Below are positions 1 through 64,000 of a stretch of 64,000 bases of DNA, piece by piece; within the stretch, counting starts at the first letter, position 1; each line of letters opens with the position of its first letter. Position numbers and translations under genes: made by a program. This stretch comes from Clostridioides difficile. Lineage in GTDB: Bacteria > Bacillota > Clostridia > Peptostreptococcales > Peptostreptococcaceae. Location of the stretch: contig NZ_JRHN01000047.1 in the NCBI RefSeq assembly GCF_001299635.1, positions 124,001 to 188,000 of the forward strand, written 5' to 3'. Under the pieces are notes generated by a model, which searched no databases, was not told the origin of the DNA, and was given only the letters and a program-made list of their open reading frames with translations.

Positions 1-245
1 ACACCTATTGCAGTACTTATTGCAAATCCTATCAAAACTCTTTTCATACTTGCATATACATTAATAAATATTGAACCATCACTTATCATATTTAAAAATG
101 TACTATACACCTTTTCAGGTGATGGTAATATATAATCACTCCAGATACCAAGATAATTAGTAATTTTCCATAATAAAAGAATTATAAAAAATATCAAAAC
201 ACTTTTTACTAGACTTAAAAACCTATTATTAAATTTATTGACCAT
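1..245 (-). CDS. ABC transporter permease, nitrate/sulfonate/taurine type (partial, 3' end outside window)
   Basis: Reading the minus strand from an ATG at 243-245 gives an open frame that runs off the left edge of the window (about 81 codons visible). The visible part has a basic N-terminus, a first hydrophobic helix (VLIFFIILLLWKI), then the stretch DYILPSPEKVYSTF and the start of a second helix. The ILPSP..V segment after the first helix is typical of SsuC/TauC-type permeases that import sulfonates, nitrate or thiamine precursors. The start codon abuts the stop codon of the upstream gene, so the two are probably translationally coupled. The substrate cannot be told from this fragment. Confidence 0.7.
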   Translation of the reverse strand, partial: MVNKFNNRFLSLVKSVLIFFIILLLWKITNYLGIWSDYILPSPEKVYSTFLNMISDGSIFINVYASMKRVLIGFAISTAIG

Positions 246-875
246 TTACAAACCATCTCCATTATTACACCCATCTTTACAATAAAACATTTCTACTATA
301 TCATACTTATCTTTAGAACCATCTCTTATATTTTGTATTTCGCTTAAGATTTCTTCTTCAGTCGATACTTCAAGAACCTTTTCAAAAGAGTCTTTGAAAT
401 ATCCTAATGGAATAGGAGATTCATCTATCTTTCCAAGTGATTTTATACCTTCTTTTTCAGCAAATTCTTTCCATGTATAAAATATAGCATTACTCTTATC
501 CTTAAATTTTTCACTTGCAAAATCCCTTAATTGTGTACATGGAGAGGTTACTATCAGCATATCATCTTCACTCTTGATATATTTGTCATATAAAACCCTA
601 CAAGTTCTTACTAGTATTGGTTCTATCATAGGTATTTCAAAACTATCTATCAAATTATTTCTTTTTAAAAGGTTTATACTCTCTGGACATCTACAATCTA
701 ACATTGTATTCTCAGTCTTTTTTGTATACTCTTTATATTGCTTCTTTACATATTCTAATTGTGGCTCACATTCTGCCATTATGTACCCCTTTTTTATCAA
801 ATTTTCTTTGACAAGGTGAAACTTTTCCCCATACATTCTTTCTGCCACTGGATTTATTAGAAGATATTTATTCAT
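246..875 (-). CDS. Small stand-alone [FeFe]-hydrogenase-like Fe-S protein
   Basis: This 209-residue protein carries short versions of the cysteine motifs of the [FeFe]-hydrogenase catalytic domain: DCRCPES (C61, C63), TSPCTQ (C113) and EMFYCKDGCNNGDG (C199, C203). They resemble the L1, L2 and L3 motifs that hold the H-cluster. The N-terminal ferredoxin modules and much of the catalytic domain of true hydrogenases are missing, so a hydrogenase activity is unlikely; an Fe-S binding or redox-sensing role is inferred. It has a strong ribosome-binding site (AGGAGG) and is followed without a gap by an ABC permease gene, so a role linked to that transporter is plausible. The exact function is unknown. 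Confidence 0.6.
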   Translation of the reverse strand: MNKYLLINPVAERMYGEKFHLVKENLIKKGYIMAECEPQLEYVKKQYKEYTKKTENTMLDCRCPESINLLKRNNLIDSFEIPMIEPILVRTCRVLYDKYIKSEDDMLIVTSPCTQLRDFASEKFKDKSNAIFYTWKEFAEKEGIKSLGKIDESPIPLGYFKDSFEKVLEVSTEEEILSEIQNIRDGSKDKYDIVEMFYCKDGCNNGDGL

Positions 876-1200
876 AGCTCCTCCTATTATTTAATATTGA
901 ATATTATTATCAATTACTAGTTTAAATGAGCACTTAAATTTTGTCAATATATTAAATTTTTCTTAATAAAATAATTTTTCTCTACATTTTTTGCTATTTA
1001 AATTAAAATATTAAATAGTACATTCAATCTATTTTAAATATTAATATACACATAACGCTAGTAATCTACTTATATAATAATCTATAAATATTATATAATG
1101 ATATGTACATAATTAGTATTAATATTTGATAATAATATCAACAAAAGTAGAAAAACTCTGAAGTATTATAAGATATAAAATCGAATCTTAAAACTACACA
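876..1200. other. Intergenic AT-rich stretch
   Basis: Apart from the promoter at 919-947 I see no coding frame, RNA gene or repeat here. It separates the Fe-S/ABC operon from the terminator of the WYL-regulator operon. Confidence 0.5.
919..947 (-). promoter_or_regulatory. Sigma-A-type promoter of the Fe-S protein/ABC permease operon
   Basis: On the minus strand TTGACA (942-947) and TAAACT (919-924) are separated by exactly 17 bp. Transcription would start near 912, giving a leader of about 36 nt before the ATG at 875. Assigned by sequence match only. Confidence 0.55.
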
Positions 1201-1232
1201 AAAAAGTGAAGTCTAAACAGACTTCACTTTTT
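1201..1232 (-). terminator. Rho-independent terminator of the GyrI/WYL operon
   Basis: A perfect 13-bp stem AAAAAGTGAAGTC / GACTTCACTTTTT with a 6-nt loop is followed on the minus strand by a T run. It lies 8 bp beyond the stop codon of the WYL regulator. Confidence 0.9.
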
Positions 1233-1239
1233 ATAATCT

Positions 1240-2139
1240 TTATAAATATTTCATTTTAACATCATCTATAATTTGTAAAATTTTATTTCTAACATCTATT
1301 GGCTCCAATACTTCAATATTTTTTCCAAAAGAAAGTATATACCCATAAATCCAATCATTTTTTGGATACTGTACTGTTACGATGAAATCTCCATCATTAT
1401 CATACAATATATTATCAATATCAAATTCATCATACACTCTATAGCCTACATCTTTAGAAATTTTTAACTTTAAAGTAATACTTTCATTCTCATCTTCTTT
1501 TATCTCTCCAACTTCAACTGGTATACTCCTTATAAATGTCTGTTCACAAACACATATATTTCTCATCCTTACAATCTTAAAAATTCTATAATCATTTTTT
1601 TGATGACAATAGGCTTTGATATACCATGACTTCTCTTTAAACCAAAGCATAAGTGGTTCTACACAACGCTTTGTTACCTTTCCATAAGTATTTATGTACT
1701 CAAAAGTTATAATATTACAATCTAAAATGGCTGATTTTATTTTTATAAATTTATCTTTCTCTATATCATTACTACCCCAATGAGAAAAATCAACAGTTAT
1801 CCAGTTTATATCTGACTTACAAAATAAAGGTTTAAGTTTTGATAATGTAGAATCAATTTCTGGATATTTAAGAATATTTAAACTTTCTAATGAGGCTAGA
1901 ATTTCTTTCTGTTCTTGCTCAGACAAAATAGATTTATCAAAGGTAAAATTATCTAAAATACCTATACCCCCATTTCTGCCTTTGTCAGTATAAATTGGAA
2001 TACCAGAAGCTGACAGTATTTCAACATCTCTACAAATAGTTCTCCTAGATACTTCAAAGTGTTCAGCTAATTCTGTTGCAGTTACTTTTTTCTTATCTAA
2101 AAGGATATAAATAATTTCAAACAATCTATTACTTTTCAT
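1240..2139 (-). CDS. HTH_11/WYL-domain transcriptional regulator (YafY family)
   Basis: The 299-residue protein has an N-terminal winged helix-turn-helix of the DeoR/HTH_11 type (about residues 5-60, with the recognition segment VSRRTICRDVEIL). A WYL domain follows (about 135-215, with the stretch KEKSWYIKAYCHQKNDYRIFKIVRM), and then a C-terminal extension. Proteins of this family are one-component regulators that bind a ligand through the WYL domain. It is the second gene of an operon with a GyrI-like ligand-binding protein, 63 bp upstream, an arrangement common in Firmicutes. The start at 2139 follows GAGGTGATTAT. The ligand is unknown. The palindromes at 2151-2182 and 2881-2898 are candidate operators. 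Confidence 0.9.
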   Translation of the reverse strand: MKSNRLFEIIYILLDKKKVTATELAEHFEVSRRTICRDVEILSASGIPIYTDKGRNGGIGILDNFTFDKSILSEQEQKEILASLESLNILKYPEIDSTLSKLKPLFCKSDINWITVDFSHWGSNDIEKDKFIKIKSAILDCNIITFEYINTYGKVTKRCVEPLMLWFKEKSWYIKAYCHQKNDYRIFKIVRMRNICVCEQTFIRSIPVEVGEIKEDENESITLKLKISKDVGYRVYDEFDIDNILYDNDGDFIVTVQYPKNDWIYGYILSFGKNIEVLEPIDVRNKILQIIDDVKMKYL

Positions 2140-2150
2140 ATAATCACCTC

Positions 2151-2182
2151 ATTACTTTATTATAGTATAACAATAAAGTAAT
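2151..2182. repeat. 11-bp perfect inverted repeat between gyrI-like gene and WYL regulator
   Basis: ATTACTTTATT and AATAAAGTAAT form perfect 11-bp arms around a 10-nt centre, directly upstream of the WYL gene. There is no T run, so it is more likely an operator or an mRNA processing/stability hairpin than a terminator. Confidence 0.5.
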
Positions 2183-2202
2183 ATAATACCACAATATAAC
2201 GC

Positions 2203-2829
2203 TTATAACTCTCTTTTTACTTCAAAACGCAAAATAGTCTTTAATGAATCAGGTGATACTTTTCTAGCATCACTTATATAAATTTCACGATGTACATTAG
2301 ATTTTCTTATAAGATTATTTCTTTTACAAAATTCACTCATAATGTCAAAACTTTCTGGTTCATTATCATATGAACCTACATGAAGCATTTGCACACACAA
2401 TCCTTCATTAATAGACTCAAACCCAATTTTTTCAAGAAGATTATGTGGCTTCTTCTTTTTTACTATATTGATAGCTTTGTCCAATAGGTCCTGCGTAACA
2501 AAATCTGGCTGGCGTATCATCATAGTATAAACTAAATCTTCTTTAATAAGTATATCTGAGTATTTGCTTTTTTCTCCTTTATCCCATATAGCTTCTAAAG
2601 GAAAAACTGTATAATCAAAATATCCTTCTGGCACAATTCCCTTCTTAGGCATAGTTTTTATTGCATATGCCAAAGAATAAAGTACTCCTATTGCTTCAGT
2701 AAATTCTTTATCATTTGGGTCTCCACTACCTCTTAACATGATAAATTTTTGCTCTGGTACTTCAACTAATATAGGATTCTCCTTAGGTAAGTATAACTCT
2801 TTTTCTTTTTTTCTCCATTCATATTTCAT
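2203..2829 (-). CDS. GyrI-like small-molecule-binding protein
   Basis: The 208-residue protein begins with MKYEWRKKEKELYLPKENP and contains the segment VEVPEQKFIMLRGSGDPND, typical of stand-alone GyrI-like (SHOCT/BmrR C-terminal fold) proteins. Later parts (YTVFPLEAIWDKGE, LCVQMLHVGSYDNEPESF) match the ligand-pocket halves of that fold. Such proteins bind or hydrolyse small hydrophobic molecules. No DNA-binding domain is present. It is the first gene of an operon with a WYL regulator, which suggests that the pair senses or detoxifies the same compound. The start follows GGAGG with a 7-nt spacer. The ligand is unknown. Confidence 0.85.
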   Translation of the reverse strand: MKYEWRKKEKELYLPKENPILVEVPEQKFIMLRGSGDPNDKEFTEAIGVLYSLAYAIKTMPKKGIVPEGYFDYTVFPLEAIWDKGEKSKYSDILIKEDLVYTMMIRQPDFVTQDLLDKAINIVKKKKPHNLLEKIGFESINEGLCVQMLHVGSYDNEPESFDIMSEFCKRNNLIRKSNVHREIYISDARKVSPDSLKTILRFEVKREL

Positions 2830-2880
2830 AAAAAATACCTCCGTATATATATTTTATACATTGATATTATCATGGTAAAA

Positions 2881-2898
2881 GTGACAACAGTATGTCAC
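2881..2898. promoter_or_regulatory. Palindrome GTGACA-N6-TGTCAC, candidate operator of the gyrI/WYL operon
   Basis: A perfect inverted repeat with a 6-bp centre lies about 52 bp upstream of the gyrI-like start and just beyond the nrdF stop. On the minus strand a TTGTGA hexamer overlaps it and TACCAT follows 17 bp later, so a repressor bound here would cover the promoter. Assignment to the WYL protein is inferred from position. It could also act as a weak nrdF terminator. Confidence 0.5.
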
Positions 2899-2908
2899 AA
2901 TTTATAAA

Positions 2909-3880
2909 TTATATTATAAAATCTTCATCTTCTAATTCTTCATATACTCCTTTTTGGTATCCATTCCCCTTAGTTGAAAAGAAATCATGTGTTTTAGTTT
3001 CCGTACTAAGACCATTTAATACAATTGGATTAATAGCATCTACAGTATATAATTTCTCAAACCCTAGATTTTCTAAAGCCCTATTTGCATTGTATTTTAA
3101 AAAATTCACAACCTCTTTTTCAAGCCCACTTTCTCTGTATATAACATTTGTGTACTCTACCTCATTATCCATAAGACTATTAAGTATAGAATACATATTC
3201 TCTTCTAATTTATTTTTCTCAATTTCATCAAATTCGTCGTATATTTCTTGTGCAAGCAATCCTATATACTTACCATGTAAAGACTCATCTCTAAGAATGA
3301 GTGATATTATTTCTCCACTAGCAACCATCTTTCCTTGACCAGATAAATACAATGGATAAAAGAACCCTGAATAAAACAAGAAACTCTCCAAAAATACGCT
3401 TGTAACCATTGATAAATACAAACCTTTTTTACTTGTTGTATTCTCATATTGAGCTAAAACTAAGTCAGCTTTTTTTTGTAAAGTTGGCTCTGTTTCTATC
3501 CACTCAAATAACTCATCTATTTCTGAGTTAGAAAGTAAAGTCATAAATATAGAAGAATAGCTTTTGGCATGTATTTCTTCCATAGTTCCCATAAAAGATA
3601 GGACAGCCTTTCTTTGTAGATTTTCTGTTAAACTCATCATAGATGGGATTCCATTATTCCCTTGTTTTGTATCCAATAATGTTAAACCACCCAATACTTT
3701 CTTATATAGTTCCTTTTCCTTATCGCTTAGTTCATTCCATACCTTGATGTCCTTAGAAACAGATATTTCTTCAGGAAGCCAAAATTGTTTTACATTTTGT
3801 TCCCAAAAAGCCTGTGTAAATCCATCTTCTTCTCTATTCCAGTTAACTGCATTATGTATTTTATGTAAATTAAACGTCAT
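2909..3880 (-). CDS. nrdF: Class Ib ribonucleoside-diphosphate reductase, beta (radical) subunit
   Basis: NrdF generates the tyrosyl radical used by NrdE to reduce ribonucleoside diphosphates to deoxyribonucleotides. The 323-residue length fits class Ib beta subunits. Metal ligands are visible in order: D70 (TLLDTKQ), E101 and H104 (EEIHAKSY), E165 (FLESFLFYSGFF), E199 and H202 (RDESLHGKY). The radical tyrosine is expected at Y108, four residues after H104. The gene starts 12 bp after nrdE stops, so the two form an operon. No nrdI (flavodoxin) or nrdH (glutaredoxin-like) gene accompanies them. If the cofactor is di-manganese, NrdI must come from elsewhere in the genome. Confidence 0.95.
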   Translation of the reverse strand: MTFNLHKIHNAVNWNREEDGFTQAFWEQNVKQFWLPEEISVSKDIKVWNELSDKEKELYKKVLGGLTLLDTKQGNNGIPSMMSLTENLQRKAVLSFMGTMEEIHAKSYSSIFMTLLSNSEIDELFEWIETEPTLQKKADLVLAQYENTTSKKGLYLSMVTSVFLESFLFYSGFFYPLYLSGQGKMVASGEIISLILRDESLHGKYIGLLAQEIYDEFDEIEKNKLEENMYSILNSLMDNEVEYTNVIYRESGLEKEVVNFLKYNANRALENLGFEKLYTVDAINPIVLNGLSTETKTHDFFSTKGNGYQKGVYEELEDEDFII

Positions 3881-3892
3881 ATATTTCTCTCC

Positions 3893-5992
3893 CTATACTG
3901 AACATACTAAACACTCATGAGTGTCTCTTGTCATCTTTGTTCTTGTGTAATATAAACTTTTCAGACCTTTTTTATATGCATATATGTAATGTCTAGCTAT
4001 GTCTCTAGTTGTCTTTTCATCTGTGACAAACAGTGTTGTTGATATGCCTTGGTCAACATGGTTTTGAACTGTTGCTACTAAATCTATTACTTTTCTCATA
4101 TCCATCCTGTATGCTGATTGATAATATAACATATTATCATTTGTTAAAAATGGCATTGGATATATTGTAGTAGAATCTCCATATGTTCTTACTTCTACTG
4201 GTTCAGTAATTGGCATTATACTTGATGTAGCATTTTGCACATAACTAATACTTTGAGTTGGTGCTATTGCCATCAAATAAGCATTATATATGCCTTTTTC
4301 TTTTACTTCGTCTAACAAACTTGCCCAATCTTCTTTAGTTGGTATATGGATACCTTCAAATAATGCCTTTACCTTATCTGAATTTGGTAAATAAGATTGC
4401 TCATAGTATTTTGATAGTACTTTGCTTTCTCTACCTTTAGCATATTCTGATTTATTGAAACCTTCAAAAGTTTGATTTTTTTCTATAGCTATTTTCATCG
4501 ATGCTTTAATTGAGTAATATCTAATCATTGCAAAAAATACATTAGAAAAATCTATGGCCTCCTCTGAGGTATATAAAATATTTTCTCTTACTAAATATCC
4601 ATGTAAATTCATAGCTCCTAATCCTATAGAATGAGACTTACTATTACTATTACTAACCGTTGGCACTGGTTTTATATCTGTACTATCTGCTACAAATGAC
4701 AATGCTCTTATTGCTGTCTCAACTGTACTTTCTATAGTTTTATTATCCATAACATTAGCTATATTTAGAGAGCCAAGGTTACAACTTATATCTTGTCCCC
4801 ATTCATTTTTACCTCCATAACCTTCTATTTTTGAAGGTGTCTGATATTGGAATATCTCACAACACAAGTTAGACATCTTGACCATTCCAACATCTCTTAA
4901 TGTATGTTCCTTATTTGCTGTGTCTATGTATACTACATATGGGTATCCACTCTCTTGTTGCATCTGTGCTATTTTAGTCAATATCTGTCTAGGATTTATT
5001 TCTTTTTTTCTTATGTCCTTATCATTAACCAACTTTTCATACCACTCATTCATTTCTATCTCATCAAGATAAACTCCATACTTCTTATATACAGTATGAG
5101 GATAAAATGCATATGCAATCTTATTTTTTTCTGCTAATTCCATAAACTTATCAGGTATTATTGCCCCTAGTGATAATGTAGCAAGTCTTATTTTCTCATC
5201 AGCATTTATCTTTTTCGTATCCATCAATAATTCAAAATCAGGATGAAACACAGTAAGGTAAACTGCTCCAGAACCTTGTCTAGCTCCCATTTGATTGAAA
5301 TAACTAAAGGATTGTTCCAACATTTTTGCTACACCAACAACTCCTCCAGCTGCTCCTTCTATGTCTTTAATTGATTCACCTGATGCTCTAAGTTTAGATA
5401 AGTTTAGTGCAACTCCTCCACCAATCTTTGATAAATGGTTTGATGAAGATATAGCATATGATATGCCTTCTGTACTATCTTCTACAGATAATAAGAAGCA
5501 TGATACCATCTCTCCAGCTCTTTTTCTTCCAGCATTTAAAAATGTTGGAGTAGCTGGTTGAAACTCTTGTTTTACTATTTTATCTGTAAGACTTAGAGCT
5601 AGACTTTCATCACCATTTCCTAATGTCAAAGCTACAATTAATACTTTCTCATTATATGTTTCTAATATTTCTTTTCCATCATTGCTTTTTAATGCGTAAT
5701 TTTGATAAAACTTGTTTGCACTCATATATGATTGAAATTTAAACTGATATTCCTCAATAAACTTATATACCTTTCTAATAAAATCCATACTGTACTTATT
5801 TATTACTTCTTCTGAATAATAACCTTCATCTATTAAGTACTTTAATCTTTCTTCTAAGTCTTTAAATTTTTTCAACTTTGGTTTTATAAATTCTTCTATG
5901 TAACTACTTAAGGCTTCCTTGTCTTTTTCTAATTGGTATTTACCTTGTTCATTTTTAATTATCACTTGATTGTTAAGCTCTATCCAATTCAT
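3893..5992 (-). CDS. nrdE: Class Ib ribonucleoside-diphosphate reductase, alpha (catalytic) subunit
   Basis: NrdE binds ribonucleoside diphosphates and carries out their reduction. The protein is 699 residues, usual for NrdE and lacking the N-terminal ATP-cone of class Ia enzymes, so overall-activity inhibition by dATP through a cone is not expected. Visible motifs are the first active-site cysteine in SCFLLSVEDS, the loop GGGVALNLSKLR, the thiyl-radical region MSNLCCEIFQ, CNLGSLNIAN, the radical-transfer tyrosines LYYTRTK and the C-terminal redox pair CLVC. It is transcribed with nrdF from a promoter at 6158-6186 that carries two NrdR boxes, with a leader of about 160 nt. Confidence 0.95.
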   Translation of the reverse strand: MNWIELNNQVIIKNEQGKYQLEKDKEALSSYIEEFIKPKLKKFKDLEERLKYLIDEGYYSEEVINKYSMDFIRKVYKFIEEYQFKFQSYMSANKFYQNYALKSNDGKEILETYNEKVLIVALTLGNGDESLALSLTDKIVKQEFQPATPTFLNAGRKRAGEMVSCFLLSVEDSTEGISYAISSSNHLSKIGGGVALNLSKLRASGESIKDIEGAAGGVVGVAKMLEQSFSYFNQMGARQGSGAVYLTVFHPDFELLMDTKKINADEKIRLATLSLGAIIPDKFMELAEKNKIAYAFYPHTVYKKYGVYLDEIEMNEWYEKLVNDKDIRKKEINPRQILTKIAQMQQESGYPYVVYIDTANKEHTLRDVGMVKMSNLCCEIFQYQTPSKIEGYGGKNEWGQDISCNLGSLNIANVMDNKTIESTVETAIRALSFVADSTDIKPVPTVSNSNSKSHSIGLGAMNLHGYLVRENILYTSEEAIDFSNVFFAMIRYYSIKASMKIAIEKNQTFEGFNKSEYAKGRESKVLSKYYEQSYLPNSDKVKALFEGIHIPTKEDWASLLDEVKEKGIYNAYLMAIAPTQSISYVQNATSSIMPITEPVEVRTYGDSTTIYPMPFLTNDNMLYYQSAYRMDMRKVIDLVATVQNHVDQGISTTLFVTDEKTTRDIARHYIYAYKKGLKSLYYTRTKMTRDTHECLVCSV

Positions 5993-6132
5993 TATTTACC
6001 GTCCTTTTAACATAATCTTGTGCTATAATTTCATTTAATTTGATTATTATTTCTTTTAGTATTTACTAGTTTAAATTCCTAAAATAACTTATAGATATCT
6101 AAATATAATAAGTATTTTTCAAAAACAAAAGC

Positions 6133-6144
6133 ACTACATATAGT
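6133..6144. promoter_or_regulatory. NrdR box (downstream copy)
   Basis: ACTACATATAGT, reading ACTATATGTAGT on the minus strand, matches the core of the NrdR consensus (acaCwAtATaTwGtgt). It lies just downstream of the predicted nrdE transcription start. An identical copy sits at 6165-6176 with 32 bp between starts, about three helical turns, as known for NrdR box pairs. Confidence 0.85.
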
Positions 6145-6157
6145 CAGTGCTTTATCT

Positions 6158-6186
6158 ATTATATACTACATATAGTATATACACAA
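6158..6186 (-). promoter_or_regulatory. nrdEF promoter with embedded NrdR box
   Basis: On the minus strand the -35 TTGTGT (6181-6186) and the perfect -10 TATAAT (6158-6163) are 17 bp apart. The second NrdR box (6165-6176) fills the spacer, so the repressor would block RNA polymerase binding. NrdR is the ATP/dATP-sensing repressor of ribonucleotide reductase genes; its own gene is not in this window. Confidence 0.85.
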
Positions 6187-6437
6187 ATTTTTTTATATCT
6201 AAACTTTTATTATTCTATTACTTCTATTATTTTTATTTTCAAGAAATTCTAAAGGATTTAACAGAAAATTAATTTATATACTATTCCTATAATCTTTTTA
6301 TTTTTTATTTTTATATACTTATTATATACTTAATATTTTATATAATAGTTAGGAGTTTTCCATTTGTTGTTATATAATTATATATATAACTATTTTACTA
6401 CTGAAGGTATAAAAATAAATTCATGAAGGTGATTTTT
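6187..6437. other. Intergenic AT-rich stretch upstream of the pentapeptide gene
   Basis: Besides the start-proximal ribosome-binding site of the pentapeptide gene I see nothing I can name. The region must hold the rightward promoter. Confidence 0.4.
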
Positions 6438-7163
6438 ATGAGAGATATTTCTAAATATGAACTTGAAAAGATACTTAAAAAACATTATTTATGGCTTAAA
6501 GACAAGAATGATGGAGAAAGAGCTGATTTAAGAGAAATAAAATTAGAAAATATGAATTTAAAGGGATACTGTTTAAGTAATATTGATTTTTCATGGTCTG
6601 ACCTTATTGATTTAAACTTAGAAGAAGCAGATTTAGAAAACTCTAGCTTTAGTAACTCTTATTTTTCAAATTGTTCATTAAAAAATTCCATCTTAAAAAA
6701 TGCAGACCTAAGTGGAGCTAATTTTAGATTTTGTGATTTATCTAATTCAGATATAAGAGGAACTAATTTAGAAAACTCCAACTTAGAATATGCCACTTTA
6801 GATGGAGTAGTATCAGATGAAAATACTCGTTTTTTCAAGTTATACTGTCCTGAGACAGGAGCATTTATAGGCTATAAAAAGTGTTTTAATTTTAGAATGG
6901 TACAATTATTAATTCCAAGTGATGCAAAAAGAGTTTCTGCTACATCAAATGCTTGTCGATGTGATAAAGCAAAAGTACTGTCAATTACAAGCATAGATGG
7001 CAAAGAATCTTTTAAAAGTGCTCGTGCATATGCTGATGAAAATTTTATATATAGAGTAGGAGAAACGATTATAGCTGAAGAATTTAATGAAAATAGATGG
7101 AAAGAATCAACTACAGGAATTCACTTCTTTCTAACTAGAGAGGAAGCCATTGGCTATTTATAA
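6438..7163 (+). CDS. Pentapeptide-repeat protein with DUF5758-like C-terminal domain
   Basis: I place the start at 6438 because GAAGGTGA ends 5 nt before this ATG; an ATG at 6423 would overlap that ribosome-binding site. The resulting 241-residue protein has a pentapeptide-repeat helix of A(D/N)LXX units (LENMNLKGYCLSNIDF through LEYATLDG, roughly residues 33-122). A C-terminal domain follows, with CPETGAFIGYKKC and RVSATSNACRCDKAKVL. This layout is widespread in Firmicutes and phages and is usually annotated as pentapeptide protein with DUF5758. The function is unknown. Qnr-like gyrase protection is only a remote possibility, as the repeat block is short. It is monocistronic, ending at a bidirectional terminator. 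Confidence 0.85.
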   Translation: MRDISKYELEKILKKHYLWLKDKNDGERADLREIKLENMNLKGYCLSNIDFSWSDLIDLNLEEADLENSSFSNSYFSNCSLKNSILKNADLSGANFRFCDLSNSDIRGTNLENSNLEYATLDGVVSDENTRFFKLYCPETGAFIGYKKCFNFRMVQLLIPSDAKRVSATSNACRCDKAKVLSITSIDGKESFKSARAYADENFIYRVGETIIAEEFNENRWKESTTGIHFFLTREEAIGYL

Positions 7164-7171
7164 ATAATAAA

Positions 7172-7214
7172 AAAAGAGTATCCATAGTATTTAAAACTAT
7201 TAAGATACTCTTTT
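7172..7214. terminator. Bidirectional terminator between pentapeptide gene and corrinoid ABC operon
   Basis: AAAAGAGTATC pairs with GATACTCTTTT, and an inner ATAGT/ACTAT pair extends the stem. A and T tracts on both sides suit the two convergent genes. Confidence 0.85.
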
Positions 7215-7253
7215 ATAAATTTTCTAGTTTAAAATTAAAATTTATCTTACAAT

Positions 7254-8450
7254 CTATAGAAAATTGTTCATGCTGATACTATCCATAATTTTTGAAACTT
7301 TATCTATATATTCTATATTATTACTCAGCTCATTATAATACTTCTTACTCTCATCTATTGTTCTAAATGAATACACTTTTTTATCCAATTTTAAAGCCTC
7401 TTTTATAATGTCTATGTTTTTTTTATTTGTTTCTCCTACACGAAATCCTGTATCTATTATAATCTTAGAATCATTTAAATTTCTAATAGCCAAATCGAAA
7501 CTCTCCTCACTTATTGGTTCAAATGGCTTTTCTGTAAACATCTTTATGCCCATAGTTCTACCAATTTCATAATCAACATCATTTTCATGTATTATTCCAG
7601 AATATAAACCTATACCCTTTTTAGTAAAAGCTCTATAAATTGGTGTAGCCTTACCACCTCCGCCAATTATAAAAACTTCATTTTTAGATTTATTACTAAT
7701 CTCTACTGAACCTAATAGACTATTAAAGTTTTTATCATCCAATTCATAAAGTGAATTTATAATATCTTCATCCACTACATCTTCAGGCTGACCATAAGCT
7801 ATGACTTTATTATTCTTTATAAGAGCAACTTTATCACAACTTTTTAATGCTATATCTATTTCATGCAATGAAAGTATTACTGAAATTGATTTTTCCTTAC
7901 TTAATTTTTTTAGTATATTTATAAGCTCTAACCTATGCTTTATATCTAAGTGAGTTGTAGGTTCATCCAATATAATGATTTCTGGCTCTTGAACTAAAGC
8001 TCTTGCAACTAATACTTTTTGTTTTTCTCCATCACTTAGTTCATCAAAATATCTTTTTTTTAAGTGCAATGCATCTACAGATTCTAATGCTTCATCTACC
8101 ATTATTAAATCTTTTTTAGATAGACTACCAAAAAAACCTGTATATGGATATCTTCCTATATTAACTATATCTTGTACAGTCATTAAATCACCTAATAATC
8201 TATTTGTAAGCACTAAAGCCATTTTTTTCGATAATGCTTTTCTTGATATATGATTTATATCTACGTCATTTAGATATATATCCCCTTTTATTGGTGTTAT
8301 AAGTTTAGATAAAGACCTTAATATAGTAGTTTTTCCAGCACCATTACTTCCTAAAAAGCATAATATTTCTCCATTTTTTACCTCTATATTTATATCACTC
8401 ACAACTACTTTTTTATTATATCCCACACTTAAATTATTAGTTTTCAACAT
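7254..8450 (-). CDS. Corrinoid/iron-siderophore-type ABC transporter ATPase with fused C-terminal domain
   Basis: Residues 1 to about 245 form a FecE/BtuD-type ATPase: Walker A GSNGAGKT (34-41), signature LSDGE (138-142), Walker B IIILDE (158-163) and switch His in LSLHE. About 140 further residues follow, unlike normal BtuD (about 250 residues). They start with an F-I-I-GGGGKATPIYRAF segment (about 259-275) that resembles a nucleotide- or ligand-binding Rossmann loop, and contain IIIDTGFRVGETN. Its role is unknown; similar extensions occur in other clostridial and archaeal importers as far as I recall. The gene is third in an operon with a permease and a lipoprotein downstream of a cobalamin riboswitch, so it most likely energises uptake of B12 or related corrinoids. 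Iron-chelate transport is the alternative. Confidence 0.85.
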   Translation of the reverse strand: MLKTNNLSVGYNKKVVVSDINIEVKNGEILCFLGSNGAGKTTILRSLSKLITPIKGDIYLNDVDINHISRKALSKKMALVLTNRLLGDLMTVQDIVNIGRYPYTGFFGSLSKKDLIMVDEALESVDALHLKKRYFDELSDGEKQKVLVARALVQEPEIIILDEPTTHLDIKHRLELINILKKLSKEKSISVILSLHEIDIALKSCDKVALIKNNKVIAYGQPEDVVDEDIINSLYELDDKNFNSLLGSVEISNKSKNEVFIIGGGGKATPIYRAFTKKGIGLYSGIIHENDVDYEIGRTMGIKMFTEKPFEPISEESFDLAIRNLNDSKIIIDTGFRVGETNKKNIDIIKEALKLDKKVYSFRTIDESKKYYNELSNNIEYIDKVSKIMDSISMNNFL

Positions 8451-8452
8451 AC

Positions 8453-9478
8453 CTAAGCCCTGTCCTTCCTTTTCATCAATAGCATTACTACAATTGGTGC
8501 TCCTAATAAAGATGTTATTGTACTTATTGGTAACTCTACTGGTGACAAAATTACTCTTGATATCAAATCACAAAGAGCTGTAACTATACCTCCTAAAAAG
8601 ATTACCACTGGTATTAGCACTCTATTATCTGATGTCTTAAATATCAGTTTTGAAATTTGTGGTACTGCAAGTCCAATAAATCCTATAGGACCTGCAAATG
8701 CTGATACTATTGCTGCTAGTATACTAGATATAAATACTACCAAAAATCTAAAAAATTTTATATTTATACCAATACTTTTAGCATACTCTTCTCCTAATAA
8801 AAAAGCATTTAGAGGTTTTATTATAAAGATACTCATTAAAAGACCTAACATACCAATCAGTATAAGTATCTCTACTTTTTCCCAGGTAAATCCAGAAAAA
8901 CTTCCCATCGACCAAACAGTAAATTCTTTTAATTTTTCACTATTTGCAAATGATTGTAGTACATTAGTTATACCACTACATACATATCCAGTCATAATTC
9001 CTATTATTAAAAGAGTCGTTATATTCTTTACCTTACTTGCAAATAAAATGACTACAGACATTACAATCAAAGCTCCTATAAATGCTGCTACAAATATACT
9101 CATTGAAGTTATATTTTCAAATCCTAATGTATATCCACCTAAAATCATAAGCGCTACTGATAAAGTAGAGCCTGAAGATACACCTAATATATATGGTTCA
9201 ACTATTGGATTCTTAAAAAATATCTGTAGTAAAATTCCTGATACTGCTAAACAAGCTCCACCCACCATAGTTGCAAGTACTCTTGGAATCCTTATGTTGT
9301 ATATTATTTTATAATGTTCTGTATTATCCATACCTCTTAATACAACATCTATTATTTCTTTAAACTCAATTTTTACAGAGCCAAATGCTACACACACTAA
9401 AAAAGTAAGTATCATGCCTATAATTAGTCCTATAAATATTGTAGTATTCTTTATTCTCATTTTATTAATAAAATCCAT
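8453..9478 (-). CDS. FecCD/BtuC-family ABC permease (corrinoid uptake)
   Basis: The 341-residue protein has about ten hydrophobic helices and BtuC/FhuB hallmarks: RIPRVLATMVGGACLAVSGILLQ near residues 63-85, NPIVEPYILGVSSGS, and the coupling region GPIGFIGLAVPQISK before the last helices. It forms the membrane channel of the importer, as a homodimer. The ATPase gene follows after 2 bp and the binding-protein gene precedes it by 72 bp. Cobalamin-dependent control is inferred from the riboswitch upstream of the operon. Confidence 0.9.
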   Translation of the reverse strand: MDFINKMRIKNTTIFIGLIIGMILTFLVCVAFGSVKIEFKEIIDVVLRGMDNTEHYKIIYNIRIPRVLATMVGGACLAVSGILLQIFFKNPIVEPYILGVSSGSTLSVALMILGGYTLGFENITSMSIFVAAFIGALIVMSVVILFASKVKNITTLLIIGIMTGYVCSGITNVLQSFANSEKLKEFTVWSMGSFSGFTWEKVEILILIGMLGLLMSIFIIKPLNAFLLGEEYAKSIGINIKFFRFLVVFISSILAAIVSAFAGPIGFIGLAVPQISKLIFKTSDNRVLIPVVIFLGGIVTALCDLISRVILSPVELPISTITSLLGAPIVVMLLMKRKDRA

Positions 9479-9550
9479 TTATATACCCCTCTTAACAAAT
9501 CTATATTAACTAAAATCCATAAAACTCATCTTTTAGTGTCGTATTATATA

Positions 9551-10681
9551 TTATTTATCATAATTTATATAATGTTTAATTTTTTCACCTGTAGTACCTG
9601 GATGAAACATCTCAACTAAATCTACTATTAATTCATCAGTCTTATCTACTGATTGATAATAATCTGGAGCAAATACCCACAAGTTACCATTTTTTACAAC
9701 ATCCAAATCAGCCAATACAGGTGCACTAGATTTTATAGACTCTAAGTTTGGTGCATAATCTGAGCTTGATGAGTATACAAATATATCTGCATCCTTTGCA
9801 ACTTCATGTAGTTGTTCAATACTCACTCTTCCTTCATTTGAATCCATTGAAGCACATGCATTTATTCCACCTGCCATTCTTATCATATTATCTACATATG
9901 AATCTTTAGGTGCTACATAAGCATTTCCTTCATATACAGATGCCCATACTACCTTAGGCTTGTTCTTGTTTTTTATCTTTTTACTTACTTCTTCTATCTT
10001 TTGTACTGTTTTATTTAATTCACTAGTGGCTATATCTTCTTTATCATAAAACGCAGCTATTAAACTTGTCCATTCCATTCTTCCAAATGGGTTTTGCTCT
10101 TTGTATTCATTATCTACAACATAGTTAAGTCCTAATTCTTTTAGTTTATCAATAAATTTTGTATCAGCTTCTGATAGACCACTACTAACTATAGTTAAAT
10201 CAGGATTTAAGTCTACTATTTTTTCATAATCTGGTGCTAAGTTTGAACCAACATAATGTATCTTTCCGTCCTTCATCAAATCTTTAATTTCTTTGATAGT
10301 CCAATACTGTTCCTCTGTTGTTACTGCTTTTATGCTATCTAGCTCACCTATTGTTCTTAGAGAACAGGCTTGTGTTGTAGATGCTATTAATACATTATCT
10401 ACAGGTGTTCTAACTATATTAGCATTTTTATACTTTTCAGGAACTTCAATTTTTTTAGGGATTAAAATCAGTTCTCTTTTATCTCCATCAGTTACTTTTT
10501 TAATTCCATCCTCTAAGTCTTCAACACTAAATCCACTTGCATATTTTAATTCTAACTTCTTACCACTACTAACTTGTGCATTCTCTTTATCATTTTTACT
10601 ACATCCTATAAGACCTCCTACTAAAAGAACTATCATAATACTTAGAAAAAATTGCTTTAAAACATTTACTTTAAATTTCAT
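9551..10681 (-). CDS. BtuF-like substrate-binding lipoprotein
   Basis: I choose the ATG at 10681 because GGAGTG lies 7 nt upstream of it; the in-frame GTG at 10690 is part of that ribosome-binding site. The 376-residue precursor has a basic N-terminus, a hydrophobic helix and the lipobox GLIGC, so it is anchored outside the membrane. The helical-backbone binding fold is shown by NVLIASTTQACSLRTIGELD, the central long helix region and VWASVYEGNAYVAPKDSYVDNMIRMAGG. Length and fold match the periplasmic-binding family of B12, haem and siderophore importers. With the cobalamin riboswitch just upstream, a corrinoid ligand is the best guess. Confidence 0.88.
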   Translation of the reverse strand: MKFKVNVLKQFFLSIMIVLLVGGLIGCSKNDKENAQVSSGKKLELKYASGFSVEDLEDGIKKVTDGDKRELILIPKKIEVPEKYKNANIVRTPVDNVLIASTTQACSLRTIGELDSIKAVTTEEQYWTIKEIKDLMKDGKIHYVGSNLAPDYEKIVDLNPDLTIVSSGLSEADTKFIDKLKELGLNYVVDNEYKEQNPFGRMEWTSLIAAFYDKEDIATSELNKTVQKIEEVSKKIKNKNKPKVVWASVYEGNAYVAPKDSYVDNMIRMAGGINACASMDSNEGRVSIEQLHEVAKDADIFVYSSSSDYAPNLESIKSSAPVLADLDVVKNGNLWVFAPDYYQSVDKTDELIVDLVEMFHPGTTGEKIKHYINYDK

Positions 10682-10808
10682 CTCTTTCACTCCAATATTT
10701 TATTTTTATAAGTGGTTAAAAATTTTAATAACATATATTTCTAAAATATATCTCATTAGAATTATATTAAAGTCATCTTTAATAATTATAACCTTTTAAT
10801 AAAATAAA

Positions 10809-10839
10809 AAACTTCTCCTAATTTAGAAAGGAGAAGTTT
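10809..10839 (-). terminator. Leader terminator between cobalamin riboswitch and the ABC operon
   Basis: AAACTTCTCCT and AGGAGAAGTTT form an 11-bp stem followed on the minus strand by TTTTTTATTTT. It stands between the aptamer and the first coding gene, so ligand-controlled termination is the expected mode of regulation. Confidence 0.85.
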
Positions 10840-10909
10840 ATATATCAATTTTACAAAAAATGAATTGATATTTCATTTTATTATAAATTACAATTTCCAC
10901 CCTAAATTG

Positions 10910-11095
10910 AACCTATGTAATACTTGGCAGGTCTCCTGACTCACGGCTTTTCCTCTATCACCCTTCCCAAAATTTTTCATATAAAATCTCAGTGGATTTT
11001 GATTTCGTATCCGTATACAGTAGCGGGGGCTGTAGTGAACTTGCATCACTTTCCCTATTAAACTAATCTAGTACCCTAGTATTATTTAATTTAAT
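10910..11095 (-). ncRNA. Cobalamin (adenosylcobalamin) riboswitch
   Basis: On the minus strand the conserved elements come in order: GGGAA followed by GTGATGCAA, the core GCCCCCGCTACTGT, a variable stem, then GAAAAGCCGTGAGTCAGG and the B12-box end GAGACCTGCC. These match the classic cobalamin aptamer. The downstream terminator at 10809-10839 is the likely expression platform, giving shut-off of the ABC importer when corrinoid is plentiful. The outer limits are approximate. Confidence 0.95.
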
Positions 11096-11158
11096 TTTTA
11101 TTAAGATAATTGTAGTTTATTGTTGGCAACTTTGCAAGGTTGATTTAACATATAAAAT

Positions 11159-11204
11159 AAAGAGTGCCTAAAATGACTATAAAAATCATTTTAAAACACT
11201 CTTT
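11159..11204 (-). terminator. Terminator of the sugar-acid operon
   Basis: AAAGAGTG with extended pairing AAAATGA/TCATTTTA and CACTCTTT forms a long stem 29 bp beyond the last stop codon, followed on the minus strand by an A/T tract. Confidence 0.8.
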
Positions 11205-11232
11205 GTTTTTTACTATATATCTAATTAAGCAG

Positions 11233-12126
11233 TTAACATATATTTAATTCATTCATTAATTTTTTAATCTCACATACTTGATTTTCATTTGGTTTTGTAA
11301 AAGGGGCAGTCATATAATCACTTACTTGTAATCCCCTTATATTCAGAGCTTTTTTCATTGCTGGTATAAATGGGTTTGTTATTAAATAAAAATCCATTGC
11401 TTTGTTGATATATTTTTGAATTTCTATAACCTTATCCATATCTCTATTATTATAAGCTTCTGCCCATTTTGAACAAACTTCTGGAATTAAATTTGATAAA
11501 CCTCCTATACAACCTGCTCCCCCAGACATTAGATTATGTATAAAGTTTTCGTCATAACCACTATATATCTTAAAATTTGGGAACTCTGCTTTCATAGTAT
11601 TTATTAAATCTCTAGTATGCCCCATTAAAGTTACTGTATCCTTATAACCAACTATATTTTTATGTTTTCTTACAAGTCTTAATGTAAGTTCTGGACTCAA
11701 ATCATAACCAGTTCTATCTGGATAATTATATAGATATATTTCAGCTTCTGTATTTTTAGCTATTTCACTATAAAACAACTCAATACTGTCATCATCAAGA
11801 GAGAAATAATAAGGGCTTATTATCATAACTCCATCAGCTCCACTATTATGTGCATAATTTGAAAGCTCTATAGACTCTTTTATACTCATACGACTTGTAC
11901 CTATAAACACTTTTACTCTCTTATTAACATAACTAATTACTAAATCTATAAGTTCTTTTTGCATATCCATAGACATATTAAAGAACTCTCCAGTACTTCC
12001 CATTATAACTAGACCATCTACACCTCCATCTATAAGATGGTCATAGACTTTCTTATTTCCTTCTTTATCTAAATTTCCTTCTTCATCAAATATTGTAACC
12101 ACTGGTGTCAAAAATTCTGCTTTCAT
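11233..12126 (-). CDS. DapA/NAL-family aldolase (2-keto-3-deoxy sugar-acid aldolase or dehydratase)
   Basis: This 297-residue TIM-barrel enzyme has the family signatures GSTGEF (43-48), the catalytic tyrosine Y133 in LYNYPDRTG and the Schiff-base lysine K162 in GYKDT. The family includes dihydrodipicolinate synthase, sialic-acid lyase, KDG aldolase and keto-deoxyglucarate dehydratase. It lies at the end of an operon with a 2-keto-3-deoxygluconate permease, a UxaA-type dehydratase and an FAH-fold enzyme, so lysine synthesis is unlikely. Retro-aldol cleavage of a 2-keto-3-deoxy acid to pyruvate plus an aldehyde is the favoured role. The exact substrate is not readable from sequence. Confidence 0.85.
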   Translation of the reverse strand: MKAEFLTPVVTIFDEEGNLDKEGNKKVYDHLIDGGVDGLVIMGSTGEFFNMSMDMQKELIDLVISYVNKRVKVFIGTSRMSIKESIELSNYAHNSGADGVMIISPYYFSLDDDSIELFYSEIAKNTEAEIYLYNYPDRTGYDLSPELTLRLVRKHKNIVGYKDTVTLMGHTRDLINTMKAEFPNFKIYSGYDENFIHNLMSGGAGCIGGLSNLIPEVCSKWAEAYNNRDMDKVIEIQKYINKAMDFYLITNPFIPAMKKALNIRGLQVSDYMTAPFTKPNENQVCEIKKLMNELNIC

Positions 12127-12207
12127 AATTTAAACTCCTAAAATTTATTTTAATATGTTCATTTAATACATTCAGGTTTTGCCTTAACATTACCTATATT
12201 AAAACAT

Positions 12208-13110
12208 TTATTTAATGTAATTTCTTAAAATTCCAATACTTTCAACCTCACATTCAATTACATCTCCACTACTCATATATCTAGGGGGCGAAAAACCCAT
12301 ACCAACTCCAGAAGGTGTACCTGTAGCTATAATATCTCCAGCCTCTAAAGTCATCCCCTTTGAAAGTTCTGAAACTATGTCTGAAATGTCTGATATGAAT
12401 AATCTTGTATTAGAATTTTGTCTTTCTTCACCATTTACTCTACTACATACCTTAAGTTTTACAGGAAAAGAAATTTCACTTTTATGTAAGATACATGGGC
12501 CTAAAGATGTAAATGTATCTAATCCCTTTCCTCTAAACCACTGAACATGCTCTTTTTGTAACTTTCTAGCAGAAATATCATTTATAACAGTGTACCCAAA
12601 GATATAATCTTCGACCTCTTCTTTTTTAATATTAACACCTGTTTTACCTATTACTACTCCAAGTTCAACTTCATAGTCTAATTGACTATTTATATTAAAA
12701 TGACCATCTATCTCATCTTCTGGACCTATCGCTTTTGTTACACGTTTTGTAAAATAAACTGTTTTTTGAGGTTCTTCAAAACTATTATCAAAGTGAGTTT
12801 GAGTTTCTTCAAGATGGTCTTTATAGTTCACTCCCACACATAAAATATCATGTATAGGTTTTTCTATCGGAACATGTATAATACATTCTTCTCTTTTAAA
12901 AACATCATAATTGTGGAATCTATCTTCCTTTATAATACTTTTTATCCTTATAATATCGTCTTGAGATATATTTTGAATTAAATCATTTAAATCTTTAAAA
13001 GATTTGCTAATATTTAAGGAATTAATGTCTACAATAAATAATTCATCTTTAGAAAAAAAACCTATCCTTTTACATTCATTTTTTCCTTTAGTAAAACTGA
13101 CAAACTTCAT
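12208..13110 (-). CDS. Fumarylacetoacetate hydrolase (FAH)-fold enzyme
   Basis: The 300-residue protein contains the FAH-family core: DILCVGVNYKDHLEET (about residue 90), the metal-binding acidic motif LDYEVELGVVIGK, the INDISARKLQ segment and the C-terminal GDIIATGTPSGVGMGF. Members hydrolyse, decarboxylate or hydrate 2-keto-diacids using Mg or Mn. The preceding 85 residues form the usual variable N-terminal domain. In this operon it likely acts on a keto-deoxy sugar acid or its dicarboxylate derivative. Spacing to neighbours is about 50-80 bp, consistent with one transcript. Confidence 0.85.
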   Translation of the reverse strand: MKFVSFTKGKNECKRIGFFSKDELFIVDINSLNISKSFKDLNDLIQNISQDDIIRIKSIIKEDRFHNYDVFKREECIIHVPIEKPIHDILCVGVNYKDHLEETQTHFDNSFEEPQKTVYFTKRVTKAIGPEDEIDGHFNINSQLDYEVELGVVIGKTGVNIKKEEVEDYIFGYTVINDISARKLQKEHVQWFRGKGLDTFTSLGPCILHKSEISFPVKLKVCSRVNGEERQNSNTRLFISDISDIVSELSKGMTLEAGDIIATGTPSGVGMGFSPPRYMSSGDVIECEVESIGILRNYIK

Positions 13111-13161
13111 AATCTCACCCTTTATTAAAATTCTATATATATTCAGTCTTTTACTTAAATC

Positions 13162-14322
13162 TTATACATAGTTACATACTCTAGCTATTGCCATTTCAGT
13201 ATATCCAAGAGACTCTGCTTTTGATTGCTTTCCATTTGCTACATCTACAATCATGTTTAATAAATCATCTGCCAATTCTTCCATTGTTTGTGGACCATAT
13301 ATAACTGGACTGGCATCAAAGTCCATATTATCTTCCATATTTTCAAAAGTTATTTTGTTTCCAGTTATCTTTATCACTGGAGCTATTGGATTTCCTGATG
13401 GAGTTCCTCTACCTGTACTAAATACTACTATTTGAGCCCCTCCTGCAACCATACCAGCAACAGATGAAGCATCATTTCCAGGTGTATCCATTATAACAAG
13501 ACCTTTTTTATCAATTTGTTTAGCATAATCATATACTTCACTTATTGGTCTATGACCACCTTTATGTATACAACCTAGTGATTTTTCTTCAAGGCTTGTC
13601 AATCCACCAGCTATATTTCCAGGAGATGGATTTCCTTCTCTAACCTCTTCTCCAACTAATTTTAACGAATTTTCATACCTATGTACTATATGTAATATTT
13701 TTTCTTTTACTTCTTCATTTACTGCTCTTCTAGCTAATATATGCTCTGCTCCTATAAATTCAGTAGTTTCACTTAAAATTGATGTTGCTCCTAAATCAAC
13801 AAGTCTATCACTTAATTCACCTATTAGTGGATTTGCTGCTAATCCACTTGTTGGGTCAGACCCTCCACACTCAGTTCCTAGTATAATTTCAGATATTGGA
13901 AATTCTTCTTTTCTGAGTAAAGATGCCTCTTGAGCCATTTCTCTAGCATAACGAACAGCCTTTTCTATAGTTTTCAAAGTCCCATGTTCTTCTTGTATTA
14001 CAAGAGTTTTTATTGGTTTGTTTGTTCTCTCTTTTATTGCATCAACTACCAAATCATTTTGACAATTCTCACATCCTAAAGATACAACTATTACCCCATA
14101 TACATTTGGATTTGCTGCATATCCAGCCATGACATCCATAGTCAATTGTTGGTCTGAATTTACTTGTGAACATCCATTTTGATTATTAAAAGTAACTGCT
14201 CCTTGAACTTGAGATGCTATTATTCTAGTTGTATCTGATGCACAAACACTAGTAGGTAATACTAATATGTGGTTTCTTATACCAACTCTTCCATCGGGTC
14301 TTTTATATCCATAAAATTTCAT
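13162..14322 (-). CDS. UxaA-family sugar-acid dehydratase, large (C-terminal) subunit
   Basis: The 386-residue protein starts FYGYKRPDGRVGIRNHILVLPT and contains NQNGCSQ, GCENCQ, LGTECGGSDPTSGLAANP and the late VVFSTGRGTPSGNPIAPVIKITGN. These are hallmarks of the altronate/galactarate dehydratase C-terminal domain with its conserved cysteines for metal binding. The SAF domain that is fused in UxaA and GarD is encoded separately at 14480-14785, as in two-subunit enzymes such as sulfolactate lyase SuyAB. Dehydration of an aldonate or aldarate to a 2-keto-3-deoxy acid is the expected reaction because the permease is KdgT-like. A sulfolactate lyase is the alternative. Confidence 0.85.
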   Translation of the reverse strand: MKFYGYKRPDGRVGIRNHILVLPTSVCASDTTRIIASQVQGAVTFNNQNGCSQVNSDQQLTMDVMAGYAANPNVYGVIVVSLGCENCQNDLVVDAIKERTNKPIKTLVIQEEHGTLKTIEKAVRYAREMAQEASLLRKEEFPISEIILGTECGGSDPTSGLAANPLIGELSDRLVDLGATSILSETTEFIGAEHILARRAVNEEVKEKILHIVHRYENSLKLVGEEVREGNPSPGNIAGGLTSLEEKSLGCIHKGGHRPISEVYDYAKQIDKKGLVIMDTPGNDASSVAGMVAGGAQIVVFSTGRGTPSGNPIAPVIKITGNKITFENMEDNMDFDASPVIYGPQTMEELADDLLNMIVDVANGKQSKAESLGYTEMAIARVCNYV

Positions 14323-14479
14323 ACTGATTTCCTCCTAAAATAATCTATATACCTTCTGTAATTTTTATGTATTATAACTTTTTATTACACTTACTAATCA
14401 AATATTTAAAATAATATTTGACAATTATTAAATAGTAAAAAACAATGAATTTAACTTCTATAAACTTAAAAGAATTATT

Positions 14480-14785
14480 TTATACATTAGCCATAGCTTG
14501 TTCATCCAAATCTTCTCTAACACTTCTAACATTATGGATATGTACATGTTGACCAATTTTTATTTCCTGATTTGCTTCTCCTATATGTTCTCCATACTTA
14601 GTAACCTTATCGCCTTCAGCCATGTCTTTTATAGCCAATTTATGATAAATAGTTATATCATCTAGTGCTGTAATTGTTTTTACTGTTTTATCTTTTAATT
14701 TAAAACTAATTTCGCTATTCTTACCTATTGCTTCAATAGCTACTGCAACATTATCTTTTTCATCAATTATCACTGCATTTATCAT
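14480..14785 (-). CDS. UxaA-family dehydratase, small subunit (SAF domain)
   Basis: A 101-residue SAF-domain protein: AVIIDEKDNVAVAIEAIG, then DDITIYHKLAIKDMAEGDKVTKYGEHIGEANQEIKIGQHVHIHNVRS. The KYGEHIG and G.HVH..N.. motifs are diagnostic of the N-terminal part of altronate/galactarate dehydratases. It is encoded as a separate subunit upstream of the large one, with a 157-bp gap. It is expected to form a complex with that subunit. Confidence 0.88.
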   Translation of the reverse strand: MINAVIIDEKDNVAVAIEAIGKNSEISFKLKDKTVKTITALDDITIYHKLAIKDMAEGDKVTKYGEHIGEANQEIKIGQHVHIHNVRSVREDLDEQAMANV

Positions 14786-14877
14786 TATTCTTATTCTCCT
14801 TTGTAAATAATATAGTTTTATTAATATCCTAAAATCTAATTAGAGAGTTTACTATTTAAATAGTAAACTATGTAATA

Positions 14878-15852
14878 TTAAGCTACTATCGTTCCATCCT
14901 CTTTTTGTTTTGGAAACTTAGGACACCCATACTTCTTAGCCCACCAACTAGTTATAAGAGGTACTAATATTGCAGTGACAACTACTGCTGCTGCTACTTG
15001 AGTTGTTGCTGTTGCAACATATGGTTGCCATGATGGGTCAACTAATGCAACAGCAGCAGGTACGGCAATCGCATTTCCAGCAGTTGTAGCTACAGCCCAC
15101 CCTGCATATCCTGGACGTTTTCCTATAAATTTATCACAGAATACTATAAATATACCTCCTACAAACACAGATATTAATCCAAGTAGTACTCCTGATAAGC
15201 CTCCTTTTAGTATACTTGCAAGATTTATGCTACTACCTAGTGCAAATCCTACAAAAGGTACAAGCAAGTTACATCCTGGCTCTAAAAATTCTTTCATTTT
15301 TTTATCAAAATTACCTATTATCATACCAACAAGTATTGGTACTATTGCAGCCAATAAAGACAACAAAGGTACATTTGCAAGACCTGAAGTCCCAAGAGCT
15401 ATCAATGTAAAAAATGGTCCATCATTTAAAGTAAGTAAACTCATAGTTGCACAATCTGTTTCATCTCCATATGAAGTCATCAATGAAAGATATATACTAC
15501 CATTACTATTTGTAACTGCACTTATAACAGCTAATGTTGTAAGACCAAGTACTCCATCCATTCCAAATAGTTTACCTATAACTATACCTATTAAAGCACC
15601 TATAGCAAATTTCGAACCAAGAAGAATTCCGCCTCTTTTTAAAACTTTTGGCATTTCTCTAAATTGAAGTTGCGTTCCCAAGCACACTAGCTGAACTCCA
15701 ATTATAGTTGCAGACCCAACGCTTGAAAATACTGCAGTTGTAAATGAACCTATTTGCACAATATCTGGGCAAAATGTATTAATGAAAGCTGCTATAAACA
15801 TTGGAACTATCATCATACCTGCAGGAATTTTTTTAATAAAATCCATTATCAT
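14878..15852 (-). CDS. kdgT: 2-keto-3-deoxygluconate permease family transporter
   Basis: The 324-residue, highly hydrophobic protein begins IKKIPAGMMIVPMFIAAFINTFCP and contains GSVATIIGVQL-like and NSNGSIYLSLMTSYGDETD segments typical of KdgT, the proton symporter for 2-keto-3-deoxygluconate. About ten membrane helices are visible. It is first in the operon, with AGGAGG ahead of the start at 15852 and a promoter with two operator palindromes upstream. Its family identity is the main reason to call this a sugar-acid pathway. Confidence 0.9.
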   Translation of the reverse strand: MIMDFIKKIPAGMMIVPMFIAAFINTFCPDIVQIGSFTTAVFSSVGSATIIGVQLVCLGTQLQFREMPKVLKRGGILLGSKFAIGALIGIVIGKLFGMDGVLGLTTLAVISAVTNSNGSIYLSLMTSYGDETDCATMSLLTLNDGPFFTLIALGTSGLANVPLLSLLAAIVPILVGMIIGNFDKKMKEFLEPGCNLLVPFVGFALGSSINLASILKGGLSGVLLGLISVFVGGIFIVFCDKFIGKRPGYAGWAVATTAGNAIAVPAAVALVDPSWQPYVATATTQVAAAVVVTAILVPLITSWWAKKYGCPKFPKQKEDGTIVA

Positions 15853-15928
15853 AAAGTTACTCCTCCTAAAACATGATATTTAATTACTCTTATTAAATTT
15901 TTAGCTTTAATTCTAACGGCCGTTTCGG

Positions 15929-15961
15929 TTCGTATTTAAGAACTAAGTTTTTATTTACGAA
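15929..15961. promoter_or_regulatory. Paired 14-bp palindromes, candidate IclR operators (kdgT operon)
   Basis: TTCGTATTTAAGAA (15929-15942) and TTTTTATTTACGAA (15948-15961) fit TTCNTAWWTANGAA with zero and one mismatch, with starts 19 bp apart. They begin 12 bp downstream of the kdgT -10 box, a repressing position. The same pair with the same 19-bp offset is found at 17413-17445. Confidence 0.75.
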
Positions 15962-15972
15962 TCTTTGAGTTA

Positions 15973-16001
15973 ATGATAGCATTTTCCTATTTATGAGTCA
16001 A
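15973..16001 (-). promoter_or_regulatory. Promoter of the kdgT/uxaA/dapA operon
   Basis: On the minus strand TTGACT (15996-16001) and TATCAT (15973-15978) are 17 bp apart, immediately upstream of the paired palindromes. Confidence 0.7.
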
Positions 16002-16445
16002 TAAAAAAAATAAATTTTTGTCAAAATTTTTTCAAATTATCTGACAATATATTATGTATTATCAAATAGCTTCATTATATGCAAAAATACAAAGCACTAA
16101 AAAATATAGATTACTAAAATATACAAAATTTTTTACATAATTGAAATGACACACAAATTATAAGATACAATTCATAATATTTTGATATATCTATACAAAA
16201 TATAGCTATTAAATAGATTCTCTTAAATTATATAACTAAATATCACCAACTTTCTTTAGGTATATTTTGGAAATTAATATAATTATTAATTTATAATCTT
16301 CTAAAAAATATCTATCAGTCCTTAAATCAATAACTTCTTCATGTACAAATTTACATATTTATTTTCCACATTGTAAAATATCACATAGTGTGCTAAAATC
16401 AACATATTCTAATACTTTAAATTAATAAAAAGAGGGGGGAAATTT
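16002..16445. other. Divergent intergenic region between kdgT promoter and iclR
   Basis: This AT-rich stretch has no coding frame or recognisable RNA. It must contain the iclR promoter; I see none of the 14-bp palindromes near the iclR start, so autoregulation through that motif is not indicated. Confidence 0.4.
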
Positions 16446-17222
16446 ATGACTTCAGATAATCATCGCCCGACAGCTAGGATATTAGATATTTTAGAAGCAT
16501 TAGCTGAATCCGAAAACGGATATACTCTTACAGAAATAGCAGATGCTATTAATGCTCCAAAAAGTAGCATCTTTCCTATAGTTCATACACTTAGTGCTAG
16601 AAAATATATTACTATTGACAAGAATACATCCAAATACTCTATAGGGATACGTTCTTACACATTAGGTTCTTCATTCTTTGAAAAAAGAACTATTTTCAAT
16701 TATGTAATTGAAGAAATGACTAATATAGTTAATTCTTGTTCTGAAACTTGCCAGCTTGGTATACTTGACAACAATGAAGTCCTTTATGTTGGTAAAGTAG
16801 ATTCGCCAGAACCAATTAGACTTATTTCTTATGTTGGTAAAAAAATACCTGCTAATTGTACGGGTCTTGGAAAAGCTCTTTTATGTGATTTTGATAAGGA
16901 AACACTAATAAGTTTATATCCAGATGGTTTAAAAGGCTTTACAGAAAAATCAATTACAGACTTTGATGTTTTATATGAGCAACTTCTTGAAGTTAAAAAA
17001 ACACAAATAGCTTCAGAATGTGAAGAATCAATGCAACATCTAAAATGTCTTGCTGTACCAATAAGAAAAAATGGATGTATAAGAGCTGCTGTTAGTGTAA
17101 CACTACCATTATTTAGAGCTAATGAAGAAAAAATAGAACTGATAAAAGAATTACTTTTAAATGCTCAGAAAAATATTCAATCTATGATGGAAGAACGCAA
17201 TGAAGATATTATAATAAATTAA
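16446..17222 (+). CDS. IclR-family transcriptional regulator
   Basis: The 258-residue protein has an N-terminal winged helix (about 8-70: ARILDILEALAESENGYTLT, then IADAINAPKSSIFPIVHTL). The C-terminal IclR effector domain follows (about 85-250, with CQLGILDNNEVLYVGKVDS, PANCTGLGKALL and a late CLAVPIR...IRAAVSVT). IclR proteins commonly regulate sugar-acid and aromatic catabolism. It sits between the divergent kdgT operon and the alcohol dehydrogenase gene, both of which carry the same operator pair, so it is the obvious candidate regulator of both. A GAGGGGGG ribosome-binding site precedes the start. Confidence 0.92.
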   Translation: MTSDNHRPTARILDILEALAESENGYTLTEIADAINAPKSSIFPIVHTLSARKYITIDKNTSKYSIGIRSYTLGSSFFEKRTIFNYVIEEMTNIVNSCSETCQLGILDNNEVLYVGKVDSPEPIRLISYVGKKIPANCTGLGKALLCDFDKETLISLYPDGLKGFTEKSITDFDVLYEQLLEVKKTQIASECEESMQHLKCLAVPIRKNGCIRAAVSVTLPLFRANEEKIELIKELLLNAQKNIQSMMEERNEDIIIN

Positions 17223-17309
17223 GTTAATATTTCACAGATACGATATATTGAAAATTGTAATAATTAAAGATTCTATTTTAAACTGGCATATTTATTTGAT
17301 TTATACAAT

Positions 17310-17350
17310 AAAAAACAAAGCTACTGATTTAACTACAGTAGCTTTGTTTT
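17310..17350 (+). terminator. Terminator of iclR
   Basis: AAAAACAAAGCTACTG pairs with CAGTAGCTTTGTTTTT around a 9-nt loop, followed by a T run. Confidence 0.9.
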
Positions 17351-17374
17351 TTTATGATAGTTTTTATTTTTTTG

Positions 17375-17403
17375 TTGACATGGTAAAAATACTATGTTAA
17401 ATT
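17375..17403 (+). promoter_or_regulatory. Promoter of the iron alcohol dehydrogenase gene
   Basis: TTGACA (17375-17380) and TAAATT (17398-17403) with a 17-bp spacer. The operator pair begins 10 bp downstream. Confidence 0.7.
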
Positions 17404-17412
17404 CTAATCATA

Positions 17413-17445
17413 ATCGTATTTACGAATTAAGTTCCTATATAAGAA
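17413..17445. promoter_or_regulatory. Paired 14-bp palindromes, candidate IclR operators (alcohol dehydrogenase)
   Basis: ATCGTATTTACGAA (17413-17426) and TTCCTATATAAGAA (17432-17445) fit TTCNTAWWTANGAA with one and zero mismatches, with starts 19 bp apart, as upstream of kdgT. Confidence 0.75.
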
Positions 17446-17560
17446 CTCATATATCTGTATTAATCTAAGGCATAATTATATGATAAACAAGCTAAAGAAA
17501 GATTATTAGATATATATTTCTTATATAAAAATCAATTTAAAATAAAAGGAGATTTTAGTT

Positions 17561-18706
17561 ATGAGCATTTATTATGTACCACCAATAAATTTACTTGGAA
17601 AAGGATGCCTTAATGAAGCTAAAGATTCAATTAAATCACTGGGAACTAAAAAAGCATTTGTTGTTAGTGATAAATTTCTAGTTTCAAACGGTACTGTAAA
17701 AAAAGTAACAGATATTCTATCTCAGATAGGTGTAGATTTTGTTGTTTATGATGAAGTTAAACAAAATCCAACTGTAACTAATGTAAATAAAGGGCTTGAA
17801 ATATTAAAGTCAGAAAATTGTGATTTTGTTATCACTATAGGAGGAGGTTCTCCACAAGACTGTGGTAAGGCTATTTCTATATTAGCTACTAATGGAGGAG
17901 ATATTAGGGATTATGAAGGTGTCAACAAAACTTCTAAAAAATGTCTTCCTATTGTAGCCATAACTACTACTGCTGGTACTTCTGCTGAAGTTACAATAAA
18001 CTATGTTATAACTGATGAAGACAGACATGTAAAAATGATAATGGTTGATACCAATTCATTAGCTACAATGACAGTAAATGACCCAGAATTAATGATTAGT
18101 AAACCATCTAATTTAACTGCAGCAACTGGTATGGATGCTTTAACTCATGCTATAGAAGCTGTAGTGGCTAATGGAGCTTATGATGTTACAGATTCAACAG
18201 CTTTATATTCTATAAAACAGATATTTAAATACCTTCCAAGAGCTGTTAAAAATGGTAATGACATAGAAGCTAGAGAACAAATGTGTTACGCTTGTTTCTT
18301 AAATGGAATTGCATTTAGTAATGCAGGACTTGGTAATGTACATGCCATGGCCCATCAATTAGGAGGTTTATATGATTTACCTCATGGAGTATGTAATGCC
18401 ATGCTACTTCCAATAGTTGAAGAAGAAAATGCTAAATCTGCTCCTTCTAAATTCCGTCCAATCGCTGAGATTATTGGAATGGATGTACATAATAAGTCAG
18501 ATAAAGAGTGTGTTGACTTTGTAATAAATAAAATAAAAGCTCTTTCTGAAGAAGTAGGAATCCCAAAATCTTTAAAAGATGTAGGTGTTGATAATCCTAA
18601 TTTTGAGTTACTTGCAGAAAACTCTATGAAAGATGCATGTGCTGGAGCTAATCCTGTTTTCTTTGACAAGGATAAACTTATAGAATTATTTATGAAAATA
18701 TCTTAA
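17561..18706 (+). CDS. Iron-containing alcohol dehydrogenase
   Basis: A 381-residue group III (Fe-ADH) dehydrogenase. The NAD(P)-binding loop GGGSPQDCGKA lies near residue 100. Metal ligands are in GMDALTHAIEA (Asp, His), the NVHAMAHQLGG helix and DLPHGVCNA. The family reduces aldehydes such as lactaldehyde, glycolaldehyde or 3-hydroxypropionaldehyde. Shared operators with the kdgT operon suggest that it reduces the aldehyde released by the DapA-like aldolase, recycling NADH; this is inferred. AAAGGAG precedes the ATG, and a terminator follows at 18747-18792. Confidence 0.92.
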   Translation: MSIYYVPPINLLGKGCLNEAKDSIKSLGTKKAFVVSDKFLVSNGTVKKVTDILSQIGVDFVVYDEVKQNPTVTNVNKGLEILKSENCDFVITIGGGSPQDCGKAISILATNGGDIRDYEGVNKTSKKCLPIVAITTTAGTSAEVTINYVITDEDRHVKMIMVDTNSLATMTVNDPELMISKPSNLTAATGMDALTHAIEAVVANGAYDVTDSTALYSIKQIFKYLPRAVKNGNDIEAREQMCYACFLNGIAFSNAGLGNVHAMAHQLGGLYDLPHGVCNAMLLPIVEEENAKSAPSKFRPIAEIIGMDVHNKSDKECVDFVINKIKALSEEVGIPKSLKDVGVDNPNFELLAENSMKDACAGANPVFFDKDKLIELFMKIS

Positions 18707-18746
18707 TTATAACAACCTACCCCATAAATTAATTATATATACTTAT

Positions 18747-18792
18747 AAGGGAGTGCCTCAAAATACAATTATTTTATTATTGGCACTCTCTT
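18747..18792 (+). terminator. Terminator of the alcohol dehydrogenase gene
   Basis: AAGGGAGTGCC pairs with GGCACTCTCTT (one G-U), and inner A/T pairing extends the stem. Confidence 0.75.
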
Positions 18793-18886
18793 ACTACATC
18801 TTTCAAATCGTAATTCTTATAAAATACTAACATATACTATTATTAATTAAGAATCTTAGCTCTTAATTAACAAATCAAATATTTTA

Positions 18887-19738
18887 TTAATGAATTATGA
18901 CTGTTGTTGTATCTGGTATATTATCGTATATCCATTTTGCATTTTCTGTATTCAATCTTATACAACCATGACTAAGAGCTTCACCAAGTCTACCATCTAT
19001 TATATAGCTACCTGTCGAATCGTATAATACCGAATGATAATAATATCCACCTTTAATTCTAGTAGCGTACTTAACCGAATATTCATCTGTCCCAAAAGAA
19101 GGTTTTCTTCCACTTATATAAAATGTCCCTGTTATAGTTGGAGTTTCAGGTTTCCCTATAGTACATTGCCACTTATAAAGTTGACCCCAACTTCCATTAT
19201 CTTTCTTAAAAATATAAGTATATTTATTTCTAAGGTCTGTCACAATTAGATAATCACTCGTGCTTTTAATATTATTTTCGTTAACAAATTTAGTCATATC
19301 AGTATAAAAATACTTATAATCTAACTCATTAGGTTTATTTCCATCAGTTGATAAGAAATAATTAAAAACATATCCTATTTTGTCATCATATACAACTTTA
19401 CTCCAATCCCCATCTATTTCTAAAACTTCGACCCTAGATTTTTCGGGAATTACTGTAATTATATTTGAAGTCGTAGATTTGTCTTCTCTTAAATTTAAGT
19501 TACTCCAAGTATATTCGCTTACTGATACTAAGTCCTTATATACATACCCTTCTTGAGAATTATACATTACTTTAATCCATTCATCTTCTTCATCTAATAC
19601 CTCCATTTTTGCTCCTTGAGGTATTACAGTTATAATACTTGAATTTGTAGATTTGCCAGACCTCAAATTTACATTTACTAAAGCATATTTATATATAGGT
19701 GTTCTATATTTTTTAATATTTATTTTAGTTAACTTCAC
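18887..19738 (-). CDS. ldtCd3: L,D-transpeptidase (YkuD) with two SH3b domains
   Basis: This enzyme makes 3-3 peptidoglycan cross-links. Two SH3b repeats come first (YALVNVNLRSGKSTNSS... and YTWSNLNLREDKSTTSN..., about residues 15-130), then a YkuD domain with YYYHSVLYD and the catalytic motif SHGCIRLNTENA. The GTG at 19738 lies 9 nt after AGAGG; an ATG at 19747 directly abuts that site and is a poorer start. From memory C. difficile LdtCd3 (CD3007) lies next to an alcohol dehydrogenase, as here. No signal peptide is visible from either start, and the in-frame upstream codons back to a stop at 19802-19804 contain no start, which is odd for a wall enzyme. It is downstream of and parallel to the DUF434 gene. 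Confidence 0.88.
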   Translation of the reverse strand: MKLTKINIKKYRTPIYKYALVNVNLRSGKSTNSSIITVIPQGAKMEVLDEEDEWIKVMYNSQEGYVYKDLVSVSEYTWSNLNLREDKSTTSNIITVIPEKSRVEVLEIDGDWSKVVYDDKIGYVFNYFLSTDGNKPNELDYKYFYTDMTKFVNENNIKSTSDYLIVTDLRNKYTYIFKKDNGSWGQLYKWQCTIGKPETPTITGTFYISGRKPSFGTDEYSVKYATRIKGGYYYHSVLYDSTGSYIIDGRLGEALSHGCIRLNTENAKWIYDNIPDTTTVIIH

Positions 19739-19874
19739 ACATACCATCCTCTCATATGTCTTTTTACAACATTTTATGAAATTCGATATGTATTCGTTCT
19801 CCTATTTTCAAACTTTACTTGTATTACTGATAATATTGCTATATACAGACTGGTTTTTTCTCACTTATATTTAT

Positions 19875-20588
19875 CTATTTATTTAAATTCACAATATTAC
19901 AATCCTTAATATATTCTTCAATTATACCTCTAGCAATATTAAAATAGCTTATGCATTTATCAACTATAACTGCATCACTACTAACTACTCTATCTAATTT
20001 TTCTAATACAACATCTGCATTTTTTACTAACTCTACCTCAGTTTCAATTCCCCATATTTTAGCATACTCCAGTATCTTATACTTTAAATTTCCTGAATTA
20101 GAAACTGGAGAATCTAGATAAAATCTAATTTTTTTTGCATTGTATTTATTTAAAAATTCTCCTATCAGCTTTAGGGCTTCTTCTGTTTTATCTATAATCT
20201 TATATGTCCCCCTAAGCCCTGCTAAGTCTCTCATATTACCATCACTACCTATTACTAAAGTTCCACCAGATAATGCCACTTCTATAGCTATTATTAAATT
20301 AAAACCATCTATATTTATAAGTCCTTCTTTGATTTTATCTAGAGAAAGTTTTTTTGACTGTCTTATTATATTTTTTTCTTCAGTGCATACTGCCCTTTTT
20401 AGTGCATCTCTTTGTCTTATGGAAAACTGATACCTATCTCCAACAAAAGTAACAACTGGGTCTATTTTATAATCTCTATTTATTAACCATTCTATTTCTT
20501 CCTTAGCCTTTATAAGCCTTACTAATTCACTACTTGAAAACCATCTCTTATCATTCTCATCAAACCCTCTTTTAGATACTTTATTCAT
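19875..20588 (-). CDS. DUF434/DUF5616 family protein
   Basis: The 237-residue protein begins with a DUF434-like segment (WFSSSELVRLIKAKEEIEWLINRDYK, VGDRYQFSIRQRDALKRAV). It continues with a DUF5616-like part (NIDGFNLIIAIEVALSGGTLVIGSDGNMRDLAG, then KIRFYLDSPVSNSG). The second half looks like a PIN/Toprim-type fold with conserved acidic residues, so a nuclease-like activity is possible. The function has not been established to my knowledge. The start follows GGGAGGTGAAATCAT. It ends 137 bp before the L,D-transpeptidase start and may share a transcript with it. Confidence 0.75.
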   Translation of the reverse strand: MNKVSKRGFDENDKRWFSSSELVRLIKAKEEIEWLINRDYKIDPVVTFVGDRYQFSIRQRDALKRAVCTEEKNIIRQSKKLSLDKIKEGLINIDGFNLIIAIEVALSGGTLVIGSDGNMRDLAGLRGTYKIIDKTEEALKLIGEFLNKYNAKKIRFYLDSPVSNSGNLKYKILEYAKIWGIETEVELVKNADVVLEKLDRVVSSDAVIVDKCISYFNIARGIIEEYIKDCNIVNLNK

Positions 20589-20774
20589 ATGATTTCACCT
20601 CCCTATTTTAAACATTGCTCTAATATCTTAAGTATGATAAACTTACTCTTTTAAAATATTTTTGATACTATTATATTATCCATTTAAGTTATCCAATACT
20701 TAAATTATATCGTTTAATTCCAGTTTATAATACAAAATAATAATTTCTATAGTACATTTATAACTTTACAATAC

Positions 20775-20814
20775 AAAAAGGATACTATTAGTAATTTATT
20801 ATAGTATCCTTTTT
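20775..20814 (-). terminator. Terminator of the RclA/Har-like reductase gene
   Basis: AAAAAGGATACTAT and ATAGTATCCTTTTT form a perfect 14-bp stem with a 12-nt loop, with T runs on either strand. Confidence 0.9.
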
Positions 20815-20866
20815 ATAAAATCTATTTATAATGATAATTTTAGGCTTTATATATTTAAATTTATGA

Positions 20867-22255
20867 TTATACTTCTTTTATCATATTAGGAGATAGAACA
20901 TCATTAAGAGCTTCTGTCATAGTTGGATGTGCATAAACACGGTCTCTTAAATATGTGTACTCTACTTCTAAATCTATAGCTAATTGAATTAAGTGGATAA
21001 TCTCACTTGAATCTTCACATATCATAGTAGCTCCAAGTATCTTATTTGATTTTTTATCAATCACAATCTTTATAAAACCATCTGTCTTACCGATTTGCTT
21101 AGCTCTTGGAATCGCTTCGACTGGCATCTTTGCTACTAATACTTCATATCCTTTTTCCTTAGCTTGTTTAACATTAAGACCAACTCTTGAAAATGCTGGA
21201 CTTATAAATATAGAATTTGGTATATTTTTTCTATCACTATTGCTTCTAGTCTTATCTCCAAATAATTGATTAATAATTATACGATAGTCATCTAGTGAAA
21301 TATAAGTAAATTGTGGACCTCCATTTATATCTCCTATAGCCCATATATGCTCTTTGTTAGTCTTAAGAGTATCTGATACTTTAATAAATCCCCTTTCATT
21401 TAATTCTATACCTGCATTTTCTAGTCCTAACCCCTCAGTATTTGCCTTTCTTCCTGTGGCTACAAGTATCATATCGCTTGTTAATTCCTGTAATTTACCT
21501 TCTATTTCATACTCTACTATAGCTAAGTTAGAAACTTCTTTAATTTCTTTTATCTTTGTATTATTTATAATTTTTACATTTCTCTTTTCAAGTAGTTTTA
21601 TTATTTCTTCTGAATCCTCAGTATCTTCATTTGGTAAAATACCATTATTAGAATTTAATATTGTAACTTCTGCTCCAAATGAACTGTAAATACCTGCAAA
21701 CTCTAGACCTATAAAGCCAGCTCCTATGATTGTCATTTTTTTAGGTAGAGTCCTTAGATTCATAAGAGACTCACTATCATATACTACATTTTTATTTTCC
21801 ACACCTTTAATATTAGGTATAAATGGTCTTGAACCAGTATTAACAAATATCTTGTCTGCCACTAACTCATAAACTTCATTTTCAGTTTTAACTTGAACTG
21901 TATTTTCATCAATAAAAGTTCCCATTCCTGTGAATATAGTTACATTATCATTTGAATTTAATTTATTATAGTTAACTTCTCTAAGTTTTGTAATTAAAGT
22001 TTCTTTTTTATCTATAGCTTTCTCATATTCAGCTTGAGCTTCTTCCCAAGAACTTATATATTTCGCTTTTACACTGTTTGCCGAGTTCTCTAAACTTTTA
22101 GTTGGTATACATGCCACATTTATACATGTTCCACCATACATCTTATTTGATTTTTCTATTAAAGCTACTTTTAAGCCTTTATTTGCTAAATCTCCTGCTA
22201 ATGTTTTTCCACCTTTTCCAAATCCCATTATTATTGCATCAAATGTTTTTTTCAT
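20867..22255 (-). CDS. RclA/Har-family flavin disulfide reductase (hypothiocyanous acid reductase-like)
   Basis: A 462-residue FAD-dependent class I disulfide reductase. The N-terminus IIMGFGKGGKTLAGDLANKG closely follows the RclA/Har pattern, and the redox pair is C44/C49 in GGTCINVACIPTK. NAD(P)H binding is at IIGAGFIGLEFAGIYSSFG, the second FAD motif at IWAIGDING, and the dimer-interface region at YAHPTMTEAL. RclA and Har reduce HOSCN and protect bacteria from host peroxidase products; the specific substrate here is inferred from family resemblance. The gene has its own promoter with the shared palindrome at 22324-22341. Upstream lies a CcdA-TlpA fusion and an HxlR regulator, so the neighbourhood concerns thiol redox stress. 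Confidence 0.85.
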   Translation of the reverse strand: MKKTFDAIIMGFGKGGKTLAGDLANKGLKVALIEKSNKMYGGTCINVACIPTKSLENSANSVKAKYISSWEEAQAEYEKAIDKKETLITKLREVNYNKLNSNDNVTIFTGMGTFIDENTVQVKTENEVYELVADKIFVNTGSRPFIPNIKGVENKNVVYDSESLMNLRTLPKKMTIIGAGFIGLEFAGIYSSFGAEVTILNSNNGILPNEDTEDSEEIIKLLEKRNVKIINNTKIKEIKEVSNLAIVEYEIEGKLQELTSDMILVATGRKANTEGLGLENAGIELNERGFIKVSDTLKTNKEHIWAIGDINGGPQFTYISLDDYRIIINQLFGDKTRSNSDRKNIPNSIFISPAFSRVGLNVKQAKEKGYEVLVAKMPVEAIPRAKQIGKTDGFIKIVIDKKSNKILGATMICEDSSEIIHLIQLAIDLEVEYTYLRDRVYAHPTMTEALNDVLSPNMIKEV

Positions 22256-22294
22256 ATAATTTTCAACCCCTTCTTGTATTATTTATACTTTTAC

Positions 22295-22341
22295 TATAAC
22301 AAGATTATCTAGGTAGTACAATTAGGCACTTTTTTGTAACC
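22295..22341 (-). promoter_or_regulatory. Composite promoter/operator of the Har-like gene (HxlR-type site)
   Basis: On the minus strand GGTTAC-AAAAAA-GTGCCT (22324-22341) is followed by AA, then the -35 TTGTAC, a 17-bp spacer and the -10 TATAGT. The same composite is found upstream of hxlR (24180-24228) and trxA (43673-43721). A palindrome ending 2 bp before the -35 is an activator-like position. Confidence 0.75.
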
Positions 22342-22379
22342 TTAAATTGATTTGAATCCTTATATTTAAACATTTTAAT

Positions 22380-23657
22380 CTATTTATTTCTTTGATTCTC
22401 AATAAAAGATGCCATAGTCTCTTTATCCATAGCTCCTGGAATATACTGAGTTACATATCCTTCTTTATCAATTATAAACGTAGTTGGAAAAGCATTAATT
22501 CCATATTGATACGCTAATGCTCCATCTTCATCAAGTGCAACAGGGAAAGTATACCCTTCTTCTTTTAAGAAGTTAATCACATGTTCTCTTGAACCTTCTC
22601 TACCCAAATTAGGTGAAGCTACACCTAAAATTACTACATCTTCATTATTTTTCTTATAGTCTTTGTATAGTTGTTCTATGTGAGGCATTTCTTCTTTACA
22701 TGGAGGACACCATGTAGCCCAGAAATTCAAAAACACAACTTTACCTTCATAATCACTTAATTTATGTGTCTTACCATATTGGTCTGTTAGAGTAAAATCA
22801 ATAGACTTTATTCTCTCTTCATCTTTAGCTCCTGATTCATTATTTCCATCATTAGAGTCTTTTTGACCACCAGTATCACTAGAGCTATCTTCTTTATTAT
22901 TAGAATTTGCTTGTTTATTATCTTCCTGATTACTTTCAATTTTACTATTTTGTGGGATATTAAAATGTTTGCTTATACTCCCAAATCCATTTACCATCAT
23001 TAATATTCCTGATACTATAAGTATAAGCCCACCTATTTTTTTAATAATTTCCATGTTGGATTTTATCTTGTCTATAGTTTTAAAAAGTTTACTATAAAAC
23101 ATAGATGTAATTATGAATGGCAAAATAAATCCAATAGTATATACTGCTATTAAAAGATTTGCACTAAGGTGATTGGTTGAACTTGAAACCATTACTAATA
23201 CAGATGCTAGTATCGGTCCAATACAAGGTGTCCACCCAAAACTAAACGTAAAACCTAATATAAAAGCTGTTATTGCTTTCATTTCTTTAAACTTTACATT
23301 AAATCTTTTTTCTCTATTCAATATTGAAGATTTAATTATTCCCATGTAAAATAAGCCCATGATAATAATTATAATCCCACCAATGGACATTATTAAATCT
23401 TTATTCTCACTAAAGAACATACTCAAAACTCTTACTGATGAACCTAATATAAAAAATGTTGTCGAGATTCCAAGAGCAAAGAATATAGTATTTTTAAATA
23501 GAGAACTTCTTATAAAATTTGTCTTTCCTTCTTTTAAACTCTCTACACTACTATTTGATAATATACTCAAATAAATAGGCAAAATTGGCAATATACATGG
23601 TGAAAAGAACGACACCATACCTTCTATAAATACTAAAAATAAATTTACATTTTGCAA
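22380..23657 (-). CDS. CcdA-TlpA fusion: membrane thiol-electron transporter with extracellular thioredoxin domain
   Basis: Residues 1 to about 235 are a CcdA/DsbD-type membrane domain, with conserved cysteines in SFFSPCILPILP and FGWTPCIGPIL. A charged, Asn/Ser-rich linker (about 240-285) leads to a TlpA/ResA-like thioredoxin domain with WATWCPPCKEEMP, followed by GINAFPTTFIID. CcdA passes electrons from cytoplasmic thioredoxin across the membrane to the outside thioredoxin domain. The fusion puts donor channel and acceptor in one chain. The start is TTG at 23657, 9 nt after AGGAGG. The gene follows hxlR by 46 bp and probably shares its transcript. Confidence 0.9.
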   Translation of the reverse strand: MQNVNLFLVFIEGMVSFFSPCILPILPIYLSILSNSSVESLKEGKTNFIRSSLFKNTIFFALGISTTFFILGSSVRVLSMFFSENKDLIMSIGGIIIIIMGLFYMGIIKSSILNREKRFNVKFKEMKAITAFILGFTFSFGWTPCIGPILASVLVMVSSSTNHLSANLLIAVYTIGFILPFIITSMFYSKLFKTIDKIKSNMEIIKKIGGLILIVSGILMMVNGFGSISKHFNIPQNSKIESNQEDNKQANSNNKEDSSSDTGGQKDSNDGNNESGAKDEERIKSIDFTLTDQYGKTHKLSDYEGKVVFLNFWATWCPPCKEEMPHIEQLYKDYKKNNEDVVILGVASPNLGREGSREHVINFLKEEGYTFPVALDEDGALAYQYGINAFPTTFIIDKEGYVTQYIPGAMDKETMASFIENQRNK

Positions 23658-23703
23658 GCTAAAATTCCTCCTTATTTTATTTCCAATATTAAAATTTTAA
23701 GAT

Positions 23704-24036
23704 TTATTTATCACAGTTTAAGTTTTTATTACTCCACATTATCATTTTTTCCATAACAGGAAGTAATAGTAATCCTGACTCACTTAAAAAATAGGTTGAC
23801 TCTACAATATTATTAACCAACCTTTTTTTCTTAACTATAATCTCTTGTTCAATTAAAAAATCTAATTGTTGAGTTAGCATTTTCTTACTACACTCTGGTA
23901 TAGCTCTTTGTAACTCTCCAAATCTTTTTTTATCTTTTTGTATTTCCCATATTATTATAGCTACCCATTTTTTACCTAATATACTAGATAAAGCCTCTAC
24001 TGGACAATCATATATCATGTCATCTATATTGTACAT
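23704..24036 (-). CDS. HxlR/DUF24-family regulator, probable thiol-stress sensor
   Basis: The 110-residue protein is a complete HxlR (DUF24) winged helix: CPVEALSSILGKKWVAIIIWEI, then RFGELQRAIPECSKKMLTQQL and ESTYFLSESGLLLLPVMEKM. The cysteine at position 11 corresponds to the conserved redox cysteine of YodB and HypR, which sense quinones, diamide or hypochlorite; further cysteines are C49 and C108. Three promoters in the window share a palindrome suited to a dimeric winged helix, one upstream of this gene. It is therefore proposed to be the regulator of its own operon, the Har-like gene and trxA. Confidence 0.88.
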   Translation of the reverse strand: MYNIDDMIYDCPVEALSSILGKKWVAIIIWEIQKDKKRFGELQRAIPECSKKMLTQQLDFLIEQEIIVKKKRLVNNIVESTYFLSESGLLLLPVMEKMIMWSNKNLNCDK

Positions 24037-24179
24037 TTTACTCTCCTCTTTTCTTTAATATTAAATAAATTGTTATAACAGTATGTGTTTATAGGTATTA
24101 TGTATACTTCTAACCTTATTTAATTAAAATTTTTATTGTATATCTCCCTAAAACAAATTATTTTAAGTTTCATGTAATT

Positions 24180-24228
24180 AATATATCAGTTTTATATACA
24201 TATCACAATTGGTCACTTTTTTGTAACT
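24180..24228 (-). promoter_or_regulatory. Composite promoter/operator of hxlR-ccdA/tlpA
   Basis: AGTTAC-AAAAAA-GTGACC (24211-24228, minus strand), AA, -35 TTGTGA, 17 bp, -10 TATATT (24180-24185). Transcription would start near 24172, giving a leader of about 135 nt. Confidence 0.75.
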
Positions 24229-24452
24229 ACATAGAACTTAGCATAAAATCAAATTGAATAATTGTTATTGAAGTATATACCCTAATTCATTTCATTAAAA
24301 TTTTGTCGATTCTAAACTGCATATAAAATTACTCTAATATAATAGTTCTTTGTATAAACAACTTATCCTGTTAAACTATTTTTCTACTTTAACAAACTTT
24401 ATACAAAATACTAGACTTATATATTAATATTTACCCAAATTTATGCAAATTA
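24229..24452. other. Intergenic AT-rich stretch
   Basis: Between the hxlR promoter and the terminator of the mannosidase operon I see no gene or named element. The two operons on the same strand are separated here. Confidence 0.4.
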
Positions 24453-24453
24453 A

Positions 24454-24485
24454 AAAGTCTGACCGATTGCTGTCAGTCAGACTTT
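24454..24485 (-). terminator. Terminator of the mannosidase/PTS operon
   Basis: AAAGTCTGAC and GTCAGACTTT flank a 12-nt loop, 23 bp beyond the mannosidase stop, with an A/T tract following on the minus strand. Confidence 0.8.
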
Positions 24486-24508
24486 AAAATAATAAACTTA
24501 TTTTTCAC

Positions 24509-27109
24509 TTATAAATCTAATAATATTGAAATAACATCAAAAGGTGCTATTTCATACACTTGTTGTTCTTGTAATTCTTCTATTGCATTTACTATTTTCC
24601 CGTTTCTACTTTTAAATATTTGTTCATCTAATATCATTTTCTTACTAGTTGGATTTTCCAATCTTATTACAAATTTTTCTTTACTATAGTAAGAAAGGTA
24701 ACATGCTGACACAAGATAGTTCTCTGGTAAAGATATTATTTCCAATTCTCTACTTACAGATTTTTCAATGATAGATTTTTGAATCTTATTATCTATACGA
24801 TACAAAAAGAAATTGTAGTCCTGTAATTGATAATTTACACATTCCTGTAGATAATTGTGAGTTAAACTTGCAACTTCTAATTCATCAAATGGTTTAGAAT
24901 TCATGTATACTGCAAATGAAAACTCTACCTCTTTAAGAATTTGGGCTTTATCAGTTTTAATTCTTATATGACCTTTTTTAGTCGTATCACCAGAAGCACG
25001 TCCTGGTCTATATAATAAGTCAGGCTTCCCTAATTCATCTGTAGTGGCAAGTAAAGTCAGTGCAATTTCATCTTCGATATGTTGATATTCTTTTATTCCT
25101 CTAGTAAATACAGTACAACTTCTATTTTGATTTGTTAGTGTAATATTACTTTCTAAAGGCTCTAAATCTATAGGCATCTCATTATAAATTTTTTCCCAGT
25201 TGTCAACAACTCCATTTTCTCTTGTTATATATCCAAATGGTAATGATGCTATATTTTTGTTATCCTTTATATCAGTTTTTAGATGAACACGTAATCTATG
25301 ATTGTGTATTGTATTATCAACATAAAGTTTTACTTCTATTAATGGACTTTCCTTTACTAAAGTAATACTAGCTTTTACACTTAATTTTCCATTAAGGTTT
25401 TTATTTTTCCTATCTTCTAATGTAAGTGGTAGTAAAGTGATACCTTCAACCATTATTTTTTCATATCCTATAACTTTTTCTGTAGATACTTTATTAAATG
25501 AAAGTTTGATATCTTCATCATCTTTTAATGGAGAAAAATCATAAGTATCTCCTGCATTTCCACTGTCTCTTAATGTTAAAAAATTTGATATATAAGTGCC
25601 ATCTTTAAGCTGTAAATTTAAGCTTCCATCTTCATACATTATTTTATAATTATCATTAGATATAAATGTATCATTAGATTCATTAAGTACCAACATTTCC
25701 TTATCACTTGATTCAAAACTAACAACCTTATATCCAAGTGCAGGAAGCTGTATATTTATTCTTATTTTTAATATATAATAACCTGGCTCTTCAATAAATA
25801 TATTACCAGCAGGTGTCTCTTCTAATATATTTTCTCTCGATTTAACATAAGTTTCTTCAATTATAGTGGCATCTAAATTATCTTTAAAACAAATATTTTT
25901 ACTATCACTTACAACCTGTATCTCTTTATATCCATTAAAACTTTTAGCTTCTGTATTAAATATTAAAATATCATTTTTAGATAATTTAAGCCCTTCCGAA
26001 ATTTTTTTAACAATAGTATTTTCAATACTATCACATATTTCGTTTGCTTCTCTTATACGATGAAGAATATCCTCTGTCACAGTATCAGTTACACATCCAG
26101 CCAAACTATCATGTGCTTGTCCTTCTAAAAGTTTTTTCCATGTATTTATCAATAACTGATTGCTTATTTCAATCTTACTCTTTTTGGCAATTACTAATAG
26201 TGGTTCTATCCTTTTAATCAACTTATTTTCTAGTTTATCACAGGCTAATTTTATATCTATTCTACTAGAACCAATTGATTTATGTATTCTCGCAAGCACT
26301 GGCTCTCTAAATTCACCCCTATAACTTTCTAGTGACTCTATAGATTTTACATACTTCAAAAACGCTTGATATGAGCTTGTTATATATGAATATTTTCCTA
26401 TATCATTAATCTCTTTAACTTTGTTTTTAAAATCACCAATTATATTCAATTGGTCATTTCCTGAAGGTATTAGTACTTCATCTACATCACTATAAGATTT
26501 GATAAAATCAATTGCAGGGTCTAAACGTCCATTTACATACTTTGATGAAGGTTCTAAAAGCATACCTGTTCCATATCCATGTGGCATATTTACAGCATAT
26601 ATATAACTTTCACCATTTAGACTTTTCCACTTAAAGTATGGTGATTGAACCTGTTTACCAAGATGTATCCCTCTCCAAAAGAATATATTGTCAAGACCTA
26701 CATGTTTTAATAAGACAGGCATTTGTGCATTAAATCCAAATGTATCTGGCAAATATCCAATTCTCATATACTTACCATATTTTTTACTTTCAAAAATACC
26801 AATCATTAAATTTCTTAAAATAGACTCTCCTCTAGCAAAGAATGCATCTGTTTGAGTAAACCATGGTCCAATATGCAGTCTATCTTCCTTTATTAGTTTT
26901 TTGATGATTTCTATTTTTTCTCTATGTAGTTGTACATAGTCATCCAAAATAGAAAGTTGGCCATCAAGTACAAAACTTACATCTGTATTACGTTCTAGTT
27001 CATCAATTATATCTGTAAATAGTTGTTCACTAAGTACTAATGCATCCCCAGAAGTAAAATACCATTCTCTATCCCAGTGTGTATGATTAACAATATGTGC
27101 TTTTATCAT
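24509..27109 (-). CDS. mngB: Alpha-mannosidase, GH38 (MngB-like)
   Basis: This 866-residue protein is a GH38 glycosidase. Zinc-binding residues appear in VNHTHWDREWYF near the N-terminus and in GQAHDSLAGC. The nucleophile aspartate is expected in YLPDTFGFNAQMP, and an FFWRGIHLG segment follows. The central and C-terminal beta domains of the family are present. It is the last gene of an operon with fructose-family PTS components. In E. coli the same pairing (MngA PTS, MngB mannosidase) takes up 2-O-alpha-mannosyl-D-glycerate as its 6-phosphate and cleaves it to mannose-6-phosphate and glycerate. An equivalent role is inferred. No signal peptide is seen, which suits a cytoplasmic enzyme. Confidence 0.9.
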   Translation of the reverse strand: MIKAHIVNHTHWDREWYFTSGDALVLSEQLFTDIIDELERNTDVSFVLDGQLSILDDYVQLHREKIEIIKKLIKEDRLHIGPWFTQTDAFFARGESILRNLMIGIFESKKYGKYMRIGYLPDTFGFNAQMPVLLKHVGLDNIFFWRGIHLGKQVQSPYFKWKSLNGESYIYAVNMPHGYGTGMLLEPSSKYVNGRLDPAIDFIKSYSDVDEVLIPSGNDQLNIIGDFKNKVKEINDIGKYSYITSSYQAFLKYVKSIESLESYRGEFREPVLARIHKSIGSSRIDIKLACDKLENKLIKRIEPLLVIAKKSKIEISNQLLINTWKKLLEGQAHDSLAGCVTDTVTEDILHRIREANEICDSIENTIVKKISEGLKLSKNDILIFNTEAKSFNGYKEIQVVSDSKNICFKDNLDATIIEETYVKSRENILEETPAGNIFIEEPGYYILKIRINIQLPALGYKVVSFESSDKEMLVLNESNDTFISNDNYKIMYEDGSLNLQLKDGTYISNFLTLRDSGNAGDTYDFSPLKDDEDIKLSFNKVSTEKVIGYEKIMVEGITLLPLTLEDRKNKNLNGKLSVKASITLVKESPLIEVKLYVDNTIHNHRLRVHLKTDIKDNKNIASLPFGYITRENGVVDNWEKIYNEMPIDLEPLESNITLTNQNRSCTVFTRGIKEYQHIEDEIALTLLATTDELGKPDLLYRPGRASGDTTKKGHIRIKTDKAQILKEVEFSFAVYMNSKPFDELEVASLTHNYLQECVNYQLQDYNFFLYRIDNKIQKSIIEKSVSRELEIISLPENYLVSACYLSYYSKEKFVIRLENPTSKKMILDEQIFKSRNGKIVNAIEELQEQQVYEIAPFDVISILLDL

Positions 27110-27194
27110 TTAATCTCCTCTGTTCCTTGTCTTTTATATTTAAATCCAAAACTAATATTTAATACCTTATCTAGCATAAGATTTATATTGAATT

Positions 27195-28295
27195 TTAAGA
27201 TTCCCACTCTGCTTCATCAAAATCATCTTCTTCAAATTCATCATCTTCAATTACTGGATTTCCACGTAATACTATAACTAGACCAGCCACAATTGCTGTT
27301 CCAACTGCTATTGATAATATATACATTGGCCAGTTCTCTACTGTAAACCACCCGTAAAATCCACTAATTGGAGTTGCATTTACTGAACCTAGACCAACTG
27401 CCATAGCTGAAGCAATTGCTGTTCCAATTACACATGAAGGTATTACTTTTAATGGAGATTCTACTGCAAAAGGAATAGCCCCTTCACTTACTCCAATTAG
27501 CCCCATTATAAGAGATGATTTACCTGCTTCACGTAACTGCTTATTATACTTCTGTTTTGCTAATATAGTAGCAAGGCCCAATCCTAATGGTGGTATAACA
27601 ATTCCCACCATTGCAGCAGTATTAGGTGCATAAATTCCACTTGTTAATAATGCAAGTGATGTTGTTAAAGCTGCTTTATTAACTGGTCCACCTAAGTCAA
27701 CTGCCATCATAGCTCCAATAATAGCTGCCATTAATATCTGATTTGTACCTGATAATCCATTTAACCAATTTTCTAATCCAGTATTTAATGTAGCAAAAGG
27801 AATACCTATCACATAATTGATTAATACAACAGTGATTAACGTACCAAATACTGGTACTATGAATATTGGTACTATTGAAGCTGCTGATTTTGGTAGTTTA
27901 ACATGATTTTTAATAAATAAACATGTATATCCTGCTATTAAACCAACTGCTAAAGCTCCTAAAAATCCTGCTCCTATATCCTTAGCAATCATACCTCCAA
28001 CAAGACCTGGTACAATGGCTAATTTGTCAGCTATAGAAAATCCTATAAATGCAGCAATTACAGGAAACATTAATCCTAAGGCAGTGCCTCCAAAACCATC
28101 TAAATCATGCAATAGTCTAACAATACTACTAGCACTTTCTGCATATTTAGCATCCCATATATCTGGTATGTTATAGAAAGAACCTCCCACACGAGATATT
28201 GCCATTATCATAGCACCTGCAATTACCAATGGAATCATATATGAAATTCCTGTTAAGACATGCTTTTTTAACTCAGAGACTATCTTTTTTAACAT
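27195..28295 (-). CDS. PTS fructose-family EIIC
   Basis: I start at the ATG at 28295 because GGAGGG lies 7 nt upstream; an in-frame GTG at 28310 overlaps that site. The 366-residue membrane protein begins LKKIVSELKKHVLTGISYMIPLVIAGA, a typical fructose-family EIIC start. It includes GLIAGYT, MMAVDLGGPVNKAA and GVSEGAIPFAVESPLKV, the sugar-binding and translocation motifs. It ends in an unusual acidic tail rich in Glu and Asp. It moves the sugar across the membrane during phosphorylation by EIIB. EIIA, EIIB and EIIC are separate genes here, whereas in MngA they are fused. Confidence 0.92.
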   Translation of the reverse strand: MLKKIVSELKKHVLTGISYMIPLVIAGAMIMAISRVGGSFYNIPDIWDAKYAESASSIVRLLHDLDGFGGTALGLMFPVIAAFIGFSIADKLAIVPGLVGGMIAKDIGAGFLGALAVGLIAGYTCLFIKNHVKLPKSAASIVPIFIVPVFGTLITVVLINYVIGIPFATLNTGLENWLNGLSGTNQILMAAIIGAMMAVDLGGPVNKAALTTSLALLTSGIYAPNTAAMVGIVIPPLGLGLATILAKQKYNKQLREAGKSSLIMGLIGVSEGAIPFAVESPLKVIPSCVIGTAIASAMAVGLGSVNATPISGFYGWFTVENWPMYILSIAVGTAIVAGLVIVLRGNPVIEDDEFEEDDFDEAEWES

Positions 28296-28310
28296 TATAT
28301 TTCCCTCCAC

Positions 28311-28631
28311 TTATTTATTGTCAATTAACTTTAGTGCATCATTTATTACTTTTTCTGCGTCCTTTATAGGTGCATTAACTGGTACTTCTAATATTTCTTT
28401 CCCTTCAAAACGTTCAGCATTTCTAACTTTAGTGTCTACTGCAAATATTACTACTTCTGCAATTTGTGCATCCTTTTCAGTTAATTCATTATCTATCCCT
28501 GTAGCTCCTTGTGTTTCAACTTTTATAAGGTGTCCCATTTTTTTTGAAGCTTTCTTTAATGCTTGTGCTGCCATATATGTATGTGCAACTCCTGTCGCAC
28601 ATGCTGTTACTGCTATGATTTTTCTTTTCAT
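28311..28631 (-). CDS. PTS fructose-family EIIB
   Basis: The 106-residue protein carries the phosphorylated cysteine C11 in ITACATG-type context (AVTACATGVAHTYMAAQAL) and the later VIFAVDTKV. It transfers phosphate from EIIA to the incoming sugar. It lies between eiiA (stop 3 bp upstream) and eiiC. Confidence 0.93.
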   Translation of the reverse strand: MKRKIIAVTACATGVAHTYMAAQALKKASKKMGHLIKVETQGATGIDNELTEKDAQIAEVVIFAVDTKVRNAERFEGKEILEVPVNAPIKDAEKVINDALKLIDNK

Positions 28632-28633
28632 CT

Positions 28634-29092
28634 CTACATATCTCCTTCATTAAATATATTAATTATTTCTTGCTCTGAATTAGCTAATTTTAGTGCATCC
28701 ACATTGTCATCATCCATAAGCTTAGTGGCCAATTTAGATAATAATACAAGATGATTACTATCCTTATCAATATCACTTATAGCCAGTAAGAAAATACTAT
28801 CTACTGGTTTTTCATCTAAAGCGTCCCACTCAATCTTATTTTTAGTTCTTGCAAATACTATAGAAGATTGCTTGACAGCATTGCTTTTCCCATGAGGAAT
28901 AGCAATCCCATTACCAATACCTGTAGTTGCATGTTCTTCTCTTTCTAAAACAGACTTAACATATTCTTCTTTGTTATCTACAATTCCATTTTTAACAAAT
29001 ATGCTACTCAATTCTTTTATTGTTTCCTCTTTTGTAGTTGTAGCAAGATTAAAAACAATTTGCTCTTTTTTTAATACATCTGATATTTTCAC
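28634..29092 (-). CDS. PTS fructose/mannitol-family EIIA
   Basis: The 152-residue protein has the phosphohistidine H67 in GNGIAIPHGKSNAVK, followed by VFARTKNKIEWDALDEKPVD. It accepts phosphate from HPr. The start is GTG at 29092; the last base of the regulator stop codon is the first base of this GTG, so translation is probably coupled. GGAGGAG lies 8 nt upstream. Confidence 0.93.
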   Translation of the reverse strand: MKISDVLKKEQIVFNLATTTKEETIKELSSIFVKNGIVDNKEEYVKSVLEREEHATTGIGNGIAIPHGKSNAVKQSSIVFARTKNKIEWDALDEKPVDSIFLLAISDIDKDSNHLVLLSKLATKLMDDDNVDALKLANSEQEIINIFNEGDM

Positions 29093-31062
29093 TATATATT
29101 CTCCTCCATTAGCAAATCGTACACTTCTTTTGGTGAAGTTGCACTTAATATGTCATCTATATTTTTTTTATTGTCAATGAAGTCATAAAAAACTTCATAT
29201 ATTTCATCAAGCTCTAAGTTTTTGTCATTTTCTAATGAAATAAAGAAAATAACTTCTACCTTTTCATTTCCCCATGTAATAGGATTTTTTAAAGTTGCAA
29301 TAGATATATTAGATTTTTTAATATAACTAGGATTAGCATGAGGTGTAGCTATAGATTGAAAAGAGGTGTAAGATAAACTTTCTCTCTCAATTGCACTCTC
29401 AGCGATTCCATCTCTTGCAAAACCTTTTTTTATCAAATTATCTGTTATACATTTAATTACATCTTCATAATTTAAAGCTTCAATATTTAATAGAATATTT
29501 TCTTTAAAGATTAGGTTTTTAAAAGATTTATATTTTTTAGAAGTATTCCCTGAAACATTTTGTATATTTTTTTCCAATGTTCTTATATCACTTTCATTTA
29601 AAATAGGGCTAACTATTATTGTAGGAATCGTCTCTAACTCTAAATAAATAGTACTTATCACCAAATCTGCATCAATTTTACTAGATACTAATTCTTGTAC
29701 AGAAAGTATCTTTTCAATTTTTATCATAGGAAAGTATTTTTTTATCCTTGCAGATAATAATCTGGATGAACCTAGACCTGTACTACATACTAGAACAACT
29801 CTAACATTTTGTGGAAGTTCTTTCACTCTTTCCCTAAAAGCTTCAAAATGTAGCGCTATATAAGCACATTCATCATCATTTATCCTAATATCATATATAA
29901 ATTCAATTACCTTCTTTAAATCCAAAGCCTGTTCAAATGATAAAGAAAAGTTTTGCTTTATTGTATTTACATATGGATTTTTAATACTAAGACCGTATTT
30001 CAATCTATTTATTGATGAATGTACATGTGAAGTTAGTCCATCAATCAAATCTTTGTCGTAAGCTGTCTCATACAATGTATTTTTAATAATTTCTCGAAGA
30101 TTTGAGATATTATTTGTATTTGTCTCATAGTGATTATCTGACGTATCTTTTAGTTCAGTAGTATCTCTATGTTGGTCAGATGCTACTAGATGTAAATTTA
30201 TATATCCAATTTCAGATTTTGGCAATAGTATAGAAAACTTTTGCTCTAATTGTTTTGCTAAATAAGTTGTATTTGACATTTGATTATTTTCAATATTACC
30301 AACATACAAGCTTTCTTCTATATACTCACCTTTTCTAATCCTCTCTACAGCTATGGCTAAATGGATAACTAATGACTGAAATTCATAATCAGAAAACTCA
30401 AAATTTCTTTCTCTGCTGAAATTCCTAAGAATGTCAATGATTATAGATAAATCATCTTCAGAAAAAATACCATTTACATCTGCTTGTATTTTTTCAAAGG
30501 CCTGATAAAAGCTTTCCTGTTCTTGCTTAATATACCAGTTTCTGCTCCAAAATTTATGTATAAACTTAGCAGTAAGTTGCCTTTTATCTCTTTCACTTAT
30601 ATCCAATTTTATTCCTTTACTAGGTTTTTTATATATAGATACTCCTTCATTTTTTAGCAATTTTTCAACCTCAGCTAAATCTCTTTCAATAGTTCCACGA
30701 CTTATATATAATTCGTCAGAGATTTGTTGTATAGTGATATAATCATTACTTTTCAACAATATTGAATATATATATATTACTCTCTCCTCTCTAGTTGTAG
30801 GAATTTGACTTCCTTTATTATCTAGGTAAGGAAGTATTTTTTTCAAATCTCCATCAATATAAACACCTATTTTAGGTTTTCTCACTAAAGAAAGACCTAT
30901 CTTTTTGAGCACTGCTTCTACTTCTTTAAGAGATTTTGAAACTGTTTTTTCTGAGACATCTAAATCATCTGCTATTTCTTTGACAGTTGTATGACCTTCT
31001 TTTAATAAAAACTTTATTATTCTAATTTCACGATTTTGAATCATATCAGTTAACATTTTCAA
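29092..31062 (-). CDS. PRD-containing transcriptional activator with EIIB- and EIIA-like domains (ManR/MtlR type)
   Basis: The 656-residue protein has two N-terminal HTH segments (HTTVKEIADDLDVSEKTVSK and ITIQQISDELYISRGTIERDL, within the first 130 residues). Two PTS regulation domains follow (about 170-400). An EIIB-Bgl-like domain (VVLVCSTGLGSSRLLSARI, near 430) and a C-terminal EIIA domain with the phospho-site SIATPHANPSYIK complete it. Such regulators bind DNA and are switched by phosphorylation from HPr and the cognate EIIB, so they activate the operon when its sugar is imported. It is first in the operon. Start is TTG at 31062 (5 nt after AAGGAG) or ATG at 31056. Confidence 0.92.
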   Translation of the reverse strand: MKMLTDMIQNREIRIIKFLLKEGHTTVKEIADDLDVSEKTVSKSLKEVEAVLKKIGLSLVRKPKIGVYIDGDLKKILPYLDNKGSQIPTTREERVIYIYSILLKSNDYITIQQISDELYISRGTIERDLAEVEKLLKNEGVSIYKKPSKGIKLDISERDKRQLTAKFIHKFWSRNWYIKQEQESFYQAFEKIQADVNGIFSEDDLSIIIDILRNFSRERNFEFSDYEFQSLVIHLAIAVERIRKGEYIEESLYVGNIENNQMSNTTYLAKQLEQKFSILLPKSEIGYINLHLVASDQHRDTTELKDTSDNHYETNTNNISNLREIIKNTLYETAYDKDLIDGLTSHVHSSINRLKYGLSIKNPYVNTIKQNFSLSFEQALDLKKVIEFIYDIRINDDECAYIALHFEAFRERVKELPQNVRVVLVCSTGLGSSRLLSARIKKYFPMIKIEKILSVQELVSSKIDADLVISTIYLELETIPTIIVSPILNESDIRTLEKNIQNVSGNTSKKYKSFKNLIFKENILLNIEALNYEDVIKCITDNLIKKGFARDGIAESAIERESLSYTSFQSIATPHANPSYIKKSNISIATLKNPITWGNEKVEVIFFISLENDKNLELDEIYEVFYDFIDNKKNIDDILSATSPKEVYDLLMEENI

Positions 31063-31221
31063 ATTTACTCCTTCCCTTTGTTTTTATTTTAATGGAAAAT
31101 GTTTTTCTAAAAAACTACTAATATTTCCTTATTAAATACGGTAATTTTGATGTATTGAATACTTTAATTTTAGATGATAAATTAAAAACTGTCTAAATTT
31201 AATATGAAAGGAAATAACCTA

Positions 31222-32076
31222 ATGCTGACAATAATTATTGCTTTGCTTCCTGTAATGGGATGGGGATTGATGCCTATAGTTGCGAATCTTAAAAAAAGTT
31301 CTCCTTATGAACAACTTTTAGGTACATCTATAAGTGCGTTTATATTTTCCACTATAATAACTTTGGTTATGCATCCTGAGATTACATTTTTTTCATTCTT
31401 TGTAAGTATGATTTCTGGGATATTCTGGAGTTTAGGACAACTAATGCAGTTTAAAGCAATTCAAATTACTAGTGTATCTAAAGTAATGCCAATTTCAAAT
31501 GGTTCACAATTGACTTTTACAACACTATTAGCTGTACTCTTATTTAATGAGTGGACTAGTTCTAAAATGTTCTTGATTGGTTCTTCATCGATATTATGTA
31601 TAGTACTTGGCATACTTCTTACAAACTATCAAACAAAAAAATCTACTGACAACAATATGTTAAAATGTGTAGGAGTTGTATTATTATCTTCTTTATTTTT
31701 AGCATTATATGTTGTAACTAATCAAATATTTTCAATCGAAGGATATAGAATTATATTACCTCAATCTGTGGGTATGTTGATAACTTCATTTATTATTGTG
31801 AAGTATTTTTCTAAAGAAATTGTATATAAGGAAAATGTTTTATTTAATTTAATTACTGGAGTACTATGGTCAATAGCAAATTTAGGTATGTTTATAACAA
31901 CTAATACATTTGGGGTTACAATAAGTTTTTCTATTTCCCAAAGTTGTGTGATAGTAGCCACTTTAGGAGGTATTATATTCTTTAAAGAGAAGAAAAATAA
32001 AAAAGAATGGTTTTCTATTTTTCTTGGCATAATATTAATCATGTCTGGTGTCCTTATGCTGAGTATTATAAAATAA
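31222..32076 (+). CDS. GRP/GlcU-family sugar permease (DMT superfamily)
   Basis: I place the start at 31222, where AAAGGAA lies 9 nt upstream; the ATG at 31204 precedes that site. The 284-residue protein has about ten helices and the glucose/ribose-permease pattern LLPVMGWGLMPIVANL, ISGIFWSLGQLMQFKAIQ, VSKVMPISNGSQLTFT and a second-half repeat GVLWSIANLGMF. The family mediates proton-coupled uptake of glucose or ribose. It is divergent from the mannosidase/PTS operon and could import a related sugar, but no shared regulatory site is evident. Confidence 0.87.
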   Translation: MLTIIIALLPVMGWGLMPIVANLKKSSPYEQLLGTSISAFIFSTIITLVMHPEITFFSFFVSMISGIFWSLGQLMQFKAIQITSVSKVMPISNGSQLTFTTLLAVLLFNEWTSSKMFLIGSSSILCIVLGILLTNYQTKKSTDNNMLKCVGVVLLSSLFLALYVVTNQIFSIEGYRIILPQSVGMLITSFIIVKYFSKEIVYKENVLFNLITGVLWSIANLGMFITTNTFGVTISFSISQSCVIVATLGGIIFFKEKKNKKEWFSIFLGIILIMSGVLMLSIIK

Positions 32077-32151
32077 CTATTTATTTGTTTGAACAATTTT
32101 ATTTATATATTTAGAGTTAATTGTATTATTAAAAATTAATTATACAATTAA

Positions 32152-32185
32152 AGCCTGTAAATTTAGTTTTTAAAATTTACAGGCT
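32152..32185. terminator. Bidirectional terminator
   Basis: AGCCTGTAAATTT and AAATTTACAGGCT form a perfect 13-bp stem with an 8-nt loop, between the convergent sugar permease and C_GCAxxG_C_C genes. Confidence 0.85.
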
Positions 32186-32194
32186 ACTATAATT

Positions 32195-32662
32195 CTAGTT
32201 AATCTTAAGTTTTTCATCTTCAACAAGTTTATTTGCAACCCACTCTGTGACTTGACCTGTTATTTTAATACAGTGTTCTTTTCTTTCAGGAGACATAAAG
32301 TTATCACCATCCCACTTCTTTGTAATAACTCTACAACATGTTGCACCATACTCTTTCTTAATATAATCATGTAAATCCTTAGCATATTCAAACATCTTTG
32401 GATTCATAGTTTCACCATGAACTCTTCCATATACAATACCTAAAGCCATTTCACCTCCAGATATTGCTCCACAAAGACATTGTGCTTTTCCAAGTCCTAT
32501 TGGAAATCCTGATGCTAACTTAGTTATCTCGGGGTTCAAAGGTTGTCCTAAAGCATCATTTATTGTTTGAAGAACTGCTTCAGAACAAAAAAACTCTCCT
32601 TTTCTAAAGTATTCTTCTGCTATTGCTCTAACCTCTTTTACATATTCCTCTTTTGTTTTCAT
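32195..32662 (-). CDS. C_GCAxxG_C_C family redox-associated protein
   Basis: The ATG at 32662 follows TTGGAGG by 7-8 nt; the in-frame TTG at 32677 is part of that site. The 155-residue protein has the family cysteine series: FFCSEAVLQ, GKAQCLCGAISGGEMALG, GATCCRVITKKWDG and KEHCIKITG. Members are linked to redox enzymes and metal or selenium metabolism, but no activity is established. It may bind a metal or heme-like cofactor through the cysteines. It is downstream of and parallel to the TDT transporter gene, with a 105-bp gap. Confidence 0.85.
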   Translation of the reverse strand: MKTKEEYVKEVRAIAEEYFRKGEFFCSEAVLQTINDALGQPLNPEITKLASGFPIGLGKAQCLCGAISGGEMALGIVYGRVHGETMNPKMFEYAKDLHDYIKKEYGATCCRVITKKWDGDNFMSPERKEHCIKITGQVTEWVANKLVEDEKLKIN

Positions 32663-32767
32663 TTGTTTATCCTCCAATAAAATTAAGCTAAATTAAATTT
32701 CTAAAATTCATATCACTTTCATCCATTGATATTAATATCTTTACTAAATACGTATATTTAATAATTT

Positions 32768-33700
32768 TTATTTAGCTTTAGATGTAGTTTCTGATTTACT
32801 AAGATATATAATAAATAAAACTAAAACATACAAAATAATCACTGTAGCTATTATCTCTTCTAGTTTAGAAACATATAAAATCCAACTTACAGGATGGCCT
32901 GATTTAGTTAGATAACCATTCATTAGTTTCATACCCATTGCACTTATTGCCATAGGGAATGTAAATGCAGCAAAACTTGGATAAAAAGGCAATCTTAATA
33001 ATTTTGGTAAATACCCCAAAACTATAATATAAAATACAATCGAAAGTATAAATAACAAGTATAATATTACACTATTCTTATCTGAAAAAGAATTAATATA
33101 TCCAGACAATAGTAATGACCCTGGTGCAGCTAATATAGCTATACTTGGTAAAGATGGTTCAGGCATTTCCTTGATTATCCACACTCTTTTTAAAACTACT
33201 GGTATAAGAACTATATAAGATATAAATCCTATCCAAAAAGCAACTTTACCTATTAAAAACTGATTAAATGCTGGTGCTGTAACACTTGCTGCAACTATCC
33301 CGACATAGACTATATACCAAGATGGAAATACTGCTTTTATTGAAAATTTAACTAAGAATTTCTTACTAAATAAGATTATCAACACAATATGACCTACGAC
33401 TCCGATGCTCCAAATTACAATACCTAATTCTAAAGATAATGGTTTTACATATGTAGCAAATATCATCGTTGCCATTGTTATAGTTGGAAATGTACTTGAT
33501 ATTAAGGGGTTTTCTAATTGCTCTTTAACACCCTTTTTTAGTAATACTATTTTGACTATGTAAATTGCATATAAAACAAATCCTATAAATCCAATTACAT
33601 TACGTAATGATTCACTATAAGATTGTAATAAGTTACCTAAAGTAAATATTGATAAAATCAGACTTGCAATAGGTATAGGATATTTTTTTAAAAAATTCAA
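32768..33700 (-). CDS. TDT/TehA-family transporter
   Basis: The 310-residue protein is almost entirely hydrophobic with about ten helices: PIPIASLILSIFTLGNLL at the start, FPTITMATMIFATYVKPL, FPSWYIVYVGIVAASVTAPAFN and FPMAISAMGMKLMN. The proline-rich helix starts and fold order match the tellurite-resistance/dicarboxylate transporter family, related to the anion channel SLAC1. Substrates in the family are C4-dicarboxylates, sulfite or anions; none can be assigned here. Confidence 0.85.
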   Translation of the reverse strand: MNFLKKYPIPIASLILSIFTLGNLLQSYSESLRNVIGFIGFVLYAIYIVKIVLLKKGVKEQLENPLISSTFPTITMATMIFATYVKPLSLELGIVIWSIGVVGHIVLIILFSKKFLVKFSIKAVFPSWYIVYVGIVAASVTAPAFNQFLIGKVAFWIGFISYIVLIPVVLKRVWIIKEMPEPSLPSIAILAAPGSLLLSGYINSFSDKNSVILYLLFILSIVFYIIVLGYLPKLLRLPFYPSFAAFTFPMAISAMGMKLMNGYLTKSGHPVSWILYVSKLEEIIATVIILYVLVLFIIYLSKSETTSKAK

Positions 33701-33748
33701 ATTCTACCTCCTTTGTTACTAAGTTATTTGTATTTTTAATTATATCAA

Positions 33749-33783
33749 AAAAATGGTCAAGTTGACATATTGTGACCATTTTT
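33749..33783 (-). terminator. Terminator of the QueG-like gene
   Basis: AAAAATGGTCA and TGACCATTTTT form a perfect 11-bp stem with a 13-nt loop and T runs on both strands. It lies about 100 bp beyond the Fe-S gene and 49 bp before the TDT start. It could also influence TDT transcription. Confidence 0.7.
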
Positions 33784-33884
33784 CTTATATAGAAAATATC
33801 TATTAAGTTTAATTTCATTATTATAAGTATCTATATGCTTAATATATTAAGGCGATTGGTTTATTTATTTAATATCTAGTAGAC

Positions 33885-34559
33885 TTATTTCTGGTTTGCA
33901 TATTTTAATGACCATGGACAACTCATCATACACTTCAATACACAAAAACACTTTGAAATATCAATAAGAGACTCTCTTTTACCTGGCAGAGCCCACTCAT
34001 TTCCATGTATAGCTTTTGCAGGACAGTTTTCTACACAAATATTACAATCTGAACACTTTGAATCTATTAAAGGATATCTTCCAACAGAAATTGGAGCATC
34101 TGTAAGCACAGTACACATGCTAAAAGCACAACCATATTCCTCAGTTATAAACAAATTATTTTTTCCCATAAATCCAAGACCACTAATATTTGCTATTGTC
34201 TTATGTGGTAAAGTACTAATACCTGATTGCATTGTTGGATTAATATAACCCTTTTCAGAATATCCATGTTCTAGATTATTTTTTTCTGATTGAGAATAAG
34301 CTTTATAACCTTTATCTTGAATATATTTTGAAATCCAATCAGCTAACGCTTCTACTTTCTCCTCTTTTTCTAGGAAGTCATCACTATCTGTAGGTAAGTT
34401 ATTATATATATCTGTAACGAATTTTTTTGATAATCCTATACAAAATAAAATTGCTTTAGAAAAACCATGTGTTTGACTTGCTGGAAATTCAGATATATCA
34501 ATAAAACGAACAATATCTACACCTTTACTGTGTAAAATACATTTCAATTCATTATTCAT
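33885..34559 (-). CDS. QueG-like iron-sulfur protein (epoxyqueuosine reductase related)
   Basis: The 224-residue protein has a C-terminal ferredoxin-like module: CSDCNICVENCPAKAIHGNEW (about 178-198), then CFCVLKCMMSCPWS. The central segment SGISTLPHKTIANISGLGFMGKNNLFITEEYG resembles the QueG fold around its cobalamin site. It is shorter than true QueG (about 380 residues) and lacks the HEAT-repeat domain, so it is probably a relative with another reductase role. It is encoded 67 bp after a DUF2087 regulator on the same strand, suggesting control by that protein. Confidence 0.82.
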   Translation of the reverse strand: MNNELKCILHSKGVDIVRFIDISEFPASQTHGFSKAILFCIGLSKKFVTDIYNNLPTDSDDFLEKEEKVEALADWISKYIQDKGYKAYSQSEKNNLEHGYSEKGYINPTMQSGISTLPHKTIANISGLGFMGKNNLFITEEYGCAFSMCTVLTDAPISVGRYPLIDSKCSDCNICVENCPAKAIHGNEWALPGKRESLIDISKCFCVLKCMMSCPWSLKYANQK

Positions 34560-34626
34560 ATTTAACTCCTTCCAGAATTAACAAAGTAAAAATAATATTA
34601 TATATTGGTAGACTTTGCCATTAGCA

Positions 34627-35373
34627 TTATGTTAACCAGTACTTTGTACATTCTTTATTTCTACTCATAAAACCATATTCAATTAAATATCTTCTAATTG
34701 TTGCAAAATCATTATATATAGATTTTAAAATCTGATTGACTTCCTTTTCTGAATATTGCTTACCATACTCAAATTTTTCCAAAATCTTAGATAAAATTAC
34801 AACTTTTTTCTTTTCCTTTGAGGAAAATACTTTTAATTTTAGAGGATTCATGCTTTCAAAGGAAGTCTCTAAAATGTGTTTTCTCTCCTCTTCAGTTACT
34901 ACATATCTTTCGTCAACCATTTTAGCATGTTCATGGATTGGTATTATAGTACTACCTCTATTAGATTTTTCTTCAAATACAGACTCATATAATGCTAAAT
35001 ACAGTTTAGCCTGTTTTGCTTTTTCTCTAAACATAAATTTTTGATGACGAATAGTAGATGTAGATACTTCAACCTTTTTTGCAATTTCCTTATCCGGTAA
35101 ATCACTAATAAATAATTGAAATAATTGTTTTTGATTTTCAGTCAGTGTGTTATATTTTGAATCACCATTAATCATTTTTTCTAAATAATCACTATGCTCT
35201 AATTCCATATGCAATTCAATAGCCTTTGAAGCTTCAAAGAATCTATCACCTATTCTGTATATTTCTCCCATTTCATATGTTTTTGCACATGTAATGCAAA
35301 TATAACAATTTAACTCATCATTAAATACATAACCTTGTTTAATATCATTGATAGAAAGATTTTCAATTTTCAT
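34627..35373 (-). CDS. DUF2087-domain transcriptional regulator with LuxR-type HTH
   Basis: In the 248-residue protein the middle part (LTENQKQLFQLFISDLPDKEIAKK, VSTSTIRHQKFMFREKA; about 80-130) is a LuxR/sigma-70-region-4-like helix-turn-helix. The C-terminal 75 residues (KVFSSKEKKKVVILSKILEKF through RRYLIEYGFMSRN) match DUF2087. The N-terminal segment includes CYICITCAKTYEMGEIYR, with cysteines that could bind metal. It precedes the QueG-like gene and is likely its regulator. The signal is unknown. Confidence 0.82.
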   Translation of the reverse strand: MKIENLSINDIKQGYVFNDELNCYICITCAKTYEMGEIYRIGDRFFEASKAIELHMELEHSDYLEKMINGDSKYNTLTENQKQLFQLFISDLPDKEIAKKVEVSTSTIRHQKFMFREKAKQAKLYLALYESVFEEKSNRGSTIIPIHEHAKMVDERYVVTEEERKHILETSFESMNPLKLKVFSSKEKKKVVILSKILEKFEYGKQYSEKEVNQILKSIYNDFATIRRYLIEYGFMSRNKECTKYWLT

Positions 35374-35501
35374 ATGTATATCTCCATTCTATAGTTTATG
35401 TTTTACATAGATATATTATATTAAAGTTTATTTATATAGTCAACATTTTCATTTTTTGTTTATGAAATTCGTTTATTTATTAATTTGAAATTAGAATATA
35501 A

Positions 35502-35542
35502 AAAAAGAAATTCCTCAATTAATAATTAAAGAATTTCTTTTT
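35502..35542 (-). terminator. Terminator of the glucose/maltose-family PTS operon
   Basis: AAAAAGAAATTC pairs with GAATTTCTTTTT around a 17-nt loop, 71 bp beyond the EIIA stop. Confidence 0.8.
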
Positions 35543-35612
35543 ATCCAACAAACCTATGTGATTAATCTTATAAAATATAAATTTATAGATACTAATCCTA
35601 TATTTTAGTTTT

Positions 35613-36083
35613 TTATTTAAACTCAATTATAGTGTCTTTTCCACCTTCAACACTATTACCTACATTATATGTATTCATATTGTACTCTGAATAATTAGTT
35701 ATTGTAACTGGAGTAATAAGTGATATACCCTTTGATTCAATCAAAGAACGGTTAATCTTCAACATTGGTGTTCCTTCTTTGACCTGTTCACCCACACTTA
35801 CTAACGCTTCAAACCCTTCGCCTTTTAGATTTACCGTATCTAGACCAACATGAATAAGAAGCTCCATTCCATTTTCTAATTCTATTACAAATGCATGTTT
35901 AGTTTCTGCTATTACTGCTATTTTTCCATTAAGTGGCGCATAAACAATGTCTCCTGTAGAATCTATAGCTACACCTTCTCCCATAAGTTTTTGAGAAAAT
36001 ACAGCGTCTGGAATTTTAGATAATTCTATTACTTTCCCTGAGATGGGCGACTTTATTAATTTCTTTTTAAACATTTTGAACAT
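35613..36083 (-). CDS. PTS glucose-family EIIA
   Basis: The 156-residue EIIA-Glc-type domain begins SPISGKVIELSKIPDAVFSQKLMGEGVAI. It has the supporting histidine H63 (TKHAFVIE) and the phosphorylated H78 in ELLIHVGLDTVNLKGEGF. It passes phosphate from HPr to the EIIB domain of the EIIBC protein encoded three genes upstream. It is the last gene of the operon. Confidence 0.93.
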   Translation of the reverse strand: MFKMFKKKLIKSPISGKVIELSKIPDAVFSQKLMGEGVAIDSTGDIVYAPLNGKIAVIAETKHAFVIELENGMELLIHVGLDTVNLKGEGFEALVSVGEQVKEGTPMLKINRSLIESKGISLITPVTITNYSEYNMNTYNVGNSVEGGKDTIIEFK

Positions 36084-36107
36084 AAAACATACTCTCCTTC
36101 TTTACTT

Positions 36108-36707
36108 TTAACCATTATTAGCTGCTTTTAGTTTCTCACCTAGACTTCCTCCTGGATGGTATTTATAAAAATCAGCTGAATCAAAATTACTATTTTTAGA
36201 TAATGCACATGCAATAGAATCTCCTAAAACTAAAGTAATCGTAGATGATGTTGTTGGTGCTAAATTTAAGTGGTCTGCTTCATCCTTTGCTGGATATATT
36301 AAAGCATAATCACACTCTGTTGCCAATACTGAATTTCTATTTGAAGTAAATGCAATTGTTTTAGAACCAATTGCTTTAACATACTTTATACAATTCACTA
36401 CTTCCATAGAATTTCCACTATTTGAGATTAGAATTGTAATATCTTTGCTTTCAATCATTCCCAAATCTCCATGTACTGCCTCTGTTGCATGTACAAAAAA
36501 GCTTGGTGTCCCAGTACTGGCAAATGTAGCTGCCAATTTCTTACCTATATGTGCGGATTTACCTACACCCATAAAAATTACTTTACCTTCACAGTTGGCA
36601 ATTTCATTAACTATACTTTCATATTCAATACCTGCTTCATCTATTAAACATTTTATGGCATTCATTTCAGTAGTCATAACATCAACCATTGTTTTTAAAT
36701 AGCTCAT
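36108..36707 (-). CDS. SIS-domain phosphosugar-binding protein (KpsF/GutQ or MurQ-like isomerase)
   Basis: The ATG at 36707 is chosen because AAGGGAG lies 6 nt upstream; an in-frame start at 36743 would overlap the malY end. The 199-residue single SIS domain contains GKVIFMGVGKSAHIGKKLAATFASTGTPSFFVHATEAVHGDLGM in outline, the loop LISNSGNSMEVVNC and LALKNP-like VLGDSIACALSK. These match arabinose-5-phosphate isomerases without the CBS domains. In this operon it probably isomerises or senses the phosphorylated sugar delivered by the PTS. Confidence 0.87.
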   Translation of the reverse strand: MSYLKTMVDVMTTEMNAIKCLIDEAGIEYESIVNEIANCEGKVIFMGVGKSAHIGKKLAATFASTGTPSFFVHATEAVHGDLGMIESKDITILISNSGNSMEVVNCIKYVKAIGSKTIAFTSNRNSVLATECDYALIYPAKDEADHLNLAPTTSSTITLVLGDSIACALSKNSNFDSADFYKYHPGGSLGEKLKAANNG

Positions 36708-36726
36708 AACTATCTCCCTTTCTATA

Positions 36727-37908
36727 TTAAATATTTTTTGCAATATAATCTATAGTTTTTTTAATTCTATTTAAACCATCTTCAAGTTTCTCCCTTGAAC
36801 AGGCTACGTTTAATCGTAAATAAAACTCACTTTCTTCACCATATACATTTCCTGACATAATAGCTACTTCTCCAATATCCATCAATAACTTTTGAAATAT
36901 CTCACTACTTACCTTAAGGTCAGAAAAATCTATCCAAGCAAAATAACAACCTTCTGGCATAACCAACTTTAATGGCTCTAAATTATCCTTTATATACTTA
37001 ATTGTATATTCAAGATTATCTTTAAGATATTTTAATAACTCATCCAACCAATATTCACAATCATTATAACAAACCATTGTTGCTAGTATTGCCAGTATTG
37101 CAGGTGAGTTTACAAAATCACGATATCTAGTGATATTTTCAAATTTATTTCTCGTACTCTCATTTGGTATAATCACATATGACCCAGTCAATGCTGGTAT
37201 ATTAAAAGACTTCGATGCTGATGTACAAATAAATATAGAATCTAAATAGCTTTCTGCAACCTTTAAAATAGGAGTCATTCTATTATCATACACAATATCC
37301 ATATGTATATCATCTGATATTATCTTTACATTATTGTCTTTACAAATACCTATCATCTTAGCAAGTTCTAACTCACTCCACACTCTTCCAGTTGGATTAT
37401 GGGGATTACATAAAATAAATATCTTAGATTCTTTGCACTTTTTCTCGAAATCATCAAAATCAATCAAATAGAATCCATCTTCATTTACAAGAGGTGATTT
37501 TATAATATTACGATTATTATTTGCTATAACATCATAAAAAGCATTATATGCAGGAGTATTTATCAAAATTCCATCTCCCTCATCACTGAATAGCTCAATA
37601 AGTTTACTAATTGAGTACATTACACTAGGACTATAATATATCCAATTACCATCAATATTACAATTAAACCTTTTAGTGTACCAATTCGTAACTGAATCTC
37701 TAAAATCCTCATGTTTCCATCTACTGTATCCCAAAACTCTATGATTCAATCTTTCCTGCAAAACTTCTGTTATTTCATATGGAAACTCTAAATCCATATC
37801 TGATATTGTAAAAGGAAGTAATCCCTTTTTTCCAAATCTATCTTCTACATAGTCCCATTGGGTACAATATGTACCCAATCGGTCTATTTTTTTATCAAAG
37901 TTAATCAT
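36727..37908 (-). CDS. malY: MalY/PatB-family PLP-dependent C-S lyase
   Basis: The 393-residue fold-type I aminotransferase-like enzyme has FTISDMDLEFPYEITEVL near the start, PAYNAFYDVIANNNR, NPHNPTGRVWSELEL, SDDIHMDIVY and the PLP lysine in CTSASKSFNIPAL. MalY cleaves cystathionine or cysteine conjugates; in E. coli it also represses the maltose regulon through MalT. Its start overlaps the EIIBC end by 8 bp, so the two are translationally linked, as malX-malY are in enterobacteria. Confidence 0.9.
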   Translation of the reverse strand: MINFDKKIDRLGTYCTQWDYVEDRFGKKGLLPFTISDMDLEFPYEITEVLQERLNHRVLGYSRWKHEDFRDSVTNWYTKRFNCNIDGNWIYYSPSVMYSISKLIELFSDEGDGILINTPAYNAFYDVIANNNRNIIKSPLVNEDGFYLIDFDDFEKKCKESKIFILCNPHNPTGRVWSELELAKMIGICKDNNVKIISDDIHMDIVYDNRMTPILKVAESYLDSIFICTSASKSFNIPALTGSYVIIPNESTRNKFENITRYRDFVNSPAILAILATMVCYNDCEYWLDELLKYLKDNLEYTIKYIKDNLEPLKLVMPEGCYFAWIDFSDLKVSSEIFQKLLMDIGEVAIMSGNVYGEESEFYLRLNVACSREKLEDGLNRIKKTIDYIAKNI

Positions 37909-39478
37909 TACATGCCTCCAAATGACCTTCCATAGCCTTATCCATTTGCTTTCTTAAAGAGTACACTTGAGTTCCTATAATTACTTGTATTGTGTGCTCG
38001 TCCAATTTAACAACTGCTATACCACCAGCTTCTTTAATTGCATCCTCATTTATCAATGATACATCTTCTAATTTTAAACGCAATCTAGTTACACAATTGT
38101 CTAATGATAATATATTAGATTGTCCACCTAACGCAGCTATCATCTGTTGTCCTTTATATGTAGATAAATTTTTAAAATCTGAACCATTTCCTTCAGATAC
38201 TTTTAACTCTTTATCCTCACGTCCTGGAGTCTTTATATTAAACTTAATAATTGCCCACTTAAATACAAAATAGTATATTGCAAAGTATAAAGCTGCTACT
38301 AATACTGCTATTGGCCATCCTGTAGCTGTTCCTCTTAACACACCAAAACTTATAAATGCAATTAAATCTCCTGTGAATCCCATTAATACACCTAAGTATG
38401 GAAGTACCATGTTTGCTAAACCATTCATAAATGTATGGAAAGCAAATAATGCTGGTGAGATAAATAAGAATAAGAATTCTATTGGCTCACTTATACCACC
38501 TATAATAACTGTCAACACTCCTGATATTAAAAGCCCCTTAAGTGCTTTTCTATTTTCTGGTTTTGCTGTACGATATATAGCTAATGCAGCACCAGCTAAT
38601 CCATATTGAATCATTAATTTACCTTGTTCCATTTTACCAGCTAAATCAAGAGGTATAATCTGATTATTCTCTACATATGCCATAAACATATTCAATGTAC
38701 CAAAGTATGTTTCTCCATCAATAACAGCAGTTCCACCTATTGGTGTAAAACGGAATACAGATGTTACAAGATGATTTAATCCAAATGGAATTGTAACTCT
38801 TTCTGCCACTGCGTATGAGAAATATCCCAATGGCCCAGCTGAAGAAATCCATTTTCCTAAATTTTGGAATGCATTGAAAAATGGTGGCCAAACAATAGGT
38901 ATTAATAATCCGACAATACTCATAACTATTAAACTCACAATTGGAACTAGTCTTGGCCCACTGTAGAATCCTAATGATTCTGGCATTTTTAAATTACTAA
39001 CTTTATCATATATTGCATAAACAATTAGACCTGCTACAATACCACCTAAAACACTTGTATTATATGTTTGTATTCCCATAATCATAGCTTGACCATTAGT
39101 TGACATTTGGTCTACTGGTACTAATAAATCAGCTCTTGTTAAATAAAAATTCGTACCTATATGCATTGCTATAAATCCTACTAGACCTGAAAAAGCTCCA
39201 AACTCTTTTTCTTTTTTTAATAATCCCAATGGAATTGCCATTGCAAATAATGCTCCCAAATTATTAAATGCAAATAATCCTATTGTCAGCATGAAATTTA
39301 AAATCATGTTGACATATTCATTTCCTAAAAACGGAACCATGGCAATCATCTTAGGGTCTGTAAAACCTGCACCAAGTCCTAACATCATCCCTGAAACACT
39401 AAGTAGTGCTATTGGGAACATAAACGTTTTTCCTAACATTTGGAAGAAGTTCCATAAACCTAACTTATTTTTTTTCAT
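37901..39478 (-). CDS. PTS glucose/maltose-family EIIBC (MalX-like)
   Basis: Residues 1 to about 420 form a glucose-superfamily EIIC: WNFFQMLGKTFMFPIALLSVSGMMLGLGAG, FSYAVAERVTIPFGLNHLV and GGISEPIEFLFLFISPALF. The C-terminal 80 residues are an EIIB domain with the phosphocysteine in SLDNCVTRLRLKLED. No EIIA domain is fused; the separate EIIA at 35613 completes the chain. Transcription must pass four RAT/terminator modules in the leader, so expression depends on the antiterminator. The MalY and SIS partners point to a maltose- or alpha-glucoside-like sugar; the exact one is unknown. Confidence 0.92.
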   Translation of the reverse strand: MKKNKLGLWNFFQMLGKTFMFPIALLSVSGMMLGLGAGFTDPKMIAMVPFLGNEYVNMILNFMLTIGLFAFNNLGALFAMAIPLGLLKKEKEFGAFSGLVGFIAMHIGTNFYLTRADLLVPVDQMSTNGQAMIMGIQTYNTSVLGGIVAGLIVYAIYDKVSNLKMPESLGFYSGPRLVPIVSLIVMSIVGLLIPIVWPPFFNAFQNLGKWISSAGPLGYFSYAVAERVTIPFGLNHLVTSVFRFTPIGGTAVIDGETYFGTLNMFMAYVENNQIIPLDLAGKMEQGKLMIQYGLAGAALAIYRTAKPENRKALKGLLISGVLTVIIGGISEPIEFLFLFISPALFAFHTFMNGLANMVLPYLGVLMGFTGDLIAFISFGVLRGTATGWPIAVLVAALYFAIYYFVFKWAIIKFNIKTPGREDKELKVSEGNGSDFKNLSTYKGQQMIAALGGQSNILSLDNCVTRLRLKLEDVSLINEDAIKEAGGIAVVKLDEHTIQVIIGTQVYSLRKQMDKAMEGHLEACND

Positions 39479-39529
39479 AATTTTACCCTCCTATTTTTAT
39501 CTAAAAACATAATCAAATTTATAGAAAAA

Positions 39530-39603
39530 CCTAAATCAAAAAACTCAATCCAATAATTAAGTTCAATGATTTAGGTTTTGCCTGCTCAACCAGTTACAAT
39601 CCT
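39530..39603 (-). promoter_or_regulatory. RAT/terminator module 4 (nearest to EIIBC)
   Basis: On the minus strand the 30-nt RAT (39574-39603) contains AGGATTG, then AACTG, and ends GCAGGCAAAACC, the LicT/SacY-family target. Its 3' end overlaps a terminator with arms CCTAAATCA / TGATTTAGG (39530-39538 and 39567-39575) followed by T6. Confidence 0.9.
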
Positions 39604-39633
39604 AAAACTCACTGTCTATATTTAATAAAAAAA

Positions 39634-39707
39634 CCTAAATCAAAAAACTTAACCTAATAGTTAAATTCAATGATTTAGGTTTTGCCTGCTTAACCAGTTA
39701 CAATCCT
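39634..39707 (-). promoter_or_regulatory. RAT/terminator module 3
   Basis: Same layout, exactly 104 bp from module 4: RAT at 39678-39707, terminator arms at 39634-39642 and 39671-39679. Confidence 0.9.
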
Positions 39708-39737
39708 AAAACTCACTGCTTGTATTTAATAAAAAAA

Positions 39738-39811
39738 CCTAAATCAAAAAACTTAATCTAATAGTTAAGTTCAATGATTTAGGTTTTGCCTGCTTAACCA
39801 GTTACAATCCT
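39738..39811 (-). promoter_or_regulatory. RAT/terminator module 2
   Basis: Same layout, again 104 bp further: RAT at 39782-39811, terminator arms at 39738-39746 and 39775-39783. Confidence 0.9.
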
Positions 39812-39841
39812 AAAACTCACTGTCTGTATTTAATAAAAAAG

Positions 39842-39914
39842 CCTAAATCAAAAAACTTAATCTAATAGTTAAGTTCAATGACTTAGGTTTTGCCTGCTTA
39901 TCAGTTACAATCCT
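39842..39914 (-). promoter_or_regulatory. RAT/terminator module 1 (overlaps the antiterminator stop codon)
   Basis: RAT at 39886-39914, one base shorter in the loop than the others. Terminator arms lie at 39842-39850 and 39879-39887 (TGACTTAGG, allowing a G-U pair). The first bases of the RAT overlap the TAG stop of the antiterminator gene (39913-39915). Confidence 0.85.
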
Positions 39915-40749
39915 AACAACCACTGTTTGTTATTTTATTTATGTGAATCATTAGATATAATTCTTCTTCTTTACTAATCTTATATTCAAATCTGTCTAAT
40001 ACCAATGCTGCAATTTCCTCAGTACATATTTTAGGTTTATTATAATTTTTATTCACCAACTTATACATATCTTCAATGTCACTATCTTTATAAGTTTCTT
40101 TTCTTAGAATCCTTTGAACAAAAAACTTTAAGTGAGTTATAAGTCTAGTGTAATTTAGTGAATTTACATCTAATTTAAACCCATGTACTTCTTCAATTAT
40201 CTGAATAACTTGTTTTGAAAACTCTAGTATATTAATACCTTCATCCTTCTGAGAATTCTCCAACCCATTGATTATATGAATAGCTATGTATCCAGCTTCA
40301 TCTTCAGGCAATTTTATTCCTATCTTTTTTTCAATTTCATCAATTGCCCATAATCCAAATTCAAATTCTTCTCTATAAAGTTGTTTTGTCTCATTCAATA
40401 TTAAGTTTGGTAATTTTATACCTTGTTTTTCTCTTTGGACAGCGAATTCTATGTGACTAGTTAAGGCTAATATTATTGAATCATTCACTTGAGTATTTAA
40501 AACTTCATTAGCCTTTTCTATAATTTCTTCTGAAATTTTAAAGTATTCAATAGAGGTCTTGTTAAGTATTTGATTGTATTTGTCTTTTTGATTATCTTGA
40601 ACAAAATATTTCTTAGAAATCAAATTTTCATCTATCAAATCTCCTACTTTTTTCTTGAATCCAACTCCAGCACCAGTAATAATTATTTCTGTGCCATCTT
40701 CTAGGGAGCTTACTACTACATTGTTATTAAATATTTTTTTTATATTCAC
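39913..40749 (-). CDS. LicT/BglG-type transcriptional antiterminator
   Basis: The 278-residue protein starts with a CAT RNA-binding domain (IKKIFNNNVVVSSLEDGTEIIITGAGVGFKKKVGD, about 1-55). Two PTS regulation domains follow, with phosphorylatable histidines in SHIEFAVQREKQG, GYIAIHIING, ITHLKFFVQR and LMIHINKI. It binds RAT hairpins in the leader of the downstream EIIBC mRNA and prevents termination when the PTS sugar is present. The start is GTG at 40749, about 6 nt after AGAGGGGA. Four RATs lie directly downstream and none is visible upstream, so it regulates the PTS genes rather than itself. Confidence 0.93.
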   Translation of the reverse strand: MNIKKIFNNNVVVSSLEDGTEIIITGAGVGFKKKVGDLIDENLISKKYFVQDNQKDKYNQILNKTSIEYFKISEEIIEKANEVLNTQVNDSIILALTSHIEFAVQREKQGIKLPNLILNETKQLYREEFEFGLWAIDEIEKKIGIKLPEDEAGYIAIHIINGLENSQKDEGINILEFSKQVIQIIEEVHGFKLDVNSLNYTRLITHLKFFVQRILRKETYKDSDIEDMYKLVNKNYNKPKICTEEIAALVLDRFEYKISKEEELYLMIHINKITNSGC

Positions 40750-41404
40750 TATAAATCCCCTCTAAAAAAAATCTCTCATCACAATTACATAGTATATTAT
40801 ATTTAATTTAATGTCAATATTTAAAATTTCATTTTCGAATATATTTTGCATTTTCCCCTATAATACTACAATAACAAAATATTTTAAATTCCCTTAATTA
40901 AATTGTCATATTTTATCGTTTTTTTATTTAAATATATTCAAGTATTTCTTTTGTGTATTCAATTAATTAAAATTACTCTATATTTTATCTTCTAAAACTA
41001 ATTTTTAATTATTTTCCAGTATTTTCAAGTATTTTAATTTAAAAAATATATGCTTTTATTGAAATTCAGATTATAGTGTATTGCTAATATTTTCTCAAAT
41101 ATATATGTATTAAATAATATAACTTTTAATTTTCATAAATTAGACTATATTTTTTATAATATTTTTTATAATTTTATTTGCATAATATTTTTTGTTTTTC
41201 TGTTAAATTATAGTACTTGTTTATCTCCTATAACTTTAAAAATACTTTTTTTAATTATTTACAATGCATTTTCATTTCTTTTATTTAGCTACATCTTTAC
41301 TATTTTTATAAGCGTACTATTCATGTCTATTACTATCTTCAATGAATATTTAACATTTTATGTAAAATTTATAAAAAAATGTATATAAATTTAAATAAGT
41401 GACT
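40750..41404. other. Long AT-rich intergenic stretch
   Basis: No open frame with a ribosome-binding site, no repeat and no known RNA motif is visible. The antiterminator promoter must lie in its left part. Confidence 0.45.
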
Positions 41405-41459
41405 ATACTAAAAACATGATACGGATAACCAATAAGTTCAACCTATCTCCCCCAAAATA

Positions 41460-41496
41460 GAATGAGTTACAGTTTCCCCCAACTGTAGCTCATTTT
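41460..41496 (+). terminator. Orphan terminator-like hairpin (possible small RNA end)
   Basis: ATGAG-TTACAGTT and AACTGTAG-CTCAT flank a TCCCCC-rich loop, followed by only four T residues. No gene on either strand ends nearby. A weak TATACT box at 41404-41409 lies about 55 bp upstream, so an RNA of roughly 80 nt is possible. Confidence 0.4.
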
Positions 41497-41677
41497 CGTG
41501 TAATTTAATAGTTTAATCTATTTCATTATCTCTACTTTTTATAAACATTAATTTTCCATTATTTATTCCCCATAACTCATCAGTATAGAAATCAATTCTA
41601 TCCAAAGTTATATCTATTATCAAACATTTACTTAATAAAGAGTAATTAACAAAACCTCTTCTAAAAACATAACATAT

Positions 41678-41716
41678 ATTAAACAAGCTCTTGATTAAAA
41701 CCTAAGCTTGTTTAAT
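41678..41716. repeat. 12-bp perfect inverted repeat upstream of the class V aminotransferase
   Basis: ATTAAACAAGCT and AGCTTGTTTAAT surround a 15-nt centre, 37 bp before the start codon. It is followed by A-rich rather than T-rich sequence, so an operator or leader hairpin is likelier than a terminator. Confidence 0.55.
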
Positions 41717-41753
41717 AAAAAATAAAATAGTTTATTAGATAAGGAGTTTTTTT

Positions 41754-43028
41754 ATGCCATTCATGGATTTATTAGAATACATTGAAGGTGCAAATCTTAA
41801 AGTTAAAACTAAAAATGGTGAAACTGTTAAAAGAATATATTTTAACAATTCTGCTACTCCATTAGTTTTAAAAAACGTGGTAGATAATTTAAATTGTGAG
41901 ATTCCTTGGCTTACTTATATCAATGCTCCAGGAATAATCTCAGAAAAAAATACTTTAGAATATGAGAATGTACGACATACTATTCTCAAGCTTATTGATG
42001 GAGATAAAGAAAAAGACTCTGTTATTTATGTGAAAAGTGCTACAGAGGGAATCAACTTATTAGCAGAATTTTTTAAGAAAGAAAATTCAAATAAACTTGT
42101 TATTACTACAGCAATGGAGCATATGGCTAATTATCTGCCTTTTAAAGTTAATTTTCCTACAAAGGTTGTTGGAATTACAGAAAAAGGAGAACTTGATTTG
42201 TGTCAATTAGAAAATATGCTTAAAAATAATGCTGGTAATGTATCTCTTGTTACAGTCACAGGTGCTAGTAATGTTACAGGTATAACCACTCCTATATATG
42301 AAATAGCAAGAATGGCTCATAAGTATGGTGCCAAGATATTAGTAGATATTGTTCAAGTAATTCAGCACAAACCTTTTTCAATGATGCCATATGAATGTGA
42401 TGAGCATATAGATTTTATTGTTTTTAGTGGGCATAAATGCTATTCCCCACTAAATGGAGGTGCTCTAGTAGGCCCTAAATCATTCTTTGAAAAATTTACT
42501 CCTGCACTATATGGCTCAGGTTCTACCAAGTTTGTATCCGACGACAAAATAATATATGCAAATATCCCACAGCGTTTTGAAGCAGGATATCCAGAATATT
42601 TTGGAACTCTTGCAATGGGAAAAGCACTAAATACTTTAAATAAAATTGGTCTAAGCAGAATTTCAAGATATGAAAGAGAATTATTTTTATATACTAAAGA
42701 AGAATTGAAGAAAATACCCAACGTGATAATATATGGAGATAAATCAAACAATGTAATTATCCCAAATATATCTTTCAATATAAGTAATATGTATTATAAA
42801 GATGTCGCAAAATATCTAGTTAATAACTTTGGAATAGAAACTGGAGCTGGATTAGTAGGAGCAGATATTTATGTACAAAGACTATTAGGTATAAGCCCAA
42901 AAGAAGCATACATCAGATTTATGAGGGAAAATCCTGTAGGTCTTGTTAGGATAAGTTTAGGAATGTACAATACTTTTGATGAGATAGATAGATTTATATA
43001 TGCTATTAAAACTTTGGCTTTTAAATAA
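41754..43028 (+). CDS. Class V aminotransferase (cysteine desulfurase-like)
   Basis: The 424-residue PLP enzyme contains IYFNNSATPLVLKNVVDNL, VIYVKSATEGINLLAEFF, VTVTGASNVTGITTPI, the aspartate in LVDIVQVIQHKPFSM and the PLP lysine in FSGHKCYSPLNGGALVG. This is the NifS/SufS/CsdA fold. The usual catalytic Cys loop of desulfurases is not clear near the C-terminus (the region reads GLVGADIYVQRLLG), so lyase or aminotransferase activity is also possible. No Fe-S scaffold genes are nearby. AAGGAG lies about 8 nt before the ATG. Transcription ends at a strong palindrome at 43153-43204. Confidence 0.85.
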   Translation: MPFMDLLEYIEGANLKVKTKNGETVKRIYFNNSATPLVLKNVVDNLNCEIPWLTYINAPGIISEKNTLEYENVRHTILKLIDGDKEKDSVIYVKSATEGINLLAEFFKKENSNKLVITTAMEHMANYLPFKVNFPTKVVGITEKGELDLCQLENMLKNNAGNVSLVTVTGASNVTGITTPIYEIARMAHKYGAKILVDIVQVIQHKPFSMMPYECDEHIDFIVFSGHKCYSPLNGGALVGPKSFFEKFTPALYGSGSTKFVSDDKIIYANIPQRFEAGYPEYFGTLAMGKALNTLNKIGLSRISRYERELFLYTKEELKKIPNVIIYGDKSNNVIIPNISFNISNMYYKDVAKYLVNNFGIETGAGLVGADIYVQRLLGISPKEAYIRFMRENPVGLVRISLGMYNTFDEIDRFIYAIKTLAFK

Positions 43029-43152
43029 GATTTTTCTATTCTTTTTCAGCAATAGATAAAGATTAATCTTATTGCCACATAAAAAATGAACTATATCAAA
43101 ATACTTTTAATCATCAAAAGAGATACATTTTTTATACAAAATCTATATAATA

Positions 43153-43204
43153 TTCAATGTAAAAAGGTGAATTCATCTACTAGAATTCACCTTTTTACAT
43201 TGAA
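43153..43204. terminator. Strong bidirectional terminator, 22-bp perfect arms
   Basis: Arms at 43153-43174 and 43183-43204 (core AAAAAGGTGAATTC / GAATTCACCTTTTT) are perfectly complementary with an 8-nt loop. A T-rich tract follows on the plus strand. It lies between the convergent aminotransferase and trxA genes. Confidence 0.9.
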
Positions 43205-43266
43205 TTTTTATTTTTAATAACCTTTCCTTTTTCTTTTATATAAATAATATATCATTATATAAATAT

Positions 43267-43301
43267 AAACAAAAAAACTCACTGTGATGAGTTTTTTGTT
43301 T
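43267..43301 (-). terminator. Terminator of trxA
   Basis: AAACAAAAAACTCA and TGAGTTTTTTGTTT form a stem with a 6-nt loop, 20 bp beyond the trxA stop, with T-rich sequence on the minus strand. Confidence 0.85.
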
Positions 43302-43321
43302 GCATATGAGATTTATTTTAA

Positions 43322-43639
43322 TTACATATATGATTCAACTTTCTTTTTCAAATTATCTTTAGGTATGAATCCTATTAATCTATCTACAGGTTTTCCATCT
43401 TTAAATATTATTACAGTTGGTACTGTAGATACTTCAAATTCTTGAGCTAATTCTATACTTTGGTCTATATCCACTTTTAAAAAATTTGCTTTTTCAGCCA
43501 TCTCATTTCCTAATGCTTCATATACTGGTGATAACATCTTACAAGGTCCACACCAAGTTGCGAAGAAATCTACAACCACTAATCCATCTTTATTTTCTAC
43601 TTCGTTTATAAATTCATTGTTATTTATTATTTTTGACAT
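43322..43639 (-). CDS. trxA: Thioredoxin
   Basis: The 105-residue protein is a classical thioredoxin: active site FFATWCGPCKML (C30, C33), the cis-proline region VSTVPTVIIFKDGK and a C-terminal helix. It reduces cytoplasmic disulfides and can supply electrons to ribonucleotide reductase, CcdA and others. No thioredoxin reductase gene is adjacent. Its promoter at 43673-43721 carries the same composite element as the hxlR and Har-like promoters 20 kb away, so it may be induced by thiol stress. AAGGAG precedes the start. Confidence 0.95.
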   Translation of the reverse strand: MSKIINNNEFINEVENKDGLVVVDFFATWCGPCKMLSPVYEALGNEMAEKANFLKVDIDQSIELAQEFEVSTVPTVIIFKDGKPVDRLIGFIPKDNLKKKVESYM

Positions 43640-43672
43640 AACATATATCTCCTTTATTGTTTTCTTGATATT

Positions 43673-43721
43673 AATATACTACGACCCATGTAACAGTTCA
43701 ATTAGTCACTTTTTTGTAACT
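43673..43721 (-). promoter_or_regulatory. Composite promoter/operator of trxA (HxlR-type site)
   Basis: On the minus strand AGTTAC-AAAAAA-GTGACT (43704-43721), AA, -35 TTGAAC, 17 bp, -10 TATATT. Base for base this is the layout seen at 22295-22341 and 24180-24228. Confidence 0.78.
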
Positions 43722-43893
43722 ACTCATTTTTAATAATTTTAATCTTACACCAGGTATAATTGTAATGTTAAATATTTATACTATAAACTTTTATTTTTCA
43801 CTTAATTATAGTTGACATTTCACTATTTAAGTTATAAAATCTAATTAATAACTACCTATGTAGTTACCAATATTTCATAAAAGGAGTTTACCT

Positions 43894-44646
43894 ATGGATG
43901 ATATAGTTAATGAGTTACAAAATATAGGATTTACAAAATATGAATCTCAAATATACATAGCATTATTAAAAGAAAATCCTTTAACAGGATACGAGATAAG
44001 CAAATTATCAGGTGTCCCACAATCAAAAGTCTATGAAAATATAACAAGACTAATAAACAATAATATAATTATCAATGTTGGAGCTGACCCCATTAAATAT
44101 GTACCTATAAATCCTAGTGAATTATTAAAAAATAAAAAAGAAGAATTTAATAATTCTATAGACAAACTAAATGATAACTTACAGGTATTAAATAAAGGTA
44201 AGAATATAGAATATGTTTTAAATATAAAAGGTGATAAAAATATCTTAAAAAAAGCAACAGAAATGATAAATAATGCAAGTCAAGAGATTATAATTTCTTG
44301 CCCCTATGAAGAAATTCTTGAACTAAAAAATGACATTCTAGTTGCTTGTAAAAAAAATATTAATGTTGAAATACTACTTTTAGAAAATAAAATGCTTGAA
44401 GGTCTAAGTAATGTTCATATTCATGGAGGAAATGATACTACACTTGAAAATAAAAAGCTTTACAAAGGAATGATTTTAATTGTAGATAACAATGAAATAT
44501 TGACAGGAAACTTATCTGAAGGAAGTGAAGCTATTTCAATTTGGACAAAAAACTCTAATATTTTATATATTGGAACTCAATACATAAAACATGAAATTTA
44601 TATTTCAGAAAAAACAAAGGGAGGTTTCAAAAATGAACAAAATTAA
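43894..44646 (+). CDS. TrmB-family transcriptional regulator
   Basis: The 250-residue protein has an N-terminal TrmB winged helix (LQNIGFTKYESQIYIALLKENPLTGYEISKLSG, VPQSKVYENITRLINNNII; residues 5-65). A short coiled linker leads to a C-terminal phospholipase-D-like effector domain (QEIIISCPYEEILELKN, KGMILIVDNNEILTGNLSE). TrmB proteins often sense sugars. Its end overlaps the phzF-like gene by 14 bp, so the two are co-translated and the regulator may control or respond to that enzyme's pathway. Confidence 0.87.
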   Translation: MDDIVNELQNIGFTKYESQIYIALLKENPLTGYEISKLSGVPQSKVYENITRLINNNIIINVGADPIKYVPINPSELLKNKKEEFNNSIDKLNDNLQVLNKGKNIEYVLNIKGDKNILKKATEMINNASQEIIISCPYEEILELKNDILVACKKNINVEILLLENKMLEGLSNVHIHGGNDTTLENKKLYKGMILIVDNNEILTGNLSEGSEAISIWTKNSNILYIGTQYIKHEIYISEKTKGGFKNEQN

Positions 44647-45514
44647 GATTAAACAAGTTGATGCTTTTACAACTGTACCTTTTGGTGGAAATCCTGCTGG
44701 TGTAGTTACTGATGCATCCAATATTTCTGATGAAATCAAGCAAAATGTGGCTAAAGAAATGAACTTATCAGAAACTGCATTCGTTTCAAAATCAAATGTA
44801 GCAGATTTCAAAGTGCAATTCTTTACACCTGGCTTAGAAGTTGATTTATGCGGTCATGCAACAGTAGGAGCTTTTCATGCACTTTTAGAAGAGGGAAAAC
44901 TTGATACTAATAAAAATATATTTTATCAAGAAACAAAAGCTGGTGTGCTATCCGTAGAACTTAAAGAAATAGATAATGAAAATATATTTATGATGGAGCA
45001 AAATTCTCCTGAATTTGTAAATTTAGATAACTACAGAAAAGAACTTGCTAAAATGATAGGTGTAAATGAAGATAGACTTCTTGAATATCCAATTATGAAG
45101 GTAAATACTGGACTTTGGTGGCTTGTATTTGGATTAAAATCTTTAGATGATTTAAAAAATATTTCTCCAGACTTAAATGAAATCAAAAAATTTAGTGGTG
45201 AAAATAACATAATTGGTATAACTCCATTTTGCATAGAGACTATAGATAAAAAATGTGACTATCATTTAAGATCTATTGCACCATATGTTGGAGTTACAGA
45301 AGACCCTGTATGTGGAACTGGAAATGCTTGTGTATCATCTTATATAGTACAACATAATATTTTAGAAAAAACTAGTTTTATTGGTGAGGAAGGTAATTTT
45401 ATAAACAGACCTGGAAAAGTATATGTAAATATAGAAAAGGAAAATAATGATATATCTTCTGTAAAAATTGGAGGAAGTGCTTATACTGTTTTAAGTGGAG
45501 AAATTATGTATTAA
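44633..45514 (+). CDS. PhzF-family isomerase/epimerase-like protein
   Basis: The ATG at 44633 follows GGGAGG by 8 nt; an in-frame ATG at 44591 lacks such a site. The 293-residue protein shows PhzF motifs: VDAFTTVPFGGNPAGVV, MNLSETAFV, FFTPGLEVDLCGHATVGAFHAL and the C-terminal half repeat VTEDPVCGTGNACV. PhzF catalyses an isomerisation in phenazine synthesis, but most homologues outside that pathway have unknown small-molecule substrates. No phenazine genes are nearby. It forms a two-gene operon with the TrmB regulator and ends at a strong terminator. Confidence 0.92.
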   Translation: MNKIKIKQVDAFTTVPFGGNPAGVVTDASNISDEIKQNVAKEMNLSETAFVSKSNVADFKVQFFTPGLEVDLCGHATVGAFHALLEEGKLDTNKNIFYQETKAGVLSVELKEIDNENIFMMEQNSPEFVNLDNYRKELAKMIGVNEDRLLEYPIMKVNTGLWWLVFGLKSLDDLKNISPDLNEIKKFSGENNIIGITPFCIETIDKKCDYHLRSIAPYVGVTEDPVCGTGNACVSSYIVQHNILEKTSFIGEEGNFINRPGKVYVNIEKENNDISSVKIGGSAYTVLSGEIMY

Positions 45515-45532
45515 TCCTTTATCTAATTTAAT

Positions 45533-45569
45533 AAAAAAAATACTAGTCAATTAAGACTAGTATTTTTTT
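45533..45569 (+). terminator. Terminator of the TrmB/PhzF operon
   Basis: AAAAATACTAGTC and GACTAGTATTTTT form a 13-bp stem with a 6-nt loop and T run. Confidence 0.9.
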
Positions 45570-45714
45570 ATCTATTTTCTAATGAATTTACTCTAATATA
45601 TATAATAATATCATACTTAAGAGCAAATCTTTTTATTATTAATTAGTTACAAATCAACCTAATACAATATGATTACTGTAGATTAATCTATATAAAATAA
45701 TAATTATTTATTGA

Positions 45715-47070
45715 TTATTTATCATCCTCAACAAGTTTACTTAATGTCTTATCAGATAAGAATAATAGTATAGCTGCAACAAATAGTATTACTGGAATTA
45801 CAGTGTATACCTTAATCATATCAAATTTAAGAGTGAATGCATATATATATCCATATCCTTGACCAGCTAAGAAAGTGGCAAATGTCCATACTCCCATAAG
45901 AACACCTAGAAGTTTCTTAGGTGCATACTTACTTACGAAAGAGTTACCAAGTGGTGAGAATAACATTTCTCCAAAACTTAGAAGTATACCAAACATGATT
46001 ATCCATATTATACTAGCTTTAGCAGTTTCAGGAGCTCCAACACCTCTTGAAAGTTCTGCTCCAACAAGCATTAAGAATGCAAGACCTAAGAATGTTAATC
46101 CAAGACCTGTCTTTTTAAATAAACTTATATCTCCTTGTGGTCTACTAGCAAGTTTGAACCATAATGCTCCAAGAACTGGACCTAGTACTATACATACAAG
46201 TGCATTTAATGAGTCAAACCAAGCAAGAGGAATTTCAAACCCTCCTATAGTCATGTCTACAAATGCTGCACCATAATCATAAACTGCAAGATAAGTTAAG
46301 TACCAGAATAACCAGAATACTACAGAGAAGAATGAAATAAGTATAATAGCCCAAATTCTCTTCTTATCCATACCTGTAAGAGGCGAATTATCTTTTGCTT
46401 CAACTTTTTCAGCAACTACACCTTCTTTAAATGGTCTCTTTCCTGCATTTCCAAGGAATCTCCATCCATATGTGAACCATATAGCACCTATTACACAAAG
46501 TACAGCTGCTATGAAGAAACATTGAGAGAATCCAAGCACACCATTTTTTGCAAATGTCTTAGCATAAAGTATCCCAACTGCTGTAGTTCCAATAAAAGAA
46601 CCTATGTTAACAAAAGAATACTGTACTGAGAATGCTGTATCAAGCTCTTCTTGATTATCAAAAAGCTGTCCATTTACTGCTGATACGTTTCCTTTAAAGA
46701 ATGCAGTACCAATTGAAACTAATATTATCATTGCATTTACCATAGAAACTGTAGTTGCAATAGAACCAAGATAATATCCTATTCCCATGATAAGCATACC
46801 TATAGGTATAGTATACCTAGCTCCTATCCATCTATCTGATATATATCCCCCAATGATTGGTGCAAGATATGTGAATGCAACAAGGTTAGCTTGCATTATA
46901 GCAGCTTGCCCCTTATCTATTCCAAGACCACCATGAATTACAGCTGTTGTAAGGAATATATAAATTAAAAATTTAGCAGAATAATATGCTGCTCTTTCAA
47001 ATGAGAAAGTTGTAGAACAGATATAAAATCCTATAGGGAATTTACCCTTCTTATTTACTGTTGTGCTCAT
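45715..47070 (-). CDS. dtpT: POT-family proton-dependent oligopeptide transporter
   Basis: The 451-residue membrane protein has about 12-14 helices and the POT signature region FERAAYYSAKFLIYIFL in helix 1 (the ExxERFxYY motif in variant form). It also shows GGYISDRWIGARYTIPIGMLIMGIGY and FFKGNVSAVNGQLFDNQEELDTAFSVQYSFVNIGSFIG. It imports di- and tripeptides with protons, fitting an amino-acid-fermenting clostridium. It is monocistronic, preceded by a very long non-coding region where its regulation may lie. Confidence 0.92.
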   Translation of the reverse strand: MSTTVNKKGKFPIGFYICSTTFSFERAAYYSAKFLIYIFLTTAVIHGGLGIDKGQAAIMQANLVAFTYLAPIIGGYISDRWIGARYTIPIGMLIMGIGYYLGSIATTVSMVNAMIILVSIGTAFFKGNVSAVNGQLFDNQEELDTAFSVQYSFVNIGSFIGTTAVGILYAKTFAKNGVLGFSQCFFIAAVLCVIGAIWFTYGWRFLGNAGKRPFKEGVVAEKVEAKDNSPLTGMDKKRIWAIILISFFSVVFWLFWYLTYLAVYDYGAAFVDMTIGGFEIPLAWFDSLNALVCIVLGPVLGALWFKLASRPQGDISLFKKTGLGLTFLGLAFLMLVGAELSRGVGAPETAKASIIWIIMFGILLSFGEMLFSPLGNSFVSKYAPKKLLGVLMGVWTFATFLAGQGYGYIYAFTLKFDMIKVYTVIPVILFVAAILLFLSDKTLSKLVEDDK

Positions 47071-48071
47071 AAGTTTAAATCCTTTCTTAATTGTATTTTT
47101 ATATTTTTACGTTTTATCCAGATTCTTTCTTTTTAATGAAAGATATGGTGACATTGTTTTGTAAAACAATTTGTAATAATTATTAAGATAATTGCGTTTT
47201 TATTTGTAGAGTTTATCTTTTCATGGAACAAATTTAATATGCTTTTTAATTATAAAGTTAAATTATATAAATTCATTATTTTCAGATATATTTATAAATC
47301 ATTAGATTCTTACTTAAAACCATGAAAAAATCTTCACCATAGCAATTCTTATTTTTTTACGTGATAGTATTTTACAAACTAAATTCCTCCTTTTGTGGCG
47401 ACTTATATAATTACATTTAAGTGCTTTTTTAAAGGAGTCTCAAATAAAGCAACATATATTTATTAAAATAATGTTTTTATTTACTTTTTAAATCTATATA
47501 TTACTTCATCTAACCAATTCTCAACTTAAACAAATAAACTACTATCTATTCACAGATTAGATTTATTTCTTATAATTAAGCTTATACTAAACACTGTGAA
47601 TCTAAACATAAAAACTGTTACTTTAAAGTGATTATCAACATATTCGTTTTAATAATATTAACCGAAGCTATGTTATGTATTTATAATGTATTTCACACAA
47701 AAATGCCTCAATTTGAAAACTTTTTCACGAATATTTATTTTTCACCTCCCCCTATTTATTTCACCATGTAAATCGTACCATAAATATATACTTATATGCA
47801 AGGAAAAAATCGATTAATCGACAGTAAATAATTAGAAAAATTTAAATTATATTTGTCAAGTATATTATATAAAATATTTTGTATGGAAATATAAGTTAAA
47901 TCAACCTCTAGAATGTTTTTTAGAAATGAAATTTTGACCTTTTTATTAGTTTATTTATTTCTTAAAATAAGCTTTTTGTATTCAATATATAATAAGCAAA
48001 TCATACATTTCAAAATAGATATATTTTCTAAAAATAATTACAGTAAATAAGATATAAAAAAATCCAAATTG

Positions 48072-48142
48072 AATTTAAGAAATTTATTACGTTAATTAAA
48101 TAACTGTTATATATTTAATTAACTTAATAGATTTCTTAAATT
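48072..48142. repeat. Long imperfect inverted repeat (31-bp arms, two mismatches)
   Basis: Arms at about 48072-48102 and 48112-48142 (cores TTAATTAAATA / TATTTAATTAA and TTTAAGAAAT / ATTTCTTAAA) are complementary except at two positions, with a 9-nt loop. No second copy is seen in the window. Confidence 0.75.
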
Positions 48143-48597
48143 TTCAAACTTATATATACTTTATCTTCTAAAAATGATTTCTTATCTTAAATTTCTAAAT
48201 GTAGATAAATACAATTATTTCAAGTATATTATAAGTAATCTAACTAAATACGCCTAATAAATATTCTTTTAACAATATTGAAGCATTTATAAATAATTAC
48301 ATTTATTTATTATCTTAATTACACTTTAACTAAAAAAGAAAAAGTTTATTTAAAAACAAACTATTTAATCATTCCATATTACTCTAATAAAATTATTAAC
48401 AAATTTTGTACAACTATAATTTTTCAAGTTATACTGTAAATATACAGTGATTTTCTTAATTATAAGTTTCATCATATATTTGGTCTTATTTTGTCGATTA
48501 TATTTTTTTAAAAATATCCTAATCCAAAAACACTCTATTACAATAGATTTTCATATATAAAAAATAGTTCCTAAATAAATAACTATAAATGAAATTT

Positions 48598-48638
48598 AAA
48601 TAAGATGGATTCTATTCAATATAGTATCCATCTTATTT
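48598..48638. terminator. Orphan terminator-like hairpin
   Basis: AAATAAGATGGAT and ATCCATCTTATTT form a perfect 13-bp stem with a 15-nt loop in the gene-free region. It is 340 bp beyond the carD-like stop, so it may terminate that gene's long 3' end or an unannotated RNA. Confidence 0.5.
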
Positions 48639-48978
48639 GTTTAAAATAAAAAAATATTTGATAATATTATACAGTTTTCAACCTAGATAAACCATCATAT
48701 TATAAATCCAAATAGCTAATTTTATAAATTGATTAAAAACAACAAAAAAATATTTATAAATGTATATTTTAAAATTAATTTTATACTTCATTTTACCTTT
48801 TGTGTTGAATATTAATTTTTTCAAATTTATTACAGTCTATATTTAAATTATGTATAATTATTTTAAATTCAATATTTTTTATGTTTTAATACTTACAATC
48901 TAAATTATATTCTGCTCGTATTTTTTAATTATATTTTATTAGATTATGATTTTTAAATAAAAGATACTATAAAATACT

Positions 48979-49476
48979 TTATTGAGGTATATGACTTGAT
49001 ATATATGAACTAACTTCATCAGGAGAGATATCTAAAATAGTTGCAAATTCTTCATTCAATAATCTTTCGGCTTCTTTCATTATATTGTCATCTGCTTGAT
49101 GTGTTTTTTTACCAATAGATTTTACATACTCTTTATTATCATATATACTTCTTATTAGTTTTATTAACTCTTCACATTTACCATTTCTAAGTATTTTTTT
49201 AAATTGCTCACTTCTTGTTTTTTCATTGTCTATCCATAGTGTATCCATATTAGGAATATCATTTATTAATGAAATAACATTAATTTTAGAAAGTAACTTT
49301 CTCATTGGTACTTTCTCATTATCTACAGGAATTTTTATTACTGTGTTACTAGAGTAAATAGGGCTTAACACATAATACTCTTTTTTTATTCCTTTTGTAA
49401 TCTGTTCGTTTGTTATATCCAGGACTTTACATACTCCTGTCATACCATACATTATATAATCATCAACCTTAAACAA
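48979..49476 (-). CDS. CarD-family RNA polymerase-binding regulator
   Basis: The 165-residue protein starts FKVDDYIMYGMTGVCKVLDITNE, the CarD/TRCF RNA-polymerase-interacting Tudor-like domain, with YYVLSPIYSSNTVIKIPVDN. A helical C-terminal domain (about 75-165) ends SPDEVSSYISSHI. CarD-type proteins bind the RNA polymerase beta subunit and stabilise or modulate open complexes, often on rRNA and stress promoters. The start appears to be TTG at 49476 after GGTGAT; no ATG is available in frame near it, and a weak start may keep expression low. It is separated from the AAA/VWA operon by a terminator. Confidence 0.87.
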   Translation of the reverse strand: MFKVDDYIMYGMTGVCKVLDITNEQITKGIKKEYYVLSPIYSSNTVIKIPVDNEKVPMRKLLSKINVISLINDIPNMDTLWIDNEKTRSEQFKKILRNGKCEELIKLIRSIYDNKEYVKSIGKKTHQADDNIMKEAERLLNEEFATILDISPDEVSSYISSHIPQ

Positions 49477-49604
49477 AAAACATCACCATCCTTAATAAAA
49501 AATAGCTTTGGCAACTGAATTCATCTTGCCAAAACTATCTGCTATATATTATATTTTAACATATTTTGGGACTTTAATGTGAATAAAACTTATATTATTA
49601 AAAT

Positions 49605-49641
49605 AAAAAAATACATTAACCACTAGTTAATGTATTTTTTT
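49605..49641 (-). terminator. Terminator of the repeat protein/AAA/VWA operon
   Basis: ATACATTAAC and GTTAATGTAT with flanking A and T runs form a clear rho-independent terminator 50 bp beyond the last stop. Confidence 0.9.
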
Positions 49642-49690
49642 AGATTTACATCGCAAATATAAATTAAAATAGTTTATATTTTATGAGTAC

Positions 49691-51100
49691 TTATAAAATT
49701 GGAGCTTGACTATTCATTGAATATCCATCACTTCTTACATCGTTTATCTCTAATATTTCATTCTTTATTTCGACTTTAGTAAGTTTCTTAACTGCTCCAT
49801 AAGACTCTTTCAATGAAAGTTCATCTCCCCTTCCAGAAATAACCCATAAAATCTTGTACCCTTTAGGTACTACTTGTAGTTTACTTTCACCTTTCCCATC
49901 AGTAAAATAAACTAACAAATTAATCTTTTTATTATTGGCATATTCAAATACTGGAGAAAATCTAGTACCTCCACCTATACTAATTCTATCTTTTAGGTCC
50001 TTTTCGTTTATCACCTTGTATACACGTCTAATTTCGTTATCACATTCTATAACCGTAATTTCATGACTATAGTTTTTCACAATATTGAGAACTTCTTTAA
50101 TCGCTTGTTTAAACTCTTCATCACTGATACTTCCACTTATATCAAGAGCAACTGCTATTTCTGCTTTATGACTTCTAAGCTCCCCTCTCAGGTCTAATCT
50201 ATTTGGTTGTCTTCTATTTCTTCTTGTTATAGTCTTCTTTTTATTACTTTCAACTGTACCCATTATCCTATTAAGGTACAAGTTCCATGGCAATTCACCT
50301 TTACTATTTTTAATTGATGATATCATACTTTCTAAGTAAGCAGGAATTTTACCTTTTTGAGAACTATTAATAAATTTTTCAGTAAATTCTTTAAGAGTTT
50401 TTTCATCTATATCATTAGATTCTTCCCAAATATTATGAGTGTTTTCTGGACTATATTCAGTTTCTATATTTCCATATTTATCACTATCATCTTCTTCACC
50501 ATCTTCATCCTCTTCTAGTAAATCTAATTCAGTTTGGATTTTTTCTACATAATATTCAAAAGGCTCATATGGCTCAAGTTTTAAGGAATATTTTAAATTT
50601 ACCCATTCCAAAGTAGTTGCATATGGTGGCAAATTAGTTAAGAATTTATTTACTACTATGTCCATTGCCATATTGATAGCTAATGTACTGTACTTTCCTT
50701 TTAATTCCTTAGCTCTCACCAAATGCATAGATAGTATGTGATGAATTTCATGTTTAATTGTAGTTTCCATTTGCTCTATATCAAGTGTTAAAAAAACCAT
50801 TGGATTAAAGTATATAACATATTTAGCTCCTTTAAAATTTACACCTGTAGGGCTACTTATATCAAATCTTATCTCTCTTGACATCTGAAACAAAAAATAT
50901 CCATAAAAATTATCCTTTTCTTCCATAAGACTTAAATTAACTTTATCTATAAGATTAAAAAACTCATACTTAAAATCTTGTGGTATATCTACATCAAATT
51001 TCTCATTCGCACGATTTGCCTTTAGCATAGAATGAGTACTTATAATTTCACTTGCTTTATTATAAAGTTCTTTTGCTTGCTTATCAAAATAATTTTCCAT
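49691..51100 (-). CDS. DUF2201-type protein: metallopeptidase-like domain plus VWA domain
   Basis: The 469-residue protein has an N-terminal zincin-like domain with HEIHH at 117-121 (HExxH), after YVIYFNPMVFLTL. An acidic linker (about 195-235) follows, then a basic patch KKKTITRRNRRQPNRLDLRG. The C-terminal von Willebrand A-like domain has the MIDAS motif D320-x-S-x-S324 (ALDISGSIS) and later ISIGGGTRF and YFTDG. Such proteins are partners of MoxR-type AAA ATPases. It follows the ATPase gene by 3 bp. A peptidase or remodelling role is inferred; targets are unknown. Confidence 0.87.
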   Translation of the reverse strand: MENYFDKQAKELYNKASEIISTHSMLKANRANEKFDVDIPQDFKYEFFNLIDKVNLSLMEEKDNFYGYFLFQMSREIRFDISSPTGVNFKGAKYVIYFNPMVFLTLDIEQMETTIKHEIHHILSMHLVRAKELKGKYSTLAINMAMDIVVNKFLTNLPPYATTLEWVNLKYSLKLEPYEPFEYYVEKIQTELDLLEEDEDGEEDDSDKYGNIETEYSPENTHNIWEESNDIDEKTLKEFTEKFINSSQKGKIPAYLESMISSIKNSKGELPWNLYLNRIMGTVESNKKKTITRRNRRQPNRLDLRGELRSHKAEIAVALDISGSISDEEFKQAIKEVLNIVKNYSHEITVIECDNEIRRVYKVINEKDLKDRISIGGGTRFSPVFEYANNKKINLLVYFTDGKGESKLQVVPKGYKILWVISGRGDELSLKESYGAVKKLTKVEIKNEILEINDVRSDGYSMNSQAPIL

Positions 51101-51103
51101 ACA

Positions 51104-52234
51104 TTATCCCCTTATTAGACTATAAGATTCAAAATATGATTTTACGAACTCTTCATTTTCTATGGCTTTTTTATACACTTCAGTATAACTGTTTCTAATA
51201 TCCTTCATAATTCCTATCATTAAGTCTACAGGATATACTTTTAAAAATTCAATAAATCTATTAACATATTGATTTGATTCATATTTATCATTCTTAATAT
51301 TTAATTCTAAGTTTTTTAAGATATTCATAGCTGATAGATAAAGCCTTGTATGACTTTCATCTTTTACTCTTTCTATAATAGAATCATCCATAGATTCTCC
51401 TAAAAAAACATCTTCATAAGATATTAATGGTTTAGAATCTGATTCAATAAAACTTATAAACTCTTCTGCAATAACCTTACCTATATTCCCTTTTATAACA
51501 TTTAAAAATACTGCTCTAGGAATTGAATTGTTTTTTTCTTTATAAACTTTATAAATTTTAGATACTCTTTCATAACTTCTAGGAGTTGCTCTTACATCAT
51601 CTTCATTTATCTTATGAAGATATTCTGGAAAAGTAGAAATAAATTCTATAACTTCTCTTTCAATTCCTTCATCAACTGCCCACTTTAACCATTGTGTATG
51701 CTCACTCTCCATATTCAGCCAAACAAATCTATTTTCTTGGGCTGCATCCATATCCACAACTTGATAATCAAAGTCTGAACCATATTTACTTGATGGGTTC
51801 ATTGCTGCTAAAATCTTTACATCATCATGCAACCTATATCCATTAATCTCTCTATTCAAAATTAAATTCATAAGTTCTTGTTGCACTGTATGTTCACAAC
51901 GATTTATCTCGTCTATAAATAAAAGAACACTCTTACCTTTAGATATCTCTTCATCAATTTCTCTTAATTTGTTATGAACAGCATATACTGTTGTTTTCTT
52001 TTCAATCTTATATCCATTTGAATTAACTCCTACATAAGATTCTATAGTTGGAAGACCACCTATTTCACCCTCTTTAAGTAGGTTGCCATCAATAACAACT
52101 AAACTCCAATTATTTTCTTCAGCAAGTTTTTTTGCTAAAGCTGTTTTTCCTATCCCACTTTCTCCCACTATTAAGGGAACTTCTCCAGTGGATAATATTA
52201 AGTCAACGCTTTTTAATGTGTCTATAAAATTCAT
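51104..52234 (-). CDS. MoxR-type (AAA_5) ATPase
   Basis: The 376-residue protein has Walker A GESGIGKT (24-31), Walker B LLFIDE (104-109), the sensor-1 region AAMNPSSKYG (about 143-152), the arginine-finger region QENRFVWL and a sensor-2-like RATPRSYERV. A helical C-terminal part of about 140 residues follows. MoxR ATPases act as chaperones that load cofactors or remodel complexes together with a VWA-domain partner, here encoded 3 bp downstream. The upstream neighbour is a repeat protein, 11 bp away, so the three genes form a tight operon. Confidence 0.9.
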   Translation of the reverse strand: MNFIDTLKSVDLILSTGEVPLIVGESGIGKTALAKKLAEENNWSLVVIDGNLLKEGEIGGLPTIESYVGVNSNGYKIEKKTTVYAVHNKLREIDEEISKGKSVLLFIDEINRCEHTVQQELMNLILNREINGYRLHDDVKILAAMNPSSKYGSDFDYQVVDMDAAQENRFVWLNMESEHTQWLKWAVDEGIEREVIEFISTFPEYLHKINEDDVRATPRSYERVSKIYKVYKEKNNSIPRAVFLNVIKGNIGKVIAEEFISFIESDSKPLISYEDVFLGESMDDSIIERVKDESHTRLYLSAMNILKNLELNIKNDKYESNQYVNRFIEFLKVYPVDLMIGIMKDIRNSYTEVYKKAIENEEFVKSYFESYSLIRG

Positions 52235-52245
52235 TTTTCTCTCTC

Positions 52246-53049
52246 CTACATAATCTTTAATTTCTCATCCACAGCTATTTTTTTTGCTGTCTTACTTCCA
52301 TACTTATAAATAAACATAATTTTATCTATTGGCAGATTTTCACTATTCCTATCTATAACACTACAGTTTAAAAAATCTCTAACATATTTTTCTTCAACAT
52401 TTTCCTTTGATAATACGTCTTTTAATACTCCCTCTAATTCATCTTTAGATATTTTCTTTATAATATATTTAATCACTAAAATGTTAACTTTCAAAAAATC
52501 TAACATTTTATTCTTATCTAAATCAGTTATAAAGCCAATAGCTGCTTCATTATTTTTTATAGCTATAATTTCTGCATTATAACTAGGTGATTCTATATAT
52601 CTTAATGCATCATAACTTATTCTAACTGCCTCTTCTTGTACACTTTCATAAGGCTCTTTTATAAATTTTATTGAATCATAATTTTTTCTTACTGCTAATA
52701 ATTGCAGTTCTTCACTTGGATTTTTAGCATACTTAATAGCCCATCCAGCTTGATTTATAGCCATCTTAATAACTCTATCAGTCGGATTTTTGATATAGTC
52801 TAGTATACTCCACCCCTCATTTACTGCTTTTATCATCATATCTTCAGTTGGATTATCTACAAATTTAATCGCCCTAACATTATTATCTATTGCTAACTCT
52901 TGCATCTCTCTAGTTGGATTATTTATATATTCTAGTACAAGCCCATTTTCTTTGATAGCTAGTAGTTTCATTTCATCAGTTGGATTATTTAAAGTAGATA
53001 TAATATTAGGATTATTTTTTATCATTTCAATAACTCTTGATTTTTCCAT
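52246..53049 (-). CDS. DUF4116-like helical repeat protein
   Basis: The 267-residue protein consists largely of repeats of about 22-24 residues with the pattern NPT-E-M--LAI--N-----I. Examples are NNPTDEMKLLAIKENGLVLEY, NNPTREMQELAIDNNVRAIKF, DNPTEDMMIKAVNEGW and KNPSEELQLLAVRKNYDSIKF; seven or so units cover residues 15-170. The pattern matches DUF4116-type alpha-helical repeats, which are probably protein-interaction scaffolds. The remaining 95 residues are helical without a recognised domain. It is first in the operon with the AAA and VWA genes and may be the substrate adaptor or target recogniser. Confidence 0.78.
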   Translation of the reverse strand: MEKSRVIEMIKNNPNIISTLNNPTDEMKLLAIKENGLVLEYINNPTREMQELAIDNNVRAIKFVDNPTEDMMIKAVNEGWSILDYIKNPTDRVIKMAINQAGWAIKYAKNPSEELQLLAVRKNYDSIKFIKEPYESVQEEAVRISYDALRYIESPSYNAEIIAIKNNEAAIGFITDLDKNKMLDFLKVNILVIKYIIKKISKDELEGVLKDVLSKENVEEKYVRDFLNCSVIDRNSENLPIDKIMFIYKYGSKTAKKIAVDEKLKIM

Positions 53050-53283
53050 AATATGCCTTTCTCTCTATAATTATTTTTATCTCTATACTAATTATAATAA
53101 TTTATTCCTATTTATATAATTGTTTCTTATTATAATTAATATACTTTTTAAGCAAATTTAAACAGAATAATTATACCAATATATAAAAAAATTTCTAAAA
53201 TACAGTAAAATTAAATACATATACATAAATTTAATTCCATTATCTGTAAATCTAGATAAGATTTTAATACTTCTATTAATAAT

Positions 53284-53320
53284 AAAAAAAGACTAGACAA
53301 TATGTCCAGCCTCTTTTTTA
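53284..53320 (-). terminator. Terminator of the proline iminopeptidase gene
   Basis: AAAAAAGACTAGACA pairs imperfectly with TGTCCAGCCTCTTTTTT, 19 bp beyond the stop codon. Confidence 0.75.
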
Positions 53321-53338
53321 TATAAATTCACATTATTT

Positions 53339-54220
53339 TTAATCGTTAGCATCTAGCCATTTAGTTAAAACTTCTATATATTTATCATTTTCTTCAACAA
53401 ATGGCATATGTCTTGAATACTCAAATAACTCCCACTTACTATTAGGAATTCTATCATACATAGTTTTTGCAATGTATGGTGAACATAAATCTATTGCTCC
53501 ACTAGTTACTAAGCAAGGTTCCTTGATTTCATGTAATCTATCTGTAAACTCATATCCAGAAAGTGTCCCTGTAGGCGAAAATTCATTTTGTCCCCATCCT
53601 ACAATATATGCTTCAGAACCTGATTTTTTAGGTCTTCTTAAGCATTCAGGAGAATCTTCTGTTACTTCACCTGCACAATACATTTCCATAAATTTTTCTA
53701 GCGCATCATTATATTCCTTGCTAGAGTAATCTCCAGTATTTACTGCATCAAGCAATGCTTTTTGGTCAGCCTCATCCATATATGAGATTCTTCTTTTTTG
53801 TTCTTTCTCCCAAAGCTTTGCAGAAGAAAGAGTAGATGAAAGAATGTATGACTTGATACCTTGTGGTTTATACTCAAGAGCATACCAAATAGCCTGCATA
53901 CCTCCCCAAGATTGACCTAATAGATGAATTTCTTCAAGTCCTAGATGCTTTCTCAGTTCAATAAGCTCCTTTATCCAAGTGTCAGCATTAAATAACTCAG
54001 GATGCCCTTCTACAAATGAATTTCCACAACCAATTTGGTCATACATTATTACTTGTCTACCACTCTCAGCTACCTTATCCAATACTTCAAAATAGTTGTG
54101 TGTAGAACCTGGTCCTCCGTGAAGTAGTACTAATGGTTTCTTCCCTTCAGTGTTTTCTCCTACTATACGATAATAGGTTTTAAAACCTTCAAAAGGCATA
54201 TATCCTTCAGTAATTTTCAT
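53339..54220 (-). CDS. pip: Proline iminopeptidase (alpha/beta hydrolase, S33)
   Basis: The ATG at 54220 follows GGAGGAG by about 7 nt; upstream in-frame codons to 54265 lie before that site. The 293-residue protein has the oxyanion motif HGGPG (34-38), the nucleophile elbow GQSWGG (S104), a helical cap domain and a C-terminal SGAIDLCSPYIA...RHMPFVE with the catalytic Asp and His. Length and motifs match proline iminopeptidases of Firmicutes, which release N-terminal proline from peptides. It supports peptide and proline use, important in Stickland fermentation. Confidence 0.92.
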   Translation of the reverse strand: MKITEGYMPFEGFKTYYRIVGENTEGKKPLVLLHGGPGSTHNYFEVLDKVAESGRQVIMYDQIGCGNSFVEGHPELFNADTWIKELIELRKHLGLEEIHLLGQSWGGMQAIWYALEYKPQGIKSYILSSTLSSAKLWEKEQKRRISYMDEADQKALLDAVNTGDYSSKEYNDALEKFMEMYCAGEVTEDSPECLRRPKKSGSEAYIVGWGQNEFSPTGTLSGYEFTDRLHEIKEPCLVTSGAIDLCSPYIAKTMYDRIPNSKWELFEYSRHMPFVEENDKYIEVLTKWLDAND

Positions 54221-54690
54221 GTTTATCTCCTCCAATTTGCTATTATGAACAATAATTATGTTCATTAATATGGCTATTTAAAGCTTATAATACACCTTTA
54301 TTGATGTATTTTAATCTTTACTTTTGTGTTCATAAATAGTATAACATAAAAGAAAAAAATCTCCATACCAAATCAATTATAAAATCACATTAACTATATA
54401 ATTTTATTTTATGTTAATAATAATAGATATATTTATAGTTATATTGTTCGATAATATATATAGTAATATAAAATATTATTTCCTCAATAGAATATAATTA
54501 TTTTATATTCATTATAATATTTTGTATTCTACAATGTTTTACATTAAAAAAGATATCTTTGTATTTCTATTTGCTTATCTTTTTATCGATTTTTACAGTA
54601 TTTTTTAAATAAAATATTGTTAACTCCATTTCAAATAAAATTGGTTTTATGATAAAATTATTTTTATTATATTTTAAAGGAGGCTTGTAT
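54221..54690. other. Divergent intergenic region (pip / FUSC-like)
   Basis: It contains a 7-bp inverted repeat ATGAACA-N7-TGTTCAT at 54245-54265 near the pip ribosome-binding site, and a further half site (GTGTTCAT) near 54327. The rest is AT-rich without recognisable features. Confidence 0.45.
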
Positions 54691-55665
54691 TTGAACGATA
54701 TCGATTTACTTAAAGTTATAAAGTTATCTTTAGGATGCTCTCTTGCTATATTTATTGCTTGGCTATTAAAATTAGAATACTCAATGGTTGCTGGAGTTAT
54801 AGTACTACTTACAGTAAAGAACACTAAAAAAGAAACTCTTAAAGGCTTTATTGGAAAGTTTTATGGTTTTCTTTTATGTACTCTTTTTTCCTACTTATGT
54901 TTTAATATTTTAGGATATAATTTGACTTCATTTTCAATATTTATATTTATAATTATACCAATTTGTTTTTTATTAAATATTCAAGATGTCATTGCTATGT
55001 GTGTAGTCATCGCATCCCATTACTTCATTCAAGGAGAAACATCTATTAAGTGGATTTTAAACGAAGCTGGAATATTTGCAATAGGGACTGGAATAGGTGT
55101 CATAATAAACATGTATATTCCAACAAATATACATAAAATCTATGAAGTTCAAAAAAAGTTACAAGAAGAAGTGAGCGTTGTACTTATAGACATTGCAGAT
55201 ATTATTGTAAATCCTAAAAAAGAAAATGAATATAGTAGAGATTTATATACATTAAATTCACTTATTGATAGAAGTATTTCTGAAACTTATGATAATATTA
55301 ATAATACTTTATTAAATGACACTAAATTCTTCTTAGAGCACATGGATATTATAAAAAGTCAAAGGGATATTTTAGAAAGTTTGTATGGTTATGTATCTCA
55401 ACTAAATTCTACACCACCACAAGCTCATATTCTATCTGCTTTCATACATAAGATAGGTTATACCAAATTTGAAGCTGAAACAGGAAATCTACTTCTTGAG
55501 GAATCGGATAGATTATTGTCAAGTATGAAAAATCAACCTTTACCTGTAAATAGAATAGAATTTGAGAATAGAGCTATTTTATTCTTATGCTTGACTAAGT
55601 TAAAACAGTTTTTAATTAATCGTATACATGCTCAGGAACTTAGAGATAATAATTTTTATAAATAA
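54691..55665 (+). CDS. Aromatic acid exporter (ArAE/FUSC-like) family membrane protein
   Basis: The start is taken as TTG at 54691 because AAAGGAGG ends 7 nt upstream; an in-frame ATG at 54649 lies before that site. The 324-residue protein has about six helices in its first 150 residues (LKVIKLSLGCSLAIFIAWLLKLEYSMVAGVIVLLT is the typical opening in outline). A cytoplasmic helical domain follows. This is the DUF939/ArAE layout, with one membrane half rather than two. Family members export aromatic acids or amphiphiles, mostly unproven. It is monocistronic. Confidence 0.83.
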   Translation: MNDIDLLKVIKLSLGCSLAIFIAWLLKLEYSMVAGVIVLLTVKNTKKETLKGFIGKFYGFLLCTLFSYLCFNILGYNLTSFSIFIFIIIPICFLLNIQDVIAMCVVIASHYFIQGETSIKWILNEAGIFAIGTGIGVIINMYIPTNIHKIYEVQKKLQEEVSVVLIDIADIIVNPKKENEYSRDLYTLNSLIDRSISETYDNINNTLLNDTKFFLEHMDIIKSQRDILESLYGYVSQLNSTPPQAHILSAFIHKIGYTKFEAETGNLLLEESDRLLSSMKNQPLPVNRIEFENRAILFLCLTKLKQFLINRIHAQELRDNNFYK

Positions 55666-55721
55666 AAAGAGGAGAAATACAGTAGTTGACCCAACTAAAA
55701 AATATCAGATATAATGTTAAA

Positions 55722-55744
55722 TGCGCCCCCAATAAGAGGGCGCA
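55722..55744 (-). terminator. GC-rich terminator-like hairpin after the transglutaminase gene
   Basis: TGCGCCC and GGGCGCA pair (nine pairs with one G-U on the minus strand), 37 bp beyond the stop. The following T run is weak. The GC content is far above the surrounding sequence. Confidence 0.65.
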
Positions 55745-55780
55745 ATGTTTATAATTTATTCTACGGTCATGAGTTAATCA

Positions 55781-56812
55781 TTATTCATATCGAATATACA
55801 TTACTTGACCAAGTCCAATATTAGCTTTTTCATCGGTAATTTCTATTTTAATAGTCACATCATTTTTTTTGCAGTACTTCGCTAATTCTGCACCAGAACG
55901 ATTTCTACCACTAAAATCTAAAGAAAAAGGCTTATCATATTCAAAAGGATATTCAACAGGTTTACCTTCTGGCGCTAATGCAAACATCCCATATGGTGTG
56001 TTCATAAATCCTATTACAGCAATCGTAAGATTTGATGGATTTAAATTTGATTTACTACCTATAAATTTAACTGTATTTACTGATGAATTAATTACAATAC
56101 ATCGAACACCTTCATACATTACATGTTTGTCCTTTATATCTCCAAATTTTCCAACAACCTTTGCCCCTTCTTGATGTGGTAACATAGTGTGCTTCCCAGG
56201 TGGTGCTGGTTTTTGAGTTTGTACTACTGCTCCAACTGTTGGATATGCTGTTTTATCAAATGGTAATGGGTGGCTAAGACTCTTGTATATAATGTCCTTT
56301 CCTGCTGACTTATTAGCATCAATATCTACATGATACAAACGCCCATCACCAAAACGTATAAGATTCCACTGGTGGTCATTTGATTTACTGTGGACATAAT
56401 AAGATTCAATTCCCATCGCATCACACAAAGCCTTCATGCTCCTAGCCATTCCTGAGCATGCGCCTTTTTTAGTAACCAATGTATAGGCAGTATTGGCTCC
56501 CTCTGCTGCGTTCCAGTCAACATATGTTGTGTTATTTTTAATGTGATTATAGGCAACTAAAATCTTAGCATCTGTGGTCATATTCTTTGTGATTTTCTTG
56601 TTCATAAAATCTGCTGTTGCTTGTGCTACTGAATTCAATTGTGCTTGTGACAGCTTTGGGCCATATATGCTATTAGTTCCTGTGACATAGCTTTTTGGTG
56701 TCTTTGCTGTTACTTCCTTGGCTGTCATACCATAAACTGTGATACTCATACCTGAGGTTAAAATTATTGTCGCAATCAATAACTTGGTAGATAACTTTCT
56801 AATTTTCTTCAT
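55781..56812 (-). CDS. Secreted transglutaminase-like (cysteine protease fold) protein
   Basis: Start taken as ATG at 56812, 10 nt after AAGGAG; TTG at 56818 is the alternative. The 343-residue precursor has a signal peptide (KKIRKLSTKLLIATIILTSG, cleavage likely near VYG). A transglutaminase-like domain follows, with the catalytic Cys in KKGACSGMARSMKALCDAMG, His in NDHQWNLIRFGDG and Asp in LYHVDID. The C-terminal 150 residues have no domain I recognise. Bacterial members act as proteases, peptidoglycan amidases or cross-linking enzymes. The Gly/Ala-rich coding sequence and GC-rich terminator differ from neighbours, hinting at transfer. Confidence 0.83.
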   Translation of the reverse strand: MKKIRKLSTKLLIATIILTSGMSITVYGMTAKEVTAKTPKSYVTGTNSIYGPKLSQAQLNSVAQATADFMNKKITKNMTTDAKILVAYNHIKNNTTYVDWNAAEGANTAYTLVTKKGACSGMARSMKALCDAMGIESYYVHSKSNDHQWNLIRFGDGRLYHVDIDANKSAGKDIIYKSLSHPLPFDKTAYPTVGAVVQTQKPAPPGKHTMLPHQEGAKVVGKFGDIKDKHVMYEGVRCIVINSSVNTVKFIGSKSNLNPSNLTIAVIGFMNTPYGMFALAPEGKPVEYPFEYDKPFSLDFSGRNRSGAELAKYCKKNDVTIKIEITDEKANIGLGQVMYIRYE

Positions 56813-57312
56813 ACTCAATATTCTCCTTTATAAAATATAGTCACTTCCTATTCTTTACCATTAATAAGGCTAATTTGGGATTTAAAAAGGTGGATTGTCA
56901 ATATGTCTGTTTCTACATTCATACTTTCGTGAAATGTTCAAATTTCATGGAAAATCTAGTCGATATTTTTACATAGTTTGTATACAATATAACTAGAAAA
57001 TCAGTGCCTTTGCTGTCAGCTTGATAAAATGATGTTAATTAATATATTCAACACCATTATCATGTAGCAAATGCTATCTCTATCCAATTATTAGTAATGG
57101 CAAGAATAAATAGAATTGTAAATAATAGAGTTAAGGCTAATTTTGTATACATTTTATACAATCTACACCTAATATTATATCTATTATAATTTTTATATTC
57201 AATACAATTTTTGGAAAAATATAGAATGTATTCATAAAAATACTATATTATGATAAACTTTATTATATTTTAATTATACTATAAATATTATTTATTTAAA
57301 TATAAGGACAAG
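56813..57312. other. Intergenic stretch upstream of the transglutaminase gene
   Basis: Apart from the ribosome-binding site near 56820, no gene, repeat or RNA motif is recognised. The promoter of the transglutaminase-like gene must lie here. Confidence 0.4.
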
Positions 57313-57368
57313 TTTAAAATAAAAATATTACTGGAATTTTTTTATTCCAGTAATATTTTTATTTTAAA
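57313..57368 (-). terminator. Very long perfect hairpin terminating the two-component operon
   Basis: Arms of 25 bp (57313-57337 and 57344-57368; core ATATTACTGGAAT / ATTCCAGTAATAT) are perfectly complementary with a T6 loop. It lies 72 bp beyond the histidine-kinase stop. Confidence 0.85.
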
Positions 57369-57439
57369 GTAGATAAAAGTCTTTATAAAATTTATACAAA
57401 TATTTTTATCTCTAATATTGTTATAGTCTTTATAATAAC

Positions 57440-58459
57440 CTAACTATCTAGGTTTAAATAATCTGATATATCATAAAAATAGATATTAAAAATTGTATAC
57501 GAACCATTTTTTGAACATACATCAATGTCATGACCCAAATTATCTATCATTTTCTTTACAAAATATAACCCCATTCCAGTAGACTTATACAATTGATTTC
57601 TTCCATTTGTACCTGTAAAACCTTTATCAAAAATCCTAACTATATCTTCTTCACTTATGCCTATTCCAAAATCTTTTATAGATAACACTACTCCATTTTC
57701 TAACTCCCTTGAATCAAACTCAATTTTACCAGCTTTTTTAGAATACTTTATGGCATTATTAATAATTTGGTCTAAAATATATGACATACATTTAGAGTCT
57801 GTATAGACATCATAGTCTAGCTTATTTAAACTAACTTCAATGTTATTTTTTATAAGCAAAAATGAGTTATTTTTTACAGCCATTTTTACTAATTTTTCTA
57901 ATTTAACCTTATTTATAAATACATCTTCAAACATGGTATTACTTCTACTACTATATAAAATGGAGTTAACTAAAAAGTTTATCTTAGCAACTTGATTCTT
58001 AATATCTATACTATCTTCTATACTGCTTAACCTATCTGTAATTATACTCAAAGAAGATATTGGAATCTTTATTTCATGAACCCACTTAGCCATGTACTCA
58101 TCTAATTCTTTTAAAGATTGTTTATAAATTTCTATATCATTGTTATTTTTTATTTTTAGATTTTCTATAATAGCTCTCATTAGATTCTCTTCAAAAGATT
58201 GTCCCTCAACCAAATAACCATCTATTTCACCATTATCTTCTATACAACCATATAAACTTTTATAACTATTTCTAAAGCTGATATAATCCGCAACAAAAAA
58301 TAATATTGTTATAAAGAGTACTAAAAAATCTAAATATACCAACTCTGCATATTTATTTTTAAATACATCTATAGCAAATAAGTATATATTTATTATACTG
58401 ACTATAATTAAACAGATGATAATATACTTAGACCTACCTTTTAAATATTTCGCTATCAT
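57440..58459 (-). CDS. BceS-type intramembrane-sensing histidine kinase
   Basis: The 339-residue protein has two N-terminal membrane helices (about 12-31 and 38-60) with almost no extracellular loop, as in kinases that sense through a partner transporter. The phospho-acceptor is H128 in MAKWVHEIKIPISSL. Catalytic boxes are the N box ILDQIINNAIKYS, G1 IKDFGIGISEEDI, F box RIFDKGFTG and G2 STGMGLYFVKKM. Its ATG overlaps the TGA of the response-regulator gene (ATGA). With the BceAB-like transporter upstream it should form a peptide-antibiotic detoxification module. Confidence 0.92.
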   Translation of the reverse strand: MIAKYLKGRSKYIIICLIIVSIINIYLFAIDVFKNKYAELVYLDFLVLFITILFFVADYISFRNSYKSLYGCIEDNGEIDGYLVEGQSFEENLMRAIIENLKIKNNNDIEIYKQSLKELDEYMAKWVHEIKIPISSLSIITDRLSSIEDSIDIKNQVAKINFLVNSILYSSRSNTMFEDVFINKVKLEKLVKMAVKNNSFLLIKNNIEVSLNKLDYDVYTDSKCMSYILDQIINNAIKYSKKAGKIEFDSRELENGVVLSIKDFGIGISEEDIVRIFDKGFTGTNGRNQLYKSTGMGLYFVKKMIDNLGHDIDVCSKNGSYTIFNIYFYDISDYLNLDS

Positions 58460-59133
58460 TGTATTATATATCCTATGCCCTTCTTAGTTTTTATAAAATC
58501 ATCAAAACCTAACTCTTTAACTTTACTTCTCAATCTATTCATATTTACAGTAAGTGCATTATCTGTCACAAACTCATCATTATTCCATAGAGTCATCATA
58601 AGACTTTCCCTTGATACAACTCTATTCTTATTTTTTAATAATAAGGTTAAAATTTTTATTTCATTTTTAGTCAATTCTAAACTTTCATCCTTGTATTTGT
58701 GCTTTATAATTCCTCTTCCTGCATCAAATATCAACTCGTCGTAGTACATAATACTACTAGAGTCACTATAATTGTAGACTCTTCTTATTATACCGTTTAT
58801 TTTGGTAACTAATATATCTATAGAAAATGGTTTGGTAATATAATCATCTGCTCCATTATTTATCCCCATTATTAAATCCATATCAGAATCTCTTGATGAT
58901 AAAAATATTATTGGTACATTAGAAATAGCTCTAATTTTCTCACACCAGTAAAAACCATTATATAATGGTAAGTTTACATCTAAAAGTACTACATCTGGTT
59001 TTTTGTCTATAAATTCATCTAAAACTGCTTCAAAGTTATTAATTAATTCTACATTAAATCCCCATTTATCCAATGCAAGAGCAATTTCTTTTGATAAATC
59101 AATATCGTCTTCTACTAATAAAATTCTATACAT
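58456..59133 (-). CDS. BceR-type OmpR-family response regulator
   Basis: The ATG at 59133 follows GGAGAG by 7 nt; codons up to 59148 overlap that site. The 225-residue protein has a receiver domain with acidic pocket VEDD and phospho-acceptor D52 in VVLLDVNLP, T/K residues in IFLSSRD and YITKPF. A winged-helix output domain (about 125-225, LTKNEIKILTLLLKNKNRVVS and GIGYII) follows. It is expected to activate the bceAB-like genes; the site at 62044-62057 resembles a BceR target. Confidence 0.93.
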   Translation of the reverse strand: MYRILLVEDDIDLSKEIALALDKWGFNVELINNFEAVLDEFIDKKPDVVLLDVNLPLYNGFYWCEKIRAISNVPIIFLSSRDSDMDLIMGINNGADDYITKPFSIDILVTKINGIIRRVYNYSDSSSIMYYDELIFDAGRGIIKHKYKDESLELTKNEIKILTLLLKNKNRVVSRESLMMTLWNNDEFVTDNALTVNMNRLRSKVKELGFDDFIKTKKGIGYIIQ

Positions 59134-59234
59134 TTGCGTACTCTCCATTATTTTAATATTTAATTATGTTATAAATTATTAATATAATAACATATTTTAT
59201 ATAGGTTTATTGGTCAAATTCTTTAGTTAATCAA

Positions 59235-59267
59235 CAAAGAGACTCTTATTAAAAGAATCTCCTCGCT
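59235..59267 (-). terminator. Terminator between the BceB-like gene and the response-regulator gene
   Basis: CAAAGAGACTCTT pairs with AAGAATCTCCTCG allowing two mismatches, 18 bp beyond the permease stop. It would separate transporter and regulator transcripts at least partly. Confidence 0.55.
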
Positions 59268-59284
59268 TTTTAGTAATTTATTAA

Positions 59285-61192
59285 TTAGTTTTTATATACT
59301 ACACGCTTAAACTTACTGACAGATACTGCTCCATATATTATAAATATTATCAAGCATATAACTAAACTTAGTATATATATACTAAATAAATTAGCCATCA
59401 GTAATTCTCCTGCTAACCTCAATGCAAAATAGCTAGATATTGTTGCACTTAACATTGGTAAAGTATAAAAGATAGCTACTTCTTTAAGTATAGCTCTATT
59501 TATATCTTTTTCTGTAGTACCTATTTTCAATAAAATCTTGTATTTATCTTTATCTTCATATGCATCACTATATATTTTCATGTAAATTATACTTCCAGCC
59601 ACAAGTGCAAATACTAAGAATAAAAATACAAGCACTACATATGCAAACTTCATCCATTGACTTTCATTTTGAGCTTTATATCCATTTTGAATATAACCAT
59701 TTTTTAAACTTAGATTCTTTTCAATATTTTTAAACATCACCTGGCTATTTTCTTCTTTAGATACTTTTGCCCCATAAAAATATACTTGTTGTCCTTTATT
59801 TCTTAATTTGAAATATGTATCATCATTTACTACTATGATACTTTGATTAAATCCTGTGCCTAACACTGGAACTTTTACTTCTCCCTTTGAAATATTATAT
59901 AAATGTCCATCAAGGGTTACATGAGCTTCTTTTGTAGCTACTGTTACTATAGTTTGAGGGCTTTTTAACTCTATTACATTCTCTCCTCTAACTAGCTTAT
60001 CACCATACTCTTTTAATTCTTCATCATGACCATTTTCTTTAAGGATATTGCTAAAATCGCTATATTTCATTATAGCATTAGTTTTGTCATAAACATTCTT
60101 ACTATCTGTGTTTTCTAAAATTGTTAGCTCTGGGTTTACTGAATATTTTATCTTATTAGTATCTTTTATTATATTCTCTATTTGTGTTTTATTCACTTCA
60201 TCTTTGTCCAATGAAACTATACTGACAGTATATACATTTCTTTGCTCTTGAGCATTTTGATGTATAAATTTTATTGCAACTGATGCTCCAAGAGTAGATA
60301 TTGTAGTGGTTATAATTATTGCTATTATAGCATAAGTTTTATAGTTTTTATTTAATCTGTAATTTATATTGTTTATTGCAATTATATTGTTTCCATTAAA
60401 TAATATTTTTTTATTTTTTATTATAATATCAAATATAACAGGAACAACTGATTTAAATAGTCCATAAGTCCCAACTATTATTATAGCTATAACAGGTATT
60501 ACACTCATTATATTTCCAGTCCTTATATTAGTAGAAAGGTAATAACCATATCCTATTACTATAATTGATATTATAGCTAAAATATATATACCTATTCCTA
60601 CTTTAGGTATTTTTTCTTGCTTTTTAGATGTATTAATTAGATTTATTACGCTACTTCTACATATTGTTATAAAACCTTTTATAGCCATTACTATAAATAT
60701 AGAAATAAATATCAAAGTAGTATATAGTATAGCTTCCATGCTAAGCCCATTAGATACCTTTATATCAAATCCAGATAACTTTATTATCACTACTTGAAAA
60801 AATCTAGAAGTTATTATTCCTATAATTATTCCTGTTATACAAGAACTTACCCCTATAAGCATATTTTCTACAAAATATATTCTTCCTATTGTATATAAGT
60901 CTAACCCCATAAAAGACAATATCCCAATTTCTTTTGACCTATTTTTAAAAAATATATTTGTTGCATACCAGATGAAGAAAAATAAAAATACTGATAGTAT
61001 CATTATTACAGCTATTAACACTGATAATGTAAAATTTTTATTTTCTCCTTGCAATACATTTATAGCATCACCATATCTTAATAATTCAAAATTAGTTAGT
61101 ACAACTACTGAAAAAACCATAGATATAAAAAATGCTAGATACGTTCTTATATTACTCTTAAAATTATTATACGCAATTCCAAGTATACTCAC
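59285..61192 (-). CDS. BceB-type ABC permease (FtsX family)
   Basis: The 635-residue protein has the ten-helix BceB layout: one helix near the N-terminus (TYLAFFISMVFSVVVLTNF), FtsX-like triplets, and a large extracellular domain of about 200 residues between helices 7 and 8 (about 310-525, including ITTTISTLGASVAIKF before it). This domain binds peptide antibiotics such as bacitracin or lantibiotics in known systems. The start is GTG at 61192, directly after the ATPase stop, with GGAGGTGA upstream. Confidence 0.92.
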   Translation of the reverse strand: MSILGIAYNNFKSNIRTYLAFFISMVFSVVVLTNFELLRYGDAINVLQGENKNFTLSVLIAVIMILSVFLFFFIWYATNIFFKNRSKEIGILSFMGLDLYTIGRIYFVENMLIGVSSCITGIIIGIITSRFFQVVIIKLSGFDIKVSNGLSMEAILYTTLIFISIFIVMAIKGFITICRSSVINLINTSKKQEKIPKVGIGIYILAIISIIVIGYGYYLSTNIRTGNIMSVIPVIAIIIVGTYGLFKSVVPVIFDIIIKNKKILFNGNNIIAINNINYRLNKNYKTYAIIAIIITTTISTLGASVAIKFIHQNAQEQRNVYTVSIVSLDKDEVNKTQIENIIKDTNKIKYSVNPELTILENTDSKNVYDKTNAIMKYSDFSNILKENGHDEELKEYGDKLVRGENVIELKSPQTIVTVATKEAHVTLDGHLYNISKGEVKVPVLGTGFNQSIIVVNDDTYFKLRNKGQQVYFYGAKVSKEENSQVMFKNIEKNLSLKNGYIQNGYKAQNESQWMKFAYVVLVFLFLVFALVAGSIIYMKIYSDAYEDKDKYKILLKIGTTEKDINRAILKEVAIFYTLPMLSATISSYFALRLAGELLMANLFSIYILSLVICLIIFIIYGAVSVSKFKRVVYKN

Positions 61193-61945
61193 TTACATGT
61201 CACCTCCCATAGAGGCCAACATATCCATAATTTTTTTATAAAATTCTTTTCTGTTACTTCCTTTGTTTAATTTGCACTTTATATTCCCATCATTTATCAT
61301 GTATACTTCATTAGAATAACTTGCAGTTAGAGGGTCATGTGTAATCATTATAATAGTAGCATTATTTTCTCTATTTATTCTTTCTAATGATTCTAAAAGC
61401 TCATATGCTGACTTAGAGTCTAAAGCACCTGTTGGTTCATCTGCAAATATAACTGCTGGGTTTGTAATTAATGACCTAGCTGCTGCTCCTCTCTGTTTTT
61501 GCCCTCCTGATAACTGATAAGGATATTTATCTAAATGATTTTCTAATCCAAATTTTTTGGCTATAGAAAATACCTTAGCTTCTATTTCCTTACTTTTCTT
61601 TTTTCCTAATGCTAGAGGAAGTGCTATGTTATCCATTAACTTCATGTTATCTAATAAATTGTAGTCTTGAAATATAAATCCTATTTTTTCTCTTCTTAGT
61701 TTTGACAGTTCATTATTTTTTACTTTTGATATATTAATTCCATCTAGGATTATCTCTCCTGAAGTTTGTTTATCAAGTGTAGACATAAGATTTAGTAATG
61801 TTGTTTTCCCTGCACCAGATGGACCCATTATCGCTATAAAATCACCTTCATTGACTGTAAGAGATATATTTTTTAATACATTTGTTCTAAATCCTTTTAT
61901 CCCATAATCTTTTGATATATTTTTTATTTTTAATATTTCTTTCAT
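61193..61945 (-). CDS. BceA-type ABC ATPase
   Basis: The 250-residue ATPase has Walker A GPSGAGKT (41-48), signature LSGGQ (145-149) followed by the Bce-typical QRGAAAR, and Walker B AVIFADE with PTGALD. It drives the BceB permease encoded 1 bp downstream. The order here is transporter first, then regulators, the reverse of the B. subtilis bceRSAB order. Its start at 61945 follows GGAGG. A BceR-like box lies about 100 bp upstream. Confidence 0.94.
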   Translation of the reverse strand: MKEILKIKNISKDYGIKGFRTNVLKNISLTVNEGDFIAIMGPSGAGKTTLLNLMSTLDKQTSGEIILDGINISKVKNNELSKLRREKIGFIFQDYNLLDNMKLMDNIALPLALGKKKSKEIEAKVFSIAKKFGLENHLDKYPYQLSGGQKQRGAAARSLITNPAVIFADEPTGALDSKSAYELLESLERINRENNATIIMITHDPLTASYSNEVYMINDGNIKCKLNKGSNRKEFYKKIMDMLASMGGDM

Positions 61946-62043
61946 AATAATAGCCTCCAGTTGCTAATTTTTTAATATATGTTTATTTTAAAGGTTTTAT
62001 ATAAATAAATCCTTAAGCAAATATTACATTTTAACTGTTAACA

Positions 62044-62057
62044 TTACACTTTCGTAA
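62044..62057. promoter_or_regulatory. Candidate BceR-type operator
   Basis: On the minus strand TTACG-AAAG-TGTAA matches the TNACA-N4-TGTAA consensus of Bce-type regulators at nine of ten fixed positions counting the N as free. It lies about 100 bp upstream of the ATPase start, the usual activator distance. Confidence 0.6.
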
Positions 62058-62104
62058 CATAGGCAAAAAGGCTATTAAAGTATTTAGTCTATAACTTTAT
62101 ATTA

Positions 62105-62461
62105 TCAATTTATATTTGAGATATGTTTTTTAGCACTCTCAAAATTGTTCACTACTCTAAAATTATTTGATTTATTTAGCTCTAGCATTAATTCTGAAAA
62201 TCTCTTATTTATCCTGCTTTCATCATCAATAATTGCAACAACTTGTATCCTATAAGTCATAAATTTTTGTAATGCAATACCTGCTAATCCAGTTTTTAGA
62301 TTTAAAAAATCATCTGAAAGTGAATTATTACTAAGCATAAGATAATTTATACCATGCTCCATACATATAGATATAATATCCATTATTTCTCCTTCAGAAT
62401 TAAACTTACTCTCTAAAAAAATATATTTTCTGTCATTTTGTTCTTTTATATTATAATTCAT
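62105..62461 (-). CDS. DUF4180 protein
   Basis: The 118-residue protein matches the DUF4180 pattern: GEIMDIISICMEHGINYLMLSNNSLSDDFLNLKTGLAG in outline, then QKFMTYRIQVVAIID and FSELMLELNKSNNFRVV. It resembles STAS/SpoIIAA-like small alpha/beta folds. The function is unknown. It follows a small HTH gene by 20 bp, so the two form an operon. Confidence 0.8.
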   Translation of the reverse strand: MNYNIKEQNDRKYIFLESKFNSEGEIMDIISICMEHGINYLMLSNNSLSDDFLNLKTGLAGIALQKFMTYRIQVVAIIDDESRINKRFSELMLELNKSNNFRVVNNFESAKKHISNIN

Positions 62462-62481
62462 TTTTATTCCTCATTTCTGTT

Positions 62482-62940
62482 TTAAATGTTTTCTATTAAT
62501 ATGGATATAGAACCTAACATATCCTCAATAAACTTTATATCTCCCCATAACATAACTCTAAGCCTATTTTCATTTTCATTATATTTCAAGTTAATAGTGG
62601 AGCCACTTGACATTGAGGTCGGATTATTTACAAGTGCCAAAAGTAAGTTTGATAAACGTGAGTATTCATTATTCGAGATACTATTTATATCAACTACTGT
62701 AGATACATTAACCTTTGGAATACATCCTAGTTCCTTATATGAATTCAATTTAAATTCTAAACCATTATTCTCATCACTCTTTACATCCATAAACCTATCT
62801 AAATCTTCTTTTGATATCCTCCATTGTTTGCCAACTTTATTAGCTTTTAATTTTTCATCTTTTATAAATTTTCTTATTGTCTTATGATGCATTTCTAAAA
62901 TCTCTGCAACTTGGTCTATTGTATAAAACTTTTCGTCCAT
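62482..62940 (-). CDS. Excisionase-type HTH_17 (MerR-like) DNA-binding protein
   Basis: The first 52 residues form a helix-turn-helix of the excisionase/HTH_17 family: YTIDQVAEILEMHHKTIRKFIK, then LKANKVGKQWRISKEDLDRFM. The other 100 residues (with NSISNNEYSRLSNLLLALVNNP and LRVMLWGDIKFIEDML) form a ligand or dimerisation domain that I do not recognise. No integrase or phage gene is nearby, so it is more likely a regulator paired with the DUF4180 gene than a true excisionase. Confidence 0.85.
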   Translation of the reverse strand: MDEKFYTIDQVAEILEMHHKTIRKFIKDEKLKANKVGKQWRISKEDLDRFMDVKSDENNGLEFKLNSYKELGCIPKVNVSTVVDINSISNNEYSRLSNLLLALVNNPTSMSSGSTINLKYNENENRLRVMLWGDIKFIEDMLGSISILIENI

Positions 62941-63160
62941 AATTACACTTACCTTTCATTTGATAATAACAATATATTAATTTAGAAATATCAAAAAGTC
63001 AAATTTATTTTGTATTTTATTGCTATCTATTAGACTTTAATACAATTTAATTCCATCTTATTTCATTCTAACATTTTCTAGTAACTTATTATAATATCTT
63101 TACTAAACTTATAAATTAAATTGCTTAATCATGTCCAACTATAATGAAAAATCTCTTAAG
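62941..63160. other. Intergenic AT-rich stretch
   Basis: No gene or recognisable element apart from the HTH gene's ribosome-binding site and, presumably, its promoter. Confidence 0.4.
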
Positions 63161-63163
63161 TAA

Positions 63164-63206
63164 AAAAGCAATTTGAAAAAATTTAAAATCTTTTCAAATT
63201 GCTTTT
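63164..63206 (-). terminator. Terminator of the S41 peptidase gene
   Basis: AAAAGCAATTTGAAAA and TTTTCAAATTGCTTTT form a perfect 16-bp stem with an 11-nt loop, 66 bp beyond the stop codon. Confidence 0.85.
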
Positions 63207-63271
63207 CACAGTGTATTTTTACATTTTTATATTTCAATATTTCAACTAACAAGATAACTTTTAAAAGCTTT

Positions 63272-64000
63272 CTAATTCTTAATATTTTCAAGCTCTAGTA
63301 CCTTTTTTATACAATTATCATCTTCAAAATTCTTAGTTCTATCACAATCTCTCACTTTAAAGTCTGGAATAGTTTTAAATTCTTCATCACATACTCCATT
63401 CTTATTTAAATACATACAACTCGCCATTCTAACTATCAGACCACTATTTTTTAAGTTAAACAATACAGGGTCTATACATCCACCATCTCCTCCAGTAGTT
63501 TCACCTACTAAAGTAGCAAATTTAGTTTCCTTACAAAACATAGCAAATGCCTCTGATGATGAATATATTTTTTTATCTACAAGCAAATATATATTGCCTT
63601 TAAACTTTAAGTCACTTTTCGATTTTATGGTATAGGAAGTATTTTCAAAACCACTAAAATCTTTCATAATCTCTTCTGGTGCATTTTTCTTTATGTTTGT
63701 TGGTAAGTTTTCTACAGGTTCTAATTTTATATTTCTTACACTTGTATATTTTTTTACTATTTCATTATTATTTCTATAGATTCTATATCCATTTATTTTA
63801 ACATCATTTTTTATAAGTTTAGATACAATTCCTTGCCAATATCTATCACTTCCTCCTGAATTTCCTCTTATATCGATAATTAAAGCTTTATGTTTTTCTA
63901 GAGTATTAATATATGCTTCAATTGCTTTTAAATCATTGTCTATAGGTCCATGCTTTGATGACATAGATGGTAGATACATGTATCCTACTTTACCTTTGAT
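63272..64000 (-). CDS. S41-family (C-terminal-processing-like) peptidase, 5' end outside window
   Basis: The frame continues past the right edge: codons beyond the ATG at 63979 read IKGKVGY, which joins naturally to MYLPSM as the conserved S41 start (KGKIGYIYLPS-like). The methionine is therefore internal. Visible S41 motifs are ALIIDIRGNSGGSDRYW, the catalytic-serine region VDKKIYSSSEAFAMFCK and LVGETTGGDGG. A PDZ-like or N-terminal part would lie outside the window. The protein is probably secreted or surface-bound, but the signal sequence cannot be seen. Confidence 0.87.
   Translation of the reverse strand: MKGKVGYMYLPSMSSKHGPIDNDLKAIEAYINTLEKHKALIIDIRGNSGGSDRYWQGIVSKLIKNDVKINGYRIYRNNNEIVKKYTSVRNIKLEPVENLPTNIKKNAPEEIMKDFSGFENTSYTIKSKSDLKFKGNIYLLVDKKIYSSSEAFAMFCKETKFATLVGETTGGDGGCIDPVLFNLKNSGLIVRMASCMYLNKNGVCDEEFKTIPDFKVRDCDRTKNFEDDNCIKKVLELENIKN

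Follow-up and report, generated by a model that had tools for sequence, protein, structure and literature searches.

The means by which Clostridioides difficile detects damage to its thiols on exposure to O2 or to oxidants from neutrophils are only partly understood. An earlier note on a 64,000-nucleotide stretch of its genome (here called the window; contig NZ_JRHN01000047.1, positions 124,001 to 188,000) had pointed to two promoters, one preceding a reductase gene and one preceding the gene of an HxlR-type transcription factor, that carry the same palindrome-like element just upstream of the -35. The two were proposed to form a thiol-stress regulon activated by the HxlR protein. This raises the questions of whether the element marks a regulon, which protein reads it and in which direction that protein acts. 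The features at the two promoters are as follows.

20867..22255, minus strand: RclA/Har-like FAD-NAD(P) disulfide oxidoreductase, 462 aa (from family and structure searches)
22293..22321, minus strand: core promoter of the har-like gene, TTGTAC (22316-22321), 17 nt, TATAGT (22293-22298)
22324..22341, minus strand: candidate HxlR-type operator of the har-like gene, imperfect inverted repeat GGTTAC-AAAAAA-GTGCCT
22380..23657, minus strand: CcdA-TlpA fusion (DsbD_TM and Redoxin/AhpC-TSA domains)
23704..24036, minus strand: hxlR, HxlR/DUF24 transcription factor, 110 aa, with C11, C49 and C108
24180..24208, minus strand: hxlR core promoter, TTGTGA (24203-24208), 17 nt, TATATT (24180-24185), with TG before the -10
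24211..24228, minus strand: candidate HxlR-type operator of hxlR-ccdA/tlpA, AGTTAC-AAAAAA-GTGACC

A composite promoter element occurs three times in the genome

Both promoters consist of an 18-bp operator followed by AA, TTGNNN, 17 bp and TATANT, on the minus strand. The har-like composite reads GGTTACAAAAAAGTGCCT-AA-TTGTAC-17 nt-TATAGT (22341..22293), and the hxlR composite reads AGTTACAAAAAAGTGACC-AA-TTGTGA-17 nt-TATATT (24228..24180). Reading of the sequence and a pattern scan both confirm that the two promoters share this element. The coordinates proposed for the hxlR-ccdA/tlpA promoter (24180-24228) are exact; for the har-like promoter the right edge (22341) is correct, but the left edge, placed at 22295, is 2 bases short of its true position at 22293.

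Searching the 4.28-Mb genome (66 contigs) with up to 3 mismatches returns exactly three composites, all of them perfect, and the reversed-pattern control gives no match in the same 4.28 Mb. The base composition of the window predicts 3e-8 exact composites by chance, or 0.002 with up to 3 mismatches. Even when any -10 requirement is dropped, the operator followed by AATTG is found genome-wide only at the same three sites. The whole-genome search that the earlier note had set as a check on its proposal thus finds a composite that is not common at unrelated promoters. Within the window, the operator with up to 3 mismatches has four matches (three perfect, one with 3 mismatches), a number of at least four being reached in 0 of 100 shuffled windows. 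Weaker genomic members were considered and rejected: the operator alone, at up to 3 mismatches, gives 54 genomic matches against 47 for its reversed control, and none of five unrelated two-mismatch sites (L003-L007) is followed by AATTG; we claim no added members. No Rfam family was found at gathering thresholds across positions 20000-46000 of the window.

The third perfect copy lies before a thioredoxin gene and had been missed: both sites of the proposed two-promoter regulon stand, and a third member joins them.

43322..43639, minus strand: thioredoxin (WCGPC), from family searches, with synteny for the name trxA2
43673..43701, minus strand: trxA core promoter, TTGAAC (43696-43701), 17 nt, TATATT (43673-43678)
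43704..43721, minus strand: third candidate operator, AGTTAC-AAAAAA-GTGACT

This composite (43721..43673) ends 33 nt before the thioredoxin ORF, which contains WCGPC and scores 118.3 bits against TIGR01068 (cut-off 96.8). An aminotransferase-like ORF neighbours the gene, as does a PTS region; both agree with the description of the trxA2 surroundings and of CD3027-CD3032 in excerpts of PMC10880999. From this synteny we infer that the gene is C. difficile trxA2 (CD630_30330).

The term palindrome, used in the earlier note, overstates the symmetry of the operator. It is an imperfect inverted repeat around an A-tract, in which 3 (har), 4 (hxlR) or 5 (trxA) of the 6 outer base pairs match. Compared with one another, the three promoters are 83-94% identical in the operator and 15-55% identical in flanks and spacer. 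The likeness is confined to the motif, and the promoters are therefore not recent duplicates. Together, the sequence comparisons support the shared composite as the probable mark of a regulon.

Proteins encoded behind the promoters

The har-like ORF contains a CxxxxC redox motif, GGTCINVACIPTK, within a Pyr_redox_2 (PF07992) and dimerisation domain (PF02852) architecture, and its best solved relative is 6kgy (E 4.8e-116). Its two best families are RclA (NF040477, 518.5 bits) and the hypothiocyanous acid reductase MerA (NF041853, 493.5 bits), but both scores lie below the curated cut-offs of 740 and 650, which makes the Har label of the earlier note approximate. The CcdA-TlpA ORF matches PF02683, PF08534 and PF00578, contains WCPPC and is probably in an operon with hxlR, from which it is separated by a 46-nt gap.

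The HxlR protein matches the PF01638 winged helix over residues 19-107 with 70.2 bits (cut-off 20.8), which bears out its proposed place in the HxlR/DUF24 family. It falls below the NCBIfam cut-offs for RrpB (47.5 of 175 bits) and RrpA (31.9 of 185 bits), and is 100% identical to the protein of C. difficile strains HC132 and CD160. Among solved structures 7kd3 is its best relative; B. subtilis HxlR, YodB and HypR are also found. The cysteine C11, singled out in the earlier note as the residue to oxidise, aligns with the CP motif of YodB and is present in every orthologue aligned: 24/24 in the family set and 31/31 in the named set L144-L174, two sets that overlap. C49 is conserved to the same extent (24/24 and 31/31), and the C-terminal cysteine is found in 23/24 and 30/31. 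C49 opens the segment CSKKML, and no cysteine stands opposite it in the aligned solved chains shown. Excerpts of PMC6943732 describe sensing by HypR, YodB and CatR through an N-terminal cysteine, with Cys101 of YodB also seen modified.

The composite is co-inherited with the HxlR protein

Among 71 genomes of the family, the composite (up to 3 mismatches) is present in 25 and the reversed control in none. A close HxlR orthologue (best match E 4.4e-44 or better, identity 65-100%) is encoded by 22 of the 71. All 22 carry the composite, compared with 3 of the 49 genomes that lack such an orthologue. Fisher's test gives p = 2e-15 by genome and, with 8/8 against 0/15 genera, p = 2e-6, values to be taken as a guide only, since the genomes share ancestry and the trials are not independent. 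In the other family genomes the search finds an hxlR fragment at a contig end (G030, E 1.8e-20), genes that score no better than E 2.7e-17, or no match at all. The composites without a close hxlR are those of G057, G067 and G068. In G057 and G068 the promoter is followed by ATG and about 10-12 trxA-like codons and then a stop; by sequence, these sites look like scars of a regulon lost together with its regulator. The single three-mismatch site of G067 looks like chance.

A scan of named genomes, with an alignment of the orthologues, found 79 loci, several of which belong to genomes of the family survey. Here up to 5 mismatches were allowed and one A-tract position was left free (reversed control 0). 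The composite is present in 27 of the 30 loci of named relatives (L144-L173, 49-100% identity), a count that leaves out L174 (an operator, no full composite) and L175 (a truncated gene at a contig end, no composite). It is present in 0 of 47 loci of distant HxlR proteins (L176-L222), many of them from unrelated and perhaps less AT-rich organisms, in which chance matches would be rarer. Of the three related loci without it, L157 has a perfect operator with AATTG and a -10 one base further, and the species of L150 and L160 carry composites elsewhere (G028 and G025, respectively). The operator with AATTG, at up to 2 mismatches, has 40 matches in the 27 loci L147-L173 (reversed, 0) and none in the 47 distant HxlR loci or in 27 unrelated stretches of the home genome. 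Across genomes, then, the composite tracks the HxlR orthologue, in agreement with the earlier assignment of the site to this protein.

Outside the family, matches occur in 2 of 322 genomes of the order, all at 3 mismatches. One of these two, G208, was considered as the same regulon and not counted: its system is a sibling one, in which the right half of the operator differs and which has HxlR genes of its own. The HxlR protein of Paucilactobacillus suebicus is 44% identical and keeps all three cysteines. In this species a Har-like gene, oriented divergently to hxlR, is preceded by an operator of like form, after which TTT stands in place of TTG. The regulon wiring thus appears to extend to Clostridium species and to one Paucilactobacillus.

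Gene content of the proposed regulon in relatives

In the window and L092-L138 there are 81 composites (up to 4 mismatches), 79 of which have a first ORF of at least 80 residues within 1200 nt; L138 and the second site of L093 have no assigned ORF. The first ORFs behind the 79 encode thioredoxin (22), Har-like enzymes (15), HxlR (8), an SDF-family transporter (7), thioredoxin reductase-like proteins (6), SH3-NlpC/P60 (5), LPG_synthase_C (5), a 100-aa protein without a Pfam match (5), CcdA-TlpA (2) and 4 singletons. The trxA, har, hxlR, trxB, ccdA-tlpA and SDF transporter genes account for 60 of the 79, in counts where several operators can serve one gene and 8 genomes represent one genus. Seven gene assignments are loose, at 255-1030 nt (L102, L108, L120, L124, L127, L131 and L135), and some of the sites at 3-4 mismatches, such as L137, are probably chance. 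First genes without a clear thiol role at some sites (NlpC/P60, LPG_synthase_C, the 100-aa protein and an isochorismatase) count against the reading favoured below. In four genomes of the genus that have a thioredoxin reductase-like gene after trxA, a second composite lies just before that gene. Plasmid-borne relatives of the SDF transporter include annotated L-cystine transporters (35-38% identity) as well as symporters for sodium/glutamate or dicarboxylate (39-42% identity); that the transporter imports cystine is our guess from these matches.

A search of 16 further genomes, from which the genome of L163 was left out, gave 35 composite matches against 2 with the reversed pattern. Loci were available for 30 of the 35. 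L227 (2 mismatches, chance-like) has no ORF and L251 repeats the site of L238, leaving 29 sites. The first or second gene is trxA, har, ccdA-tlpA or hxlR at 20 of these 29, and at 18 of the 20 perfect ones. The thiol-disulfide theme proposed for the two original promoters is strengthened by the thioredoxin gene at the third site and, in relatives, by thioredoxin reductase and a possible cystine transporter.

In 17 of 24 distinct orthologues, a composite on the strand of hxlR precedes that gene by 0.17-1.8 kb. Four others have a composite only just downstream, and three (L113, L116 and L119) have none in the DNA examined. Autoregulation of hxlR would accordingly be common without being universal, as judged from gene order.

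Geometry of the promoter

The operators of relatives have a left half RGTTAC (or RGTAAC), an A-rich centre and a right half that is mostly GTGCCT; the invariant GT/AC bases owe part of their constancy to the search pattern and do not count as evidence. Loci chosen by their protein (L147-L173) hold 44 operator sites when no promoter is required, compared with 3 for the reversed operator. TTG follows at +2 in 38 of the 44, and the best -10-like hexamer stands at the offset of a 17-bp spacer in 25. At the 24 operator sites outside the family, TTG is found at +2 in 21 and the best -10 at the standard offset in 12: the geometry is less rigid there. A larger set gives 92/105 for TTG at +2 and 75/105 for the -10, counts that are biased upward because most of these loci were chosen for containing the composite.

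Among the 92 sites, only the TTG of the -35 is conserved; of the TG that precedes the -10, the T is present in 86 and the G in 68. An A at offset 55, found in 84 of the 92, is taken as the start site. On this basis the operator would reach from -55 to -38 and be centred near -46.5. By analogy with this conserved A, transcription is predicted to start near 22286 (har-like), 24173 (hxlR) and 43666 (trxA). A protein that touches RNA polymerase is suggested by the weakness of the -35, by the extended -10 and by the fixed place of the operator next to the -35.

A candidate mechanism and its alternatives

The reading we favour, and judge fairly probable from the sequence comparisons as a whole, is that the HxlR protein (23704-24036) activates the three promoters, its local thiol-repair regulon, on thiol oxidation. 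An HxlR dimer would bind the GTTAC-N6-GTNMC inverted repeat, whose centre would lie near -46.5. Only 2 bp separate the end of this repeat from the -35, which is poor (no more than TTG) and has an extended -10 after it. The conserved C11, with C49 and/or C108, would be oxidised under disulfide, O2, HOCl or electrophile stress, and the oxidised, bound protein would help RNA polymerase to start transcription. The output would be a thiol-repair set: thioredoxin, the RclA/Har-like reductase, the CcdA-TlpA membrane relay and more HxlR. The parts of this reading differ in strength. That this HxlR protein controls these promoters is very probable. Thiol oxidation is quite a likely signal, and activation as the mode of action is likely once control by HxlR is granted. 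The sites themselves, the promoter geometry, the rarity of the element, the genes behind it and its joint inheritance with HxlR are observed, whereas binding by HxlR, its activating role and thiol oxidation as the signal are inferred.

The HxlR protein could instead be a thiol-sensing repressor in the manner of YodB and CatR, whose reduced dimer beside the -35 blocks RNA polymerase until oxidation frees the promoter. Members of the same family do work in this way, YodB and CatR being repressors inactivated by thiol modification (excerpts of PMC6943732); an operator abutting the -35 could also serve repression, and autoregulation fits equally well. However, the -35 is kept only as TTG while the distance and orientation of the operator are held (38/44), a pattern more typical of an activator that contacts RNA polymerase, and we regard repression as possible but rather doubtful. 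It is improbable that another regulator, be it an HxlR paralogue or a member of another family, binds the sites and that hxlR is merely a target. With 8 HxlR-family matches in the home genome, the sites could be shared with a paralogue, and in G057, G067 and G068 a site is present although a close orthologue is not. Against this stand the co-inheritance with this particular orthologue, surveyed in 71 genomes and traced as far as Clostridium and Paucilactobacillus, the lack of composites in all distant HxlR loci and the position of hxlR behind a composite in most distinct orthologues. An A-tract and a TG before the -10 can by themselves help RNA polymerase, and the motif might on these grounds be a promoter feature only, an UP-like element with an extended -10 and no dedicated regulator. 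Such a feature should occur at many genes, yet the three genomic copies are all at hxlR or thiol genes, and the few matches outside the family are all at 3 mismatches; we consider this reading barely credible.

Published expression data also bear on the favoured reading, and induction of trxA2 at 1% and 1.5% O2 speaks for it. Excerpts of PMC10880999 describe the induction at 1% O2, which starts from a sigma-A promoter, and suggest a 'common still uncharacterized regulator' for the O2-induced trxA1B1 and trxA2. Excerpts of PMC8767335 report trxA_2 (CD630_30330) as the most expressed thioredoxin in RNA-seq and several trx genes as raised at 1.5% O2, with trxA_2 checked by qPCR. A study at 5% O2 cited in PMC8767335 saw no significant change in trxA_2, which counts against the explanation that we prefer, as do the composites that lack a close hxlR, the orthologues without a composite upstream and the looser geometry outside the family. 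Neither set of excerpts mentions hxlR, har or ccdA-tlpA. A broader proposal, to which we give an even chance, is that trxA2 (and trxA2-trxB4) of C. difficile owes its response to oxidants to HxlR, which would be the activator missing so far. This would be one case of a thiol-homeostasis regulon present in many Clostridia and reaching at least one lactobacillus, with a polar operator locked against the -35 (about -46.5). Thioredoxin, a thioredoxin reductase of the ferredoxin type, the RclA/Har-like enzyme, the CcdA-TlpA relay and, for some genera, the uptake of cystine would then act as one unit.

Comparison with known systems

Clostridioides and related anaerobes appear to place the same promoter switch before genes that would repair oxidised thiols and before the gene of a cysteine-bearing regulator. 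The finding offers a candidate regulator, an exact candidate operator at three promoters and a small gene set. It covers trxA2 and not trxA1B1, as the genome holds no further site. The motif is portable and can serve to search other gut anaerobes for this regulon. No paper on a C. difficile HxlR regulator was found in open-licence PMC text, a collection without most subscription papers and preprints. Overall, the proposal of the earlier note is partly supported: the kind of regulon is upheld by the rarity of the element, its co-inheritance with HxlR and the thiol gene set; the symmetry of the palindrome and the exact Har label are not.

The reductase of the window belongs by sequence to the clade of RclA (of the RclR-RclA system of E. 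coli) and Gram-positive Har/MerA, with 6kgy, 8ajj, 8uub and 8ajk among its five best solved matches, yet it scores below the curated cut-offs of both families. RclR is an AraC-family activator and not an HxlR protein. In C. difficile itself, the trxA2/trxA2-trxB4 system meets the present one at the third site, which is the trxA2 promoter by synteny and for which the O2-responsive regulator is uncharacterised in the excerpts of PMC10880999.

HxlR of Bacillus subtilis (7bzd/7bze/7bzg) is the second-best solved relative of the window protein and is deposited as a transcriptional activator; it is more specific to aldehyde detoxification (excerpts of PMC6943732). YodB (5hs7, E 4.1e-12) and CatR of the same species belong to the same family. 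YodB and the window protein both have an N-terminal cysteine, and the C-terminal Cys101 of YodB lies near window C108 (PMC6943732, in part), whereas YodB has no cysteine at the position of window C49 in the alignment. Both are repressors, and the regulons named for them in the excerpts of PMC6943732 comprise azoreductase, nitroreductase and catDE genes.

HypR (YybR) of Bacillus subtilis is likewise a member of the HxlR/DUF24 family by sequence (4a5m, E 1.2e-10). The aligned ranges, 10-106 on 13-108, place window C49 at about HypR 51-52, as read from the ranges. The second cysteine of HypR is at position 49. By these ranges it would align 2-3 residues before window C49 and not on it, and we considered but do not claim an equivalence of the two. 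The same ranges bring window C11 onto position 14 of the HypR chain, and Cys14 is the sensing cysteine named for HypR in excerpts of PMC6943732. These also describe HypR as activated by thiol modification, with induction of its regulon. HypR controls hypO, whereas the set assigned here to the window HxlR protein consists of thioredoxin, Har-like and CcdA-TlpA genes.

Composites and operators with their downstream genes

In six genomes (G004 and G006-G010; loci L093, L097, L098, L101, L102 and L105), a second composite lies at most about 0.6 kb after the first composite of trxA. A thioredoxin reductase-like gene, at the position of trxB4, is directly downstream of it in four of the six loci; in L093 and L102 no such gene was called there. 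Another recurrent first gene downstream of the operator encodes a conserved, cysteine-containing protein of about 100 amino acids (L109, L123, L125, L130, L132, L235 and L241), for which no Pfam family match was found; trxA or hxlR is next in line in some cases. Four genomes (L110, L250, L255 and L256) have isochorismatase-like genes downstream of operator-like sites that carry 1-3 mismatches; the name of these genes comes from a weak Pfam hit obtained with a truncated segment. These sites perhaps reflect a related HxlR protein whose site differs slightly.

The hxlR leader spans about 137 nt (window 24037-24173) from the predicted start site to the ATG, and across all eight genomes of the genus the ATG lies 141-147 nt from the -10. 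A scan of window positions 20000-46000 at Rfam gathering thresholds returned no match in this leader.

Probable regulon loss and a sibling system

Two genomes without a close hxlR each carry a lone regulon promoter, behind which a stop comes after 10-12 codons that resemble trxA (G057, L131 at 2309; G068, L138 at 1559, minus strand). These promoters are probably scars of regulon loss.

A sibling system is present in another family within the same order (L223; G208:C116:178000-197900), where 11 operator-like sites, RGTTACNNAAAAGTRCRTAC, occur within 20 kb when up to two mismatches are allowed. Many have TT at the equivalent +2 position, with the -10 equally spaced. Small GCGC-bearing proteins are encoded downstream of several sites, and two HxlR genes adjoin them, both lacking the equivalent of C49 in the HxlR protein of the window.
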